A stretch of 64,000 nt of DNA from Halobacteriales archaeon QS_4_62_28 (lineage in GTDB: Archaea; Halobacteriota; Halobacteria; Halobacteriales; Haloarculaceae): NCBI GenBank assembly GCA_003021685.1, contig PXRO01000037.1:43586-107585 (forward strand), read 5' to 3'. This document shows, piece after piece, positions 1 to 64,000 of the stretch (position 1 is the stretch's first letter; each line of letters starts with the position of its first letter). The position numbers and the translations under genes are program-made. The notes beneath the pieces are model-generated. The model had not been told where the DNA came from. It saw nothing but the letters and a program-made list of their open reading frames with translations, and searched no databases.

Positions 1-17
1 ACGGACGTTTCTGCTGA

Positions 18-1034
18 CTATCGGTGCTGATCGAGCGCGTCGGCGAGACCGCGACCGATGGCGCGCATGCCGTCGTCGCCCGGATGCAGGAGGTCGGTGG
101 TCAGGCCAGTCGCATCCATCACGTCTGGGCCATCGACGACGTGGAGGTTCTCGTGTGACGACTCGGTGACGATGGAACGGAGCGTCTCTCTGAACCGTCG
201 GGCACGCTCGGGGTCGCCACCGTGGACGATGTCTGCGTGGTAGGGAAAGAGCGTCACACAGACGAGGGGTGTTTCGGGGTGAGCGCCCGCGACGGCATCG
301 ACGAGCGTGCCGACGCGCTCGCGGAACTGGTCGACAGTGAAGCCCCGGTTCGCCATGTTGATCGAGAGCGCGAGCGTCCCGAGGTCCCAGTCCTCCCGTC
401 CGGCCAGGTACTCCGCCATCGCCGGTTCACAGAACGCCGATCCGGCCATCCCGAGGTTGATCGGATCGACGCCGAGGCGGCGAGCGGCGTGGGCGACGTA
501 GGAGAGGTGGCTGGCAGTCGCGGCCGCTCCCTCCGTGATGGAGGTGCCGTGGGCCAGATATCGCTGGTCGGGCAGTTCTTCGTCCCGCGGTGGTCGTCTC
601 CCGCCGGTCACGTCGTGGAGCGCCAGTGGTGTCCAGGCCTCGAACCGGAGCCGACAGACGCGGGGGCTGAACGCGCTGTCGGTGGTCGCCGCCACGTCTA
701 GCTGGCGGATGCGGTCGGGCATCGCGAGGGAGTGGGTCGCTGGCTCCGGGCCGACGTGGATCGGCTCCTCGGGCTGGAAGCCGCCCCAGAAGGGACGAGC
801 GACCGCCTGTTCGGGGGCCGAGAGCGTGACCTCGACGGCCTCGTCCGGCGGGTCGGGGACGAATCGGAGTTCACAGCCGGTGGGATGGCGAGCGCGTTCC
901 CGGGCGTCGACGTTGAGGTTCGCACCGACTGTCTGCGGAAGCCGACAGAGTTGCTTCCCGTCGTCGGCCCACGGTGATGGTACTGTCTCGGCGACGTTGT
1001 GCAGCGAGACGGCGGGCAACGATTCGTGGTGCAC
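18..1034 (-). CDS. SGNH/GDSL-family hydrolase
   Basis: A 338-residue soluble protein of the SGNH hydrolase fold, probably an esterase or deacetylase of unknown substrate. The four blocks are visible: the nucleophile block HGTSITEG (Ser165), GMAG (Gly198), an Asn at about 226 in SINMAN, and the catalytic pair in DLLHPGD (Asp314, His317). The first ~150 residues are a beta-rich region that often precedes the catalytic domain in carbohydrate esterases of this group. There is no signal peptide. It ends just inside the window edge and is read away from the Gfo/Idh gene at 1587. The family call is firm; the substrate is unknown. Confidence 0.85.
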   Translation of the reverse strand: MHHESLPAVSLHNVAETVPSPWADDGKQLCRLPQTVGANLNVDARERARHPTGCELRFVPDPPDEAVEVTLSAPEQAVARPFWGGFQPEEPIHVGPEPATHSLAMPDRIRQLDVAATTDSAFSPRVCRLRFEAWTPLALHDVTGGRRPPRDEELPDQRYLAHGTSITEGAAATASHLSYVAHAARRLGVDPINLGMAGSAFCEPAMAEYLAGREDWDLGTLALSINMANRGFTVDQFRERVGTLVDAVAGAHPETPLVCVTLFPYHADIVHGGDPERARRFRETLRSIVTESSHENLHVVDGPDVMDATGLTTDLLHPGDDGMRAIGRGLADALDQHR

Positions 1035-1344
1035 GGTGCTATGAACCCATTGAAGCGGCGTAACAAATACGTTAGTGTCTCCTCACAGGGACCGTTGTAA
1101 GCCAGTACCGACCCCCGGGCCGGTACGTAGCGACACCGACCCCTATCAGTCCGTGACGCCGGGACGAATCTCGGTCGCGAACGAGCGTGCTTTAGGACGC
1201 TTCGATACCGTTTGAGCGTTGACGATCCACAGCTACCGGTATCAAGGTCATAATTGGAGTACTATACCGATATCGAGATCCCCTTCCTGCACAGAAAAAT
1301 CGAGATACGTGTCGACCGCGTCAAATTTGCGGCCGTGTAGTTAT

Positions 1345-1404
1345 GAGTCGTCGGATAGGGATGTGAATCATCGGATAGAGATGCGAGTCGTCGGATATAA
1401 TTAT
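1345..1404. repeat. three tandem 20-bp repeats
   Basis: Three consecutive 20-bp units begin at 1345, 1365 and 1385. Each starts with GAGTCGTCGGAT or a close variant, and they differ at only a few positions. They sit in a 552-bp gap (1035-1586) with no convincing gene and abut the inverted-repeat element at 1403. Confidence 0.7.
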
Positions 1405-1482
1405 ACTGTCGGACGGATGTCCGTGCAGGATTTCGCCACCCCGGGGTGGCGAGAATCTTCAGAGAGGTACGTCCGACAGTAT
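1403..1482. repeat. 80-bp inverted-repeat element (MITE-like)
   Basis: A perfect 13-bp inverted repeat bounds the element: ATACTGTCGGACG at 1403-1415 and its reverse complement at 1470-1482. The interior holds a perfect 20-bp palindrome at 1433-1452 (TCGCCACCCC followed by its complement). If the terminal repeat is taken as 12 bp (1404-1415 / 1470-1481), a TTA trinucleotide flanks both ends and could be a target duplication. It may be a miniature non-autonomous transposon relic or a structured RNA or terminator. The rest of the 1035-1586 gap shows nothing else. Confidence 0.5.
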
Positions 1483-1586
1483 TAGTCCACGGCTGTGCTG
1501 GTCGGTGATCATCGCCCAGCGAACGTCGGTCCGGGTGCCGTTGGCCTGTGGCCCGACGTAGGGTACGAAGCGCGGGCACCGCGCAT

Positions 1587-2681
1587 GTGACTGTTCCGTA
1601 CCGTGTGATCCAGGTCGGCACCGGTGGGCAGGGGGCCAATTGGTGTCGCCATCATCTGCCGCCAAACGTCGAGGGCGGCCTCGTCGACGTCGTCGCCGCC
1701 GTCGATGTCGACGAAGCGGCCCACGAGAACGCCATCGAGCATCTGGACCTCGATCCGTCGCAGTGCTACACCGACTACGAGGCGGCCTTCGCGGCGGTCG
1801 ATGCCGACTGCTGTACCATCGTCGTTCCCCCGTGGCTCCACGAGGACGTCGTCGACGCGGCCATCGAACACGACCTCCACGTCCTCTCGGAGAAGCCAAT
1901 CGCCGACTCACTCGAAGCGTCGGTTCGGATCGCTCAAAAAATCGACCGTGCCGGACTGAAGATGGGTGTGACGATGAGTCATCGGTTCGACCGGGACAAG
2001 ACGACGTTCCGGCGACGACTCCAGTCCGGCGCGGCCGGGCCGATCGACTATCTGGTCGGGCGCTTCACCTGTAACGCCCGGTCCTACGGCTCGTGGGGCG
2101 AGTTCCGACACGAGATGGACGACGCGCTCCTGATCGAAGGGGGCGTTCACCAGCTCGATTTCATCGCCGACATGGCCGACGGACTGTGTGAGACCATCTA
2201 TGCCGACACGTGGACGCCAGAGTGGGGCGAGTACGAGGGCGACGTGCAGGCACTCGTACAACTCCGCTTCGAGAACGGCGTGCGCGCCACCTGGGAGGGG
2301 GCCAAGACCAACGCGGTGACGCTCAACGGCTGGGGCAGTGACTACCTCCGTGTAGAGTGTCGCGACGAGACGCTCGTTCTCGACGACCGGGAGATCACTC
2401 GCCACCCCTACGACGCCGGGGCGGAAACCGTCGGCGGGAGTCCCGACGCCGCCGACGGCGATGCAGTCCCGCTGGACGAACAGGACAAGTGGGACATCGC
2501 CTGGTTGATCGAGCAGTTCGTCGACTGGCTCGACGGCGGTGACCCGATGGCGACTAACGTCGCCGACAACCTCCAGTCGATGGCCCTGGTCGAAGCCGCG
2601 ATTCAGAGCAGCGACACTGGCCAGCCAATCCACGTGCAGGACCTGCTCGACGACGCTCGCGAGTCCGTCAGCGTCGAGTGA
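1587..2681 (+). CDS. Gfo/Idh/MocA-family NAD(P)-dependent oxidoreductase
   Basis: A dehydrogenase of the glucose-fructose oxidoreductase/inositol dehydrogenase family. It should oxidise a sugar or cyclitol; the substrate cannot be told. The N-terminal Rossmann motif VIQVGTGGQG is followed by the family's EKP signature (LSEKPIADS), and a C-terminal GFO-like domain contains GGVHQLDFIADM. I chose the GTG at 1587 because translation from there starts directly with VTVPYRVIQVG. An ATG 39 nt upstream would add 13 basic residues that look untranslated. The following aldo-keto reductase is co-oriented, which suggests a small sugar-oxidation unit. Confidence 0.85.
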   Translation: MTVPYRVIQVGTGGQGANWCRHHLPPNVEGGLVDVVAAVDVDEAAHENAIEHLDLDPSQCYTDYEAAFAAVDADCCTIVVPPWLHEDVVDAAIEHDLHVLSEKPIADSLEASVRIAQKIDRAGLKMGVTMSHRFDRDKTTFRRRLQSGAAGPIDYLVGRFTCNARSYGSWGEFRHEMDDALLIEGGVHQLDFIADMADGLCETIYADTWTPEWGEYEGDVQALVQLRFENGVRATWEGAKTNAVTLNGWGSDYLRVECRDETLVLDDREITRHPYDAGAETVGGSPDAADGDAVPLDEQDKWDIAWLIEQFVDWLDGGDPMATNVADNLQSMALVEAAIQSSDTGQPIHVQDLLDDARESVSVE

Positions 2682-2753
2682 CCGCGAGACTGACTCGCTG
2701 TGTACGGGCGTTTGCCGACAACCGTTATGACGGACCAGTCCAAAGCCGTTGAT

Positions 2754-3638
2754 ATGCGAACACGCCCACTCGGCGAGACCGGCCACGAGAGCACCGTCAT
2801 GACGTTCGGAGCGATTGCACTCAACTGGGTCGAACAGGAGGCGGCAAACCAGATGGTCGAACACGTGCTGGACTACGGCGTCACCCACTTCGATGTCGCG
2901 CCGATGTACGGCGACGCGGAACTCAAACTGGGGCCGAAGCTTCGCCAGCATCGCGAGGATATTTTCCTCGGGTGCAAGACACAGGAACGGGAGTACGAGG
3001 GCGCGCGGCGAAAACTCGAACAGTCGCTCAACCGCCTCGGTGTCGAGACGATCGATCTCTACCAAGTCCACGGCCTCGAATACGACGAGGAACTCGACAC
3101 GATCACCGGCGACGGCGGCGCGCTGGAAGCGTTCCGCGACGCGAAAGACGAGGGGCTGATCGATCACATCGGGCTGACCAGCCACAGTCGCCCGCAACTC
3201 ATCCTCGATGCCATCGACCGGATCGACGACCTCGAATCGCTGATGTTCCCGCTGAACCCCGTCGTGGTCGGGAAGGACGACGAAGAACACGACTACGAGG
3301 CGGTGCTTGCTCGCGCCGACGAGGAGGGGATCGGAACGCTCGGGATCAAGGCCTTCGCCGACGGCCCGTGGCCGCCGACCGACGAACTCCCGGAGACCGA
3401 CCGACCGTTCGCGAACTGGTACCAGCCAGTGCGCTCGCCCGGCGAAATCCGCGAGCGCTTCGACTTCGCGGCCTCGCAGGGCCTGACAAGCGTCGTCAGC
3501 GCTGGCGATCCGAAACTCGTCACTATGATTCTCGAAGCCGCCGCCCAGTACGACGGGATGGACGAGGCCGCACAGCGATCACTCATCGAGCAATCGCGCC
3601 ACGACGACAGCCCGGTGCCCGAGCAACTCCACCATTGA
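2754..3638 (+). CDS. aldo/keto reductase
   Basis: A TIM-barrel NAD(P)H-dependent oxidoreductase of about 294 residues. The catalytic tetrad is visible: Asp47 and Tyr52 in FDVAPMYGD, Lys75 in GCKT and His106 in YQVHGLE. The start MRTRPLGETG is the canonical beginning of this family. Two in-frame upstream ATG/GTG codons would add unlikely residues. It lies 72 nt after the Gfo/Idh gene, and its stop is 8 nt before the methyltransferase ATG at 3647, so the three probably share a transcript. The substrate is unknown. Confidence 0.88.
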   Translation: MRTRPLGETGHESTVMTFGAIALNWVEQEAANQMVEHVLDYGVTHFDVAPMYGDAELKLGPKLRQHREDIFLGCKTQEREYEGARRKLEQSLNRLGVETIDLYQVHGLEYDEELDTITGDGGALEAFRDAKDEGLIDHIGLTSHSRPQLILDAIDRIDDLESLMFPLNPVVVGKDDEEHDYEAVLARADEEGIGTLGIKAFADGPWPPTDELPETDRPFANWYQPVRSPGEIRERFDFAASQGLTSVVSAGDPKLVTMILEAAAQYDGMDEAAQRSLIEQSRHDDSPVPEQLHH

Positions 3639-3646
3639 GCGAAGCG

Positions 3647-4363
3647 ATGGACGTTCCCCGGACTGTGACGGCCGCACTCGAAGACCGTCCGGTCGACGGA
3701 CGGCGGTGTCTCGAAGCCGGTGCCGGCGTCGGCAACACGACCGCCGGCCTGCTCGACCGCGGCGCGAGTCGCGTCTACGCCGTGACCGACAGGCGCGAGG
3801 ACGCGCAGACGACGCGCTGTCGGGTCGACCGCGGCACTGATCGGCTGGCCGTCCTCGAAGCGGACCTTCGCTCGATTCCGCTTCCCGACGACTCCGTCGA
3901 CCTGATCACCGCCCACGGACTGTGTAACGTCCTCGACCCGTCGGCCCTGTCGATGGTCGTCGCGGAACTGACGCGGGTCGCGGTGCCGGGGTGTCACCTC
4001 GTCGTCGACGATTACGACCCGCTCCCGGCCGAGGCCGCTGTTCGCGAACTGTTCGCCGTCGAGAACGCCGCAGCGAACCTGGCGACGGGCCGTCCGGCGC
4101 TGACGTTCTACCCGGCAACCGTTCTCAGACACCAGTTCGAGGGACAGGGATGGACGTCCGACCGCGAACGGACACTGCTGGAGCCGGTGCCCTGGACCGA
4201 GAACCATCTCGGGACCCACGCCGACACAGCGGTCTCGTTCGCGAGGGACTGTCCGGACGACCTCGGGGAATCGCTGGCGGAGAGAGCCGACGGACTCGCG
4301 ACTGAACTGGGGTCGGAATCCGCCGGACGGATGTACAGTCTCGCACTACAATTGCAAGCGTGA
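3647..4363 (+). CDS. class I SAM-dependent methyltransferase
   Basis: A 238-residue protein. The Rossmann motif I is CLEAGAGVGNTT at the N-terminus, an acidic motif II follows (VYAVTDRRED), and LPDDSVDLITAHGL is the motif IV region of type 11 methyltransferases. The substrate is unknown. It starts 8 nt after the aldo-keto reductase stop and is probably translationally linked to it. The same frame stays open far upstream over the previous gene, but that part is Arg-rich antisense-like translation and is not included. Confidence 0.82.
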   Translation: MDVPRTVTAALEDRPVDGRRCLEAGAGVGNTTAGLLDRGASRVYAVTDRREDAQTTRCRVDRGTDRLAVLEADLRSIPLPDDSVDLITAHGLCNVLDPSALSMVVAELTRVAVPGCHLVVDDYDPLPAEAAVRELFAVENAAANLATGRPALTFYPATVLRHQFEGQGWTSDRERTLLEPVPWTENHLGTHADTAVSFARDCPDDLGESLAERADGLATELGSESAGRMYSLALQLQA

Positions 4364-4472
4364 TGGCCGGCCGAAACGCGAGTGATACGATCCTGTTACT
4401 CGCCGAAAGCCTGGCTGAACGGTAGAAACGTCGGTATAACAAACCGAGTCAGTAATCTAGATGCAACTGATT

Positions 4473-4907
4473 ATGTCACAGCAAAACTCCTTCGAGAAAC
4501 TGGAGGAGTTCCTCGAGCGAATGAGCGGGCAGTTCGACCAGTCCGGCCGGCCGTGGGACCTACGTCAGTTCTCGCCGATGGAGGCGTCCGGGTCTATCGA
4601 TCTGGCCGATACGGGCGAGGAGTTCGTCGCGCTGGTCGACGTACCGGGGTTCGAAAAGGACGATATCGACGTTCGCATCACGGACCAGACACTCCAGATC
4701 GACGCCGAATACCGGCGTAAAATCGAAGCGGAATCGGCGAACTATCTCCAGCAGGAACGCACACACGAAAGTGTCTCTCGCCGAATTACGCTTCCGAACG
4801 CGGTCGATGTCGATGCGGTCGACGCCCGTCTGGACAACGGCGTGTTGCGGGTAACTATCGGAAAGGCCGAAGCCGCCGAGAGCGGCCAGCCAATCGAAAT
4901 CGAATAG
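4473..4907 (+). CDS. Hsp20/alpha-crystallin small heat shock protein
   Basis: A small ATP-independent chaperone of about 144 residues. An alpha-crystallin domain fills roughly residues 35-125: it opens with EEFVALVDVPGFEKDDIDVRI and ends with the family's LDNGVLRVTIGKAE, which contains the GVL motif. The C-terminal IEIE is close to the IxI tail used in oligomerisation. An alternative ATG lies 12 nt upstream at 4461, and the TATA-like GTATAAC at about 4433 would suit a leaderless start there. Function is certain at family level; the exact start is open. Confidence 0.9.
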   Translation: MSQQNSFEKLEEFLERMSGQFDQSGRPWDLRQFSPMEASGSIDLADTGEEFVALVDVPGFEKDDIDVRITDQTLQIDAEYRRKIEAESANYLQQERTHESVSRRITLPNAVDVDAVDARLDNGVLRVTIGKAEAAESGQPIEIE

Positions 4908-4934
4908 GCTACAGGTCGCTGTCGTTCGATCGAC

Positions 4935-5276
4935 GTGCTCGAACCCAGATCGGTCAGGTCGTCTTCGACACGTTTCAGTGCCGAGTGTATTCTGTCTCCG
5001 AAACTGTCGAGTCCATCGGTGAGCGGCGCGACAATCGACGCCATCTCCGAGGCGATCGACCACCGCGTCGTCTGTGGCTCAGTGCTCGTTTCCCACGTCG
5101 GCCGGACGAGCAAGCGAGACTCGCTCCCGCAGGCCGCAGACTATCTTGCAACCCTGAAAGGGGTCGATACGGCCATCGTCTTTGGTATCGTTGACGATGC
5201 GATCCCATTGAGTGCCCGATCCACGGACGCCCGCGTCCACATTGGCGACCTGGGTGACGGCGACGACGCTGTTTGA
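4935..5276 (+). pseudogene. truncated DHH-family phosphoesterase (C-terminal remnant)
   Basis: The open frame encodes about 90 residues that read like the C-terminal (DHHA1-side) part of haloarchaeal DHH phosphoesterases of the oligoribonuclease/pAp phosphatase type: SGATIDAISEAI, then GSVLVSHVG, then RDSLPQAADYL and DARVHIGDLGD. The N-terminal DHH catalytic motifs are missing, the region upstream is Hsp20, and the frame stops before the Gly-His-rich end of the family. I read it as a decayed fragment. The surrounding gap (4908-5448) holds no other gene that I can support. Confidence 0.6.
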
Positions 5277-5448
5277 TACTGTCTGATCGCAGCGTCGCGG
5301 CACGGAAGGCTACGGCGTTAGTCCGAAGAGAAGCGTCCGCTCCGTGAAACGGTCTGCGTGTCCTCGACAGCATGTTTTTGATCCAGTGTAACCTATTGGC
5401 GGCCGACAGCAAGCACTGGTGGGATGGTGCAATCGACACGTACATTTC

Positions 5449-5928
5449 ATGTCATCCGACCTGGACGGCGAGATCGAGGATGAGGTTACCCGCGTCGAGT
5501 ACGTCACGTATCTCGAAGGTGCCACTGGCCATGCTGTGTTTAGCACGTTCTTTCTCGCTATCGGGTGCTATTTCCTGACGACTGATCAGGAGCAGGTCAT
5601 GTGGGTATTTGTCGGCCTGGCGACAGCCATCTCCGCAAACGGGTTCTCGATCTACGTCTGGGACCAACTGCGAGACCGCTTCCGCAGGGAGGACTCTCCA
5701 GTGGAACCCGACCGGACGCTTACATATCATCGACCCTCAAACGAAACACAGGCTGAATTGAAGGCCGGTTTCGTCATGGTCGGGACGTTGGTGGTCGCAC
5801 TGTTGCTGGTAAATACGGGGTTACGATATCTCGGCGTTCAGTACCTCGCATACGCGATTTTTGCCCTCCTCAGCGTTAGCAACATCGGGGCGCTGGTATG
5901 GTCGATACAGTCGTCTGACAATGGGTGA
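5449..5928 (+). CDS. small multipass membrane protein, function unknown
   Basis: A 159-residue protein with four probable membrane helices in two pairs, around residues 30-50, 55-72, 105-125 and 130-150, separated by a charged loop rich in Asp, Arg and Glu. I do not recognise the family. The start at 5449 (MSSDLDGEIEDE) gives a typical acidic haloarchaeal N-terminus. An upstream in-frame ATG at 5419 adds ten unlikely residues. It converges on the sensor kinase gene that ends at 5972, and no operon partner is visible. Confidence 0.6.
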   Translation: MSSDLDGEIEDEVTRVEYVTYLEGATGHAVFSTFFLAIGCYFLTTDQEQVMWVFVGLATAISANGFSIYVWDQLRDRFRREDSPVEPDRTLTYHRPSNETQAELKAGFVMVGTLVVALLLVNTGLRYLGVQYLAYAIFALLSVSNIGALVWSIQSSDNG

Positions 5929-5971
5929 TCGCAATCGTCGGCCGATTGCTTCAGTCGTCGTTCGATGATCG

Positions 5972-8008
5972 CTACGATCGGTCAGTTTCGAGTTCGACCG
6001 CCCGGACATTGGAGAACGTCGCCTCGTTGGCAACTTTGGTGTTGTGGCTGCAGACGAGGAGGCCGACCGACACTGTCCCCCCGAGGTCGACCGATTGCTG
6101 ATCGACGGCTATCCATTCGGTGCCGTCGACCGAGAGATAGCAGGTGACGACGCCGTCGACGTAGTTGAGACGGTACCAATCGAAGGTTCCCGGGAGTTCT
6201 TCGAACTGGTCGCTGTCGGTGAAGCCGTCCTCGCTCGTCCGCCAGGTCACTTCCGACCCGTGTGATCCGGTCTGCCCGATGTAGCCAAAGGGTGCGAGTT
6301 CGTCAGTGCTGGCTCTGATAGTAAAGCCGGCCTTGCTCCACTTGCTCACGTCGTCCAGTGCTTCGATCCGTCCTTCAATTTGGACGGGGGCACTCGCAGT
6401 CCCGTGGACGAGGTGGAACTGGTGGATATTACCGTACACGTTCTTCCCGTCTGCGACGACGGTCCATCGGTCAGTCGACGGGTCGTACTCGGCACGTCCG
6501 GGGATCGAGACCGGGCCGATGTCCTCACTGGTATCGAGTGTGATCGGGTCGGACGGCGTCGTTTCGGGGCCGGGTTCAGTCACCATTGGAACGTTGCGGA
6601 TGTCGAACCGAGCGCCGCCAGCCCAGCTCTCTCCGATTGAAACGTGCCACCGTTGCTGGTCGGCCGTCTCGGTGATGACATCGAGTCCAGTCCCACTTCC
6701 GTCTGGCTCGATTGTCTCTTCGGGTCCCAGCAGTGCCTCCTGTCTGGACTCTGGGATACCTGTGCCGTCGTCGGCGACGTAGAACCCACGCGGGCCGGAC
6801 TCGCCGACCCTGACTGTCACGTCGGGACCCGCGTGTTTGATCGCGTTTTCGAGCAGATTGAACACGAGTGGCCGGAACGTCTCGACCTCGGCGGCGATGA
6901 TGGTCTCGTCGGGAAGGTCGACGATCAGTTCGGCTTCGTCGGTCCCGATCACTGACCAGATCTCCTTGAGCAGTGTGACGAACGCAGTCGTCACTGCGTC
7001 GGCGCTGTGGGCCGTGATCGACGAACTCGATAGCTCCGAGGAACTGTCGTCCATCGACAGACGATGCAAGTCGTTGACGAGTGTTTCGACCTGCTCGATG
7101 CGCTCCTCGGCCGTTTCGATTGCTCCCGCCTCGCCCATTCGGGCACGGTACAGGGATCCGTAGACGACCTGAAGGGGTGTCCGAATGTGGTGAGTGACGT
7201 AACGGATGAACTGATCGACACGGTCTGATTGCTGTTCCAGGCGACGCTGGTAGATCTTCTGTTGCGTGATGGAAACATCGATGCCCACTACCCCCTTTAT
7301 TTCGCCGTCGTGGTACCAGGGGAGTTTTGTCGTCCGCTCCCAGCGTTCGTAATTCCCCCCGTAGTTCCTGATCTCGTCGTACACCGGTGTGCCCGTTTCG
7401 ACGACCTCGAGGTCGCTCTCGGATTCTGTTCGGGCCCACTCTTGTAGTTTGTTCGGTGAGACTTCGGCCTCGGTTCTCCCGATGACCGACTCCGGTGGCG
7501 CGTCGTCGGTCAGGTCTGACTTGTAGATGTATCGCCCGCGTTCGTCTTTCGCGAAGATCGAGATCTCGGATTTGTCCAGCAGTGTCGTGAACAGGCTGCT
7601 TTCTGCGACCTGTCGTCGTCGCTCCTCGAGCCTCGCGAGTGCCCCGTCGACTGCGGTGCACAGTTCCATCGCATCGGCGGACTTCGGATGATATTCGCAG
7701 TTGTGATAGCGAGCAATCGTCGCCACGTTACAGGAGGATTCGGGAGCGTTGACGACCACCGGCATCGCGTCGTCGGCCGCGTGGATGCGTTTACAGGCCG
7801 CTGTGACCGGCCGCTCTGTGGGTTCGAGAACGACGACACAGCCGATGTCGTCTCGCGTTTCGAGCGTTTCGAGTGCCTCGTCGACGGCTCCGACGGCGAC
7901 GATACCGGTCGCCGCCCCGGTGCGCACCGCCGACCGAACGCGCTCTACTGCTGACTCTGGCCCGCCGACGACGAGAACGTCCGTCGGATTCGCCAGAAGG
8001 TAACTCAT
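5972..8008 (-). CDS. soluble PAS sensor histidine kinase with C-terminal lectin-like (DUF1349-type) domain
   Basis: A 678-residue protein. A receiver-like domain spans about residues 8-125 and a PAS domain about 140-250. HisKA (about 255-320) has the H-box HHIRTPL, with His273 as likely phosphoacceptor. The HATPase runs about 360-475, with N-box Asn388, G1 DDGTGIP and G2 GSGTGL. Residues about 497-672 then form a beta-sandwich resembling the DUF1349/LamG concanavalin-like fold (DRWTVVADG, KAGFTIRAS, YRLNYVDG, YLSVDGTEW). No membrane helix or signal peptide is visible, so it should be cytoplasmic. The receiver-like domain lacks an obvious phosphorylatable Asp context. No response regulator is adjacent. 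The kinase call is secure; the role of the tail is unknown. Confidence 0.85.
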   Translation of the reverse strand: MSYLLANPTDVLVVGGPESAVERVRSAVRTGAATGIVAVGAVDEALETLETRDDIGCVVVLEPTERPVTAACKRIHAADDAMPVVVNAPESSCNVATIARYHNCEYHPKSADAMELCTAVDGALARLEERRRQVAESSLFTTLLDKSEISIFAKDERGRYIYKSDLTDDAPPESVIGRTEAEVSPNKLQEWARTESESDLEVVETGTPVYDEIRNYGGNYERWERTTKLPWYHDGEIKGVVGIDVSITQQKIYQRRLEQQSDRVDQFIRYVTHHIRTPLQVVYGSLYRARMGEAGAIETAEERIEQVETLVNDLHRLSMDDSSSELSSSSITAHSADAVTTAFVTLLKEIWSVIGTDEAELIVDLPDETIIAAEVETFRPLVFNLLENAIKHAGPDVTVRVGESGPRGFYVADDGTGIPESRQEALLGPEETIEPDGSGTGLDVITETADQQRWHVSIGESWAGGARFDIRNVPMVTEPGPETTPSDPITLDTSEDIGPVSIPGRAEYDPSTDRWTVVADGKNVYGNIHQFHLVHGTASAPVQIEGRIEALDDVSKWSKAGFTIRASTDELAPFGYIGQTGSHGSEVTWRTSEDGFTDSDQFEELPGTFDWYRLNYVDGVVTCYLSVDGTEWIAVDQQSVDLGGTVSVGLLVCSHNTKVANEATFSNVRAVELETDRS

Positions 8009-8111
8009 GGAGGACAGGTAGTCATCGTCGAATACACATAAATAGCTTTTCTGTCCGGAACCGTTGTCGGTCCATGTGGACGTTTATCACCGCCCCGTGT
8101 GAGTCTCCCCT

Positions 8112-9182
8112 ATGCCATACTGGGCGGAGCGGCCGACGCTCTCGACGGCGTTCGAGTATCGCGGGATGGACACTGTCATTCTGGAGAACCGCCACCTCCG
8201 TGTGATGGTCGTCCCCGGGAAAGGTGGAGACATCTTGGAGTTCCGGGACAAGCGAACCGACGTGGACGCGCTGTACCACGCCGACTACGAGTGGGATCCG
8301 CCCGGCGAGCGCGTGATTCCATCGACGCCGATGACCTGGAACGAGCACTACCCCGGCGGGTGGCAGGTGAACCTCCCGGTCGCCGGCGGTCCGATGTCGA
8401 TTTCGGGGAACCGCTACGACCACCACGGAGAGAGTGCGCTCCTCCCGTGGGACGCGACCGTCACCCGGAACGACGACGATGCGGTTGCTCTCGAACTGAC
8501 GGCGCGATTGCGGCGCTACCCTTTTACCGTGACACGGAAACTCACGCTCCCGGCCGGCGACTCGCGCCTGGACATCGACGAATCGGTCACCAACGAAGGC
8601 GAGTACGAACTGGAGTACGTCTGGCAACACCACGTCGCCCTGGGACGACCGCTGGTCGGCCCCGAGGCCCGCCTCGACGTGCCCGCCGGTGAGAGCTATG
8701 TCGACGACTACGGCCCGGACCATTCGACGAATCGCCTCACGGGCGACCAGCACTTCCCCTGGCCGACGGCCGAGGGCGTCGACGGCGAAGACGTGGACCT
8801 CACGCAGTTCCCGCCGACCGACAGCGAGATTCACGACCAGGCGTACCTGCTGGGCGTCGGGGATGGCTGGTACGCCGTCACCAACACGGCGCTGGATCTG
8901 GGATTTGCGCTCTCCTATCCGGCCGATCACTTCGAGGCGCTATGGTACTGGCAGGCCTTTGGCGGCGTCGACGAGTCTCCGTTCTGGGGACGCAACTACA
9001 CTGCTGGACTCGAACCGACGACTGCCTACCCGGGCCACTCCTATCCCGACGCCCAGCGCGAGAACGGAACCATGAAGACGCTCAATCCCGGCGAGACTGT
9101 TTCTGTCCACCTGACAGCGAGTACCTACGGCGGCCGCGAGCGTGTCAGTGGTGTCGAGGACGGCACGGTCGTCGAGCAGTAG
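8112..9182 (+). CDS. aldose 1-epimerase-like/DUF4432 protein
   Basis: A 356-residue protein of the galactose-mutarotase-like beta-sandwich superfamily. It begins NRHLRVMVVPGKGGDILEF, the typical first strands of this fold, has YVWQHHVALG in the middle (the conserved His region), and ends with a Glu-containing strand (GLEPTTAYPG) before the C-terminal strands. It probably binds or epimerises a hexose or oligosaccharide. It is divergent from the lectin-tailed kinase, with 103 nt between them, so a link through sugar sensing is possible but unproven. Confidence 0.7.
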   Translation: MPYWAERPTLSTAFEYRGMDTVILENRHLRVMVVPGKGGDILEFRDKRTDVDALYHADYEWDPPGERVIPSTPMTWNEHYPGGWQVNLPVAGGPMSISGNRYDHHGESALLPWDATVTRNDDDAVALELTARLRRYPFTVTRKLTLPAGDSRLDIDESVTNEGEYELEYVWQHHVALGRPLVGPEARLDVPAGESYVDDYGPDHSTNRLTGDQHFPWPTAEGVDGEDVDLTQFPPTDSEIHDQAYLLGVGDGWYAVTNTALDLGFALSYPADHFEALWYWQAFGGVDESPFWGRNYTAGLEPTTAYPGHSYPDAQRENGTMKTLNPGETVSVHLTASTYGGRERVSGVEDGTVVEQ

Positions 9183-9213
9183 CGTCCGTGACGGTCCCAG
9201 TGTACCGGTCCGG

Positions 9214-9585
9214 TCACCTGGCGTCGTGGGCGTACTCTTCTAGAGCAGAGAGCGCGATGCTGTCCAGCACTGCCCTGTTCGTCGATTCGAGCACGACTGG
9301 CGGCGCACAGCCTGCGTCCCTGGCTTCACGCCAGCGAGGGACACAGAGACACCAGCTGTCGCCCGGTTCCAGGCCCGGAAAATCGAGTTCCGGACGCGGC
9401 GTCACGAGGTCGTTGCCCTGTGCCTTGCTGTACTGGAGAAACTCCTCGGTCACGACTGCACAGATTTCGTGGCGGCCGAAGTCCTCGGTGTTGCAGCGAC
9501 AATAGCCGTCCCGCTCGAACCCGGTCGTCGGGTCCGTGCTACACGGTTCGAGGGCGGTCCCCAATACGTTTTGCTCGTCAGTCAT
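9214..9585 (-). CDS. DUF2237 family protein
   Basis: A 123-residue protein of the uncharacterised DUF2237 family. The family signature is clear: NVLGTALEPCS, then GFERDGYC, then GRHEICAVVT and a CLCVPRW segment. The many conserved cysteines suggest metal or redox chemistry, but no activity is established. The ATG at 9585 matches the family N-terminus; the frame stays open 39 codons further upstream, but that part is not family-like. It converges with the mutarotase-like gene and is divergent from the UspA gene. Confidence 0.82.
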   Translation of the reverse strand: MTDEQNVLGTALEPCSTDPTTGFERDGYCRCNTEDFGRHEICAVVTEEFLQYSKAQGNDLVTPRPELDFPGLEPGDSWCLCVPRWREARDAGCAPPVVLESTNRAVLDSIALSALEEYAHDAR

Positions 9586-9708
9586 ACCGTCTCCACGTCT
9601 CGGGGCGTGAAAAGTCCGTTTCTGTCGATCAAGGTTGGGACCCACAGCCGAGAGACGACGGATCGACACTGTTTTATCGCCGTTCGGTAATGTATCCACC
9701 ACTTTACA

Positions 9709-10161
9709 ATGTCACCTGCACTCGTGGTTATCGAAGACGCAGATCGTGATCGCCAACTCCTCGAACGAGCACGTTCGTTCGCACTCGGGGAGGAAACCCA
9801 CCTCGTCGTGTTGTCACTTGCGACACCCGACGAGTACGAGGAGGTCGCCGAGACGCTGGACGCCATCGGCCGTGTCGAACACACGACCTACGACGAGGAC
9901 GCTATCCTCACGGGTCTCGCGTCCGACGCCGAGGACCTGGCCGCCGAGACGCTCGGCGACGACGTCGAGTACGTGTCCGAGTCGACCGTTTCCGGTGACA
10001 ACCAGGCACAGGACATCCTCGCGACCGCCGAGACCAACGACTGTGACCACGTGTTCGTCCCGGGCCGCCGGCGTTCACCGACGGGTAAGGTCGTCTTCGG
10101 GGACCGCACCCAGCGCGTCATCCTCGAGTTCGACGGCTTCGTCACCGTCTCGATGGAGTAA
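9709..10161 (+). CDS. universal stress protein (UspA) family
   Basis: A 150-residue single-domain UspA protein. The N-terminal strand ALVVIEDADRDRQLL and the C-terminal phosphate-binding loop (PGRRRSPTGKVVFGD, then RVILEFDGFVTV) fit the family. The glycine-rich loop is partly altered compared with the ATP-binding subgroup, so nucleotide binding is not assured. It stands alone, downstream of a divergent promoter region shared with the DUF2237 gene. Confidence 0.82.
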   Translation: MSPALVVIEDADRDRQLLERARSFALGEETHLVVLSLATPDEYEEVAETLDAIGRVEHTTYDEDAILTGLASDAEDLAAETLGDDVEYVSESTVSGDNQAQDILATAETNDCDHVFVPGRRRSPTGKVVFGDRTQRVILEFDGFVTVSME

Positions 10162-10235
10162 CGCTCGCCGACTGACGCCAGCCGTTTGCAGGCCGATACA
10201 GTGACTCTGGCTCCGGCGAACGAGCGAAATTTGAG

Positions 10236-11492
<1,257 letters not shown>

Positions 11493-11646
11493 ATCTTATA
11501 TGTAGTGCTGATACTTCTTAAACATTGGGGGAGTCGGACTGCCGTAGTAGCGTAGCTTGATTCCCAGTTGTCGGCTTCGTCCCACGGCTGGAGCTGTGAG
11601 TTTTCGCCTCGAAATTTCTATAAGTAATCACTCCTAACTTCGACTG

Positions 11647-13002
11647 ATGAGTAGACAGGATGCGGCCGAGGCTGAGCCGACGTCGGTCGGTGCAGAAACG
11701 TACGTCTCCGCGTCCCGACGAATCGACGCTGCCCCGCTTGCGGCCGCCGGCACCGTGCCAGACCGGCGGCGATTTTGCTGGCTCCACCCGTCTGAACCGG
11801 ACCTGCTTGCCGTGGGCGCGACGGCGACTGTCGAGGCGGATGGTAGCCGGTTCCGGACAGCGGATGATCGGCTATCGGACCTGTTTGGTGTCGTCGACGG
11901 GCCCGACGCGCCCGACAGCGCGTGCCCGCGAGCCGTCGGCGGCCTCTCCTTTTTCGACCGCGAGGCCGCGCCGGTCGACGCTAGAAGTCCATGGCAGTCC
12001 TTTCCCGCTTGCACGTTCGTTCTGCCCCGCGCCCAGGTCGTCGCCACAGCAGACGACAACTGGCTGACGGTGACCGTTCCGGCGAGCGAACGGGCGTCAC
12101 TGTCGGCCGAACTCGATACCTTCGAGGACCGCTTTACCAGTGAGACACTCTCCGACGAGGAGCCACCGTCGGCGACGGATTTCCACTGGGCGATGTCTCG
12201 CGACGAATGGGAGCAAACTGTCGGTGACGTGATCGACCGCATCGAGAGCGACGGTCTCGACAAGGTCGTCCTCGCCCAGGAGTTAACCGTCGACCTCGAC
12301 GGCCCGATTCCGGTCGCACCCGTCCTCGCTCGCCTGCGCGAGACGTACCCCAACTGTACGACTGTCTGTTTCGCGCCGACACCCGACCGGACGTTCTTCG
12401 GCGCGACCCCCGAGACCCTCGTGGCGTTACAGGACGGCCACGTCGAAACCGAGGCTCTCGCCGGGACGACCGACCGCGGCGAGACAATCACGGAAGACAC
12501 GAATCTGGCAGACGAGATGCTCGGCGACGAGAAGTACCAGGTCGAGAACAGCATTGTCGCCGACACCATCGCCGACGCGCTCCGACCGGTCGCAGAGGAC
12601 GTGACCGTCGCCGACCCGACAATCAAGCGCATCACGAACCTCCAGCATCTCCACCGACCGATCACCGCCACCGTCGACGACGGGACGGGTGTGCTCTCGC
12701 TGGCTGAACGACTCCATCCGACGCCGGCCGTCGGCGGGTCGCCCCGCCACGACGCCAGTGAGGCCATCCGCGATATCGAACCGTTCGACCGTGGCTGGTA
12801 CGCCTCGCCCGTTGGCTGGGTCGACAGCGACGGCGACGGTACCTTCGTCGTCGGCATCCGCTCTGGTCTGACCTGGGACGACCGACTGGCGCTGTACGGC
12901 GGCGCTGGCATCGTCACAGGGAGCGATCCGGCCACGGAGTACGGCGAGGTCACGTCGCGCTTCCAGCCGATCTTGGACGCACTCGCCATCGATCTGCCCT
13001 GA
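11647..13002 (+). CDS. menF: isochorismate synthase
   Basis: A 451-residue chorismate-utilising enzyme making isochorismate for menaquinone. The C-terminal catalytic domain (about 180-448) has KVVLAQELTV, GATPETLVAL, ALAGTTDRGE, the NLQHLHRPI segment and HPTPAVGGSPR, with YASPVGW near the end. These are hallmarks of MenF/EntC rather than anthranilate synthase. The remaining menaquinone genes are not beside it here. It starts about 155 nt after the start side of the TnpB gene, which reads the other way. Downstream lies the large palindromic element at 13066. Confidence 0.9.
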   Translation: MSRQDAAEAEPTSVGAETYVSASRRIDAAPLAAAGTVPDRRRFCWLHPSEPDLLAVGATATVEADGSRFRTADDRLSDLFGVVDGPDAPDSACPRAVGGLSFFDREAAPVDARSPWQSFPACTFVLPRAQVVATADDNWLTVTVPASERASLSAELDTFEDRFTSETLSDEEPPSATDFHWAMSRDEWEQTVGDVIDRIESDGLDKVVLAQELTVDLDGPIPVAPVLARLRETYPNCTTVCFAPTPDRTFFGATPETLVALQDGHVETEALAGTTDRGETITEDTNLADEMLGDEKYQVENSIVADTIADALRPVAEDVTVADPTIKRITNLQHLHRPITATVDDGTGVLSLAERLHPTPAVGGSPRHDASEAIRDIEPFDRGWYASPVGWVDSDGDGTFVVGIRSGLTWDDRLALYGGAGIVTGSDPATEYGEVTSRFQPILDALAIDLP

Positions 13003-13065
13003 ACAAATCCCCATTCTGTTCCGGGGCGGGGGCCAAATAAGCAGCTACTCTTGTAGCAGAGAATA

Positions 13066-13316
13066 CACCGAAAGCCCTCGTGCAGTTGCGGTCCCGGGAC
13101 CCACGCTGCGCTCTGGCAGGTGCTTGCGGGGTCCGGGTTCCCGCAACTGCACTCGCCCTTTCATCCGCCAGGCTCGTGGATAGTCCGGCAGTCTACCTCC
13201 TGGCGGATGAAAGGGCGAGCGGCGGTCGGTCCCTCCCGGGCGACGTAAGCACCGGAGCCGAAGGCGAGGAGCGCAGCGAGCCCCGGAGTGGTCGAGCGCC
13301 GCGAGGGCTTTCGGTG
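13066..13316. repeat. large palindromic intergenic element, copy A
   Basis: A 251-bp structured element bounded by a perfect 15-bp inverted repeat (CACCGAAAGCCCTCG at 13066-13080; complement at 13302-13316). Inside are a perfect 11-bp inverted repeat (13081-13091 / 13141-13151) and a perfect 21-bp one (13152-13172 / 13199-13219, containing CGCCCTTTCATCC). A linear module of about 95 bp follows (GGTCCCTCCCGGGCGAC onward) that recurs in copies C and D. It fills the space between the convergent menF and YihY genes. There is no protein-coding signal. Confidence 0.85.
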
Positions 13317-13359
13317 CTTTACCTCTTATTTGAACACTGCGGGCTCTGAGGATCGACTC

Positions 13360-14151
13360 TCACGCACTGGCCATAATGAGATCATCGATTTCAGTGGCAA
13401 TTACCGCGTTAACGGCGACACCGGTCATGAGGATGATTGCGGCGATGTAGGTACTCGTGAGGATGAGAATGATACCGCTGAGAACGCCGTAGATGGCGTA
13501 CTCCGCGGCGTTGGCGGTGTAAAACTGAATGGCGGCGTGGAGGACGGTCCAGCCAAACGCGGTGGTGAGCGCGCCGGGCAGTGCTCTCGACAGTGACGTG
13601 ACCACCCGTGACGGGACGTAGTAGAGCGGGAGGAAGGTTAGCGTAAGCGCGACCAGCAGGACGCCGAAGCCAAGAAGGATTCCGAGCGGCCCGTCAGCGA
13701 AGACAGCGACGAGCAGACTCTGCAGGAGAACGGCAAGTATCGCGAGCAACACTGTGCCCAGGACGATGGCGGCATCACGCACCTGCCGGGGCAGTGGTCG
13801 GTCCGTCGCTGCTTCGATACGCTCGACCCCTTCCAGGAAATCGACGGTGATGTTCGTCCCGCCCCATGCGAGCACGACGATAGACAGCACTGCTGCCCAC
13901 GTCCGTCCCGACGCAGTCGTCAGTGATTCGTAGATCAACGGCCTGGTCGCAGGCGTCACGAAACGCGCTGGCAACGCGGCGATCTCGTTGGCGAACTGCT
14001 GGCCGACGATGGCGAACACGAGCACTAACAGTGGGATGAACGAAATGAATGCGTAGTACGACACTGACGTCGCCAGATACCTGATGTCGGACTCGTAGGC
14101 AATCCGGGCGACTGTCTTCCCGACCGCTATCCAGTCCGTTAGCCGGGCCAT
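13360..14151 (-). CDS. YihY/BrkB-family inner membrane protein
   Basis: A 263-residue polytopic membrane protein of the YihY/UPF0761 family. It has about six helices; the N-terminal segment LATSVSYYAFISFIPLLVLVFAI carries the family's conserved region. The function is not established; older ribonuclease BN labels are wrong for this family. The ATG at 14151 (MARLTDWIAVGKTV) fits relatives, while the open frame upstream would add 24 unlikely residues. It converges on menF across the palindromic element. Confidence 0.85.
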   Translation of the reverse strand: MARLTDWIAVGKTVARIAYESDIRYLATSVSYYAFISFIPLLVLVFAIVGQQFANEIAALPARFVTPATRPLIYESLTTASGRTWAAVLSIVVLAWGGTNITVDFLEGVERIEAATDRPLPRQVRDAAIVLGTVLLAILAVLLQSLLVAVFADGPLGILLGFGVLLVALTLTFLPLYYVPSRVVTSLSRALPGALTTAFGWTVLHAAIQFYTANAAEYAIYGVLSGIILILTSTYIAAIILMTGVAVNAVIATEIDDLIMASA

Positions 14152-14256
14152 GGTTGCAGTACGAAAGAAACTGTAATACGCTTTTCCAGTATTAACGACA
14201 TTTGTGTCTAGTACCCCAGCCACAACTGTTTATTTCCGGCAGTCCGACCGACCGGT

Positions 14257-16245
14257 ATGAACGGGACGCTACTAGGCGTCGACGTCGGCGGGACGTTCAC
14301 CGACGTGGTGGTCGCTGCCGACGGGACGGTGACGACGGCGAAAGTGCCGACGACCACGGACCAGAGCGAGGGCGTCCTCGACGGGATCGAGCGTGCCTGC
14401 GAGCAGTCCGGGCACTCCCTCTCGGCCGTCGACCGGTTTCGGCACGGGACCACCGTCGCGGTCAACGCCATGCTGGAGGAGACTGGCGGGGAGACGGCGC
14501 TGGTCACCACCGACGGGTTCGGGGACGTGCTCGCTATCGGTCGTCAGGACCGGCCGAGTCTCTACGACCTCGACGCGCGCCGTCCCGATCCGCTCGTGCC
14601 CCCAGAGCGGCGGTACGAACTCGACGAGCGAGCGACACCCGAGGGGATCGAGCGGCCGGTCGATCCCGAGGAAGTCCGGTCGGTTGCCGCGGCTATCGAT
14701 GCCGAGGCCGTTGCCGTCGCATTCCTCCATGCCTACGCCGATCCGTCGAACGAACGCCAGGCTACCGAGGTTCTTCGGTCGGAACTCGACGCGCCGGTGT
14801 CGGCCAGCCACGAGGTGATAGCCGAGTTTCGGGAGTACGAGCGCACGGCGACGACAGTCGCCGACGCCTACCTGACACCGGTCGTCGATGACTACCTGGC
14901 GCGACTCACGGAGCGAGCACGGGACCGGGCCCTCCCCGCGCCACGGGTGATGCAGGCAAACGGGGGTATCGCAGACGCCGAGACGGTCCGCGAGCGGGCA
15001 GTGACGACGATCATGTCCGGCCCTGCCGCCGGCGTCGTCGGTGCGTCTGCGTTCGAACCCGACGAGCGTGCGGGCCTGATCACCTTCGACATGGGCGGGA
15101 CCTCCAGTGACGTGTCGTTGGTCAGGGGCGGCGAGGGCGAACGAACGACAGAAGCCGACATCGGGGGCCGCCCAGTCAGGATACCGATGGTCGACGTCCG
15201 GACGGTCGGCGCTGGCGGCGGTTCCATCGCGTGGGTCGACGCTGGCGGCGCACTCCGGGTCGGACCCCAGTCTGCCGGTGCCGACCCCGGGCCTGCCTGC
15301 TATGGCCGCGGTGGTACGGAACCGACGGTGACTGACGCGGCGCTCGTGGTGGGGTATCTCGGTGCCGAGACGACGCTGGGCGAGGATCTCACGCTGGATC
15401 GGGCGGCCGCCGAGACGGCACTGGCAGACCTCGCCGCGACAGCAGCCCTCGACGATGCAGTCGATGCTGCCCGTGGCATCTACCGGGTGGCTAACGCGAC
15501 GATGACACGAGCGATCAGGGGCGTCACCACCGAGCGCGGTCACGATCCGCGCGAGTTCGCTGTCGCCGCCTTCGGCGGTGCCGGGCCGATGCACGCCGCC
15601 GCACTTGCCGACCGCCTCGACGTCAATTCAGTCGTCGTTCCCCGCGCCAGCGGTGTCCTCTCGGCCTTTGGGTTACTCGCGGCTGACGAGAGCCACGACG
15701 CCGTGCGAACCCACCGGACGACGCTCGACGACGCGGATTCCACCCCGGTCGAGTCACTCTACGAGGAACTGAGCGAAAGCGTGCTGACCGATGCGAGTGA
15801 CGCCGAAGCGGCGGTGTGTCAGCGACAGGCCGACCTGCGCTATGCGGGTCAGAGCCACGAACTCACCGTCGACGTTCACGGCGACTTCTCGCCCGAAAGA
15901 CTTCGAGAGCGGTTCCACGACGCCCACGACCGGGCACGGGGCTACCGTCTACCTGAGGACCCCGTCGAACTGGTCAACTGCCGCGTGACGGCGACAATCA
16001 GTGGTACCGTTCCAGATGTTTCCTTCGAGGGGGGAGACGAACCGCGGACGGGCGCGCGCGAGGTACTGTTCGGTCATTCGTGGCGCGAGACGCCGGTCTA
16101 CGACTGGGGGTCGCTCACGCCCGGCCAGGCCGTCTCCGGGCCCGCAATCGTCGAGGGCGGCGAGAGTACCGTCGTCTGTCCGCCGGCCTGGGACCTGACG
16201 GTCGACGACCGCGGGACGCTTCGACTGGAGGGCACGGACGAATGA
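14257..16245 (+). CDS. hydantoinase/oxoprolinase family protein, subunit A
   Basis: A 662-residue ASKHA-type ATPase subunit of N-methylhydantoinase, acetophenone carboxylase or 5-oxoprolinase complexes. The N-terminal phosphate loop GVDVGGTFTDVVV and a second ATP motif FDMGGTSSDVSL are intact, along with MSGPAAGVVGA and FGGAGPMHA. It couples ATP hydrolysis to ring opening or carboxylation. The substrate is unknown. Its stop overlaps the start of subunit B by 4 bp (ATGA), so the two are translationally coupled. Confidence 0.88.
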   Translation: MNGTLLGVDVGGTFTDVVVAADGTVTTAKVPTTTDQSEGVLDGIERACEQSGHSLSAVDRFRHGTTVAVNAMLEETGGETALVTTDGFGDVLAIGRQDRPSLYDLDARRPDPLVPPERRYELDERATPEGIERPVDPEEVRSVAAAIDAEAVAVAFLHAYADPSNERQATEVLRSELDAPVSASHEVIAEFREYERTATTVADAYLTPVVDDYLARLTERARDRALPAPRVMQANGGIADAETVRERAVTTIMSGPAAGVVGASAFEPDERAGLITFDMGGTSSDVSLVRGGEGERTTEADIGGRPVRIPMVDVRTVGAGGGSIAWVDAGGALRVGPQSAGADPGPACYGRGGTEPTVTDAALVVGYLGAETTLGEDLTLDRAAAETALADLAATAALDDAVDAARGIYRVANATMTRAIRGVTTERGHDPREFAVAAFGGAGPMHAAALADRLDVNSVVVPRASGVLSAFGLLAADESHDAVRTHRTTLDDADSTPVESLYEELSESVLTDASDAEAAVCQRQADLRYAGQSHELTVDVHGDFSPERLRERFHDAHDRARGYRLPEDPVELVNCRVTATISGTVPDVSFEGGDEPRTGAREVLFGHSWRETPVYDWGSLTPGQAVSGPAIVEGGESTVVCPPAWDLTVDDRGTLRLEGTDE

Positions 16246-17789
16246 GCGACACCCCTGCTCTGGACGCCGTCGAACTGGAGATCCTGCGCAACCAACTGGA
16301 GAGCATCGCCGAGGAGATGGGCGAGGTACTGGTCCGGGGCGCGTACTCGCCGAATATTACGGAGCGACGGGACTGCTCGACGGCCCTGTTCGACGCTGAC
16401 GGTCGTCTCGTCGCACAGGCCGAACACATCCCGGTCCATCTCGGCGCGATGCCCCGAGCCGTCGATGCGATCCGGGACCGCGATCCAGTGCCGGGAGACG
16501 TGTTCGCGCTCAACGACCCCTTCGCCGGTGGCACCCATCTGCCGGATATCACGTTCGTCTCGCCCATCGCACCCGACGACGACATCGTCGCCTTCGCCGT
16601 CTCGCGGGCCCATCACGCCGACGTGGGCGGCATGGCCCCGGGAAGTATGCCCGCTGGCGCGCGCGAAATCCAGCAGGAGGGCGTGCGGATCCCACCCGTC
16701 CGACTCGTCGACGGTGGCACCGTCGTCGACGATGTCCTCGAACTACTGCTGGCAAACGTCCGCAATCCCGCGGAGCGACGCGCCGACGTGCAGGCCCAAC
16801 TCGGGGCCAACGAACGCGGTGCCCGACGCGTCGCCGAGTTGCTCGACGTCCACGGTGACCGACTGCTCGCGGCCTTCGACGCCGTCGTCGATTACTCGCG
16901 CGAGCGGATGCGAACCGAAATCCAGTCACTGCCGGCGGGCCAGTACGAGGCGACTGGCACACTGGAAGGCGACGGCCGCACCGACGAGGATGTCCCGATT
17001 GCGGTCACTGTGACCATCGACGGTGAGAGCGTCGTCGTCGACTTCGAGGGGACTGCCTCACAGGTCGATGGCAACGTCAACGCGCCGCTTGCCGTCGCCG
17101 AGAGTGCTGTATACTTCGTGATACGGTGTCTAACAGATCCGGAGATCCCGCCCAACCAGGGATGCTACGACCCGATCACGGTCGTGGCTCCCGAGGGATC
17201 CGTACTGAACCCTCGACCGCCCGCGGCGGTGGTCGGTGGCAACGTCGAGACGAGCCAGCGGGTCACCGAAGTGGTCTTCGACGCACTCGCCGGGGCCGCG
17301 CCCGAACGCGTGCCCGCCGAAGGTCAGGGGACGATGAACAATCTCGTCGTCGGCGGGCCGACCTTCACCTACTACGAGACCATCGGTGGCGGTGCCGGGG
17401 CGACGCCCGAGTGCAACGGCGCGTCGGGCGTACAGGTCGGGATGACCAACACCCAGAACACGCCCGTCGAGGCCCTCGAAGCCGAGTATCCGCTCCGGGT
17501 CTCCGAATACTCGCTCCGGCCGGATACCGGTGGTGAGGGTCGCTATCGCGGTGGCGACGGCTTGATCCGGGCACTGGTCGTCGAGACCGAGGCGACGGTG
17601 TCGCTGCTGACCGAGCGACGGCAGACGCCCCCGAAGGGCCGTGCCGGGGGCCGCGACGGTACTGTCGGTGCCAACTGGATCGACGGCGAGCGCGTCACAT
17701 CCAAACTCACCCGTGCCATCGATGCCGGTACGAGCGTTCGCGTCGAGACGCCTGGCGGCGGCGGCTACGGAGCCCCAGAGACAGAGTGA
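16242..17789 (+). CDS. hydantoinase B/oxoprolinase family protein
   Basis: The 515-residue partner subunit. The N-terminus DAVELEILRNQLESIAEEMG and the metal-site block LNDPFAGGTHLPDI with RAHHADVGG are diagnostic. The C-terminal GGGYG segment is also typical. The start ATG at 16242 overlaps the subunit A stop. The frame is open further upstream through the previous gene, but the family start is clear. With subunit A it should form a heteromeric ATP-dependent hydrolase or carboxylase for a cyclic amide. Confidence 0.9.
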   Translation: MSDTPALDAVELEILRNQLESIAEEMGEVLVRGAYSPNITERRDCSTALFDADGRLVAQAEHIPVHLGAMPRAVDAIRDRDPVPGDVFALNDPFAGGTHLPDITFVSPIAPDDDIVAFAVSRAHHADVGGMAPGSMPAGAREIQQEGVRIPPVRLVDGGTVVDDVLELLLANVRNPAERRADVQAQLGANERGARRVAELLDVHGDRLLAAFDAVVDYSRERMRTEIQSLPAGQYEATGTLEGDGRTDEDVPIAVTVTIDGESVVVDFEGTASQVDGNVNAPLAVAESAVYFVIRCLTDPEIPPNQGCYDPITVVAPEGSVLNPRPPAAVVGGNVETSQRVTEVVFDALAGAAPERVPAEGQGTMNNLVVGGPTFTYYETIGGGAGATPECNGASGVQVGMTNTQNTPVEALEAEYPLRVSEYSLRPDTGGEGRYRGGDGLIRALVVETEATVSLLTERRQTPPKGRAGGRDGTVGANWIDGERVTSKLTRAIDAGTSVRVETPGGGGYGAPETE

Positions 17790-17814
17790 TGGCGAGACAG
17801 GAAGCCAACGGTGG

Positions 17815-18768
17815 CTACTGTGCGACCGTCGGCACTTCGACCTCGCCGAGGACGGTCTCGACGACTGCCGCCTCTTCGACGTTCTCGACGCGTGCCTCGG
17901 GCGTGAGTACGATCCGGTGGGCAAGGACTGGATCGGCGACGGCCTTCACGTCGTCGGGGGTGACGAATTCCCGGCCGCGAATGACCGCCCGCGCTCGCAC
18001 GGCCTCGAAGAGGCGCTGGGTTCCGCGCGGCGAGACGCCGACATCGACGTGCCGATGCTCACGTGTCGCCCGCGCGACAGCCGAAACGTAGCGCAGGACG
18101 CTCTCCTCGACGGTGATCGACTCGGGGAGTTCCCGAAGGTCCTCGACCGCTTCCGGCGAGACGACTGTCCGGACCGACGGACTCTGCTCGATGCGGCCGG
18201 CACGACGCTGGAGCAGTTCGAACTCGCCTTCGTCGTCGGGGTAGCCAATCGAGGTTTTCACGAGGAAGCGGTCGACCTGTGCCTCGGGCAGTTCGAAGGT
18301 CCCCTCCATCTCGACGGGGTTCTGCGTCGCAATGACGAAAAACGGCCGTGGGAGTTCGTACGTGTCACCGTCGACGGTGACCTGCCCCTCCTCCATGGCT
18401 TCCAGCAGGGCTGACTGGGTCTTTGGCGGCGCGCGGTTGATCTCGTCGGCCAGCACGACGTTGGCGAAGACCGGTCCCTCGTTGAACTCGAAGGTCCGCT
18501 CGCGCTCGTTGAACACGTGGGTTCCCGTGATGTCTGCGGGTAGCAGGTCCGGCGTAAACTGGATCCGCGAGAAGGCGAGACCGAGCGTCTCTGCCATCGT
18601 CCGCGCAGTTAGCGTCTTTCCCGTCCCGGGAACGTCTTCGAGGAGGACGTGGCCACGCCCGACGACGCCGAGCAAAACCGTCTCGAAGAACTCCCGCTCG
18701 CCGATCACTGCCGATCCGACCTCGTCGAGCACCGACGAACAGACGGCACTCGCCTCAGCGTTGTCCAT
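17815..18768 (-). CDS. MoxR-family AAA+ ATPase
   Basis: A 317-residue MoxR ATPase. Walker A is GTGKTLTART after VLLEDVP, Walker B is VVLADEINRAPP, then sensor 1 FVIATQNPVEMEG and a C-terminal lid (VSPRGTQRLF). MoxR proteins act as chaperones for VWA-domain or DUF58 partners. Here no DUF58, VWA or transglutaminase gene is next to it: hyuB converges on one side and a tRNA gene lies on the other. It may serve partners elsewhere. Confidence 0.9.
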   Translation of the reverse strand: MDNAEASAVCSSVLDEVGSAVIGEREFFETVLLGVVGRGHVLLEDVPGTGKTLTARTMAETLGLAFSRIQFTPDLLPADITGTHVFNERERTFEFNEGPVFANVVLADEINRAPPKTQSALLEAMEEGQVTVDGDTYELPRPFFVIATQNPVEMEGTFELPEAQVDRFLVKTSIGYPDDEGEFELLQRRAGRIEQSPSVRTVVSPEAVEDLRELPESITVEESVLRYVSAVARATREHRHVDVGVSPRGTQRLFEAVRARAVIRGREFVTPDDVKAVADPVLAHRIVLTPEARVENVEEAAVVETVLGEVEVPTVAQ

Positions 18769-18810
18769 AATTTCTGGTATTCGTCATCCACAATATTACT
18801 GTTGGACTTC

Positions 18811-18832
18811 ACGATACCGCGCCGGGTATCGT
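18811..18832. promoter_or_regulatory. perfect 8-bp inverted repeat upstream of moxR
   Basis: ACGATACC (18811-18818) and GGTATCGT (18825-18832) are separated by six bases, 43-64 nt upstream of the moxR start. It could be an operator or a 5' hairpin. There is no further support. Confidence 0.3.
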
Positions 18833-19034
18833 TTGTCGTCCCGGGTCTGGCCCCCCAGGTACAAACGAGATTTCGCCGTCGACTGTCCGGGAACGTCGTG
18901 TTTATGCGATCAAACACTGTGACGGATTGACACGGCGAACTCTCGAACGGCGGGTTCTCTCCCCCACGATACTCTCTCTCACCCCCTCCTCGAATCGAAA
19001 CCGATAAAGAGCAGTTAGCGCTACGGTGAAACGA

Positions 19035-19120
19035 GCCGAGGTAGCCTAGCCCGGCCAAGGCGGTTGCTTCGAGAGCAACTGTCCGTTCAGGACACAGGAG
19101 TTCAAATCTCCTCCTCGGCG
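19035..19120 (+). tRNA. tRNA-Ser (anticodon CGA)
   Basis: An 86-nt class II tRNA. The acceptor stem pairs GCCGAGG (19035-19041) with CCTCGGC (19113-19119), followed by discriminator G. The anticodon stem GTTGC/GCAAC (19063-19067 / 19075-19079) encloses TTCGAGA, giving anticodon CGA at 19070-19072, which reads UCG. A long variable arm follows, and the T arm is AGGAG TTCAAAT CTCCT. CCA is not encoded. A TATA-like CCGATAAA sits at about -28. No intron is seen. Confidence 0.95.
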
Positions 19121-19222
19121 TTCTTGCGAGCGTAGTGAGCAAGAGCACGAGAAGCTTTGCTTCTCGGCGTCTTCTGACGAACAATCGATCCGAGCGACTG
19201 CTGTGCGTGTCGCTCGGCGTTT
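19115..19222. repeat. two hairpins and repeated CTCGGCG(T) after the tRNA
   Basis: The tRNA 3' end sequence CTCGGCG recurs at about 19163 and 19212, so it appears three times at a spacing of about 48-49 nt. Each later copy ends a perfect 8-bp stem: CGAGAAGC/GCTTCTCG (19148-19155 / 19159-19166) and CGAGCGAC/GTCGCTCG (19191-19198 / 19209-19216). This could be a processing or termination array, or traces of insertions at the tRNA 3' end. Confidence 0.5.
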
Positions 19223-19270
19223 CTGTGAAGGACAACCCGTGAGCAGTGTTTTCTCTGTGCAGACGACCAG

Positions 19271-21130
19271 TCACGCGCCGGTCAGGAAGAAGATCAGGAC
19301 GCTGATGGCGAAGACGGCACAGATGAACGTGACCGCGAGCGCCCCGCCCAGCGAGACGACAGCGTTGGCCGTCGAAGCCAGTGTCTCGGTGCGGTCGTTG
19401 CCGAAGACGGTGACGGTGGCTTTCTCACTTGCCATGCCGGCCTCGACGGGTTCGAGGTCGGCGATGGCGCGGCCAGTCAGGTCACCGATGAGTGCGATCA
19501 GTTCCTCGTCGGGAATCGCCTGTCCGATCTGGTTTTCGGCCTCGACGGTGTTGACGATGTGGGTGTCAGTTGTCATCACTTCGGCGTCGTCGACGCCGTC
19601 GAGAGCATCGATGATCTGGTCTCTGAGGCCGGGTTCCATGTTGTTGCCGTCGATCAGGACGTAGGCCGTCCTGGTGCCTGCGACCTCGAAGACGGCGACG
19701 CGGATGCCCAACGGGCCGATGCCGTCCTGTGGCGTCCAGTCAGTCTCCTCCCAGGCGACGCCACAGCGGAGACTGTCGCGGTCTGCAGTACAGAGACGGT
19801 TGCCCAGTCTGCCCGCGCCGTTGATCATGTCGAACGAGCGCCGGCTGCCGGGGACGACGTGGCCGAGGTCCTCGCCTTCGAGGCCGTTGTTGCTGTTGTG
19901 CGCATCGACGAGCATCACGTCTTCGAGCGTGCCCGCTCGGGCTTCAGACACCGCCGAGAGGCCGACGGCGTACTCGATGTCGTCGGCGAAGCCGGGTGCG
20001 AACGTCGAGACGAGCAGGGCACTGTCACCGACCGCCTGGCCCAGTAGCGAGACTTCACCTTCCTCGATTCGATGGCCAGCGGTCGCAGTGTCCGTATACT
20101 CCAGTCGCTGGTAGGCCGTTTCGGCGGCCGACAGGATCGTATCGACCTCGCGCTCGGTGACGAGATTGAAGTCGTGGCCCGCCGTCGCGTGGGGTGGGAA
20201 GGCCAGACCGTCGGCCTCGGTAGCGACGCGTTTCGGGAGGTTTCCGCCGCCGATTTCGCCCATCGGGCCGGGGTGGATCATCGGCAGGACGAACCGGACT
20301 TTCTCCTCGCCGCCCGGCCGGCGCACCGAGAGGACGGTCACCGGGACGAGGGCCTCCTCGCCGATGTCCTCGAAGAAGCCTTCGAGTTCTCGGGTGCCCT
20401 CGGCGACGTGGCCAATAAAGCCCTGGATGAAATCCAGGACGGAGACGCCCATGCTGGAGCGCCACGGCCGGTCGAGAAAGACCAGGAAGAGCCATACTGC
20501 ACCAGCGTACAGCAGACACATCACGGCGAGCAATGCGAAGTCGACAAGTTCGACGAAGTGTAGCGCCGCCGGTGCTTGCTCCGGGCGGGAGAGCCAGACC
20601 TTGAGTGCAGGATTGTCCAGCAGGACTGCCGTCGTCCCGGAGTAAATCGACAGGAGCGCTGCTGCGGCCGCGGTCTGGATGCCCGCGGGGATCGCCGCGA
20701 CCGGAAGTGAGTGTCGGGAGACAGCCATGATCACGAGGAGGCGGAGCGCGAAGATGGCCGCGAGGCTGACCAGCAAAGCGTCCAGCACGAAATCCTGGGC
20801 GAGCACTGTCACTCCCGACACGGTTCCTGCACCGATCAGGAACGCGATCACGATCAACTCACAGAACAGTGCAAGCAGCGACGCACGATTGGGCGTGAGT
20901 TGCCCGCCGAGGCGGCGGTCGACGGAGGAGGTGCCAACGCTCGCGATGATCGTCGGGATGCCGACGAAAAAGACGCCCTGCCAGGCGTCTTCGAGAACAA
21001 ATCGCGAGTCGAAGGCAGCGATGCCGGTCGCGGCAGCGAGCACCAGCGCGAAGATGACGCTCGTGTACCACCGTGGGGCCCGAAAAATGAACCGCGAGAG
21101 CCCCGCGAGGTTTCCCTGCGTCGCTGTCAT
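19271..21130 (-). CDS. DUF2070 family membrane protein
   Basis: A 619-residue archaeal membrane protein of the DUF2070 family. About seven helices fill residues 20-235. A large soluble region (about 245-590) contains the conserved VLPMIHPGPMGEIGGGNLP and VDAHNSNN segments, and a last helix at about 595-615 anchors the C-terminus. The His/Asp-rich conserved motifs suggest an enzymatic domain, perhaps a metal-dependent hydrolase, but nothing is established. It ends 151 nt after the tRNA gene and lies just downstream of guaAa on the same strand. Confidence 0.85.
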   Translation of the reverse strand: MTATQGNLAGLSRFIFRAPRWYTSVIFALVLAAATGIAAFDSRFVLEDAWQGVFFVGIPTIIASVGTSSVDRRLGGQLTPNRASLLALFCELIVIAFLIGAGTVSGVTVLAQDFVLDALLVSLAAIFALRLLVIMAVSRHSLPVAAIPAGIQTAAAAALLSIYSGTTAVLLDNPALKVWLSRPEQAPAALHFVELVDFALLAVMCLLYAGAVWLFLVFLDRPWRSSMGVSVLDFIQGFIGHVAEGTRELEGFFEDIGEEALVPVTVLSVRRPGGEEKVRFVLPMIHPGPMGEIGGGNLPKRVATEADGLAFPPHATAGHDFNLVTEREVDTILSAAETAYQRLEYTDTATAGHRIEEGEVSLLGQAVGDSALLVSTFAPGFADDIEYAVGLSAVSEARAGTLEDVMLVDAHNSNNGLEGEDLGHVVPGSRRSFDMINGAGRLGNRLCTADRDSLRCGVAWEETDWTPQDGIGPLGIRVAVFEVAGTRTAYVLIDGNNMEPGLRDQIIDALDGVDDAEVMTTDTHIVNTVEAENQIGQAIPDEELIALIGDLTGRAIADLEPVEAGMASEKATVTVFGNDRTETLASTANAVVSLGGALAVTFICAVFAISVLIFFLTGA

Positions 21131-21168
21131 TGTGTATTCCTCCCCATCGACGCTTTTAAAACTACCCG

Positions 21169-21720
21169 TCAGCGGTCGTCACAGACAGTCAGGAAGTTCT
21201 CGAAAACAGCCTCTCCCTCTTCCGTGTGTGCGACCTCCGGGTGCCACTGGACGCCAAAGCGGTCGAGGCCGTTGCTCATGGCTTCGACGCCACAGACATC
21301 TGAACTGGCGGTCCGCTCGAAGCCGCCGGGCACTGTCTTGACCTCGTCAGCGTGACTGGCCCAGACCCGGGTCTCCGGTGCGAGTGAGCCAATCAGGGGA
21401 TCATCGTCGTCGTGGATATCGACGGTCACGTCGGCGTAGCCGCCGTACTCGCCCGGGCCAACGGTGCCGCCCAGTTCGGTTGCCATCAGTTGCATCCCCA
21501 GGCAGATACCCAGAACCGGCACGTCGAGGTCGAGGTACTCCGGACAGTTGCCGATGCGGTCCATGTCGGGGCCACCCGAGAGGACCAGGCCGTCGGCGTC
21601 GATGTCTGCCGGTGGTGTGTCGTTGTCGAGGAGTTCGACATCGACGCCCATGTCCCGTAGCGCACGCTGTTCGAGGTGCGTGAACTGACCATGGTTGTCG
21701 ATTACAGCGATGTGAGTCAT
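21169..21720 (-). CDS. guaAa: GMP synthase subunit A (glutamine amidotransferase)
   Basis: A 183-residue class I glutamine amidotransferase that supplies ammonia to the separate ATP-pyrophosphatase subunit of archaeal GMP synthase. The nucleophile is Cys73 in GICLGMQ, and the His160/Glu162 pair is in QWHPEVAHT. VLSGGPDMDRIG is typical for archaeal GuaAa. Subunit B is not in the window. It is followed on the same strand, 38 nt later, by the DUF2070 gene. Confidence 0.93.
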   Translation of the reverse strand: MTHIAVIDNHGQFTHLEQRALRDMGVDVELLDNDTPPADIDADGLVLSGGPDMDRIGNCPEYLDLDVPVLGICLGMQLMATELGGTVGPGEYGGYADVTVDIHDDDDPLIGSLAPETRVWASHADEVKTVPGGFERTASSDVCGVEAMSNGLDRFGVQWHPEVAHTEEGEAVFENFLTVCDDR

Positions 21721-21796
21721 TACTCAAGGTGAGGCCGTCGGTCCGTATATATTTCTTGGAACGTTGCTGCCCTCGCACTGCCGCCAGTATTGCTGG

Positions 21797-22366
21797 TTAC
21801 TTGTCTTCGTAGCGCTCGGCGGCCGACTCGAACCCCAGTTCGGACTGTTCACGCGACCGACGCCCTTCACGCTGTGCGATTGCGTCCGGGTCGGGACTGG
21901 CATCGTCGTCGATGCGCGCCCACGACTGGTGGACCTTCGCGTGACACCAGCGACAGAGATAGATCGTGATCTCGTGGCTCTTTTCCTCGTCGCTGTCGTC
22001 CCTGTACGAGAGGTGGTGCTCTTCGAGCAACGGCTGGTCCTCGGAATGGGCCATGCGCCGTTCTTTGAGACCACAGCGCGTACACGCCCGGTCGCGTTCC
22101 CGGCATCGAAAATGTGGGCAATCCGCCCAGTCCCAGTGGCCATCTGGTTCGTCTGGCCGTAACTGCCCCGGATCGTGCCCGTTCACGCTGGCGACGACGG
22201 GACACTGAAAGTCTTCGGCACTCCTGGCGTCGGCAAACGCTGGATCGTGCTGCCCGTATTCGACTGCCCAGCGACACTTGCCCTCATCGGTAATAAAGTC
22301 ACAGCGGTCGACGTGAGCGTACGGGTCGTCAACGCCGACGGGGGTGCCACCGGGTGCCTTTTCCAT
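21797..22366 (-). CDS. HNH-like zinc-binding protein (haloarchaeal family)
   Basis: A 189-residue protein rich in Cys and His. A C-terminal HNH-like module is visible: CTRCG, then LEEHHLSY, then YLCRWCHAKVHQSW, with paired CxxC zinc ligands around a central HH. An N-terminal part has further Cys residues (CDF, CRW, CPVV, CPHFRCRER). HNH folds of this form can be nucleases, but the catalytic His arrangement is not enough to claim it. It is divergent from the DUF192 gene. Confidence 0.6.
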   Translation of the reverse strand: MEKAPGGTPVGVDDPYAHVDRCDFITDEGKCRWAVEYGQHDPAFADARSAEDFQCPVVASVNGHDPGQLRPDEPDGHWDWADCPHFRCRERDRACTRCGLKERRMAHSEDQPLLEEHHLSYRDDSDEEKSHEITIYLCRWCHAKVHQSWARIDDDASPDPDAIAQREGRRSREQSELGFESAAERYEDK

Positions 22367-22449
22367 ACCTGCACTGGTAGCCCGAGCGGTTTGAATCTAT
22401 CCCAACACGCACAGGGAACGCTTTTCACCGATCACACGCAGCAGTGAGT

Positions 22450-22830
22450 ATGCGCGTCGTCCACGTGCGAGAGGGAAGTCACAGAGCGCTCGCGACGAAC
22501 GCCGACGTGGCGACCACGACGCTCGAACGGGCGAAAGGGTTGATGTTTCGCGATTCGCTGCCCGACGGGTACGGGCTGATCTTTCGCTTTCACTCCCCGA
22601 TCTGGCCACTGTCGGTGCTGTTCGGTGCCGTGGGCTATCGCTCGATCCACATGGTGTTCGTACGGACGGCCATCGATGTCCTCTGGCTCCAGGGCGAGGA
22701 AGTCGTCCAGGTGAAGACGCTGTCACCGTGGACGGGGCTGGGTCTCGCGCGGGCAGATATCGTCATCGAGTTGCCAGCGGGGGCCGCAGACGGTGTCGAA
22801 CCCGGCGACAGAGTCCTCGTCAAGCAGTGA
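22450..22830 (+). CDS. DUF192 family protein
   Basis: A protein of about 126 residues in the DUF192 family, with the conserved LERAKGLMFRDSLPDG and the PIWPLSVLFG insertion. Function is unknown; structures show a small beta barrel. The ATG at 22450 (MRVVHVREG) is preferred over the GTG at 22444. It shares a short divergent promoter region with the HNH-like gene. Confidence 0.85.
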   Translation: MRVVHVREGSHRALATNADVATTTLERAKGLMFRDSLPDGYGLIFRFHSPIWPLSVLFGAVGYRSIHMVFVRTAIDVLWLQGEEVVQVKTLSPWTGLGLARADIVIELPAGAADGVEPGDRVLVKQ

Positions 22831-22991
22831 CACGCCTCAACATCGGTGTCGCGGCGAACCCAACAGATTAATGATTGTTAACGACCCATAGACAGGTACC
22901 ATGTCGGACTTCGACAACGAGGATAGAGGAAGTCGCCACACGGCGGCTGGGCGTGAAATTCGCCGGCGAGCGTAACTCGCAGGACACAACC

Positions 22992-24539
22992 GTGACTGAG
23001 ACGACATTGTTCGGGGGTCACCCGCTGGCGCGGGACCTCTCTGATGCCGGTGACGTACAGTTCCTTGATACCACGCTACGAGACGGGGAGCAAGCCCCTG
23101 GTGTGTCGCTCTCGCCCGACGAGAAAGCACGCATCGCGCGAAAGCTCGACGCCGCCGAGATCGACGTGATCGAGGCCGGGAGCGCCTGCACCGGACCGGG
23201 CGAGCGAAAGACCATCTCCCGGGTCGCGGAACTCGATCTGGACGCGACGGTGACGAGCTTCTGCCGTGGCATTCGCAACGACATCGACCTCGCACTGGAG
23301 TGTGGCGTCGACGGGGTCGATCTCGTCGTCCCGGCGAGCGACCGGCACGTCGAGGACAAGGTCGGCACTTCCCGCGAGGACAACGTCGCCTCGACCGTCG
23401 ACCTGGTCGAGTACGCCAAGGACCACGGCCTCTGGGTCGAGGTCATCGGCGAGGACGGCTCTCGCGCGGATCTGGACTACCTCGAGGAACTGCTCGGCGC
23501 GTCCATCGAGGCCGGTGCCGACCGGATCTGCTGGGCCGACACTGTCGGCCACGCGACACCGGACGGCGCGCTCGAAGCCGTCTCGCGGCTCTCCGATCTC
23601 GGTCCCGTCAGCGCCCACACTCACGACGACCTCGGACTGGCCGTTATGAACGCGCTGGTCTCGGTCGCCGCCGGCGCGGATATGGTGCATGGCACGATCA
23701 ACGGGATCGGCGAACGGGCCGGTAACGTCGCCCTCGAAGAGGTCGCCATCGCGCTCGACCACGGCTATGGCGTCGAGACGATGAAACTGACTGAGGTGTA
23801 CGAACTGGCCGAACTCATCGCCCGGACGACGGGCATCCACCTGGCTCCCAACAAGGCCGTCGTCGGTCAGAACGCCTTCACCCACGAGTCGGGCATCCAC
23901 ACCGACGGCACGCTCAAGGACGAGTCGATGTACGAACCGTACCCGCCCGAAAAAGTCGGGCGCGAGCGTCGACTCGCACTCGGCAAGCACGCCGGTCGGG
24001 CCGGCGTCGAGGCCGCACTCGACGAACACGGGTTCGACGTGACCGACGAGGAACTCGGCGAAGTCGTCCAGCGCGTCAAGGAGATCGGCGACCGCGGCCA
24101 CCGCGTCACCGATGCCGACCTCATGGCCATCGCCGAAGAGGTCCGGGGCACCGACCGCGAGCGCCGGGTCGAACTGCTCGATCTGACGACGGTCGCCGGC
24201 GGCGGGACCCCGACGGCCAGCGTCCGACTCGCAGTCGACGGCGCGGAGCGCGAACCTGCAAGTTCGACCGGATCTGGCCCCGTCGACGCCGCGATGACTG
24301 CCATCGAGGAGGCACTGGGCCACTCCGTCGACTGGGACCTCGACTCGTACCACGTCGACGCCATCACCGGTCGCACGGACGCTGTCGTCACCGTCGAAGT
24401 CGAGATGTCACGCGGTGACAAGACCGTCACGGTCACTGCCAGTGACACGGACATCACGCGGGCCTCGGTCAACGCGATGGTCGACGCTATCGACCGACTC
24501 ATCGCTGACGAGGACGAACGGGTCATCGCCGACGACTGA
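22992..24539 (+). CDS. cimA: (R)-citramalate synthase
   Basis: A 515-residue DRE-TIM acyltransferase that condenses pyruvate with acetyl-CoA to give citramalate for isoleucine synthesis. FLDTTLRDGEQAPGVSLSPDEK opens the TIM barrel, and AHTHDDLGLAVMNAL and GIGERAGNVALEEV complete the site. A LeuA-dimer regulatory domain (about 385-510) follows. The VSLSPDEKARIARKLDAAEID segment and IEAGSA match the CimA branch rather than haloarchaeal LeuA. The GTG at 22992 fits the family start; the frame is open 39 codons upstream. A 24-codon ORF at 22902-22976 overlaps in another frame. Confidence 0.85.
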   Translation: MTETTLFGGHPLARDLSDAGDVQFLDTTLRDGEQAPGVSLSPDEKARIARKLDAAEIDVIEAGSACTGPGERKTISRVAELDLDATVTSFCRGIRNDIDLALECGVDGVDLVVPASDRHVEDKVGTSREDNVASTVDLVEYAKDHGLWVEVIGEDGSRADLDYLEELLGASIEAGADRICWADTVGHATPDGALEAVSRLSDLGPVSAHTHDDLGLAVMNALVSVAAGADMVHGTINGIGERAGNVALEEVAIALDHGYGVETMKLTEVYELAELIARTTGIHLAPNKAVVGQNAFTHESGIHTDGTLKDESMYEPYPPEKVGRERRLALGKHAGRAGVEAALDEHGFDVTDEELGEVVQRVKEIGDRGHRVTDADLMAIAEEVRGTDRERRVELLDLTTVAGGGTPTASVRLAVDGAEREPASSTGSGPVDAAMTAIEEALGHSVDWDLDSYHVDAITGRTDAVVTVEVEMSRGDKTVTVTASDTDITRASVNAMVDAIDRLIADEDERVIADD

Positions 24540-24598
24540 TCGATTCTGGAGAGCGGTTTTCCCACGCGCTTATGACCGCGCTTCCCGTTCGAACTGGC

Positions 24599-25615
24599 AT
24601 GTATCGACTCGCACAGTTCGGACTCGGTGGGCTTGGAACGGTGATGCTGTCCGTAATCGAGGAGATGGATCGGCTCGAAGTCGTCGCCGGGGTAGACCCC
24701 AAAGCGGACGCTCGCGAGAGTTTCGAAGAGGCGTACGATTGCCCGACATACACCAGCCACGAGGGACTGCTGGCCGGACACAGCGACCTCGATGTCGTCA
24801 ACATTGTCTCGCCCCACGCCCTCCACTACGAGCAGACGATGGCGGCACTCGAATCGGGTCTGTCGGTCCACGTCGAGAAGCCGATGGTCACGGGCATCGA
24901 GGACGCAGTGGCACTGACAGAGGCCGCTGTCGACTCCGACCAGACGGTGCAGGTGGGCTACCAGCGTCACTTCGACCCGCGCTACGAGACGCTCCGCGAG
25001 ATCGTCGCAAACGACACTATCGGCGAACTCGGTGGTGTCAACTGTTTTCTCGAACAGAACTGGATCGACGGGCAGGACGGATCGTGGCGCGCCGACCCGT
25101 CGCTGTCGGGCGGGGGCCAGCTGTACGACTCCGGGTCGCATCTGCTCGATGCCCTGCTGTGGACGACTGACGGGACACCCCGCTCTGTCTCGGCAGACAT
25201 CTCCTACGATACCCCGGGGGTCGACATCCACAGTTCACTGTCTGTCACCCTCGCCCGTGACGGGCGACCCGTTCCGACCACCGTCTTCATCACTGGCGAC
25301 GGCCCGAGTGCCCCGGCACCACGCGAGGGGCTGTATCTCTGGGGCAGCGAGGGGAGTGTCGAATACACGGAATCGGGCATCACCGTCCACGACGAGGACG
25401 GATCGCGGCAAGTGGACGTGAAGACGCCGACGTTCGACGAACTGACCGAGCGGAAACTCGACGCGTTCCTCGATACCGTCGCCGGCAAGTGCGAGAATCC
25501 CGTCCCGCCGGCGGCCGCACTCGACGTGATCGGCCTCACTGAGGGGGCGTACCTGGCCGACGAGCGCGGCGAGCGCGTCGATGTACAGGCACTGCTCGAC
25601 GAGGCGCGGTCGTAG
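24599..25615 (+). CDS. Gfo/Idh/MocA-family oxidoreductase
   Basis: A 338-residue NAD(P)-dependent dehydrogenase. The Rossmann start is MYRLAQFGLGGLG, the EKP signature is VHVEKPMVTG, and the substrate-site segment is QLYDSGSHLLDALLW. It differs clearly from the one at 1587, so it has a different substrate. It begins about 57 nt after the cimA stop on the same strand, but the functions do not suggest a shared pathway. An upstream ATG at 24572 would add nine residues. Confidence 0.85.
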   Translation: MYRLAQFGLGGLGTVMLSVIEEMDRLEVVAGVDPKADARESFEEAYDCPTYTSHEGLLAGHSDLDVVNIVSPHALHYEQTMAALESGLSVHVEKPMVTGIEDAVALTEAAVDSDQTVQVGYQRHFDPRYETLREIVANDTIGELGGVNCFLEQNWIDGQDGSWRADPSLSGGGQLYDSGSHLLDALLWTTDGTPRSVSADISYDTPGVDIHSSLSVTLARDGRPVPTTVFITGDGPSAPAPREGLYLWGSEGSVEYTESGITVHDEDGSRQVDVKTPTFDELTERKLDAFLDTVAGKCENPVPPAAALDVIGLTEGAYLADERGERVDVQALLDEARS

Positions 25616-25648
25616 AGTGTGATACCGTGGACGTCCGCTCCGCCGCTG

Positions 25649-26284
25649 TCACGCCTCGATGCGCCCGCTTGCCAGGCGCAGGTAGCCACCTGCTAGTCGT
25701 TGCTCACGGTGGTCGGTCGTCCGGTCGGTAAGTCGGTCGTAGGCGGCCGCGACACGCCGGTCGTGGCTCTCGGTGACCCCCGTCTGGCGCTTGTTGGTCG
25801 ATGACCCCCAGACGAGGGCCCGGTACGCGGCGTTGATCGGTCTGGCCCACGTTCGTTCGCTCCGTGTGAAGTGCAACAGCGCGACGCGCCCGTCCGGTGC
25901 GACGAGGTCACACCACTGGTCGACGACCGACCGTGGATCGGCGAACATCGCGACGACGAAACTCCCGAGCAGGCCGTCGACCGGCTCAGCGAGTGGCGGG
26001 CGCGTCGCGTCGGCCTGTAGTAGCTGTGCCTGCCCGCGCCCGCGAGCACGCACGAGCATCCCACGCGTCACGTCGAGCCCGATCACCGCTCCCCGCTCAC
26101 CGACAGCCTCCCTGAGATGGGGCAGGTTCGCGCCGGTGCCACACCCCATCTCGACGACGGAGTCGCCGCTGGCGAGGTCGAGCGCTGTTGCCGCCTCCTG
26201 TCGCCAGGACTGGACACCCGGCAGGGTCGCAAGCACGTCGTAGACGCGCGCCCACCGCCCGTAGAACGTCTGTACGTCGGTCAC
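25649..26284 (-). CDS. class I SAM-dependent methyltransferase
   Basis: A 211-residue methyltransferase. Motif I is VVEMGCGTGANLP, then GLDVTRGMLVRAR, then an Asp in LLQADATRPP. The N-terminus FYGRWARVYD resembles the UbiE/Coq5-type and phospholipid N-methyltransferase-like groups. The substrate is unknown. Its start overlaps the thiR stop by 4 bp, so thiR and this gene are translationally coupled. Confidence 0.82.
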   Translation of the reverse strand: MTDVQTFYGRWARVYDVLATLPGVQSWRQEAATALDLASGDSVVEMGCGTGANLPHLREAVGERGAVIGLDVTRGMLVRARGRGQAQLLQADATRPPLAEPVDGLLGSFVVAMFADPRSVVDQWCDLVAPDGRVALLHFTRSERTWARPINAAYRALVWGSSTNKRQTGVTESHDRRVAAAYDRLTDRTTDHREQRLAGGYLRLASGRIEA

Positions 26285-27177
26285 GTTATGTCGCGAACGA
26301 TCTCGGCGACGGCGCTGGCGTCCTCACCGAGCAGGTAGCTGATCGGTTCGACACCCATGCCGCCGGTCTGGTAGAGGACATCTGCATCCGGTTGCGCATC
26401 GAGTGCGGCCGCGACGACCGCGTCCGTCTCGGCGTCGGCGTCGAACTCGACGGTCGCGTACCCCGCCCCGGCGAGGGCTTCGACGACTGCCTCGTCGTAG
26501 CGAACGTTGAGCATCGCGTTCGCATCGGCCCCCGCCCCGCGGGCCGCCAGCAAGACCGTTGCCACGTGCTCGCTCACGCCGAACTCGGGGTCTGCGGGAA
26601 TCGTTGCCCGCCCTTTCACGTCGAGGATACGCCCCGGCACGCCCGCCACGTCCTCGATGCCCTCGGCGTCGCTCAGGGCCTCGACCAGGTTCGACCCGAC
26701 GGCCGGGATCAGCGGGGCAAACCCGCTGGTGTTTTCCAGCAGGCGCAGTCCTCGTCGGACCGACGAGAGTGTCTGCTCGGCCTCCCGGAGGTTGCTGTCC
26801 GGATCGTGAACCGCGAACTCGCCGCCGTACTCCGAAAGCGTCGGCACGGCCTCCTCGTGCAACTGGGCCAGCACTCCGCCCTGTTCGAGTTCCCGGACGA
26901 ACACCTCCGCCTCGATCAGTGCCTGGACTGGCGTCATCTCACCGCTCGCCAGCCCGTCGGCCAGTTCCTCGATCAACGCCTGCATCCGACCGTGTTCCAG
27001 GAGTCGCTGATTGCGCCTGACCTCACCGTGGGCGTACTTCGAGACGGCACTCTGGCTGATTCCCAGCAACGCCGCGACCTCAGACTGGGTGAAATCCCGC
27101 TCTCTGAGTGCCTCGGCCAGCAACGAGCGGAAGGTCGGCAAGAACTCGTCGACGACGATTTCCTCGATGAAGCGCAC
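26281..27177 (-). CDS. thiR: thiamine-responsive transcriptional regulator ThiR (HTH + ThiN-like domain)
   Basis: A 298-residue protein. The N-terminal HTH (about 20-60) contains FTQSEVAALLGISQSAVSKYAHG. A C-terminal ThiN-like domain (about 125-298) contains FAPLIPAVGSNLVEA, then GRATIPADPEFGVSEHVA and TGGMGVEPISYLLG. ThiN domains make thiamine phosphate in ThiDN fusions; the HTH-ThiN combination is the archaeal thiamine regulator ThiR, which senses thiamine phosphates. Its likely target thi4 lies at 43123 in this window and has a promoter palindrome. Confidence 0.85.
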   Translation of the reverse strand: MRFIEEIVVDEFLPTFRSLLAEALRERDFTQSEVAALLGISQSAVSKYAHGEVRRNQRLLEHGRMQALIEELADGLASGEMTPVQALIEAEVFVRELEQGGVLAQLHEEAVPTLSEYGGEFAVHDPDSNLREAEQTLSSVRRGLRLLENTSGFAPLIPAVGSNLVEALSDAEGIEDVAGVPGRILDVKGRATIPADPEFGVSEHVATVLLAARGAGADANAMLNVRYDEAVVEALAGAGYATVEFDADAETDAVVAAALDAQPDADVLYQTGGMGVEPISYLLGEDASAVAEIVRDIT

Positions 27178-27222
27178 GACTACTCACCTCCACTCGTCTG
27201 TCGCTGGCCGCCCCTTCCAATT

Positions 27223-27345
27223 CCTGGTGGACTGAAAGGGCGAGTCCAGTTCGGGGAACCCCGACGACGCAAGCACCGCAGCGAACACCGTGAGCGAGGC
27301 GCACAGCGAGGCGCGGGACCCGAACTGGGCGAGGGCTTTCTGGCG
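27223..27345. repeat. palindromic intergenic element, partial copy B
   Basis: A degenerate member of the element family. It starts CCTGGTGGACTGAAAGGGCGAG, which resembles one arm of the 21-bp stem in copies A and D, and ends with CGAGGGCTTTC (27330-27340). It contains a perfect 10-bp inverted repeat CCAGTTCGGG / CCCGAACTGG (27246-27255 / 27319-27328) and the GACGCAAGCACCG string also found in the family. The outer left arm is missing. Confidence 0.65.
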
Positions 27346-27369
27346 TTCGATCCCTTCGTTACTGCGTGA

Positions 27370-27530
27370 GCGCTCACTTCTGTTCGCCTCCGAACACTGA
27401 ATGAATTCTCACCGATGGAGAAGTGAGACGCAAAGCGCTCACTTCTGATCGCCTCCGAACACTGGATGAATTCTCGCCGACGGAAAAGTGAGACGCAAAG
27501 CGCTCACTTCTGATCGCCTCCGAATTCATG
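27370..27530. repeat. 65-bp tandem repeat carrying the dcd 3' end
   Basis: The string GCGCTCACTTCTG recurs at 27370, 27435 and 27500, so the period is exactly 65 bp. The copies at 27370-27434 and 27435-27499 are full length and differ at few positions. The third is partial and merges into the dcd coding end. Each unit carries, on the minus strand, the codons for FGGDQK or FGGEQK plus a stop. Confidence 0.85.
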
Positions 27531-28094
27531 ATCCCGCTCTATCTTCGACGCCTGCGGTCCGCGCTGATCCTGGTACTTCGAGCCGCGTTCCTCGCCGTAG
27601 GGGCGTTCGGAAGGCGTTTTCAGCTCCGTCATGATGAGCTGTGAGATACGCATTCCCGGCGTGAGTGCGACGGGAGCGGTGCCGAGATTCGAGAGTTCGA
27701 GCGTGATCTGGCCCTTGTATCCGGGATCGACGACGCCCGCAGTGGCGTGGATGACAATCGCAAGCCGTCCGAGCGAGGAGCGTCCCTGAACGTGTGCGAG
27801 CAGGTCCGGCGGTATCTCGACGCGCTCGTGGGTCGTCCCGAGGACGAAGTCGCCGGGGTGGAGGATGTACTCGCCGTCGTCGTCGACGGTCACCCTGTCG
27901 GTGTACTCTTCGGTTTCTTGCTCGCTGTCGGGATGGATACAGGGGATGTTGGCGTGCTGGAACTCCAGGAACTCCCGGCCCAGGCGGAGGTCGACGCTCG
28001 CAGGCTGGACCTGCAGATCGATGTCGTCCAGTGGCTCGATCACCAAGTCGCCCGCTTCGAGCCGGCGGAGGATGTCCGTGTCCGAGAGGATCAT
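27504..28094 (-). CDS. dcd: dCTP deaminase
   Basis: A 196-residue trimeric enzyme that converts dCTP to dUTP for dTMP synthesis. The active-site block [29 protein letters not shown] is intact, with the catalytic Glu in TLELSN. The C-terminal lid contains [12 protein letters not shown]. The extreme C-terminus (FGGDQK) lies inside the 65-bp repeat. It could be a bifunctional dCTP deaminase/dUTPase, but the sequence alone cannot decide. It is divergent from pth2. Confidence 0.93.
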
Positions 28095-28237
28095 ACCCGT
28101 AGCACGGACCGGCGGTCGTTAAACCGTTGCGCTCCATCGACGACACCGTCGCGCGTACAGGGAGGTTTCATCTGGAGATCCCGGCGAAAAGCGCATCGGT
28201 GGTCAGACCTATACCTGCCGAGGTCTACCCACGAGGC

Positions 28238-28576
28238 ATGAAGCAGGCCATCGTCGCCCGCGCCGATCTGGGCATGGGCGAGGGGAAACTGGCGGCACAG
28301 GTCGCCCACGCCTCGCTCGTGGCCTACGAGGACGCCGACCGACAGGCCAGTTCCGAGTGGAAAGGGGCCGGTCAGAAGAAGGTCGTCCTCGAAGTCGCGG
28401 GCGAGGATGCGCTGTTCCGCCTGGCTGACGATGCCGAGCGGAAGGGCCTGCCGCATGCAATCGTCAGGGACGCTGGTCACACGCAACTCGACCCCGGCAC
28501 CGTCACGGCACTCGCCGTCGGGCCGGCGGCCGACGACCGCGTCGACGCAGTCACCGGTGACCTCGCCCTGTACTAG
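28238..28576 (+). CDS. pth2: peptidyl-tRNA hydrolase, Pth2 type
   Basis: A 112-residue enzyme that recycles peptidyl-tRNA. The family motif runs [21 protein letters not shown], followed by [10 protein letters not shown], then KVVLEV and [24 protein letters not shown]. The ATG at 28238 is the natural start; an upstream open frame of 37 codons has no family similarity. It is 90 nt upstream of psmA. Confidence 0.95.
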
Positions 28577-28666
28577 TCCATTCCGGACGAGAACTACTGT
28601 CGTCATGGCCACGAACGACACAAAGGTTATGAATGACAGTCCCTTACCCAAGGTGAACAACAGACA

Positions 28667-29410
28667 ATGCAAGGACAAAATCAACAGCAGGCGTACGACC
28701 GCGGGATCACTATCTTCTCGCCGGACGGCCGCCTCTATCAGGTCGAATACGCACGGGAAGCCGTCAAGCGCGGCACCGCAAGCGTCGGGGTTCGCACCGC
28801 CGACGGTGTGGTGCTGGCCGCAGACCGCCACGCTCGCTCCCCGCTGCTCGAACGCGACAGCATCGAGAAGATTCACAAGGCCGACGACCACGTCGGTCTC
28901 GCAAGCGCCGGCCACGTCGCCGACGCTCGCCAGTTGATCGACCTCGCGCGCCGACAGGCACAGGTCAATCAACTCCGGTACGGCGAGGAAATCGGCGTCG
29001 AACCACTGACCAAGGAGGTCACCGACTACATCCAGCAGTACACCCAGACGGGCGGTGCACGTCCCTTCGGCGTCGCGCTGCTGGTCGGCGGCATCGAGGA
29101 CGGCGAACCGCGCCTCTTCGAGACCGATCCGTCGGGTACGCCCTACGAGTGGCAGGCCGTCGCCATCGGCGGCGACCGCGAGGACATCCAGTCGTTCCTC
29201 GAAGACGAGTACGGACCGGAGATGGATCTCGAAGCCGGCATCTCGCTGGCACTCGAAGCCCTCGCCTCAGTCAGCGAGGACGGCCTCGACGCCTCGGGCG
29301 TCGACATCGCGACGGTCGACGTCGAGTCCGAACAGTTCGAAACTCTCGAAGAGGACGCCGTCGACGAGCGCGTCGAGGAACTCGGACTCGGCGGTGAGAG
29401 CGATGAGTGA
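28667..29410 (+). CDS. psmA: 20S proteasome subunit alpha
   Basis: A 247-residue alpha subunit forming the outer rings of the 20S core. The alpha signature YDRGITIFSPDGRLYQVEYAREAV at the N-terminus forms the gate, and residues RGTASVGVR follow. The long acidic C-terminal tail is typical for haloarchaea. It overlaps psmB by 8 bp, so both subunits are translated from one mRNA. Upstream, AAGGTTATGAA around 28623 may be the BRE/TATA region. Confidence 0.96.
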   Translation: MQGQNQQQAYDRGITIFSPDGRLYQVEYAREAVKRGTASVGVRTADGVVLAADRHARSPLLERDSIEKIHKADDHVGLASAGHVADARQLIDLARRQAQVNQLRYGEEIGVEPLTKEVTDYIQQYTQTGGARPFGVALLVGGIEDGEPRLFETDPSGTPYEWQAVAIGGDREDIQSFLEDEYGPEMDLEAGISLALEALASVSEDGLDASGVDIATVDVESEQFETLEEDAVDERVEELGLGGESDE

Positions 29411-30092
29411 GTTCACTGACGACCCGTACGAGCCAGAACTCGGCTCCTTCGAAGCTGTCACCGACGCCTCGGGCGAGGGCGACGGCGCAGTGAACAAAAC
29501 CGGGACGACGACGGTGGGTATCTCCACCGAGGACGGTGTCGTCATCGCGACCGACATGCGCGCCTCCCTCGGCGGCCGGTTCGTCTCGAACAAGTCCGTT
29601 CAGAAAGTCGAGCAGATCCATTCTTCGGCCGCACTCACTCTCGTGGGCAGCGTCGGTGGCGCACAGTCGTTCATCCAAACGCTGCGCTCGGAGTCGGACC
29701 TCTATGAGGTTCGCCGTGGCGAACCCATGAGTATCTCCGCGCTGGCGACGCTCGCGGGCAACTTCGCCCGCGGTGGTCCCTTCTTCGCGATCAACCCGAT
29801 TCTCGGGGGCGTCGACGAGGAAGGGAGCCACGTCTACAGCATCGACCCGGCCGGCGGCGTCATGCAAGACGACTACACCGTCACCGGCAGCGGGATGCAA
29901 CTCGCACACGGGACGCTGGAAGGCGAGTACAGTGAGGACCTCTCGATGGAAGAAGCAGAGGACCTCGCTATCCGGGCCGTTTACGCCGCGACCGAGCGTG
30001 ACACTGGCTCCGGCAACGGTGTCTACGTCGCGATGGTCACCGAAGACGGCGTCGACATCACCGGCTACGACGACTTCGAAGACGCGCTGTAA
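29403..30092 (+). CDS. psmB: 20S proteasome subunit beta
   Basis: A 229-residue precursor. The 34-residue acidic propeptide ends AVNKTG, so autocleavage exposes Thr35 of TTTVGISTEDGVV as the catalytic nucleophile. The catalytic Asp (ATDMRASLG) and Lys (FVSNKSVQK) are both present. The start ATG at 29403 overlaps the psmA end. Haloarchaea commonly keep psmA and psmB apart, so an adjacent coupled pair is worth noting. No PAN ATPase is nearby. Confidence 0.96.
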   Translation: MSEFTDDPYEPELGSFEAVTDASGEGDGAVNKTGTTTVGISTEDGVVIATDMRASLGGRFVSNKSVQKVEQIHSSAALTLVGSVGGAQSFIQTLRSESDLYEVRRGEPMSISALATLAGNFARGGPFFAINPILGGVDEEGSHVYSIDPAGGVMQDDYTVTGSGMQLAHGTLEGEYSEDLSMEEAEDLAIRAVYAATERDTGSGNGVYVAMVTEDGVDITGYDDFEDAL

Positions 30093-30167
30093 ACTCCGGT
30101 CACTTGTCAGTCGCAGGACTCGTCCGAACCGGATTAGAAACTGTGTCCGGTTCGAAGGACTGGGGGC

Positions 30168-30569
30168 CTACGGCACCAGCAACACGGGCACGACCTGGTC
30201 GTCGATCACCGCGCCGCTGACGCTCCCTTCTGTCAACCCGTGGAACAGGCTGTGCTTCTCGTTTCCCATGACGATCATCGTATAGTCGTGCTGATCGATA
30301 ATCCCGCCGAGTTTGGCTCTGATAGAGATGTTTTCGTCCTCCGAGCCACCGATGTCGAACATCCGGAAACTGACTGGCACACCGTGACTGGCGAAGGGCT
30401 CCTCGATTGCGTCCCGCATCTCCGCCTCTGAGAGATCGGAACCGATGTGGATTACGGTCACCGATTCGCCGGTCTGTGCGGCACGCTCGGCGGCGAACTC
30501 GGCGGCTCTCCGTCCGGCATCGGTGTCGTCGTACGCGACGAGCAGGTCGTGGTCGCCGATTGTGGCCAT
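30168..30569 (-). CDS. universal stress protein (UspA) family
   Basis: A 133-residue UspA domain. The N-terminal DLLVAYDDTDAGRRAAEFA and the C-terminal nucleotide loop MGNEKHSLFHGLTEGSVSGAVI fit the family. The loop resembles the ATP-binding GxxGx9GS pattern, although Gly to Asn and His changes make binding uncertain. The ATG at 30569 gives the normal family N-terminus; the frame is open far upstream through antisense of truD and is ignored. It converges on psmB. Confidence 0.85.
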   Translation of the reverse strand: MATIGDHDLLVAYDDTDAGRRAAEFAAERAAQTGESVTVIHIGSDLSEAEMRDAIEEPFASHGVPVSFRMFDIGGSEDENISIRAKLGGIIDQHDYTMIVMGNEKHSLFHGLTEGSVSGAVIDDQVVPVLLVP

Positions 30570-30692
30570 ACCGCTGATAATCAGCGGTGCTGTATGTCGC
30601 TTGTGGCCTCGGCGTTTGTCACGCGCTCCAGTCCGAATAGAGACTACGGGGATCGCTAGCCATATACGCCCGCCGGAGCGAGTGACGACCTG

Positions 30693-32084
30693 ATGCGCGA
30701 GGCCCACCCGCTCGAACAGACCGTCGGCATGGAGTACTACGTCAGCGACAGCGACGGCATCGGCGGGCAACTCCGCCAGTCGCCCGACGACTTCCGGGTA
30801 CGCGAACTCGAAGCGTTCGAAACTGAACCCGCCGACGCCGACAGCGGAGCCTATCCCCATCTGGTCGTGCGCGCGACACTGTACGACTGGGACACCAACG
30901 ACTTCGCGTCGGCGCTGTCGGATCGACTGGGCATCTCTCGCGAGCGCGTCTCGTGGGCCGGGACGAAGGACAAGCGTGCGGTGACGACACAGTTGTTCTC
31001 TATCGAGGGTGTCGGACCGGCGGCGGTGCCCGACATCGGGGACGCCGATATCGAAGTCGTCGGCCGGGCCGGTCGCCCGGTCCTCTTCGGTGACCTGGCC
31101 GGCAACGCATTCGAGATCACGGTCCGCGGGGTCGAGCGTCCCGACGCCGCCGATGACAGTACCGAGGACCTGCGGGCGTTCGCGGGCATCGCCGGCGACG
31201 GTGGCAGCGGTGGGCGGGCTACCGGCGACCAGAGCGACAATGACGACGAGCCGACCATCGCGGTCCCGAACTACTTCGGCCAGCAACGTTTCGGAAGCCG
31301 TCGACCGATCACCCACGAGGTCGGTCTGGCAATCGTGCGCGACGACTGGGAGGGAGCCGTCATGGCGTACCTCGGGAACCCGAACGAGCGCGAACCCGAA
31401 GCGACGCAGACGGCCCGCGCCTACGTCGAGGAAACGCGGGACTGGGCGGGCGCACTGGAACGGTTCCCGCGGGCACTGGGCTATGAGCGTGCGCTCTGTC
31501 ACAGCCTCGCGGATGCCGGCGGGGAGACCCCCGAAGCGTTCCGGGCCGCGCTGGAGACGCTCCCGACGAATCTTCAGACGCTCTTTGTCAACGCCGCCCA
31601 GTCGTACGTGTTCAATCGCATCCTCTCGGAACGACTCGAACGGGGACTACCGTTCGACCGACCAGTGGCGGGTGACGTGGTCTGCTTTGCCGACACCGAC
31701 GCGCCCGAGGGACTCGCGCTTCCAGACACTGACCGCACGCAACGCGTCACCGAGGCACGGGTCGAGACTGTCGAACGCCACTGCGAGCGCGGGCGGGCCT
31801 TCGTCACCGCACCGCTCGTGGGCACCGAGACGGACCTGGCCGACGGCGACCCCGGCGACATCGAGCGCACGGTGCTCGGAGCGGTCGGCGTCGAACCGGC
31901 CGACTTCTCGCTGCCCGGCGAGTTCGATTCGACCGGCACCCGGCGGGCCATCCAGGTCCGAACGACGGTCGGCGTCGAACGCGCCGGCGACGATGCCGTC
32001 CAGTTCGGGCTCTCACTCCCCAAAGGAAGCTACGCGACGGTGCTCCTCCGGGAGTACCTGAAGTGTGACCCAACTGATCTGTAG
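30693..32084 (+). CDS. truD: tRNA pseudouridine(13) synthase TruD
   Basis: A 463-residue enzyme. The catalytic motif [13 protein letters not shown] carries Asp93. [14 protein letters not shown] and a TRUD insertion domain (about 190-330) follow, with the family end [16 protein letters not shown]. It modifies tRNA position 13 in archaea. The insertion around residues 150-185 (a Gly/Asp-rich stretch) is a haloarchaeal acidic loop. It is divergent from the UspA gene and followed, 69 nt later, by the DUF2103 gene. Confidence 0.93.
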
Positions 32085-32153
32085 GCTCACCGCAGCCGGG
32101 AACCGCTGGTTCGAACCGGCCAGTTTTTCAGCGTTCATTCCCGACTACTGACT

Positions 32154-32882
32154 ATGGGCTGTCGGCACTGCGGCTCTGACCTCGACCGGCCGGGCGATTA
32201 CTGCCTGGTCTGTCGGACAGCCAATGCCGATGTCGCCGTCCTCGAACTCGGGCGTGAGCGGGCGACGGTCACGGTGCTTGCGGACGACGAAGTCGTCAGC
32301 GCCCGAACGGTGACGACGACGCCGGAGGACGGCGGCGAGACGGGCGTCGTCGAGTTGCGCAATTTTGCCGGGTTGATCGCTGACGAGGTGCGCAGGAAGC
32401 GCCCCGAAGAAGTGTACGTCACCGGTGACCGAGCGGTGGTCGATGCCGTGCGGGGACAACTCCACTACCCGTTCTATCGGGTCGAGGACGACGACCCGGT
32501 CGATCACGTCCGCGAGCGCCGCAGTGAGCCATCGCTGGAGGTCGTCGAGACCGCGCCAGACGAGAAACTCGGCGGCTCGCACTCGACGCTTGTGGGTGGC
32601 CGGGCCGGCCAGCGTGCTATCCGGACCGTCGCCGGCCACCCACACGTCAAGAAGGTGATTCCCGGTCCCATCGACGCCGGCGGGTCGGGGTCCCGAACCG
32701 GCGTTCGCGCCAAGGCGACCCGGGCCGACGAACACGGGAACGTCAGACTGCTGATCCGCGACGGCTCCAGCGTCCAGGAGAACCGGATCGTCACGACCGC
32801 CGGCGACAGGGACCTGGGCGAGCGCGTTCGCGAAGACCTCAACGAGGCGCTGGTCGAGGCAGCGTTACAGGAGTCGGCCTAG
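32154..32882 (+). CDS. DUF2103 family zinc-ribbon protein
   Basis: A 242-residue protein with an N-terminal zinc ribbon (CRHCGSDLDRPGDYCLVC) followed by the DUF2103 domain. GRAGQRAIRTVAGHPHVKKVIPGPIDAGGSG and a C-terminal IRDGSSVQENRIVTTAG are its conserved parts. It is annotated elsewhere as predicted metal-binding; no activity is known. Co-orientation with truD suggests an RNA-related role, which is only inference. Its end overlaps the convergent GDT1 gene by 4 bp. Confidence 0.8.
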   Translation: MGCRHCGSDLDRPGDYCLVCRTANADVAVLELGRERATVTVLADDEVVSARTVTTTPEDGGETGVVELRNFAGLIADEVRRKRPEEVYVTGDRAVVDAVRGQLHYPFYRVEDDDPVDHVRERRSEPSLEVVETAPDEKLGGSHSTLVGGRAGQRAIRTVAGHPHVKKVIPGPIDAGGSGSRTGVRAKATRADEHGNVRLLIRDGSSVQENRIVTTAGDRDLGERVREDLNEALVEAALQESA

Positions 32883-33595
32883 AGGAGCGCCAGCACGGCC
32901 TCTGTCGCGATGCCGACGATGGTCTCCCAGATGGAAAAGCCGGTCAGGGCCGACAGCACGGTGTCCCCGCCGAAGAAGGCAAAGAGTGCTGCGCCACCCA
33001 GGTGGGCCTTGCGCACGTCGAAGCGATTGGAGAACGTGTAGAAGAAGTAGGCGTTGGCCAGGCTCACCGGGATGATCGCGAGCATCTCGCCGGCCCAGAT
33101 TGCCGCTGTGGCTCCGTAGTTGGCGGCCAGCGTGATCGTAATAAGCTGGGTTTTGTCGCCGAACTCGCCGGCGGCCATCAGCAGGAAGATGGGGACGAAG
33201 CTCCCGAACCGGTCGGGCACCGAAAGCTCGATGTCCGTCCCGTAGAGAGTGATCGTCTCCGGGAGCTTTGCCGCCACCGTGCCGCCGTCGGTCTTGGCCG
33301 ACTGGCTCGACGCGCCGGGCTCTGGGGCAGACCGGACGAGCAGTATGGCAAACAGCAAGAACAGTGCCGCGGTGAGCACGTCGAGAGAGAGGCCTGGAAG
33401 AGCGGCCTTGATCGCCGCGCCGAAATATATTTCGAGCGCTGTCCAGCCCGCAAATGCGGTCCCGGCCGCTGCGACGACGACGAGCGGGTTGTATCGTGTC
33501 GAGAGACCCGCGATGATGAACTGTACCTTTTCGCCGGGTAACACCGCCAACTGCGCGATCATCGCGATAACGACGATCTCGACGAATCCGGTCAC
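32879..33595 (-). CDS. TMEM165/GDT1 (UPF0016) family membrane transporter
   Basis: A 238-residue protein with six or seven helices in two halves separated by an acidic loop. The family signature ExGDKT is exact in the second half (GEFGDKTQLITI). The first half has only a degenerate copy, LPGEKVQF. GDT1 proteins move Mn2+ or Ca2+ out of the cytosol in exchange for protons. A 14-bp palindrome lies in its promoter (33660-33673), which suits metal control. Overlapping convergence with the DUF2103 gene is by 4 bp. Confidence 0.85.
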   Translation of the reverse strand: MTGFVEIVVIAMIAQLAVLPGEKVQFIIAGLSTRYNPLVVVAAAGTAFAGWTALEIYFGAAIKAALPGLSLDVLTAALFLLFAILLVRSAPEPGASSQSAKTDGGTVAAKLPETITLYGTDIELSVPDRFGSFVPIFLLMAAGEFGDKTQLITITLAANYGATAAIWAGEMLAIIPVSLANAYFFYTFSNRFDVRKAHLGGAALFAFFGGDTVLSALTGFSIWETIVGIATEAVLALL

Positions 33596-33659
33596 TGTCC
33601 TATCTCACCCTGGGCGTTCGTGAGCAACGAGCGGTCGCGACGCATTTCGTTGGTAGTTA

Positions 33660-33673
33660 TTAGATGCGTCTAA
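33660..33673. promoter_or_regulatory. palindrome in the GDT1 promoter, possible DtxR/MntR-type operator
   Basis: TTAGATGCGTCTAA has perfect 5-bp arms around a central TGCG. It lies 65-78 nt upstream of the GDT1 start, directly beside the TATA-like TTATTTGTTA read on the minus strand. The layout resembles the TTTAGG-N4-CCTAAA sites near 50.7 kb, but with A/T in place of G/C at arm position 5. The regulator is inferred. Confidence 0.45.
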
Positions 33674-33810
33674 CAAATAAGAATGGCGGGTCGAACAAAT
33701 ATATCGTCGCCGTCACTGGCGGCACAGCCACTACCGTCGTTAGCCGCGCTCGCCGCTGGACGGTCCAACTCAACAGGTTTATGAAACTCCTGGGCTGACA
33801 GTAGATTACT

Positions 33811-34089
33811 ATGGCCAAGAACGAGGGACAGACTGGCAGTGCCGGTCGCTTTGGCGCACGCTACGGCCGCGTTGCACGCCGCCGCGTTGCCGAGATCGAA
33901 GAGGAAATGGAAGACGACCACACCTGCCCGGAGTGTGGCAAAAACCGTGTCGACCGAAAGGGCACCGGTATTTGGGAGTGTAGCTACTGTGGCTACAAAT
34001 ACACTGGTGGCACCTACCGCCCCCAGACGCCCGGTGGCAAGACTGTCACCCGTTCGATCCGTGCCGCACTCGCCGACGACGAGGAGTAA
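33811..34089 (+). CDS. rpl37ae: 50S ribosomal protein eL43 (L37Ae)
   Basis: A 92-residue zinc-ribbon ribosomal protein. [19 protein letters not shown] leads into two CxxC pairs (CPEC, CSYC), then the family end [18 protein letters not shown]. The TATA-like GGTTTATGAAAC at about 33776 fits a short or leaderless start. It starts a cluster with rpoP (2 nt later) and pcc1. Confidence 0.96.
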
Positions 34090-34091
34090 CG

Positions 34092-34226
34092 ATGAGCTAC
34101 AAGTGTTCCCGCTGTAAGCGTGACGTGACGCTCGATGAGTACGGCGGCGTTCGCTGTCCGTACTGTGGCCACCGCGTGCTACTGAAGGAACGCTCGCGTG
34201 ACATCAAAGAAGTCGACGTCAAATAG
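34092..34226 (+). CDS. rpoP: DNA-directed RNA polymerase subunit P
   Basis: A 44-residue zinc protein homologous to eukaryotic Rpb12. MSYKCSRC and [14 protein letters not shown] are the two zinc knuckles and the conserved polymerase-binding end. It starts 2 nt after the eL43 stop, and the pcc1 GTG follows 1 nt after its stop, so the three are one operon. Confidence 0.96.
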
Positions 34227-34227
34227 C

Positions 34228-34479
34228 GTGGATCACGACGCCGTTCTCTCTTTCGACTATCCGGGTCCCACGCGCGCACGCCACGTTGAGCGCAGCGTCC
34301 GGCCGGAAATCGGTGCGATTGGCGGTGACCGGACGTCTGCCTCGCTCTCTCGTTCCGCGTCGACAGTGACGATCGAGGTCGAGGCTGCTGACCTCGTCGC
34401 GTTGCGTGCCGGCCTCAACACCTGGAGTACACTCGTCTCTGTCGCTGAACGCACCGGTCACGCCATCGGCTCCCAGTAA
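34228..34479 (+). CDS. pcc1: KEOPS complex subunit Pcc1
   Basis: An 83-residue small subunit of KEOPS, which makes t6A in tRNAs reading ANN codons and dimerises the complex. The Pcc1 features are PGPTRARHVERSVRPEIG and the C-terminal helix DLVALRAGLNTWSTLVSVAERTG. I chose the GTG at 34228, immediately after the rpoP stop; it gives the normal family length. Kae1, Bud32 and Cgi121 are not in the window. Confidence 0.85.
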   Translation: MDHDAVLSFDYPGPTRARHVERSVRPEIGAIGGDRTSASLSRSASTVTIEVEAADLVALRAGLNTWSTLVSVAERTGHAIGSQ

Positions 34480-34591
34480 CTCTCAGCTATTGTCAGCACA
34501 CATGCATGTGTGCCAAACGTTATACCAGTTCGCCAGAACACACTCACTCGAAGAATAACAACCCGGGAACAGTGTTTTATATTCACGCACA

Positions 34592-37318
34592 ATGACAAAA
34601 AAGAGCACGAGATCCCAGGGTGGAACTAGCGCCGCCAGTCGAAAGTGGGTCCTCTACGTGACTGATGCGACGGCAATCAGTAACGCTACGGTCGACTCTC
34701 TCGCTGGCCAGCTCGATAATAACATCTCGCTGACAGTGGTACCCGACTCTGAGGGGATTGCTGCTGTGCAGGCGGGTTCGTGGTCGTGTCTCGTGTTCGG
34801 GGATGACGTCGAGACGGCCGTCACGTCGGCTCTCCTGGATGCAGCCGAATGTCCGGCAGTACTGTTTACCGACACGGAGCCGGCTCAGATCGCCGACCCG
34901 ATCCTCGACCGGGTCGACACGCTTGTCGAACAGGGTTCCGACCGGAACGTGCGCTTCCTCGCATCGAAAATCGAGGCGCTCCTGTCGCAGTCGCAAGACT
35001 CGGCCGAAAATGCCCTCGACGAAGCGCTCTCGACGGTCGAGACGGAGGTGAGTGATGCGACGAGTCTCTTCCTCGTTGAGGACGGTCAGGTCGTCTGGTC
35101 GAATCGCGATTTTGCGGCAGCGTTCCCGGTCGAGGCAGTCGATGCGACCGTTCCCGACACCGACGACTTCTACGTGCGACTCGATGCACTCTTGCCGGAC
35201 ATCGGTACTGGCGAACGGATCGTCGAACTCGCCGGCACTGCTGACTCGATTAGCGGCCAGTCGGTCATCGTCCCGACCAGTATGCGGCCTCGTTACTACC
35301 TCCACGATTCGTACGATATCCCGTCCGTGGGAGACGGTGCGACACTCGAACTGTTCGAGGACGTGACCGCCCGGGTCGGAAGTCAGGCCCGCAATCAGTT
35401 ACTCGAGTTGCTGGTCGAGCAGGCAAAGGACGGACTGTACACACTGGATCCCAACGGTGTCATCGACTTCTGTAACGAGTCGTTCGCCAAGCACCTCGGT
35501 TACGAACCGTCCGAAATTATCGGCAAACACGCCGCTGAAACTCTCGTGGCTGGTGAACTCGAAATCGGCCAGCAGGCCGTCCAGTACCTGCTGGACAATC
35601 CAGATGTCGACAGCACCGAGGTCGACTTGCTGTTTCTCACACGTTCGGGTGAGCGACGCGAGATGTCGATCCACTTCACACTATTACCAGCCGAGGACGA
35701 CACCTACAACGGACTGATGGGTGTCGCCCGAGACGTAACGGAGCGTAACGAGCGCCAGCAGGCACTGCGCGAGAGTCGCCAGCGGCTCCAGACGGTCGTC
35801 GAACACCTGCCGCTCGTCCTCTTCGTTCTCGACCCGGACGGGAGGATCACGTTCGCCGACGGTGCGGGGCTATCGGACACAGCACAAAGTGTCGACGAGG
35901 TCGTCGACCTCACCGTCGACAGTATCTCGGATTGCCACCCGGAGGTCGGGGAGGAGATGTCACGGGCACTCACAGGAGAGACCGTCGACACCGTCCACGA
36001 AATCGATGGTCGCGCATATCACACGACCTACCGGCCGGTCTGCGAGGAGGGTGAACTGCTCGAAGTTATCGGTGTCGCGATGGACGTAACTAAACGCCGT
36101 GAACGCGAACGCGAGGTTGAGGCCCAGCGCAACGAGTTGTCGATGCTCAACCGGACGAACGTTCTGATACAGGACATCATCAGCGCGCTGAGTACCGCCA
36201 CGAGCAGGGACGAGATTCAGGAGATAGTGTGTAACCGTCTTGTCGAGTCCGACCGGTACAGCCTCGCGTGGATCGGTGAACGACGTGGTGCGAACGAACG
36301 GATCGTACCGCTCACAGTCGCCGGCGAGGCCCCCGATTATCTCGACGATATCGAGGTACGAGCTGACGAGAGCGCGGTCGGGACGGGTCCCGGTGGGCGC
36401 GCGTACCGGACCGGCGACGTACAGGTCGTCTCCGATGTCCGGAACGACGAATCGTTTGCTCCCTGGCGGGACTCTACCCTGGCGGCAGGGTTCGAGTCAC
36501 TGATGGCGGTCCCGCTCCAGCATGGCGAGACGACCCACGGAATTCTCGTCGTGTATGCGACCGAACCGGACGCGTTCAGTACCCGTCTCGTCGAGGGCTC
36601 TGCCGTCCTCGGTGAGACCATTAGCCTCGCCCTGATGGCGATCCAGAACAGGCGTCTCCTCCAGCAGGATGCGACGATGGAACTCGAATTTCGCTCGACC
36701 AGCGAGAACGCCTGTCTCGTCCGGTTCGCAACCGCGTGCAACTGCACGCTCGAATCGGCTGGCACCGTCGAAACGAGCGACGGCGCGGTACAGTATCTCC
36801 GGGTCGACGGTGCAGAACCCGCCGCTGTGGTCGACGCTGTGCAAGCGAGCGATACTGCATACGACGCATCGGTCACTCGTGCCGAGGGTGACTCGATTGT
36901 CGAATTGCGTGTGCCGTCAGCACTGTCAGTCGAACTCTCTGCGCTGGGGGCGTGTCTCGAAGAATGCATGATCTGTCCGGAAGGCGTTCGTATGATCGTC
37001 GAGGCGTCTGTCGATGCTGATGTCCGCGCGATCCACGAGTGTATCGAGCGGTTCAATGTCGGGATCGAACTCGTCTCGAAAACCGAACGCCAGCAGCCAC
37101 ACGCGAGTGGCAAGGAGATGCAACCGCTGGATGACGAACTCACTGATCGACAGTCCGAGGTCATCCGTGCGGCGTATCTTGCGGGGTACTACGACTGGCC
37201 ACGGGAGACGACCGCCGAAGAACTGGCGGATTCCCTCGGCATCGCCTCGCCGACGCTCCACCAGCATCTCCGACGCGCCGAACGAAATCTCCTCCGAGGA
37301 GTAATGGACATCTCGTAA
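34592..37318 (+). CDS. PAS/GAF sensor-regulator with bacterio-opsin activator and HTH-10 domains
   Basis: A 908-residue soluble regulator. The order is: receiver-like or PAS-like N-terminus (about 1-150), a degenerate PAS (about 150-265), PAS (about 270-390, with RDVTERNERQQ), PAS (about 400-505, with MDVTKRRERERE), GAF (about 525-690, with GTGPGGRAYRTGD), a bacterio-opsin activator domain (about 695-840) and a C-terminal HTH-10 (about 850-908: LTDRQSEVIRAAYLAGYY, then TAEELADSLGIASPTLHQHLRRAE). Proteins of this type, such as Bat, sense redox, light or ligands and activate promoters directly. No photopigment gene is adjacent. The target is unknown. Confidence 0.88.
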   Translation: MTKKSTRSQGGTSAASRKWVLYVTDATAISNATVDSLAGQLDNNISLTVVPDSEGIAAVQAGSWSCLVFGDDVETAVTSALLDAAECPAVLFTDTEPAQIADPILDRVDTLVEQGSDRNVRFLASKIEALLSQSQDSAENALDEALSTVETEVSDATSLFLVEDGQVVWSNRDFAAAFPVEAVDATVPDTDDFYVRLDALLPDIGTGERIVELAGTADSISGQSVIVPTSMRPRYYLHDSYDIPSVGDGATLELFEDVTARVGSQARNQLLELLVEQAKDGLYTLDPNGVIDFCNESFAKHLGYEPSEIIGKHAAETLVAGELEIGQQAVQYLLDNPDVDSTEVDLLFLTRSGERREMSIHFTLLPAEDDTYNGLMGVARDVTERNERQQALRESRQRLQTVVEHLPLVLFVLDPDGRITFADGAGLSDTAQSVDEVVDLTVDSISDCHPEVGEEMSRALTGETVDTVHEIDGRAYHTTYRPVCEEGELLEVIGVAMDVTKRREREREVEAQRNELSMLNRTNVLIQDIISALSTATSRDEIQEIVCNRLVESDRYSLAWIGERRGANERIVPLTVAGEAPDYLDDIEVRADESAVGTGPGGRAYRTGDVQVVSDVRNDESFAPWRDSTLAAGFESLMAVPLQHGETTHGILVVYATEPDAFSTRLVEGSAVLGETISLALMAIQNRRLLQQDATMELEFRSTSENACLVRFATACNCTLESAGTVETSDGAVQYLRVDGAEPAAVVDAVQASDTAYDASVTRAEGDSIVELRVPSALSVELSALGACLEECMICPEGVRMIVEASVDADVRAIHECIERFNVGIELVSKTERQQPHASGKEMQPLDDELTDRQSEVIRAAYLAGYYDWPRETTAEELADSLGIASPTLHQHLRRAERNLLRGVMDIS

Positions 37319-37416
37319 CGCCCGCCACGTTCGCTGACCGGCCAGATAATACACTGTTCGATAGATTGACACAGATTTACCATTTTGTCTTACCGAACGA
37401 CCTGTTTCTCAGGCGA

Positions 37417-37439
37417 TAGCCTAGCCGTCTAGGCGGCTA
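37417..37439. promoter_or_regulatory. imperfect palindrome beside the TATA box of the 37478 gene
   Basis: TAGCC (37417-37421) and GGCTA (37435-37439) enclose CCTAG-CCGT-CTAGG (37420-37433), so two nested inverted repeats overlap. The A/T box TAATTATT follows at about 37437-37444, about 35 nt before the start codon. This position suits a repressor or activator site. Confidence 0.4.
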
Positions 37440-37477
37440 ATTATTGATACTGGGTTGGCATAGATATGCACGCCAGT

Positions 37478-37870
37478 ATGAGTAAACAGCCCACGAGTGA
37501 GCCTGGCAGTGACGAGTGGCGCGGCATGACGCCGCGCGAGCGCGGCCTCACGGAGCCGATGGTCGACGAGGTGTTTGGACTGCTCGCAGACTGGCGTCGC
37601 CGTGCCGTCTGTCGATACTTCGCAGACAGCGCGACGCCGACGGCGGCAGTCACGACGATTGCGACGGCGGTCGCTCAGCGTGGCACGGGCCGTGCCGGTA
37701 TCACGGATACGGAGGTATCTACCGTGCGGGAAGCCCTGGTCGAGGAGCATCTACCACACCTCGACCGGGCCGGGGTACTCGACTTCGACGAGCGCAGCGA
37801 ATCCGTTCGTTACTGGGGACAGCCGACGGTGGAAAAGTGGGCGGAACACGCCGACGAACTGTCGAGATAG
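37478..37870 (+). CDS. small winged-helix protein (DUF7344-like)
   Basis: A 130-residue protein. The segment VDEVFGLLADWRRRAVCRYF, then a Thr-rich helix, and LPHLDRAGVLDFDERSESVRYWG form the haloarchaeal winged-helix domain often annotated DUF7344, a likely DNA-binding regulator. The ATG at 37478 is chosen over 37466. It follows the large Bat-like regulator, with a palindrome in between. Its targets are unknown. Confidence 0.7.
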   Translation: MSKQPTSEPGSDEWRGMTPRERGLTEPMVDEVFGLLADWRRRAVCRYFADSATPTAAVTTIATAVAQRGTGRAGITDTEVSTVREALVEEHLPHLDRAGVLDFDERSESVRYWGQPTVEKWAEHADELSR

Positions 37871-37942
37871 TGAAAGTAGTTAACAGAGTGGGTAGTTGAG
37901 GCTGATCGAGGAATCAACCTGAACAGGAAATTCGTCTCAGAT

Positions 37943-37968
37943 ACGGGAATTATTTTATATTTTCCCGT
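37943..37968. promoter_or_regulatory. inverted repeat flanking the vapBC TATA box
   Basis: ACGGGAA (37943-37949) and TTCCCGT (37962-37968) are perfect 7-bp arms on both sides of a TATA stretch (TTATTTTATATT), 19-44 nt upstream of the antitoxin ATG. A dimer bound here would block TBP. This is the expected place for autoregulation by an AbrB-type antitoxin. Confidence 0.65.
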
Positions 37969-37986
37969 TCAAACAGTGGTTACGCC

Positions 37987-38253
37987 ATGTCGAAGTCAAC
38001 AGACGAACGGGGGCGGATCTACCTCCCGAAAGATGTTCGGGAACGGTTCGGTGACCAGTACCGCATCGTCGAACTCCCGAGTCACGTTGCGCTGTTCCCG
38101 GTCGATGAAGACCCACTGGACGGCATCCGAGACGCCGTTGGCGATGCCTTTGCAGAGACAGCGGCCGACGAGCTGAAATCGGACGCACGAGAGGCCATCT
38201 CCCGAGAGATTCGAGCGGAGAAACAAGACCGGTCGCAGGACTGCGCGGAGTGA
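37987..38253 (+). CDS. vapB: AbrB/MazE-fold antitoxin VapB
   Basis: An 88-residue protein. The swapped-hairpin AbrB DNA-binding domain occupies the first ~47 residues: GRIYLPKDVRERFGDQYRIVELPSHVALFPVDE. A charged helical C-terminal region (AFAETAADELKSDAREAISREIRAEK) should wrap the toxin. It is 3 nt upstream of the PIN toxin. The promoter inverted repeat suggests autorepression. Confidence 0.88.
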   Translation: MSKSTDERGRIYLPKDVRERFGDQYRIVELPSHVALFPVDEDPLDGIRDAVGDAFAETAADELKSDAREAISREIRAEKQDRSQDCAE

Positions 38254-38256
38254 GCC

Positions 38257-38658
38257 GTGTACGTAGAAACTGATTTTCTCACTGCGCTCGTCAAAGACGA
38301 CGACTGGCTCCAAGACGCGGCGATCCGTGCCCTTGAAGAACGCGATGACATCCACACCTCGATCCTCGCGTACGCCGAGATTCTGGTGTTGCTCTACGAC
38401 CGAGAGGCCGCTACGTACGACATCAATGCACCGCGGGCGATTACCAATCTGCTCGAACTAGTTCCTATCCAGCCGAGAGAACACGAAGACGCAGTGCTGG
38501 CCGCCGCGGCGTTCATCGATGAGGACGACCTGACGCCGTTCGACGCACTCCACGCCGGTATCGTCACAACCGGTGAAAATCGTGTCCTTTCGACCGAACA
38601 GGACTACGACACTGTCGGCCTCGACCGCACACCACTGGAACCCGAATCCTCCGAGTGA
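38257..38658 (+). CDS. vapC: PIN-domain ribonuclease toxin VapC
   Basis: A 133-residue PIN-domain toxin with GTG start at 38257. The acidic metal site is Asp6 (VETDFL), Glu41 (YAEILVL) and Asp96 (TPFDALHAG), and all are present, so the toxin looks active. VapC toxins cut specific tRNA or rRNA. It is paired with vapB, 3 nt upstream, and followed by a decayed gene, which marks a patch of accessory DNA. Confidence 0.9.
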   Translation: MYVETDFLTALVKDDDWLQDAAIRALEERDDIHTSILAYAEILVLLYDREAATYDINAPRAITNLLELVPIQPREHEDAVLAAAAFIDEDDLTPFDALHAGIVTTGENRVLSTEQDYDTVGLDRTPLEPESSE

Positions 38659-38849
38659 GACTCCAAAGAACGCTTCGTGTTCCGTGGGTGGGCTACTCGT
38701 CGGCACAGAAGAGAAGAGAGCCTGGTAGATCGAGTCGAGGCTCATGCTGTGTTCGCGTCTTGTATCCATCACAGCGTATTTTGACTGGAAATAGAAACGA
38801 CTGTCTTCTCACTCGAATAAGAGTCTACGGTTAATACTATGAGCTGATG

Positions 38850-39403
38850 TTTCGCCCGAGACATTACCTCGTAATCAGTCACTCCCCGACGTGGAGAGCT
38901 ACGACGACCTGTTCCCCTTCGGCATCCCGACCACACGTGGTTGTTGGACTCTCGACCCTGCGACGGGCTGAACGCCCACGATATTCGGTTCCAGAGCGGG
39001 ATGGCAGCGCTGGCTCACGAGACGATCATGGGTCGGCCTGATAGCGCTCGGAAACAGCACCAGACCACGCGCTGGTACGTGAATGCCTACTTGCACGCCG
39101 ATGATCCTACCCGAAGGCCAACAACGTGAACGTGCCCTGGTGGTAGGGCTAGACGACGAAGCGAAGCTACGTCACCGGCTAGAGAAGGTCATTGAGGGCG
39201 GCGACGTCTACGAGTTGGAGACCGTCGATCACGGCGCTGTCATCGGCTACGATGGTGACCGCCCGGTGGAGACCGCGATTTCCGGGCTGACCCGTGTCGG
39301 GAACCACTCGAAGTACGGCTTCGGAGAGCTTCGAGTGAAGCCCGTCACTCCAGATGAAACCAACGTCAAGAAACAGATAGAAACACCGAAATCGGAGCAC
39401 TGA
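38850..39403 (+). pseudogene. frameshifted gene with a RAMP-like glycine loop at its C-terminus
   Basis: One coherent protein sequence passes through three frames. At about 38880-38970 it reads SLPDVESYDDLFPFGIPTTRG and WTLDPATG, then a stop. At about 38970-39110 the next frame continues NAHDIRFQSGMAALAHETIMGR to VNAYLHADDP. From about 39110 the third frame continues EGQQRERALVVGLDDEAKLRH to a stop at 39403. The end GLTRVGNHSKYGFGELRVKP has the look of the glycine-rich loop of RAMP proteins (Cas5/Cas6/Cas7 superfamily), but the match is by eye only. There is no clear start. The rest of the 38659-39496 gap shows nothing else. Confidence 0.5.
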
Positions 39404-39496
39404 CAAACAACCAATGACCGGCAAGGATTCCGCAGTGTCCCAGTCGGCCAAACTGAATAAAGTAGATCACATTGCCAACAACTAATATTCGATAAC

Positions 39497-40261
39497 ATGC
39501 AACTCCCAGCTGTCGGTCTCGGTACCAATGGTATCGACGATGCAAAGACGATTACGACTGCAATCGACGTCGGGTATCGCCACCTCGACACCGCACGGGT
39601 GTACGAAAACGAGCGTGTCGTCGGAACCGCTATCGCGGAGAGCGGCGTTGCTCGCTCGGCGCTGACCGTCGCCACGAAACTCTGGATCGACACCCTCGGG
39701 GCCGACGCGGTCCGAACCGGTACCGAAGCGAGCCTCGACAGACTCGGCCTCGACGCGGTCGATCTCCTGTACGTCCACCGACCGCGTGGCGAGTACGATC
39801 CGGCGACGACGTTACCGGCCATCGACGAGGTCCGTGAGGACGGGTTGACCCGCCACGTCGGACTCTCCAACTTCGAACCCGACCAGCTAGCGACCGCTCG
39901 TGCGCATCTCGACGCGCCGATCGGTGCCCACCAGGTCGAGTTTCACCCGTACTTCCAGCAGGACGAACTGGTCGCCGACGCACAGAAACATGACTATCCA
40001 CTCGTCGCGTACTCACCGCTGGCCGGTGGCAAGGTGTTCGAAGATCCAGTGCTCGAAGACATCGCCCACAAGTACGATGTCTCACCTGCCGCCGTCGCCA
40101 TCGCGTGGCTCTGCTCGTACGACAACGTCGTGACGATACCGAAAGCCTCCTCGGAGACGCATCTCCGCGCGAACTTCGAGGCCGCCGACCTCGAACTCGA
40201 CGCCGCCGATATCGCCCGAATCGAGGGCGTCGAAGAGACGGTCGAACTGTATCCAGAGTGA
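39497..40261 (+). CDS. aldo/keto reductase (AKR3/AKR5-like)
   Basis: A 254-residue NADPH-dependent reductase similar to 2,5-diketo-D-gluconate reductases. The tetrad is Asp31 and Tyr36 ([11 protein letters not shown]), Lys61 (VATKLW) and His94 (YVHRPRG). The signature [10 protein letters not shown] and the C-terminal [14 protein letters not shown] are both visible. It is unlike the aldo-keto reductase at 2754. The substrate is unknown. The next gene, prefoldin beta, is 85 nt downstream. Confidence 0.9.
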
Positions 40262-40346
40262 ACCGATCACTTCTCGTCGGGCGTGTGGCCGCCCCGTCCA
40301 GCGGCGAAAGCAATGGTTTTTCAGTCCGGCCCCCAAGGTGGTGGGT

Positions 40347-40733
40347 ATGCAGGGTAATCTGCCGCCGGAAGCACAGGAGAAACTCGAAGACCTACAGGAC
40401 CTTCAGGAGACAGCACAGCAGGTTGCAGCCCAGAAACAGCAGGCTGAGACCGAACTGCAGGGGTCCCAGACCGCACTCGACGAACTCGACGACATGGACG
40501 AGGACTCGACGATGTATCGAGAGGTCGGCGAACTGCTCGTCAAGACCGACTACGACGAGGCTGTCGAGGACCTCGAAGAGAAGGTCGACGAACTCGAAAT
40601 CCGCACCGAAACCCTCCAGAAGCAAGAAGAGCGCGTTCGCGAGCAGTTCGAGGAACTCCAGAGCGAACTGCAGCAGATGCTTGGCGGCGGCGCAGGCGGC
40701 GCACCCGGTCCGGGCGGCGCTGGCGGCGCATAG
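40347..40733 (+). CDS. pfdB: prefoldin subunit beta
   Basis: A 128-residue coiled-coil chaperone subunit that delivers unfolded proteins to the thermosome. Helical segments at about 5-45 and 70-112 flank the beta hairpin region ([23 protein letters not shown]). A Gly/Ala-rich tail follows. The ATG at 40347 gives the normal length. The DUF3194 gene starts directly at its stop, which is the conserved archaeal order. Confidence 0.93.
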
Positions 40734-40994
40734 ATGCCGACCGACGAGTCGAATCGTGCTGACGGGCCGTCTGATCGGACGGTCGTCGATACCGCCGCAT
40801 CGGCCGCAAAAGAGGTCGTTTTTTCTCGGTACGACACCGGCGTCGTCGATGATCTGGACGTGACTGTCACCTTCGAGAACGGCGTCCTCGACGTAGACGT
40901 GTACGTCAAGGCACCCGAAGGTCGCCACGAGGAACAACAGGTCGCTGACGATGCGGCACTGGCGGCACAGGCTGCCGTCGACGACCTCCTGTAA
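40734..40994 (+). CDS. DUF3194 family protein
   Basis: An 86-residue protein always found beside prefoldin beta in haloarchaea. The body AASAAKEVVFSRYDTGVVDDLDVTVTFENGVLDVDVYV is the family core, with a helical C-terminal end rich in Ala. The ATG starts immediately after the pfdB stop. Function is unknown; the context suggests protein folding or RNA processing. Confidence 0.85.
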   Translation: MPTDESNRADGPSDRTVVDTAASAAKEVVFSRYDTGVVDDLDVTVTFENGVLDVDVYVKAPEGRHEEQQVADDAALAAQAAVDDLL

Positions 40995-41014
40995 TCGGTT
41001 GTTTGCGGTTCTGT

Positions 41015-41275
41015 TTACGACTCCTCGGTGTGTGGCTGGCCGCGGTCCCGGGTAAATCCGGTCCGGAAGGCGATCCAGGCGAGGACACTGATAAAGAGGA
41101 TCGGCGGGAGGATCATGAACCCCCAGAGCGGGTCGAGTCCCCACCTGAGCAAGAGCACCAGATCCGCGAGTCCGAGGAGGAGAAAGGGTGTGACGGCTTT
41201 CAGTGCCTGCCAGCGATTCAACGTGATATCGTCACGCAGGTCGCTGGTGTCGAGACGGTCGGGAGACTCTCCCAT
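41015..41275 (-). CDS. small two-helix membrane protein, function unknown
   Basis: An 86-residue protein with two membrane helices (about 25-43 and 48-70), a charged N-terminus and an acidic C-terminus. I do not recognise a characterised family. It converges with the DUF3194 gene across 20 nt. Confidence 0.65.
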   Translation of the reverse strand: MGESPDRLDTSDLRDDITLNRWQALKAVTPFLLLGLADLVLLLRWGLDPLWGFMILPPILFISVLAWIAFRTGFTRDRGQPHTEES

Positions 41276-41369
41276 ACTTCTTCTGGGCGCTGGAGGCGCA
41301 AAAGTGTCGCGCTCGGCTCACGACAGCGACGATTTCGGATGGAGGGCAGCGTCAGCGTCGGGAGCGGCG

Positions 41370-41780
41370 TTAGGCGTTCGCTTCGGTTTCAGAGTCGCTG
41401 TCCGTTTCTGATTCGGAGTCGTCGTCGGGCGTCACATCGCTGATCTGCTCACCGAGCGAGCCGTCGAGGTCACCGGCGAGTTTGTCGCCGATCAGCGAGT
41501 GGATCTCACTGACGAAGTCGGGCACGCCATCGGGCAGGTCACTCGGCGGGCCGCGTCGGTCGTCGTCGCTGGCCGCGGGCGTGTCATCTGGTGGACCCTG
41601 CCGGTCGGCATCGGCTGCTTCGCTTTCGTTAGTCGTCTCGGATGCGTTCGTCGCTGCGGTGTCTGCGTTCTCGTTCGCGTAGTCGTCGGCCTGTGCAGGT
41701 GCGTTACCGGGCAGTGCCGCCGCCGATCCCGTAACGAGGAGGGCGGCGAGTGCGAGTCCTGCGATGGTTTTGAGGTTCAT
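41370..41780 (-). CDS. secreted acidic low-complexity protein
   Basis: A 136-residue protein with a clear Sec signal peptide (about 1-22: MNLKTIAGLALAALLVTGSAAA). The mature part is dominated by Asp, Glu, Ser, Thr and Pro (DDTPAASDDDRRGPPSD; DDDSESETDSDSETEANA), with a short ordered segment, VPDFVSEIHSLIGDKLAGDLDGSLGEQI. Function is unknown; it is probably extracellular or cell-wall associated. Confidence 0.75.
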   Translation of the reverse strand: MNLKTIAGLALAALLVTGSAAALPGNAPAQADDYANENADTAATNASETTNESEAADADRQGPPDDTPAASDDDRRGPPSDLPDGVPDFVSEIHSLIGDKLAGDLDGSLGEQISDVTPDDDSESETDSDSETEANA

Positions 41781-42201
41781 CTTGTCGTTGACTCCACTTT
41801 CTCCTACTCTGCCGGTCGCACTTGAAGGGGGGACGAAGAAATACGGGATTTGATCGAATTGTGCCGTCTTAAACGGTTTTACCGCCCGATTTAATCCGAG
41901 TTAATCCGGATTGTCGCCCTCACTGATACGGTCTGTTGTAGTCTGTTACCGGAGATCGCCGACCCCATCGGAGCGATCAACGGTAAATCGCTACAATGGA
42001 CCGTGTGACACGGCCACCGAGCGTGCATTGCCCCCGTCTTTCCGCACGTTCCGGGTCCTGCGCGCGCACCCGACCAGGGACCCACGCTGCGCTCCCCCTC
42101 GTCCCAGTTCGGGGCGCTTTGCACCCACAGTAAGACCCCGTGGCCACACCGCCCGCGTCCGGTGCTGTTCGAGTAAGCAACCGTGCCGAATACATCGGAG
42201 A
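41781..42201. other. intergenic region without a gene
   Basis: No supportable gene is seen in these 421 bases. At about 41876-41910 the TTAATCCG motif occurs twice near the start side of the secreted-protein gene. At 42078-42095 an 18-bp string GGGACCCACGCTGCGCTC is identical to 13096-13113 inside palindromic element A, so this region holds a relic of the same element family next to copy C. Confidence 0.55.
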
Positions 42202-42389
42202 CACCGAAAGCCCTCGCGGCGCTCGACCACTCCGGGGCTCGCTGCGCTCCTCGCCTTCGGCTGCGGTGCTTGGCGTCGCCCGGGAGGGACCGACCGCCGG
42301 CGAGTGCAGTTGCGGGAACCCCGGCGAAGCAAGCACGCAAAGCGCGCGCAGCGAGCCGCGGGACTGCAACTGCACGAGGGCTTTCGATG
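42202..42389. repeat. large palindromic intergenic element, copy C (inverted orientation)
   Basis: Bounded by CACCGAAAGCCCTCG (42202-42216) and CGAGGGCTTTCGATG (42375-42389). The first ~95 bp is the reverse complement of the linear module in copies A and D (GTCGCCCGGGAGGGACC and CCACTCCGGGGCTCGCTGCG). An inner perfect 9-bp repeat TGCAGTTGC/GCAACTGCA (42305-42313 / 42366-42374) matches the inner stem of copy A. The ATGAAAGGGCGAG stem is absent. It lies directly upstream of the DUF151 gene. Confidence 0.85.
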
Positions 42390-42477
42390 CTTTGTAAGCG
42401 TTTCTCTCGATCTCTCCTCCGAACACCGCCCGCGTCCACTGCACAGTTTTTCATACCTTCGCTCCCAACCAGTCTGT

Positions 42478-42939
42478 ATGGAATACGAGGCCACGGTCGA
42501 AGGCGTCGGCATCGGGGTCGGAGAAGAGGGTCCCGGTGCGCCGGTCGTCCTCCTGGGCGCGCGTGACGAGGTGGTCCCGATTTTCATCAGTTCGGACCAG
42601 GCCCAGTCGATGCAACTCGCACTCGAAGGGGAACCGTTCGAACGACCGCTGACACACGACTTGCTCGTCGAAATGGTCGCAGAATTCGGTGCGGCCATCG
42701 ACCGCGTCCGGATCGACGACCTGGCGGACGGGACGTTCTACGCCAAGATCGACACCGAGCAGTATCTCGAGGATCACCGAACGGAGATGGTGTTCGACGC
42801 CCGTCCGTCAGACGGTATCGCAATCGCGCTTCGGGTCGACTGCCCGCTGATCGTCTCGGATGAGGTGATCGACGAGGCTGGTCAACCACCAGCGGCGTTC
42901 TCCGAAACCAAAGACGACGACACCGAGTTCGAACTGTAA
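42478..42939 (+). CDS. bifunctional nuclease (DUF151/BFN) domain protein
   Basis: A 153-residue protein of the DUF151 family. PVVLLGARDEVVPIFISSDQAQSM opens the domain, and the conserved ARPSDGIAIALRVDCPLIVSDEVID closes it. Plant and bacterial members have nuclease activity on RNA and DNA, but the archaeal role is not known. The ATG at 42478 is the family start; the frame is open far upstream through copy C and must not be included. Confidence 0.87.
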   Translation: MEYEATVEGVGIGVGEEGPGAPVVLLGARDEVVPIFISSDQAQSMQLALEGEPFERPLTHDLLVEMVAEFGAAIDRVRIDDLADGTFYAKIDTEQYLEDHRTEMVFDARPSDGIAIALRVDCPLIVSDEVIDEAGQPPAAFSETKDDDTEFEL

Positions 42940-42941
42940 GA

Positions 42942-43122
42942 TCGCTTCGCTCCCCGTTCGTTAGTCGGCGATTCTTCGCTTCGCTCAGAATCGCCCGCTG
43001 CTCACGGCTATCGCCGTTCGCATGTCAGGGACCTCTCGCTTTGCTCGCGCTCCCTCTACTCACGGGTCGCTTCGCTCCCCGTTCGTCAGTCGGCGATTCT
43101 TCGCTTCGCTCAGAATCGCCCG
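42942..43122. repeat. 56-bp direct repeat pair at the 3' side of thi4
   Basis: Two 56-bp copies (42942-42997 and 43067-43122) differ by one base. Each contains a hairpin, GGCGATTCT/AGAATCGCC, around CGCTTCGCTC-type sequence. The second copy ends exactly before the thi4 stop codon (43123). The 69-bp spacer contains GACCTCTCGCTTTGCTCGCGC. Confidence 0.85.
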
Positions 43123-44091
<969 letters not shown>

Positions 44092-44172
44092 TCATTCCAT
44101 ACCTGTCCGAGGGACGCGAGCAACCGTCACTCCCAGTCGCGGCGACTCAGTAGCCACACGATGTCTGGTTGC

Positions 44173-44916
44173 TCACAGGTCGCCACTCCTGATCGCCTCC
44201 TCGGCCGCGGCCAGTGCCGCCTCGGGGTCGAACGCCTCGATGGCTGCCTGCTGGGCCTCGGGGTCACCACGAAGTTCGCTCGCGTGTTCGGTCATCGCCG
44301 GCACCGCCCGGATGACGTTGTCGACGATAGGGACCGTCGCAGTCTGGGCCGACCGCGACAGCGGGTTCAGATCGACGACGAGTTCGGTCGTGCCCATCTC
44401 GGCCAGTGCCTCGGCACGGTCGCCGTCCTCCAGTGGCACGAGCACGACGTCTGCCGCGCCGATGCCGTCGGCGTCCACTTTCGCCCGCTCGTGGTCCAGC
44501 CCCGGAATCGTCCCGTCGGCAGCCAGTCCCTTGACCTCGGTCGCGCCGTGTTCACGCAGATGGTCTGCGATAGCTTCCATGCGCTCGTCGGTTCGATTGA
44601 ACAGATTCACCTCCAGTTCGGCATCGGTGGCCTCCGCCAGCTCGACCATCTCGCCGGGCACCAGTGTGGCGACGTTGCCGTTGATCGAGAGCACGGCGTG
44701 GTCGGCCAGCAGAAGGTGGGCGGCCGCCGCTCGCCCGGCCGCGCTGGCTGACTCGATGGTCTGTTCGCCCAGCAGGTAGTCGAAGGCTTCGCCGCGACCC
44801 TGCGCGATGAGCCCCTGTTTCGAGGTGATTCCCGTCTCGATGCCGGCCTCGATCCGATGGCGAGTCAACAGCGACTCGTAACGCGGATGGGTCTCCGGAA
44901 TCTCGATTTCGCTCAT
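44173..44916 (-). CDS. 4-phosphopantoate--beta-alanine ligase
   Basis: A 247-residue archaeal enzyme (DUF137) that joins 4-phosphopantoate and beta-alanine in CoA synthesis. The conserved parts are HPRYESLLTRHRIEAGIETGITS, then HAVLSINGNVATLVPGEM and VDLNPLSRSAQTATVPIVDNV. It is encoded downstream of pantoate kinase on the same strand. The T-run between the two genes (TTTTTTATCG on the minus strand) could be its own TATA box. Confidence 0.93.
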   Translation of the reverse strand: MSEIEIPETHPRYESLLTRHRIEAGIETGITSKQGLIAQGRGEAFDYLLGEQTIESASAAGRAAAAHLLLADHAVLSINGNVATLVPGEMVELAEATDAELEVNLFNRTDERMEAIADHLREHGATEVKGLAADGTIPGLDHERAKVDADGIGAADVVLVPLEDGDRAEALAEMGTTELVVDLNPLSRSAQTATVPIVDNVIRAVPAMTEHASELRGDPEAQQAAIEAFDPEAALAAAEEAIRSGDL

Positions 44917-44962
44917 ACCCCTACTGGCCGTCCGCGATAAAAAAGCAGTCCGCTCTCCGGAA

Positions 44963-45799
44963 CTACTCGCTCTCTTGGAGTGTCGCCCCGCCGGGGTAGA
45001 TCGACGTGACAGTCGCGTCGTACCCCGCGTCGGTCAGCCCAGACCCGAGCGCGAAGACTGTCTCGCCGAGCATCGCCATCGACGCGGTGCCGCCGGCCTC
45101 GTTGACGGTTTCGATCACCGACTGCACGCCCTCGGTCAGCAGGTCGGCCTCGCGGGCGAACTGCCGGGACGCTCGCATGAACTGTCCCATCGTCGGTTCC
45201 TTGACGACGCGGGACACCGCCTGTTCGCCGGCTCTGCTCAGTGTTTCGGTATCGCCAGCAAGCACTGCCTCGGTCGAGTACTCGCCCATGACGTAGTACT
45301 CGACGCGCCCGCGGGCGGGAATCGCGTCCATGTCGTTCGTCTGTGGCCCGCCCGCTTCCAGTCGGAGGGGAACGCCACCGCGGGCCTGTGCCACCACGTC
45401 GCCAAGCCCGGTGCCGGCTTGGACCTCCGCGCCGTGGGCAATTGTCACCAGTTCGTTCTCCGAGAGGCGGCGATCAGCGACCGCGTTCGTTCCCAGTGCC
45501 GACCCCAGTGCCATTGCACCCGATACCCCGAAGCCAGCGCCAAGCGGGAGCGGCGTCTCCCCGCGCACTGCGACGGTCGCCCGCAGTGCGTCGAGTACTC
45601 GGTCGACGGCCTCGGCCTCGATGTCGCCGCCGTTCAGCGTCACGGACCGTTCCTCGCTGGTCGCGACGGTGACCGTGACGCCGTCAGCCAGTGTGACCCC
45701 ACCACCCCGCGACCCCGCCTTCGTCGGGTCGTCGGCTGGCTCACTCGTGAAAAAGCCGGTCACGTGGCCCGGGACGAACACCGTCGCTTCGTCGGTCAT
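44963..45799 (-). CDS. pantoate kinase
   Basis: A 278-residue GHMP-type kinase that phosphorylates pantoate, the first archaeal-specific CoA step. TVFVPGHVTGFF opens the family. The ATP loop is LPLGAGFGVSGAMALGSALGTN, and AEVQAGTGLGDVVAQARGG is the motif 2 region. The ATG at 45799 is the family start; the frame is open 45 codons upstream. With the ligase downstream it forms the archaeal CoA pair. The next gene on this strand is thi4. Confidence 0.92.
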   Translation of the reverse strand: MTDEATVFVPGHVTGFFTSEPADDPTKAGSRGGGVTLADGVTVTVATSEERSVTLNGGDIEAEAVDRVLDALRATVAVRGETPLPLGAGFGVSGAMALGSALGTNAVADRRLSENELVTIAHGAEVQAGTGLGDVVAQARGGVPLRLEAGGPQTNDMDAIPARGRVEYYVMGEYSTEAVLAGDTETLSRAGEQAVSRVVKEPTMGQFMRASRQFAREADLLTEGVQSVIETVNEAGGTASMAMLGETVFALGSGLTDAGYDATVTSIYPGGATLQESE

Positions 45800-45911
45800 G
45801 CCTGGACCCTGTGGGTCGCCGGTGTAAGCGTTGTCGGTCCAGCCCCGCGCTTGATCCTCCGGTCGTTCTTCCTCGCCACAGTTATGTCGCCACCGGCCCG
45901 ACTGCTCTACG

Positions 45912-46283
45912 ATGACGGACCTGCTCGCTATCAACTCCGAGACCCAGCGCCGAATCGTCGTCGGCGCGTTACTGGTCTACGTGGCGCTCTTCTTGATCAA
46001 TCTCCTGACGGGGAACAGGCTCGCCAGTGCCGGCGCTGACCTCCTGATCGGTGCACTCGTCCTGGCGGCCAGTGTCGTCGGTTACCGTCGGGTTACCCGC
46101 TCATCAGCCGACGAACCGGTCGTCCTGGCGATCATCAGTGTCCTCTCGATTGCTGGCCTTTCGAGTATCTACCAGGGCCTCACCACACTGGATCTTGTCA
46201 GACCGCTGCCGATATTCGAGGCTGTCGGCTCGATTGCGCTTCTCGTCGCTGTTGTCCTGTACGTCTACCAACAGCGATCCTGA
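45912..46283 (+). CDS. small membrane protein with four helices, unknown
   Basis: A 123-residue protein with membrane helices around 15-33, 40-58, 68-88 and 98-118, joined by short charged loops. No characterised family is recognised. It is divergent from pantoate kinase and converges on the CPBP protease. Confidence 0.65.
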   Translation: MTDLLAINSETQRRIVVGALLVYVALFLINLLTGNRLASAGADLLIGALVLAASVVGYRRVTRSSADEPVVLAIISVLSIAGLSSIYQGLTTLDLVRPLPIFEAVGSIALLVAVVLYVYQQRS

Positions 46284-46297
46284 CCGAGCATTCGCTT

Positions 46298-47146
46298 TCA
46301 CACATTTTTGACGAGTCCGTCGATAGTCAGGCGGTCGTAGCCCAGTCCTTCGTGGACGACCAGTTCCAGGGCATTGACGAGATAGTGGGCGACGACGACG
46401 ACCAGCAGGCTCTCCGTGAGGACGAAGCCAGCGGCGAGTGCCATCCCGAGGCCACCAGTGACGACCATGCCGACCCGGCCCTGTGCGCCGTGGGCCGCGC
46501 CGAAGGTGATCGAGGAGACGACGGCCAGTAGCCACGGCGAGACGCCAAAGCCGCCGCCGACAGCGCCGATGGTCGCACTCCGGAAGACGAACTCCTCGAC
46601 GAGTGCAACGGTAGGCAAGACGGCACCGAGCAGCAGGACCCAGCCGCCGGGACTGTCCGGTGCGAGCATGGCCCGGAGCGACTCGTCGTAACCGGCCCCG
46701 GTGGCGTCGGCGACCGCTCCGGCCGCCTCGTTGGCCGCCCAGAGACCGAGTCCGAACAGGAGGCCAACGGCAACGCCGGGCACGCCGCGGGCGAGTGTCG
46801 TTTCGGGGATGCCAAGCGCAGCCGGCGGGATGGCGAAGTAGAGCGCACCGCCGGCGACGACAGCCCCGAAGACACCCTGGGTCAGCGCGACGTTGGCAAG
46901 CAGGGCCCCGGTCGATAGATTGGCGCGCGGGTCATGGACGGGACGCTCGAAGCGCGGGATGACCGGATCAGTCGGGCGCGGGTCTCGCGGCGACGGACCG
47001 GCAAACCGGATCTGATCCTGATCGCTGGGCGTGACGGCACGCTGGGAGAGTCGTGCTAGCGAAAGAAGCAAAAACAAAACGACCGCGAGCAGGCCGGTGA
47101 ACGCGGCCCACTGGGCCACGGCTTTACTGCGGGCTGGGCGAGCCAC
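46298..47146 (-). CDS. CPBP-family intramembrane metalloprotease
   Basis: A 282-residue membrane protein of the Abi/CAAX-protease-and-bacteriocin-processing family. Motif 1 is VEEFVFRSATIG (EExxxR), motif 2 is FGAAHGAQG, and motif 3 is VVVAHYLVNALE. These give the Glu/His metal site in the membrane. An N-terminal helix (about 10-32) and a charged linker precede it. Its start lies 23 bp inside the lonB 3' end, so the pair is probably co-transcribed. The substrate is unknown. Confidence 0.88.
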   Translation of the reverse strand: MARPARSKAVAQWAAFTGLLAVVLFLLLSLARLSQRAVTPSDQDQIRFAGPSPRDPRPTDPVIPRFERPVHDPRANLSTGALLANVALTQGVFGAVVAGGALYFAIPPAALGIPETTLARGVPGVAVGLLFGLGLWAANEAAGAVADATGAGYDESLRAMLAPDSPGGWVLLLGAVLPTVALVEEFVFRSATIGAVGGGFGVSPWLLAVVSSITFGAAHGAQGRVGMVVTGGLGMALAAGFVLTESLLVVVVAHYLVNALELVVHEGLGYDRLTIDGLVKNV

Positions 47147-49184
47147 CCTGGTGGCTCACGTCCTTTTCGAGTGCTTTGCCGGTGATGGACTTCAGGCGGT
47201 CGACCAGTGAGTCCTTCTCGGGTTCGCCGGCCAGCGCCACTTCCAGCACCTCGGAGATGTGTGACACCGGAACGATGTCGATCATCTCCTCGTACTCGTC
47301 TTCGATCATGACGTCCTGCGTGTTGGCCGCCGGAATGATCACCGTGTCGAGGCCGGACTTGGCGGCGGCCTCGATCTTGTGGGTGACACCGCCGACGGGC
47401 AACACGTCCCCACGGACCGACAGCGAGCCGGTCATCGCGAGGTTCTGCTCGATGGGCACGTCTTCGAGGGCGCTGATGACGGCCGTCGCGACCGTAATTG
47501 AGGCGGAGTCACCGTCGACGCCGCCTTCGCCGGCCTGGACGAACTGGATGTGCACGTCCTTCTCCGAGATGTCCTCGTCGGAGAACTTCTTGATGATCGC
47601 AGAGACGTTCTGGACTGCCTCTTCGGCCATCTCTTTGAGCTGGCCGGTGGCGATCACCTGGCCGGGGCCCTGGGAGGGCGTGACTTCGGCCATGACCGGG
47701 AGGACGATCCCGCTGTCCTCGCCCATCACGGCGAGACCGTTGACACGGCCGACCACGTCGCCCTCGTTGACGGTCAACTCGTAGTCTTTGCGGCGTTCGA
47801 TGTAGTCGTCGGCGAGTTGTTGCTCGATTGAACGGCTCCGTCCCTTGGCGTTGAGGACATCCTCGCGCGAGGTCACGTCCTTGTCTTCCGCGCGGGCGAT
47901 GTCGCCGGCGACGCGGACGAGGCCACCGAGTTCACGCAGTTTGAGCGTGAGGTGCCCTTTCCGGCCAGCACGGCGGCGTGCTTCGAGGATGATCTCCTCG
48001 ACCGCGTCGCGGTCGAAGTGCGGGAGGCGACCGTCGTTTTCGACTTCCTGTGCGATAAAGCGCGTGAGCTTCCGTCGCATCTCGGGGGTGTCTTCGATGG
48101 TGTCGTCCATGTACACCTCGTACCCGTACCCCTTGATACGGGACCGGAGGGCTGGGTGCATGTTCTCCATCGCGTCGAGGTTCCCCGCGGCGATCATGAT
48201 GAAGTCACAGGGGACGGGTTCGGTCTGAACCATCGCGCCCGAAGAGCGCTCTGACTGGCCCGTAATCGAGAACTCGCCTTCCTGGATCGCCGTCATCAGC
48301 TTCTGCTGGGAGCGGATATCGAGCGTGTTGATCTCGTCGACGAACAGGACGCCCTTGTTGGCCTTGTGGATCCCGCCGGCTTCGACGCGGTCGTGGCTGG
48401 GCGTCTCCATCCCGCCTGACTGGAACGGGTCGTGACGAACGTCGCCAAGCAGTGCGCCGGCGTGTGCACCCGTCGCGTCCTCGAAGGGCGCGGTGGTCTG
48501 ACTGGATCGGTTGACCAGCAGGTTCGGGATCATCGCGTCGTTGCCACGCGATCCATAGCGGAAGGCCAGGTAGATGACACCGGCTGCGAGGATCCCCAGC
48601 AGGACAGAGCCCTGGATAATCAGCGCGTAGCCGATGATGATCGCGATGATGATCCACATCAGGAAGGTCCGCATCTGGTTTCGCTTGCGGGCTTCTTCCT
48701 TGTGGGCATCGACGATTTGTTCACCCTTCCCGGCGGGAACGGTCCGGACCTTCGGTTCGTTCCCGTCGTCCGGGTTGTGGTAGACCAGAACGTCCTGTAG
48801 TTCCTCTTTCGGGAGCAGTTGGCTCATCGCCTTTGCCAGCATCGACTTGCCCGTCCCGGGCGAGCCGATCATCATCACGTGACGGCGCTGCTTGGCTGCC
48901 TTTTTGATGACGTCACGGGCGTGGTCCTGCCCGATGACCTGATCGACGAGTCGGTCGGGGACCTCGATGTCGTCGGTCGACTCGATGTCGAGCCCACCCA
49001 GTAGTCCCGCTTCTTCCCCGTCGACTGAGGCGTCGCCTTCGACTTCGACTTCGCTCCCCAGGTTGTCGAGGCCGCGTCCTTCGGCCCCGTCAGACTGGTC
49101 GCTGGTGTCGTCGTCTTCCGGCGGCGTCTCGGTCACCTCCCGGTCGTCGTCGGGAGTGTCGTCAATCTCGGTATTGTCGCTCAT
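47124..49184 (-). CDS. lonB: membrane-anchored ATP-dependent protease LonB
   Basis: A 686-residue archaeal LonB. Walker A is GSPGTGKS (107-114), Walker B is GVLFVDEIN (278-286), and an insertion inside the AAA domain carries two membrane helices (about 172-210) that tether it to the membrane. The C-terminal protease domain has the Ser560-Lys603 dyad in GVDGDSASIT and GGVTHKIEAA. A long acidic N-terminal tail is haloarchaeal. LonB is essential in Haloferax and controls membrane lipid and carotenoid enzymes. The CPBP gene overlaps its end. Confidence 0.95.
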   Translation of the reverse strand: MSDNTEIDDTPDDDREVTETPPEDDDTSDQSDGAEGRGLDNLGSEVEVEGDASVDGEEAGLLGGLDIESTDDIEVPDRLVDQVIGQDHARDVIKKAAKQRRHVMMIGSPGTGKSMLAKAMSQLLPKEELQDVLVYHNPDDGNEPKVRTVPAGKGEQIVDAHKEEARKRNQMRTFLMWIIIAIIIGYALIIQGSVLLGILAAGVIYLAFRYGSRGNDAMIPNLLVNRSSQTTAPFEDATGAHAGALLGDVRHDPFQSGGMETPSHDRVEAGGIHKANKGVLFVDEINTLDIRSQQKLMTAIQEGEFSITGQSERSSGAMVQTEPVPCDFIMIAAGNLDAMENMHPALRSRIKGYGYEVYMDDTIEDTPEMRRKLTRFIAQEVENDGRLPHFDRDAVEEIILEARRRAGRKGHLTLKLRELGGLVRVAGDIARAEDKDVTSREDVLNAKGRSRSIEQQLADDYIERRKDYELTVNEGDVVGRVNGLAVMGEDSGIVLPVMAEVTPSQGPGQVIATGQLKEMAEEAVQNVSAIIKKFSDEDISEKDVHIQFVQAGEGGVDGDSASITVATAVISALEDVPIEQNLAMTGSLSVRGDVLPVGGVTHKIEAAAKSGLDTVIIPAANTQDVMIEDEYEEMIDIVPVSHISEVLEVALAGEPEKDSLVDRLKSITGKALEKDVSHQGGSPSPQ

Positions 49185-49341
49185 ACAAACGTTGCTAACA
49201 CCAGATTGGAGGGACTGTCCACTGATATACTTTCTCCCCGCGACTGTCCTTGCCACGCCCGTAGAATCGCCTGAAAGCGACCGATTGTTCCCGTTTACAG
49301 GCACTCGTCGTCTTTATGAATTTCGCCAACGAGGGGCAACT

Positions 49342-49890
49342 ATGCGTGGCTTTTACATCGGCCGGTTCCAGCCTTACCACAACGGCCATCACACCATGGT
49401 CGAAGAGATCGCGACAGAGGTCGACGAACTCGTCCTGGGGATCGGGAGTGCGGGTGATTCCCACACCGATCACGACCCGTTCACCGCGGGCGAGCGCGTC
49501 ATGATGGTCACGCGAGCGGTCCGGGAGTTCGAACGGAACGACGATTTGGTCACCTACGTCGTCCCCATCGAAGACCTGAACCGCAACTCCGTCTGGGTGA
49601 GTCACGTCCAGAGCATGAGTCCGAGTTTCGACGTTGCCTACTCGAACAATCCGCTGGTCATTCGACTGTTCGAGGAGGCGGGAATCGAGGTTCGCCAGTC
49701 GGGGTTGTTCGATCGCGAGCGTCTAGAGGGAAGCGATATCCGTGAGGCGGTGATCGAGGGCGACGAGTGGCGTGCCCGCGTTCCCGATCCCGTCGTCGAG
49801 ACCATAGAGGAGATCAACGGCGTCCAGCGCATCCAGATGGTCGCCGAGAACGATATCGTCGAGCGGTGGGAGGCCCAGAGTGGGGAGTAA
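49342..49890 (+). CDS. nadM: nicotinamide-nucleotide adenylyltransferase (archaeal NadM type)
   Basis: A 182-residue nucleotidyltransferase making NAD from NMN and ATP. MRGFYIGRFQPYHNGHHTMVEE holds the HxGH motif, and the C-terminal LEGSDIREAVIEGDEWRARVP contains the ISGTxIR-type block. The ATG at 49342 begins the family; the frame is open upstream through lonB antisense. One base separates its stop from the SAM-hydrolase start. Confidence 0.93.
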   Translation: MRGFYIGRFQPYHNGHHTMVEEIATEVDELVLGIGSAGDSHTDHDPFTAGERVMMVTRAVREFERNDDLVTYVVPIEDLNRNSVWVSHVQSMSPSFDVAYSNNPLVIRLFEEAGIEVRQSGLFDRERLEGSDIREAVIEGDEWRARVPDPVVETIEEINGVQRIQMVAENDIVERWEAQSGE

Positions 49891-49891
49891 G

Positions 49892-50656
49892 ATGCTCACC
49901 CTCAGCACCGACTTCGGTTCGCCCTATCCGGCGGCGATGAAAGGCGTCATCTTGCAGGCTACCGACACACGCCTCGTCGACATCAGTCACGACTTCCCCC
50001 GACAGGACGTGCGTGCAACGGCGTTCTGGCTCCGAGAAGTGCTCCCGTACTTCCCACCGGCAGTCCACTGTGTCGTCGTCGATCCCGGTGTCGGCACTGA
50101 CCGGGCGGCCCTGGTCGTCCGGGTCGGCGAGCACGCTATCGTCGCTCCGGACAACGGCGTCTGCCTGCCAGTCGCGCGTGAACTCGCCGGCGAGGGTGAC
50201 GTGATCGAGGTATTCGAAATCGAGTACGACACGCCCGACAGCGCGACGTTCCACGGGCGAGACGTGTTCGCACCGACCGCGGCCGCCGTCCACGAGACCG
50301 GCGTCGGGTCGCTTCAGGACACTGCGTCACTCGCGCGGGCCGACGACTACGTCGACCTGACGTTTCCGGACCCGACGGTCAGCGAGACCGGTGCCAGCGG
50401 CGAGATCTTGGTCGTCGACGGCTTTGGTAACGTCATCACGAACGTTCCGGGCGATGCCGTCACTGGCGTGTTCGGCCAGCAGGTCCGGATCAACGGGGAA
50501 CCAGTTCAGGTCCAGCGGACCTACGCCGCTGTCCCGACGGGCCAGCGTCTCGTCACGGTCGGGAGCCACGGCAACGTCGAACTGGCGGTCAATCAGGGCC
50601 GGGGCGACGAGGCGTTCCACGTCGGTCCCGGTGACCGGGTAGAACTGTCGTACTGA
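49892..50656 (+). CDS. SAM hydroxide adenosyltransferase (DUF62, SAM hydrolase)
   Basis: A 254-residue enzyme of the DUF62/fluorinase fold that hydrolyses S-adenosylmethionine to adenosine and methionine. The conserved starts are LTLSTDFGSPYPAAMKG, VVDPGVGTDR and APDNGVC; the Asp-His-Arg water-activating set is represented by Asp in the first motif and FHGRDVFAP. It starts 1 nt after nadM and is translationally linked to it. Haloarchaea often keep this order. Confidence 0.9.
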   Translation: MLTLSTDFGSPYPAAMKGVILQATDTRLVDISHDFPRQDVRATAFWLREVLPYFPPAVHCVVVDPGVGTDRAALVVRVGEHAIVAPDNGVCLPVARELAGEGDVIEVFEIEYDTPDSATFHGRDVFAPTAAAVHETGVGSLQDTASLARADDYVDLTFPDPTVSETGASGEILVVDGFGNVITNVPGDAVTGVFGQQVRINGEPVQVQRTYAAVPTGQRLVTVGSHGNVELAVNQGRGDEAFHVGPGDRVELSY

Positions 50657-50667
50657 CACCCACCTTC

Positions 50668-50716
50668 TTTAGGTCGACCAAAACCGGAGGCTTTATTACT
50701 TTTAGGCCACCCTAAA
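50668..50716. promoter_or_regulatory. two DtxR-type palindromes around a TATA box, without a following gene
   Basis: Site 1 is TTTAGGTCGACCAAAA (50668-50683), with one weak arm. Site 2 is TTTAGGCCACCCTAAA (50701-50716), with perfect 6-bp arms. Between them lies CTTTATTACT, a TATA-like box. They resemble the site at 50955. The following 238 bases hold no ORF that I accept, so this may drive a small RNA or be a relic promoter. Confidence 0.55.
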
Positions 50717-50954
50717 CAACTGCACCGGGCACCGGTGGCGTGCTGTCGACCGGCGGTCGGCAGTCCGTGGAGGCCATCGGTCCCCTGGTCCCAGTTGTAT
50801 CGCCGGCCACCGTGGCCCGACAAACCAGACGGCTGTGGGCATCGACGCAGTCGTCTCGTACTGTTGGCTGTCCGCCGACAGTACTCGTCTGTCCCATCTT
50901 AACGAGATACTCCGTCGTGATTCAGACGCAGGGAAATCGACGGCCTTATACATT

Positions 50955-50970
50955 TTTAGGCTAGCCTAAA
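50955..50970. promoter_or_regulatory. perfect 16-bp palindromic operator of the 50975 gene
   Basis: TTTAGGCTAGCCTAAA is fully self-complementary and lies 5-20 nt before the start codon, just after the TTATACA box (about 50946). A bound repressor would cover the start site. The pattern matches the TTAGG-N-CCTAA sites that DtxR-family iron regulators (Idr/SirR) use in haloarchaea; that assignment is from family knowledge. Confidence 0.7.
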
Positions 50971-50974
50971 ACAC

Positions 50975-53386
50975 ATGCCACAGAGACGGACGTTCCTCGC
51001 GAGTCTCGGTACTGGTGTCACAGCGACGCTTGCGGGATGCCCCGGTGGATCCTCCAGCACGAACATGACCGAACAGGAGACCGGAACGGCGACGACCGGC
51101 GGTGACGCTGGTCCTGACGTCTCCGTCGGTGCACAGTTGAACGTGTATCGTGCGCGACTGTTCGACGCCGTTGCACTCGGACGTGCCGGATACGCGGCTG
51201 CCGGAGCCAGTGTCGCCGAGTCCATCTTCCAGCGATTTGAAGCTGCAAGCGGCGAGTACGGTGCTCACGAGACGCTCGAACGGACCAGCCAGTCGGCGTA
51301 CGAGGGATTCGAGGCGGCACTCGGCGAACTTCGATCCGCGCTCGAAGACGGTGATGTCGAGGCCGCTGCGGGGGCAGCAGCCGAAGGGGCCAGCAAGATT
51401 CAGGTCGCACAGCAGGCCCTGATTGGCAACGAACCGACGCGCGCCCTCGACCTCCTGTGGCTTGCGAGCCGAGGGGCCAACGCCGAACTACTGGCGGCCA
51501 CAGGCACGTTCGAGGCTGCCGGGCAGGTGGCGACGAACGCCCACGAGACGTTCGAGGCGGGCCTTGCCCACGATGCACTGGAAGACGCTGACGGCGAGTC
51601 GTACGAGGCGTTCGAGGCGGGACTCGAAGCGGCGGCGACCGCGGCTGGCAACGGAGACGCCGACGGTGTCCGGAAGCACGCACGCGCTGTCCTGTCGGCC
51701 GCTGTCGATGGGACATACGCACTCACCGACGAGACCACGGCGGGTGTCGCACATCTCGCCGAGATGCAAGCACGAGGGTACGACGCGGCCGCGCTCGTGA
51801 GCGCGGGTGGGGCCGGTGACGACCTCGCACACGCGGCCACTCTCAATACGTATCGCGCTCGCGTCCGGGATGCCGCGTGGCTCGCCGACGCCGGCCTCAC
51901 CGACGCCGGTGCCTCTATCGTCCAGAACGTCTTTGCACACTTCGAAGACGCACGCGCACACGAGGCACTCGAAGAAGCCGACGGCGAGGCCTACGAGGGC
52001 TTCGAAGGCGGTCTGGATTCGCTCACATCGGCTATCGAGTCGGACAGCGACGTGTCGGGCGCGCTGTCGACTATCGACGAGAACCTCGGGACCGGCATCG
52101 CCGCCCTCGCCGACGACGCCGCGCCAGTTCTCCAGGCGGGGTTCTTCCGGGCCCGTCTCGCCGACGCGTACGAACGATACCAGCAGGGCGAGGCCGAGGT
52201 TGGGGCGATGATCACCAGTGACCTCTTCGAGCGATTCGAGGCCGACGAACTGGGTTTCCACGAGACTCTGGAGGAGACCGACGAGTCGCTGTACGAGCGG
52301 TTCGAGGAGGAGCACCTGACGGCGCTCGTCGAGGCATACGAAAACGAGGACAGCGACGCAATCCAGACCCACCACGAGGGTGCCCAGTCTGCGCTGGTCG
52401 ACTTCGAGGCGACCAGATCTGCCACCGCCGCAAGCAGCGCCGAGACCAGTTTCGCCGTGGCCAGGGGCTTTGACGCTGCCACACTCACCAGGCTCGACGC
52501 GGCGTCTCGGGCCGTCACCGTCGCCGAATCGACGTTCGAGCACTTCGAGAGCGGTGCGGCCGGTTACCACGAAGCGCTGGAGGACGCCGACCACGAAACC
52601 TACGAGTCGTTCGAGTCGGACCTCGGGGCCGTCCGCTCAGCGGCCGAGTCGGGTGGTGACGTGACTGCCGCGGCCCAGACGTTCAACGGGACCGCCATCG
52701 ACGGCATCTACGCAATCGCCGGCGCGGGCGGTGGCTCGAACACCGAACCTGCGACAGCTATCGCCCAGAACATCTTCGCCACGTTCGAGGAAGCCCGGGT
52801 CCACGAGGCACTCGAAGACGCCGACCACGAGGCGTACGAGGGCTTCGAGGCCGCGCTGAACGACTACGCCAGCGCACTCGGTGAGGGCGAGGCCCCCGTC
52901 GGTACCTTCGCCGACGCGACCCTGCGCGCACAGTTCGCCGTCGCCGGGGCACTCTCTGACGCGCCGGTCGGGTCCGGCGGCGAGGGCAACGAGTCGACCG
53001 AGACTGAATCCAGCCTCGAAGGCGGGCCAAACGTTGTCGAAGGAGTGCCAGACGACGCCGACCACGTCGTCTCGATGCAGGCCGTCGGCTTCGAACCGAC
53101 CGAACTGACTGTCTCGGTCGGTGACACAGTCGCCTTCGAGCACGTCGCCGGCGAGGCCCATAACGTCGTCGCCCGCGAGTCACAGCTACCCGAGGGAGCG
53201 GAGTACTGGTCTTCCGGTGGCTTCGACTCCGAGAGCGCCGCCGTCGAGGGCTGGGAGCAAGGCAAGGGTGCAGTCCAGTCCGGTCAGTCCTACGTTCTCA
53301 CCGTCGAGACGACCGGTGAACACCCCTACTACTGCGTCCCCCACGAGAGGGCGGGGATGGAAGGCACAATCGTCGTCGAGGAGTAA
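50975..53386 (+). CDS. Tat lipoprotein with six HExxE repeats and a C-terminal cupredoxin (DUF5059/halocyanin)
   Basis: An 803-residue exported protein. The N-terminus PQRRTFLASLGTGVTATLAGC is a Tat signal with lipobox Cys22. Residues about 50-665 form an all-helical repeat array, with six units carrying HETLE or HEALE followed 11 residues later by YExFE (His98, 199, 329, 429, 532, 610). His199 is in a HDALE variant. Residues about 695-803 are a type 1 copper domain with His729, Cys787, His790 and Met795. An iron-type operator covers the promoter. I infer an iron-acquisition protein, possibly binding Fe through the HExxE sites with the copper domain as redox partner. No permease is adjacent. 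Confidence 0.8.
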   Translation: MPQRRTFLASLGTGVTATLAGCPGGSSSTNMTEQETGTATTGGDAGPDVSVGAQLNVYRARLFDAVALGRAGYAAAGASVAESIFQRFEAASGEYGAHETLERTSQSAYEGFEAALGELRSALEDGDVEAAAGAAAEGASKIQVAQQALIGNEPTRALDLLWLASRGANAELLAATGTFEAAGQVATNAHETFEAGLAHDALEDADGESYEAFEAGLEAAATAAGNGDADGVRKHARAVLSAAVDGTYALTDETTAGVAHLAEMQARGYDAAALVSAGGAGDDLAHAATLNTYRARVRDAAWLADAGLTDAGASIVQNVFAHFEDARAHEALEEADGEAYEGFEGGLDSLTSAIESDSDVSGALSTIDENLGTGIAALADDAAPVLQAGFFRARLADAYERYQQGEAEVGAMITSDLFERFEADELGFHETLEETDESLYERFEEEHLTALVEAYENEDSDAIQTHHEGAQSALVDFEATRSATAASSAETSFAVARGFDAATLTRLDAASRAVTVAESTFEHFESGAAGYHEALEDADHETYESFESDLGAVRSAAESGGDVTAAAQTFNGTAIDGIYAIAGAGGGSNTEPATAIAQNIFATFEEARVHEALEDADHEAYEGFEAALNDYASALGEGEAPVGTFADATLRAQFAVAGALSDAPVGSGGEGNESTETESSLEGGPNVVEGVPDDADHVVSMQAVGFEPTELTVSVGDTVAFEHVAGEAHNVVARESQLPEGAEYWSSGGFDSESAAVEGWEQGKGAVQSGQSYVLTVETTGEHPYYCVPHERAGMEGTIVVEE

Positions 53387-53435
53387 TCCGCGCCTCCATG
53401 GGTTCAGATAAGAGATCGAAGTAACAGAGTTGAGA

Positions 53436-53794
53436 CACCGAAAGCCCTCGCGGCGCTATCCGGCGCTGTGACGGATATTCTCCCTGCGGTCGAATAGTGC
53501 CGACGCAGCGCCGGCTACCGCGCCTCGCCCTTTCATCCACCAGGTATCGGCTGGACAACCGGCTGAATCCTGGCGGATGAAAGGGCGAGCGGCGCTCGGT
53601 CCCTCCCGGGCGACACAAGCACCGCAACGGAGTGAGGAGCGTGGTTCGAAAGACCTCCGGTCTTTCGTCATCACGAGAGAGCTGCGCTCTCTGGGACGAC
53701 AGCGAGCCCCGGAGCGGTCGAGTGGGCGGTCGGTTCCACCGACCGCCTTCTCCGCGGCGGCAACTGCCGCCGCGCAAAGCGAGGGCTTTCGGTA
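53436..53794. repeat. large palindromic intergenic element, copy D (with extra hairpins)
   Basis: A 359-bp element. Outer arms are CACCGAAAGCCCTCG (53436-53450) and CGAGGGCTTTCGGTA (53780-53794). The 21-bp stem CTCGCCCTTTCATCC.. / ..GGATGAAAGGGCGAG recurs at 53524-53544 / 53569-53589 with one mismatch. Four further perfect hairpins lie inside the shared module: 53647-53667 (9-bp arms), 53676-53692 (7-bp), 53725-53747 (10-bp) and 53754-53773 (8-bp). It sits between the convergent cupredoxin and thermosome genes. Confidence 0.88.
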
Positions 53795-53803
53795 CCGGCA
53801 GTC

Positions 53804-55387
53804 CTAGCTCGCGGAGATGACGTCGTCGATGCGCGCGATCATCGTCGCGGCCTCGGTGGCGCTCTCGACGGCCTCGCGCTTGACGGCCGCGGGGTCGAGG
53901 ACACCGTAGTCGACAGGGTCGTCGACGATACCCGTCTGACCCTGGCTGATGATGCCTGCGATCCCCTCACTCTCGTGTTCGGCGCGCAGGTCGACGAGTG
54001 CGTCGATTGGATCCAGTCCGGTGTTCTCGGCGAGCGTGCGCGGGACCACGTCGACGGCGTCGGCGAAGGCCTCGACGGCGAGTTGCTTGCGGCCCTCGAT
54101 GGAGGCAGCCTCGTCGCGGATGTGGTTGGCGATGGCGATTTCGGTCGCGCCGGCACCGGGGACGACGCCGCCCTTGTCGAGGGCGGCCGTGACGACATCG
54201 AGCGCGTCGTTGAGTGCGCGTTCGAGTTCGTCGGTGACGTGTTCGGTCCCGCCGCGGGCAAAGAGGGTGACTGTCTCGGAGGTCGCCCCGCCCTGGACGA
54301 AGGCGAGTTCCTCGTCGCCGTACTTCTCGACGTGGATGTCCTCGGCCTCGCCGAGGTCGCTCGTTTCCAGTGTGTCGGCTGAACCGACGCGGCTGGCACC
54401 GGTCGAGTGAACGATCGCTTTGATGTCGTCGTCACTCACGCTGTCGAAGGCGACGATGCCTTCCTGTGCGAGTTGTGCACCGACGCGCTCGTCGATATCT
54501 CCGGAGACGAAGACGACATCCGCGCCGGTATCGGCGATTGCTTCGGCGTAGCCCGCGAGTTCCGCTTCTTCGGCCTCGATTGCGGCGTTGAGCTGATCGA
54601 CGTTAGAGACGTTGTACTCGGCGTCGATGTTGCTCTCGCGGACTTCCAGGTCGGCGTCGATAACGCCGATGGCTGCGTCCGTGACCGCTCGGGGCATGTT
54701 GCCGTGGACCGGTTCTTCCTCGATGATGACACCCTCGACGAGTTCGGTCGCCGACGATGAGGAACCAGCCTGCGAGCGGATCGTGATCTTCTCGCGGGCC
54801 GTGCCGCCGCCGTCAGTGGTCTGTTGGACGGCCTCGACGACAGTCTCGGCGAGGTCGCCCGCGGCGATGTCGCCCGTCCCCTTTCCGGTCATGGAGGAGT
54901 CAGCGACGGCGATGAGGGTTTCTTCGTCGACTTCGCTGTCGAGGACTTCCCCGTCGATGGCGTTCTGTGCGAGCTTGGAGGCTTCGTGGTATCCCTCGAC
55001 GATGGTCGTCGGGTGGACATCGTCTTCGAGCAGGTCTTCGGCCTGTGTCAGGAGTTGCCCGGCCAGTACGGACGCCGTGGTCGTCCCGTCGCCGACCTCG
55101 TCTTCCTGTGTCTCGGCGACTTCGACGATCATCTGTGCGGCGGGATGCTCGATGTCCATCTCGTCGAGAATCGTCGCACCGTCGTTGGTGATGACGACCT
55201 CGCCCGAGTCCGAGACGAGCATCTTGTCCATGCCACGGGGACCGAGCGTGGTCCGGACGGATTCGGTGACTGCCTTCCCGGCAGCGATGTTCGAGCTCTG
55301 TGCGTCCTTTCCGTGCGTACGCTGGGCGTCCTCGTCGAGAATGAAAAGAGGCTGGCCACCCATGCGTCGCTGGCCGGACTGTGACAT
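53804..55387 (-). CDS. thermosome (group II chaperonin) subunit
   Basis: A 527-residue chaperonin subunit. The apical and equatorial marks are [18 protein letters not shown], then [15 protein letters not shown] (ATPase Asp), and [18 protein letters not shown]. The protein stops at DDVISAS without the Gly-Gly-Met-rich tail of the main haloarchaeal CCT subunits, so it may be the minor subunit type. The ATG at 55387 is used. It is divergent from the amidohydrolase gene at 55567, and its 3' end is bounded by palindromic element D. Confidence 0.93.
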
Positions 55388-55566
55388 TGTTGTATGCCTC
55401 ACTTGTGTGTCGTTAGCGGTTCTATATAAAGATTACTATGCACGACACCGAAATTCGTCCAACAGTGGTGCCTGCCTCCGTGCAAGCGTCGCCACTCTCG
55501 GACAACGTCGTTGCGACTTCCAGTGACCGGCAACTGTTTAATACCAGGCTGTACGACTGTTTGGCA

Positions 55567-56376
55567 ATGCTGGAGTTGGAGCACGGGTTTCGGGTCGTCG
55601 ACGTTCACGCGCGTCTGGAGCCGGCGGAATCGCGGCGGCCGCGCGAGGGTATCGGGAACCCCGAGCGCCTCGAACGCGAGATGCACCAGGCGGGAGTCGT
55701 CCGTGCCGTCGTCTCCCCTGACGACCGCGAGCAGGGATATCTGAAGGCGAACAACGCCGTCGCACGGATGAGTGTCGGTCGACCACTGGTAGCCTTTGCG
55801 CGTGTCAACGGTGCTCGTGACCCCGGAGAGGGGGCTGGCTCACGCCTGAAGAACATCGCTACCTCCCGCAGGGACTTTCATACCTCCCCGGAGGACATCG
55901 AGCAGTACGCCTACGACGACCGCTTCGTCGGCTTCAAACTCCACCCCGTCGAAGACGGTCTCCCGGACGACGATGTCCTCGACCGACTTGCCGACGTGGG
56001 CAAACCGATCCTGGTCCACGGCGGTAGCGGGTTCCCGCCCGAAGCCGTCGAGCGGCGCTTTCTCCAGTACGACCTCCCAGTGATCCTGGGCCACTTCGGT
56101 GCCTATCCGCTCCAGCGCGAGATGATGGAGACGTCCATCGATCTGCTGGAACAGTACGACCGGTGTTATCTGGACACCAGTGCCGTCCGCTATCGCGACC
56201 CACTCGAACGCGCGATTATCGAACATCCCGACCGCGTTCTCTTCGGGAGCGGCGCACCGGGTGTCCACCCGAACGTCGCGATCATGGAGATTCTCACACT
56301 CGACGTGCCCGAGGATGCGATGAAGAAGGTGTTCTCGAACAATCCCGTTCGCGTGGTCGAAGAACTCGCTCCCTAA
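55567..56376 (+). CDS. amidohydrolase-family (TIM-barrel) metal-dependent hydrolase
   Basis: A protein of about 269 residues. VDVHARLEP is the altered first metal motif (xHxH becomes HAR), FKLHPVEDGL and PILVHGGSGFPP are strands of the barrel, and ILGHFGAYPL and LFGSGAPGVHPN follow. It resembles amidohydrolase 2 members, but the first HxH is degenerate, so activity is uncertain. The ATG at 55567 (MLELEHGFRVVD) is the family-like start; the frame is open 43 codons upstream. It overlaps the convergent glycosyltransferase by 4 bp. Confidence 0.75.
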   Translation: MLELEHGFRVVDVHARLEPAESRRPREGIGNPERLEREMHQAGVVRAVVSPDDREQGYLKANNAVARMSVGRPLVAFARVNGARDPGEGAGSRLKNIATSRRDFHTSPEDIEQYAYDDRFVGFKLHPVEDGLPDDDVLDRLADVGKPILVHGGSGFPPEAVERRFLQYDLPVILGHFGAYPLQREMMETSIDLLEQYDRCYLDTSAVRYRDPLERAIIEHPDRVLFGSGAPGVHPNVAIMEILTLDVPEDAMKKVFSNNPVRVVEELAP

Positions 56377-57275
56377 CGATAGTCGTACACTTCGACGGCC
56401 CGGTCACGCCGCGAAGAGCGGCCGTTCGGGTTGCGCCGCGGTGGGGCATCGTGACGCCGGGCACGGACGCCGTCTTTCGTCCCTACGCTCGTTTCTTCGA
56501 TGACTTTTCGACCGGTTCCGAGCCACTGTGATGGCGCTGCGTCACCACGGACAACGGCTCTCAGCGAGTCGAAGGCGTCGCGAGTCGCGTGCGTGACGAT
56601 CCGTCGACACACCGTCGGCCGCACGCCGTAGTTCTTGGCGAGTCGGTAGGCCAGCGAACGGTACTTCCAGCCCCAGTCTTTCTGTCGCATCCCACCGTCG
56701 GCCTCGAACTCACATCGCACACACATCGACCCGTTCCAGGCGACCTCGTAGTCGCTCTCTGCCAGACGGTGGGCCAGGTCGCGACTCCCCCCGATTTCGA
56801 GATACTCGTCGAACCCGTCCAGTTCGTCCAGTACGTCCCAGCTGAAGACGACGTTGCCCGGATTGAAGTAGGTTACGTCGCGCCCGGCAATCGTCCGTTC
56901 CTCCAGTGATTCGGTCGTCATCCCGGCAGGGAGTTTTCGGTGTGTGGGACCGGTGACGACCGCCGCATCGGACAGTCCGTCTCTAACGGCGTCGATCCAT
57001 CCGCTCTCGATGGAGAACGAGCGGTCGAGCAGCGCGACGATGTCGCCGGTTGCCCGGTCGATTCCGGCGTTCCGTGCCGCGTTGATCGTCCGGTCGGCGA
57101 CCTCGACGAGTAGCTCGACGTCGTCGCGGTCCCTGATCATTCCCGTGGTGCCGTCCGCCGACGGGCCGTTGACCACGATGGTCTCGGCATCGGGGACGTG
57201 GTCTGCCAGGGTGTCCAGGCACCGTGACAGTTCCTCCCGACCGTTGAGTGTCGGGACGACCACAGAGAGATTCAT
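56373..57275 (-). CDS. glycosyltransferase family 2
   Basis: A 300-residue GT-A fold transferase. VVVPTLNGREELSRCLDTLA and the nucleotide-sugar segment VVNGPSADGT open the domain. ARNAGIDRATGDIVALLDRSF has the DxD region changed to LLDRS. FNPGNVVFSW and the C-terminal region GGSRDLAHRLAE follow. A basic tail (ARRHDAPPRRNPNGRSSRRD) ends it. It probably acts in cell-surface glycan synthesis; no other glycosylation gene is adjacent. Confidence 0.85.
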   Translation of the reverse strand: MNLSVVVPTLNGREELSRCLDTLADHVPDAETIVVNGPSADGTTGMIRDRDDVELLVEVADRTINAARNAGIDRATGDIVALLDRSFSIESGWIDAVRDGLSDAAVVTGPTHRKLPAGMTTESLEERTIAGRDVTYFNPGNVVFSWDVLDELDGFDEYLEIGGSRDLAHRLAESDYEVAWNGSMCVRCEFEADGGMRQKDWGWKYRSLAYRLAKNYGVRPTVCRRIVTHATRDAFDSLRAVVRGDAAPSQWLGTGRKVIEETSVGTKDGVRARRHDAPPRRNPNGRSSRRDRAVEVYDYR

Positions 57276-57357
57276 ACCACTTCTACCTCACTCTAGACTC
57301 TTAAAGGTCACCGAATCGTCCGGTCCCCGTCTATCGTTCCGAACTATAACCGAAAAA

Positions 57358-58071
57358 TCAAACCCGGGTGTCCCAGTAGGAGACCGACGCGACGTGGTCA
57401 CCGATTGGACTCCCACCGACGACTTCGTCGATGGATCGGAAGCCGGCGGCGAGGTCGTTCGGGATCTTCCGGTAGAACCCGTAGGGCAGGACGAAGTCGT
57501 GTTCGTCACCGGCCAGTTCGAGGTCTGCGCCGTCCAGTAGTCGGTCGATTTCCCATCGCGAGTAGAGGCGTGATCCCATCGGGAGCGCCCAGTTGTACAG
57601 CGACCGGGTCGAGAAGCGATTGAAGGTGTCGAAAAACACCTGCTGTTTCGAGACGCGGCGCATCTCCGCGAGGAACGATGCAGGCGTATCGGCGAGATGG
57701 AAGAACCGCATCGCGAGAACCGTATCGAAGTGATTGTCGGGGAAAGGGAGGCGCGCAGCGTCACCTCGCATGAACTCGACGTGGTCGGCCACGCTTACGG
57801 CCTGTGCCTTCTCACGGCCCTGCTTGAGCATCGGTCCGGAGATGTCGAGGCCGATGATATCTGCCCCGCGCTCTGCGAGCATGACGGTAAACCGTCCCGT
57901 TCCACAGGCTACTTCGAGTATCGACTCGTCGTCGACCGGACCGATTGCATCCAGTACGGCCTCTTTTTCACGACGATCAATCAGCCGACCGCCCCGCGAG
58001 AAGCGCTTCGAATCGTACTCCTCGGCGACGTCGTCGGTCTGGTACCACTCCTGGCCTTTCACACTATCCAC
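57358..58071 (-). CDS. class I SAM-dependent methyltransferase (type 11)
   Basis: A 237-residue methyltransferase. Motif I is ILEVACGTGRFTVMLAERGAD, motif II IGLDISGPML, and motif IV LPFPDNHFDTVLAMRFFHL. The C-terminal part with FVLPYGFYRKIPNDLA is typical of the SAM-methyltransferase-11 group. The substrate is not known. It lies 82 nt upstream of the glycosyltransferase on the same strand, so it may act in the same surface-glycan pathway. Confidence 0.85.
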   Translation of the reverse strand: MDSVKGQEWYQTDDVAEEYDSKRFSRGGRLIDRREKEAVLDAIGPVDDESILEVACGTGRFTVMLAERGADIIGLDISGPMLKQGREKAQAVSVADHVEFMRGDAARLPFPDNHFDTVLAMRFFHLADTPASFLAEMRRVSKQQVFFDTFNRFSTRSLYNWALPMGSRLYSRWEIDRLLDGADLELAGDEHDFVLPYGFYRKIPNDLAAGFRSIDEVVGGSPIGDHVASVSYWDTRV

Positions 58072-58200
58072 TGATGGATACCCGGAGAATAAAACGGTGC
58101 TGTTTCACCGTTCTTGTTCTGGCCGTCACCGGCGCGACTCTCGGGTGGGCCGACCCACAGTCCATGATTTCCCTCGAAGGATACATTCGAAAATATAAGG

Positions 58201-58215
58201 GATCATTATATGATC
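58201..58215. promoter_or_regulatory. 15-bp palindrome upstream of the 58285 HTH gene
   Basis: GATCATTATATGATC has perfect 6-bp arms around TAT, in an unusually A/T-rich stretch (about 58180-58260). It is 70-84 nt before the start of the HTH gene. It could be an operator or TATA-flanking site. Confidence 0.4.
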
Positions 58216-58284
58216 TTGAGACTCCTTATTGTATAGCCATACATATAGCCAAGTTTTACTATCAGCGTTGGAGGTTTGATGAAT

Positions 58285-58548
58285 ATGAGTACGACGACGG
58301 AGAAGATGACGCCGTTCACCGAGACGGAGTTTCGGGAAACACTACGCGAACTACCACCGAGCGCGAAACTCGTGGCCAAAGTACTGGAAACCGATGCACC
58401 ACTCTCCCAGGGCCAACTGGCAGAAGCGTCACTGCTGCCTGATCGAACCGTTCGCTACGCGCTCAATCGCCTCGAAGAATCCGAACTCGTCGAATCGCGG
58501 TACAGTTTTACTGACGCGCGCAAGCAAGTGTACTTCCTCTCGGACTGA
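58285..58548 (+). CDS. MarR-like winged-helix transcriptional regulator
   Basis: An 87-residue protein, almost all winged helix: TPFTETEFRETLRELPPSAKLVAKVLETDAPLSQGQLAEASLLPDRTVRYALNRLEESELVES. The wing is RYSFTDARKQVYFL. The short size and lack of a ligand domain suit a sigma-like or TFB-independent regulator. I take the ATG at 58285. A palindrome lies upstream. Confidence 0.8.
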   Translation: MSTTTEKMTPFTETEFRETLRELPPSAKLVAKVLETDAPLSQGQLAEASLLPDRTVRYALNRLEESELVESRYSFTDARKQVYFLSD

Positions 58549-58637
58549 CGCTTTCGGCTGCGACCAGTTCAGGATATCAAACGTCGCTGGCCCGATATCC
58601 GTGCAACTTTTAGTGACCGCCAGTCGTCGGTCCGGCC

Positions 58638-59417
58638 GTGGAACGGATCAGTATCGCGGCAGAGACCCGGTCTCCATCCGGGCGAACGAGCGCGTACGTC
58701 GTCGGCACTGACCCGGCCGTACTGATCGACCCGGCGGGTCAGAGCGCCCGTCTGGACGACGCACTCGCCGACCGCTCGCTCGCTCACGTCGTCGTCACGC
58801 ACCACCACGCCGACCACGTCGGCGGCGTGCCGACGTACGCCGACGGCCACGACGCGACGGTATGGGCGCGACTCGGCCGAGATGATTCGTTCGAGGCCGC
58901 GACCGGCGTCGTGGCAGATCGCTTCTTCTCGGATGGCACGACGATTCCCACCGACGACGGTCACGTCCGTATCGTCGATACGCCGGGTCACGCTCCGGAA
59001 CACGTCGCTGTTGTCACGGACGAGGGCATCTGCTGTGGTGACCTGGCAGTCGAGTCGGGCAGCGTCGTCGTCGGTGCGCCCAGTGGCGACATGCGCGCGT
59101 ACTGCAGTTCGATCCGGCGAATGATCGCTCGCGACCCGCTGCGGTTGTACCCCAGCCATGGCCCCGTCATTACGTCTCCGGTCGCGACCTGCAAGCGACT
59201 GCTCGCCCACCGACTCGACCGCGAACAGCGTGTCCGCTCTGCCGTCGCTGACGGAGCGACTGCGGTCGCCGAAATCACTGACGGCGCATACGACAAGGAC
59301 GTTTCACACGTGCGTGACCTTGCCGAAGCGACGGTCCGGGCACACCTGGAGAAACTCTCCGTAGAGGGGCGCGTTGACTGGGACGGTCGGCGGGCCGACC
59401 CTGCCGGAGACGGGTGA
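58638..59417 (+). CDS. MBL-fold metallo-hydrolase
   Basis: A 259-residue protein with GTG start at 58638. The metallo-beta-lactamase motif is VVVTHHHADHVGG, the second His is in VDTPGHAPEHVAVV and the third metal Asp in CCGDLAVES. LYPSHGP supplies the last His. A C-terminal winged-helix-like extension (about 205-259: VRAHLEKLSVEGRVDWD) resembles LACTB2-type hydrolases. The role is unknown. The YkgJ gene starts 36 nt later. Confidence 0.88.
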   Translation: MERISIAAETRSPSGRTSAYVVGTDPAVLIDPAGQSARLDDALADRSLAHVVVTHHHADHVGGVPTYADGHDATVWARLGRDDSFEAATGVVADRFFSDGTTIPTDDGHVRIVDTPGHAPEHVAVVTDEGICCGDLAVESGSVVVGAPSGDMRAYCSSIRRMIARDPLRLYPSHGPVITSPVATCKRLLAHRLDREQRVRSAVADGATAVAEITDGAYDKDVSHVRDLAEATVRAHLEKLSVEGRVDWDGRRADPAGDG

Positions 59418-59453
59418 CGCGACGTTTTTGTTTCCACGGCCGAAAGAGCGCGT

Positions 59454-60152
59454 GTGAGTCTGGAATCGGATCTCGAACGCGCTCGCGCGCTCTCGGTCGA
59501 CGACCTCGCCGACGCCATCGAGGCGATTGGCTTCGAGTGCACCCGGTGTGGTGGCTGCTGTACGGCGACCGAGCCGGCCGTCGATCCGGACGAGGCAGAA
59601 TCGGCCGGCCGAACAGACACGGCGAGCGGCGGCGACCCACACACTGCGACACTCTTTCCGGCCGAAATCCGGCAGCTACAGGCTACCGGCGAGTACGACT
59701 TCCGTGACGTTGCACGTCCGATGCCTTACGGACTCGACGAGGGCGGCCAGAGCGGCGAGACCTTCGAGTGGGCACTTCAGACCGATCCATGTGGTAATTG
59801 CACGTTCTACGAAGAATCTGACGGTGTCGGTGCCTGTACGGTCCACGAGGACCGGCCACTGATCTGTCAGACCTACCCGTTCTCTGTCGCACTCGACAGC
59901 ACCGTCCAGCCGATGGGCGAGGCTGTCGACGAGGACGGAATGGTCCGTGCCCACGAATGCGAGGGGCTGGGCAGAGAGATCAGCCGCGAGGACGCACGCG
60001 ACCTGGCACGCCGTCTCAAAGAGCGGGCGATCCGAGAACTCGAAGAGGCAATCGGTGTCCGTGACAATTACAGATCCGTCGACCGATCCGAGGGCGAGGT
60101 CGTCGTCCACGATTCCGAGGGGCCGAAACGACCCGACGGCACAGAGTTCTAG
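59454..60152 (+). CDS. YkgJ-family cysteine-cluster protein
   Basis: A 232-residue protein with GTG start at 59454. The metal cluster CTRCGGCCTATE has the YkgJ/UPF0153 form CxxCxxCC, with more Cys in DPCGNCTFYEE, GACTVHEDRPLICQTYPF and ECEGLG. It probably binds an Fe-S cluster or zinc; the function is unproven. Its end overlaps the convergent TRAM gene by 4 bp. Confidence 0.85.
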   Translation: MSLESDLERARALSVDDLADAIEAIGFECTRCGGCCTATEPAVDPDEAESAGRTDTASGGDPHTATLFPAEIRQLQATGEYDFRDVARPMPYGLDEGGQSGETFEWALQTDPCGNCTFYEESDGVGACTVHEDRPLICQTYPFSVALDSTVQPMGEAVDEDGMVRAHECEGLGREISREDARDLARRLKERAIRELEEAIGVRDNYRSVDRSEGEVVVHDSEGPKRPDGTEF

Positions 60153-60556
60153 ACTTCCGCGTCGATGATCTCACCGACGGCGAAATTGGACTTGACTTCG
60201 CTGACTTCGACCTTGACACGCTCGCCGATCTCCGCACCCGGGACGATAATGACGTAGCCACGCTCGACACGAGCGATTCCGTCACCCTGCTTGCCGATAT
60301 CCTCGATCTCGACGTACCGAATCTCACCGGGTTCGACCGGTGGCTGTGGTTCCGACGATGGCGTCGACGACGCGGTCGGCGTCTCCTCGCCGTTATCTGC
60401 CGTCTCTTCGGCTTCGATCAGTGCGATGCGATACGTCTCACCGGGATCGACCGACCCGGTTTCGACTTCGCGCTGCGGAACTTCGACGGCGTACCGGTCA
60501 CCCTCGTCAGTAATCTCCGCACTAAACAGACACAGTAATTTATCTGATATTTCCAA
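60149..60556 (-). CDS. TRAM-domain RNA-binding protein
   Basis: A 135-residue protein. The TRAM domain is at the C-terminus (about 75-135): VEIEDIGKQGDGIARVERGYVIIVPGAEIGERVKVEVSEV. The N-terminal ~40 residues ISDKLLCLFSAEITDEGDRYAVEVP match the haloarchaeal TRAM family. I place the start at TTG 60556, because relatives begin MEISDKLLCLF and no ATG or GTG lies nearby. A Pro/Ser-rich linker joins the two parts. Small TRAM proteins act as RNA chaperones in archaea. Confidence 0.82.
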   Translation of the reverse strand: MEISDKLLCLFSAEITDEGDRYAVEVPQREVETGSVDPGETYRIALIEAEETADNGEETPTASSTPSSEPQPPVEPGEIRYVEIEDIGKQGDGIARVERGYVIIVPGAEIGERVKVEVSEVKSNFAVGEIIDAEV

Positions 60557-60869
60557 GACTGTCGGCCTCCGGTTTTCATATGAGCGTCGATTATTAAAAT
60601 ATTTGTCGTCGGATGGAACACTGAGAGCACTCGCGGTCGAATATGTGTTACTGCTCGTACCAATCGTGCAGTCTACGCTGTCACCGTTGCTGTCGGCGCG
60701 GTGGTCCGTCGACAGTGCTCTGAACCGGCGAGACACCGAAAGCAGATCGTGTCTGTCCCGCGTTTCCGGACCGGTTTGCTGGTGCAACGACACGCGAAAA
60801 CCGCAAGACGACGAGCTGTTAACCGACCGTACCAAACCCACTAAGGGAAACGCAAGCCTACCTGTTTGT

Positions 60870-61112
60870 ATGAGCACGACAGCGACGACAGGTGACACTC
60901 GGCTCTCGGAGAAACAACATCGGATCCTCGAGTTCCTTCGTGAGAACGCGGGCTCCCAGACCTACTTCAAGTCGCGACTCATCGGGAACGAACTCGGCCT
61001 CTCGGCAAAGGAAGTCGGAACGAACATGACCGCAATCGAGGGCGGCGAGTTCGATATCGATGTCGAAAAGTGGGGGTACTCTTCGGCAACGACCTGGAAG
61101 GTTACCGCCTGA
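60870..61112 (+). CDS. DUF7123-like small HTH protein
   Basis: An 80-residue protein, nearly all helical: LSEKQHRILEFLRENAGSQTYFKSRLIGNELGLSAKEVGTNMTAIEGGEFDIDVEKWG. It looks like a winged helix of the haloarchaeal DUF7123 type. The ATG at 60870 is clear. The 313-bp gap before it (60557-60869) holds the divergent promoters of this and the TRAM gene, A/T-rich around 60530-60610; I see no other gene there. Confidence 0.75.
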   Translation: MSTTATTGDTRLSEKQHRILEFLRENAGSQTYFKSRLIGNELGLSAKEVGTNMTAIEGGEFDIDVEKWGYSSATTWKVTA

Positions 61113-61212
61113 TCGCTGGGTCGTCCGACGCTGTGCGGTCGCTGGTACACGGTCACAGCAGTCAGGAATGCTTTTCGCGCTCGATTAGCAGAATCGTTCG
61201 CGACGGTCGTTA

Positions 61213-61830
61213 TCAGGGGTCATAGGCCATCAGGTCAGCCGCCTCGGACGCGAGTGCTGCCGCCGCTTCGTCGAAGGAGTCGGCGTAGCGAACGACGAGG
61301 GTCAGGACCGTCTCCGGGCGTTCGACCGTATACCCGTCGTCGCGCGACAGGAGACCGGCGCTCTCCAGTTCGCTCGCGTATTTGCTGACCGTCGGTCGTG
61401 ACACGCCGAGGTGGTCTGCTAGACCACCGGCTGTCACTGTCGGATCACGCAACAGCGCCACCAGCATACCGCGTGCAGTGTCCCGTCGGAGGTAACTGAG
61501 CGCGGCCATCTCGTACTCGGTGAACTGACCGGTAGAAACAAACCGGCGATAATCTCCGTCACGGTAGCTCTCGACCGTGTCTGCTTCGATCAGTTGTCGG
61601 AGATGGTGCTGTGCTTCGCCGGTCCCGAGCTGGAGGTCGTCTCTGATCTTCGAGAAGTGCGCACCCGGTGTTGTCGAGACGTATCCAGCGATTGCGTCGC
61701 GGGCGTCGCTGTCACTGTTGGTCGTGCTGTCTCCATCTGAGAACCGTGCGAGCGGACTCGCAGCGCCAAGTGCTGCGAAACGGCGTAACGTCGCCCGCTT
61801 CGATTCGTCGACGGACCCGTCCCCACCCAT
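61213..61830 (-). CDS. winged-helix transcriptional regulator with two HTH modules
   Basis: A protein of 205 residues from the ATG at 61830. The first HTH (about 45-95) has DAIAGYVSTTPGAHFSKIRDDLQLGTGEAQHHLRQLIEA, and a second (about 125-175) has PTVTAGGLADHLGVSRPTVSKYASELESAGLLSRDDG. It belongs to the haloarchaeal MarR/ArsR-like double winged-helix group. The frame is open 32 codons upstream, but MGGDGSVDESKR is the likelier start. Targets are unknown. Confidence 0.82.
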   Translation of the reverse strand: MGGDGSVDESKRATLRRFAALGAASPLARFSDGDSTTNSDSDARDAIAGYVSTTPGAHFSKIRDDLQLGTGEAQHHLRQLIEADTVESYRDGDYRRFVSTGQFTEYEMAALSYLRRDTARGMLVALLRDPTVTAGGLADHLGVSRPTVSKYASELESAGLLSRDDGYTVERPETVLTLVVRYADSFDEAAAALASEAADLMAYDP

Positions 61831-62074
61831 ACTACCGCCAACGTATGCAGACCAGTAGTAAAACGGCTTCGACTGTTTCTCGACGGAGAGAGTCCCTAAA
61901 CGAGGTAACATGGGAGTAGACGACATGTAATACGGTATGTATCCGTCGATATTTCTCTGATATACTGTTCTCTATTTCCGACCGTTGTCACTGTGTCTCG
62001 GTCGTCGGTTTACCAGTGTTTGGCAAAAGAATGGTCGTATCTGCGGTGGATGGCCGGCGCACGCGGTCGTTCAG

Positions 62075-63220
62075 TCAGTCGTCGCTGCTCTCGCCGGGAT
62101 CCTTGGCTTCGCTGAACTCCTGATCCATTTCCTCGATGGCCTCGTTCGGATCTTTGATATCTGCCGTGTCCTGCCCGTGTTTGATCTTCTGGGCTTGCTC
62201 TTCCATCTCTTCGACATCGACCTGTGCTTCCTCGTCGATCTGGCCGAGGATCTCCTCGATGTCGTCGAGACCGAGCATCTCGCGCGTTTCCGAATCGAAG
62301 TCGAGGCCTTCGAGTACGTGGCCGTTCTGTTTTATGTCCGAGCCGGTGAGGTGCTTGCCGTACCGGCCAACGAGCGAGGTGAGTTCCTGTGGCAGGATGA
62401 AAGTCGTCGACTCGCTGCCGCCGATATCGGCCAGCGTTTCCATACCCTTGTCGATGACGGCCCGTTCGCCCATCGACTCGGCGGATTTGGCGCGCAGGAC
62501 CGTCGATATCGCGTCGCCCTGTGCTTCGAGGATCTGGCTTTGCTTCTCACCCTGTGCACGGATGATGTTCGACTGCTTGTCACCTTCCGCAGTCTCGATG
62601 GCAGAGCGTCGTTCACCCTGCGCTTCGAGAATCATGGCACGGCGTTTCCGCTCGGCGGAGGTCTGTTGTTCCATCGCCTGCTGGACGTCTTTCGACGGGT
62701 TGACCTCGCGGACCTCGACGGATTCGACGCGGACACCCCACTCGTCGGTGGGTTCATCGAGTTCCTTCCGGATGCGCGAGTTGATCTCCTGGCGCTTGTT
62801 GAGCGTGTCGTCCAGTTCCATGTCACCGAGGACGGCACGAAGCGTCGTCTGTGCGAGGTTCGAGACGGCCCGCTCGTAGTTATCCACTTCGAGGAACGCT
62901 TTCTTCGGGTCCATCACCTTGATGTAGACGACGGCGTCTGCGGTAACCGGCGAGTTGTCCCGCGTGATGGCTTCCTGACGGGGCACGTCAAGCGTCTGGG
63001 TTCGCATGTCGAAGCGCGTCACGTCCGAGACGAAGGGCCACATGAAGTGGATCCCCTGATCGAACAGTCCGCGGTACGACCCCAGGACGGTGTAGGCACC
63101 TTGCTGGTACGGACGGATGATCACGATGCTGGAATACACCAGTGCAACGACGAGCAGGAGGAGGACGACCGCGACGAACGCGAATCCACCTCCAAACTGG
63201 AGGACGACACTCGGTATCAT
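62075..63220 (-). CDS. SPFH/band 7 (stomatin-like) membrane protein
   Basis: A 381-residue protein. One N-terminal helix (about 8-33) anchors it, then the SPFH domain (about 35-190: VIIRPYQQGAYTVLG, then DAVVYIKVMDPKKAFLEV, then GVRVESVEVREVNP). A coiled coil (about 195-265) rich in Ala, Glu, Gln and Arg follows, and an acidic tail ends the protein. SPFH proteins organise membrane microdomains. It lies directly downstream of the NfeD gene, the usual partner order, which supports the call. Confidence 0.93.
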   Translation of the reverse strand: MIPSVVLQFGGGFAFVAVVLLLLVVALVYSSIVIIRPYQQGAYTVLGSYRGLFDQGIHFMWPFVSDVTRFDMRTQTLDVPRQEAITRDNSPVTADAVVYIKVMDPKKAFLEVDNYERAVSNLAQTTLRAVLGDMELDDTLNKRQEINSRIRKELDEPTDEWGVRVESVEVREVNPSKDVQQAMEQQTSAERKRRAMILEAQGERRSAIETAEGDKQSNIIRAQGEKQSQILEAQGDAISTVLRAKSAESMGERAVIDKGMETLADIGGSESTTFILPQELTSLVGRYGKHLTGSDIKQNGHVLEGLDFDSETREMLGLDDIEEILGQIDEEAQVDVEEMEEQAQKIKHGQDTADIKDPNEAIEEMDQEFSEAKDPGESSDD

Positions 63221-63326
63221 AACGTCCGAATCTCAGTGTGCCTGAAATAAAAGCCTTCGGTGCATGTGAGGGGTAGTCGACATCGACAGACGGGAGCGAT
63301 ATCTGTGACGCCGTTCGGGTTGACGA

Positions 63327-63890
63327 TCACGCGGCGTCTGACTCCACGTCGGGATCGAGTTCACGATCCGCTTCAGTCTCTTGCTGGCCCTTTTTGGCCA
63401 GTTCGCGGTCGATCTGGTCGCCACCCGCGACCGGTTCGACCGTCACGACGTTGCCGCCACCGGGATCGACGACCATCACCTCGGTGCCGGTCTCGATGAC
63501 ACCCCCCGTGCTTCGAGCCCGGTAGTGGGGGTTGAAACCGCCGTCGTTGAGTTTGACCTCACCATCTGCTTCGGTGACACGCTCGGTCACACGGCCGAAC
63601 TGGCCCCGCAGTGACGAGGAGTCAGAGGTCTGGGCAGAGCCCTCGCCGCCGTAGATGTCCACTTTTCGGTACCCCCAGAGTGTCACTCCCGTGGCCACCA
63701 GGACGGCAACCGCGAGCAGCACGACGCCGACGATCCCCCCGATGGGGGAGACCAGGCCGACGAGTCCGGCCGTCAGGAGTGCGACCCCGAGGACGAAGAA
63801 GTGTGCGCCCGGTGCGAGGGCCTCGGCCAAGAGAAGCAAGGCTCCGCCGACGAACAGCAACATCGAGAGCGATTCGCTGAGCACGGACAT
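63327..63890 (-). CDS. NfeD-family membrane protein (SPFH partner)
   Basis: A 187-residue protein. Three or four helices in the first ~75 residues (LLFVGGALLLLAEALAPGAHF and onward) are followed by a soluble OB-like NfeD domain (about 95-160: GQFGRVTERV, GFNPHYRARSTGGVIETGTEVMVV). A charged C-terminal tail ends it. It is 106 nt upstream of the SPFH gene on the same strand. It is the short NfeD form without a ClpP-like protease domain. Confidence 0.9.
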   Translation of the reverse strand: MSVLSESLSMLLFVGGALLLLAEALAPGAHFFVLGVALLTAGLVGLVSPIGGIVGVVLLAVAVLVATGVTLWGYRKVDIYGGEGSAQTSDSSSLRGQFGRVTERVTEADGEVKLNDGGFNPHYRARSTGGVIETGTEVMVVDPGGGNVVTVEPVAGGDQIDRELAKKGQQETEADRELDPDVESDAA

Positions 63891-63914
63891 AGTTGACGTA
63901 GGGACTCCGCGGGA

Positions 63915-64000
63915 TTAAGTCTCTGGGGTCAATAGCCCGAAAATACCAAACGAAAGCACTGCGAGTGCAACGACACTACCCGTCACCAGAAGGAGGTTCT
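63915..64000 (-). CDS. C-terminal end of a small membrane protein (partial)
   Basis: The last 27 codons and stop of a gene that continues past the window edge. They read as a single hydrophobic helix (NLLLVTGSVVALAVLSFG, IFGLL) and end LTPET. It precedes the NfeD gene on the same strand and may belong to its operon. The family cannot be told from this end. Confidence 0.55.
   Translation of the reverse strand, partial: NLLLVTGSVVALAVLSFGIFGLLTPET

Follow-up and report, generated by a model that had tools for sequence, protein, structure and literature searches.

Results

The window, by which we mean the whole 64-kb stretch of DNA analysed here, holds four copies of a palindromic repeat, all of them between predicted genes, as the preliminary description had noted. 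None contains a transposase gene; the copies lie between predicted genes and are too short for one. The core of the repeat consists of two inverted ~100-bp units that flank a central palindrome. Each unit runs from GAAAGGGGC through one side of a stem to GACGCAAGCACCGCAG, a variable hairpin and GAGGAGCGCAGCGAG, and then through the other side of the stem to GGGGCTTTC; the loop motif GACGCAAGCACCGCAG..GAGGAGCGCAGCGAG is conserved and nearly invariant.

Copies A, C and D were found where the preliminary description had placed them, together with their inner stems. The core of copy A (13066–13316, plus strand) is bounded by 15-bp arms at 13066–13080 and 13302–13316, both perfect. Within it are unit 1 (13070–13162, minus strand; covariance-model match 13070–13161, 65 bits), the central palindrome (13152–13219, with 21-bp perfect arms) and unit 2 (13209–13312, plus strand; model match 13210–13312, 75 bits), the last of which is the linear module of about 95 bp singled out earlier. 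On the outside, copy A has a shortened A-end with the terminal repeat GCAGTGTTCAAATAAG (13317–13340, minus strand) and a degenerate B-end containing ..CCAAATAAGCAG.. (13029–13065, plus strand; placed partly by eye). The 18-bp identity to copy A reported elsewhere in the window is real and lies at 42077–42094 (GGGACCCACGCTGCGCTC). Copy B, correctly described as partial, is one unit on the plus strand (27234–27340; model match 27235–27340, 90 bits), preceded by half a central palindrome. Directly to its right is a 65-bp tandem repeat (27369–27524; 2.4 copies, 94% match), which contains CCGAACACTG, resembling an IS6-type tip, and which seems to be a duplicate of the neighbouring gene's end.

Copy C is a whole element (42161–42429) set between two 8-bp target-site duplications, CCGCGTCC, at 42153–42160 and 42430–42437. 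It comprises a B-end with the IS6-type terminal inverted repeat GGTGCTGTTCGAGTAAG (42161–42201, plus strand), a core with 15-bp arms in which two units stand face to face and the central palindrome is deleted (42202–42389, minus strand), and an A-end with the IS6-type terminal inverted repeat GCGGTGTTCGGAGGAG (42390–42429, minus strand). Beyond the left duplication, at 42146–42160, a few extra bases agree with the element tip (ACACCGC / AGCAGTG); a copy in another record (L086) likewise has a few tip-matching bases outside its duplication, which looks like the trace of a lost tandem neighbour. Copy D has an A-like end starting GGGTTCAGATAAGAGATCGAAG.. with a degenerate tip (53396–53435, plus strand) and a core (53436–53794, plus strand; arms 53436–53450 and 53780–53794); it has no B-end and is truncated on its right side. 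Its core measures 359 bp largely because unit 2 carries two double-hairpin inserts, one of 58 bp at GGAGCG^CAGCGAG (53642–53699, plus strand) and one of 57 bp of the CTCG^CTCGACC type in reverse (53723–53779, minus strand). Unrelated to the repeats, the window also contains a leuA-Halobacteria RNA (Rfam RF03001, 69.8 bits; 22912–22964) upstream of a long open reading frame, and a tRNA (19035–19120).

The 15-bp arms were thus present in A, C and D as claimed, but are perfect in copy A only; those of copy C have one mismatch (CGAGGGCTTTCGATG), as do those of copy D, where the right end reads TACCG for CACCG. With up to two mismatches allowed, the arm pattern matched the window 10 times, against 0.08 matches expected from shuffled sequence, and six of the 10 account for the arm pairs of A, C and D. 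The source genome is a 2.64-Mb draft in 57 contigs, about 90% complete and with repeats poorly assembled. In it the arm ACCGAAAGCCCTCG has 53 exact matches and 77 with at most one mismatch, compared to 2 for a reversed-pattern control, an abundance far above chance. The genome-wide search yielded 29 paired copies of 138–359 bp, which bears out the suggestion of a dispersed family, as well as single arms, many of them at contig ends. One copy (L075; G000 contig C30, bases 1–310) lies at a contig start and is flanked on both sides by the same sequence, inverted; this may be real, as a long inverted duplication, or a product of the assembly.

The arms had been taken for the outer limits of the element. 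Alignment of the flanks showed that they are internal and that the element extends about 40 bp beyond them to its true ends: most copies are bounded by two different conserved ends of ~40 bp each, the A end (AGCAGTGTTCAGAGAAGAGATCGAGAGAAACGCTTACAAAG) and the B end (GGTACTGTTCAGATAAGCAACCGTGCCGAATACATCGGAGA), with tips that together form an inverted repeat. Haloarchaeal insertion sequences of the IS6 family have these same outer inverted repeats, ~17 bp long. Among the 22 fully bounded copies, 12 are bordered by an 8-bp target duplication with no more than one mismatch (8 of the duplications are perfect), against 0.2% when flanks were exchanged at random among copies; the other 10 bounded copies, which lack a good duplication, may be old or may have had their ends shuffled. 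Genomes of the same genus contain 697-bp elements with identical tips (GGCGGTGTTCAGATAAG / GGTAGTGTTCAGATTAG) and 8-bp duplications, and one of them encodes a 201-aa protein that was identified as a transposase of the IS6 family (NF033587, E 4e-58; the PF13610 model is weak on haloarchaeal IS6, and NF033587 confirmed the family). The tips GGTAGTGTTCAGATAAG / GGCGGTGTTCAGATAAG are common to the repeats and to the autonomous IS6 elements, and 697-bp IS6 elements with tips of this kind also occur elsewhere in the order; perfect duplications flank two of these. In the draft genome of the window we found only broken or partial IS6 genes, and a pattern search detected no paired IS6 tips at its one near-complete gene, nor at the IS6 genes of G256, a genome of another family.

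Comparison with relatives revealed empty sites. At the locus of copy C, synteny search and alignment showed TGTGGCCC uninterrupted in two relatives (G001 and G002), and in a third, G003, an independent insertion of the form TGTGGCCC-GGTAGTGTTCAGATAAG...CTTATCTGAACACGATC-TGTGGCCC. At the sites of copies B and D the element is absent from all three relatives; at the site of copy A no arm was found in the relatives. The elements are thus insertions rather than fixed landmarks. Copy C in the window genome (42161–42429) and the G003 insertion (L137) arose independently, have different target duplications and share one short intergenic region adjoining CACTGCACAG, possibly an insertion hot spot. IS6-type-ended copies with perfect 8-bp duplications are found as well in G256 (TCGAACCG, TCAGCGAC and GGTGCGTG), and in three named haloarchaeal records (GTCCCCCT, GTAAGTCT and CGATTCGA). 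Several G256 cores are nearly identical at separate sites, which suggests recent spread. Seven haloarchaeal plasmid records gave partial matches, with no annotated feature beneath them, and phage sequences gave no match to the elements.

The unit itself has a far wider distribution. Matches listed for the loop motif include Halorubrum, Haloarcula, Halosimplex, Haloglomus, Halonotius, Halogranum, Halorussus, Haloarchaeobius and Halobaculum records, among others. A covariance model built from 70 units gave matches in 202 of the 242 Halobacteria genomes and 63 of the 73 genera; at the cut-off used, 40 genomes had no match, and since at most 17 candidates were scored per genome, the unit copy numbers are lower bounds. 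A sample of 197 genomes across the phylum gave 29 positives, all in the repeat's own order, and none in the sampled genomes outside it. The interior is a class-wide modular palindromic repeat. In 128 aligned units 96.3% of cells pair, and two-sided changes number 631, against 182 in shuffled alignments (none of 500 as high), though the alignment was fitted to the covariance model and so leans towards structure. Even the outermost pairs of the unit covary (GAAAG/CTTTC, CAAAG/CTTTG and CGAAG/CTTCG). Searches of the elements against Rfam 15, at gathering and relaxed thresholds, returned no credible match, only weak chance hairpins, and a literature search that covered few of the subscription journals found no description of the inner palindromic module.

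Some units carry optional inserts of 52–61 bp with exact borders, each made of two short hairpins and a short linker. They are present or absent at exact points, always the same ones within the unit: GGAGCG^CAGCGAG, GCAAG^CAC, CCCGGGCG^ACG, CTCG^CTCGACC and GAGTGC^GTTGCGG. A distant MAG (L186) has the same type of insert at the same point with another stem sequence, and two loci from other genera (L056 and L221) have inserts of the same design at GCAAG^CAC.

The unit also occurs in other vehicles. In two Halorubrum-like genomes (G044 and G190) its carrier is longer, has another architecture and lacks IS6 ends; there (L280–L285) it is accompanied by a left module containing ..GGCTGGGGAGGCGTGAGGTGCGG.. 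and a conserved right flank of ~100 bp. We could place no clean element ends in Halorubrum, and the flank of three Halorubrum records (L172, L184 and L224) contains a TATA-like TTTATAA. The presence of the unit in other vehicles implies that it predates the IS6 MITE or does not depend on it, and its occurrence without IS6 ends, as in Halorubrum, means that the IS6 MITE does not account for its whole distribution. In six records, from several other genera (L159, L171, L179, L194, L222 and L224), the last ~20 bp of the unit and ~25–35 bp of flank are tandemly repeated outside the unit, 2–4 times with a period of about 45–57 bp, as if the element end had grown by slippage.

Finally, parts of the repeat are found in both orientations. 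Loops are flipped in a fixed context: TCC (3 cases) and GGA (6), TGC (5) and GCA (1), AGTT (14) and AACT (1), TGGAA (9) and TTCCA (2), TTCA (1) and TGAA (1). The same is true of whole cores relative to the ends, the three unit types standing 9, 6 and 7 times next to A and 11, 5 and 7 times next to B. Copy C had been described as inverted, which holds for its core, but across the genome cores face either way with respect to the ends at about 50:50. The flips of loops and cores suggest palindrome-driven template switching; the mosaics could also have arisen through gene conversion or homologous recombination between copies.

Discussion

The repeats were previously proposed to be possibly mobile, and the IS6-type ends, the 8-bp target duplications and the empty sites all support this. 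Together with the IS6 elements that have the same ends, these features lead us to identify the outer element, with high confidence, as an IS6-type MITE. That an IS6 transposase moves it in trans we infer from the ends, duplications and empty sites; the broken or partial state of the IS6 genes in the window genome speaks against it, although that draft is incomplete. A review of the family gives as its hallmarks 8-bp repeats, GG tips and cTGTt, with haloarchaeal members of 700–750 bp, and refers, without describing them, to two IS6 MITEs that are 227 and 336 bp long (Varani et al. 2021, PMC7986276). The elements described here resemble such MITEs in their tips (GG, cTGTt), 8-bp target duplications, lack of a gene and length of 210–405 bp, but differ in an interior of nested, shuffling palindromes that is also found outside IS6 contexts. 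A match to an already described insertion sequence end thus exists for the outer ends, but not for the palindromic interior: the IS6 family is known, and what is new is the nested architecture and its record of inversion.

Taken as a whole, the repeat is probably a gene-less IS6-type MITE, mobilised in trans, that carries a class-wide, flipping palindromic module. An IS6 transposase would insert the elements through their outer inverted repeats, producing the 8-bp target duplications, and the cargo would be the haloarchaeal module of two inverted ~100-bp units and a central palindrome. Since palindromes make up every level of this cargo, the arms could be kept perfect during replication by strand switching or cruciform processing. 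The same strand switching, to which the loop flips in fixed context, the ~50:50 core orientation and the almost exclusively Watson–Crick covariation all point, would invert loops and whole cores and swap modules between copies, giving rise to a mosaic. One process would then cover the perfect arms, the covariation, the flipped loops, the inverted cores and the module swaps. Most simply, the palindromic module is a hitchhiker, and the pattern needs no host function.

A different view of the interior, which we regard as possible although the less probable one, is that the unit and the 52–61-bp double hairpins are independently mobile palindromes that insert without target duplication, often into other palindromes, the IS6 MITE being just one of their homes. 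It is compatible with our explanation of the outer element. The class-wide presence of the unit, also without IS6 ends, would fit, as would the presence or absence of double hairpins at exact points and their shared insertion point in distant genera, where the stem sequence differs. Known double-hairpin elements are about 26–80 bp long, and the inserts, with two short hairpins, a short linker and a length within this range, match them in form. The mitochondrial double-hairpin elements and the GC clusters of yeast mitochondrial DNA, which merge and shuffle (PMC4478555), have the same two short hairpins and linker and are likewise present or absent at sites, but are organellar, whereas the inserts described here are archaeal and always at fixed points inside the unit. 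A further parallel is SMR-A of Haloquadratum walsbyi, which is ~110 bp long and has inverted repeats, no target duplication and palindromes as targets (PMC3119063). Compared by description, both are gene-less palindromic units of ~110 bp with inverted ends and an association with mobile elements and palindromes; SMR ends, however, are unrelated to known transposons, whereas our whole element has IS6 ends and a target duplication, which set it, as a whole, apart from SMR-A as described. Against independent mobility, we found no empty site for the unit alone or for a double hairpin alone, and the insertion points are always the same, which also fits descent and recombination.

We consider it rather unlikely that the ~100-bp unit is a structured DNA (or RNA) domain kept class-wide, nearly invariant motif included, for a function, for instance binding of a host or transposition factor, which travels in several unrelated mobile vehicles and has been colonised by site-specific double-hairpin elements, to make up a three-tier nested mobile system whose core is functional.

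The preliminary description had also raised an RNA-based element. A structured RNA or RNA-acting element (small RNA, terminator, 3′-UTR or regulatory hairpin) spread through the class would account for the very strong covariation and the nearly invariant loop motif, but maintenance of DNA palindromes yields covariation too. Moreover, wobble is scarce: 93.5% of stem cells are Watson–Crick, 1.6% G-U and 0.5% A-C. Covariation so nearly confined to Watson–Crick pairs points, though not decisively, to DNA palindromes, and not an RNA helix, as the object of constraint or repair. Units in tandem gene contexts are oriented without bias (25 versus 20), and their gene context, judged with genes predicted by a simple acidic-composition rule, shows no clear preference and is like background; this argues against a terminator, 3′-UTR or promoter role. 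Since, in addition, Rfam has no match and element positions are not conserved between sister species, an RNA origin of the pattern appears improbable.

A chromosome-organising or protein-binding element under host selection would fit the conserved internal motif and class-wide presence, but given the genomes without a match at the cut-off and the shifting positions between sister species, such a role seems very unlikely. REPIN- or BIME-like repeats moved by a Y1 (RAYT/IS200-type) transposase likewise consist of short palindromes paired in inverted orientation between genes (PMC3116915), but are hardly a credible identity for elements that are larger, built on several levels (more elaborate than simple REP sequences, as first noted) and equipped with IS6 ends and 8-bp duplications, whose unit motif was absent from about 1.5 kb around all 10 Y1 genes examined in four genomes, and that are borne by two genomes without a Y1 gene at the cut-off.

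With the repeats read as IS6-type MITEs carrying a palindromic module, what had been a vague hairpin repeat can be defined as a mobile element, and the enzyme family likely to mobilise it can be named. Its module is present in most of the sampled Halobacteria genomes and is without an Rfam entry. The near-invariant loop motif within freely covarying stems raises the question of what, if anything, reads the motif. The flipped loops and cores record, in a natural setting, how archaeal palindromes invert and strands may switch.
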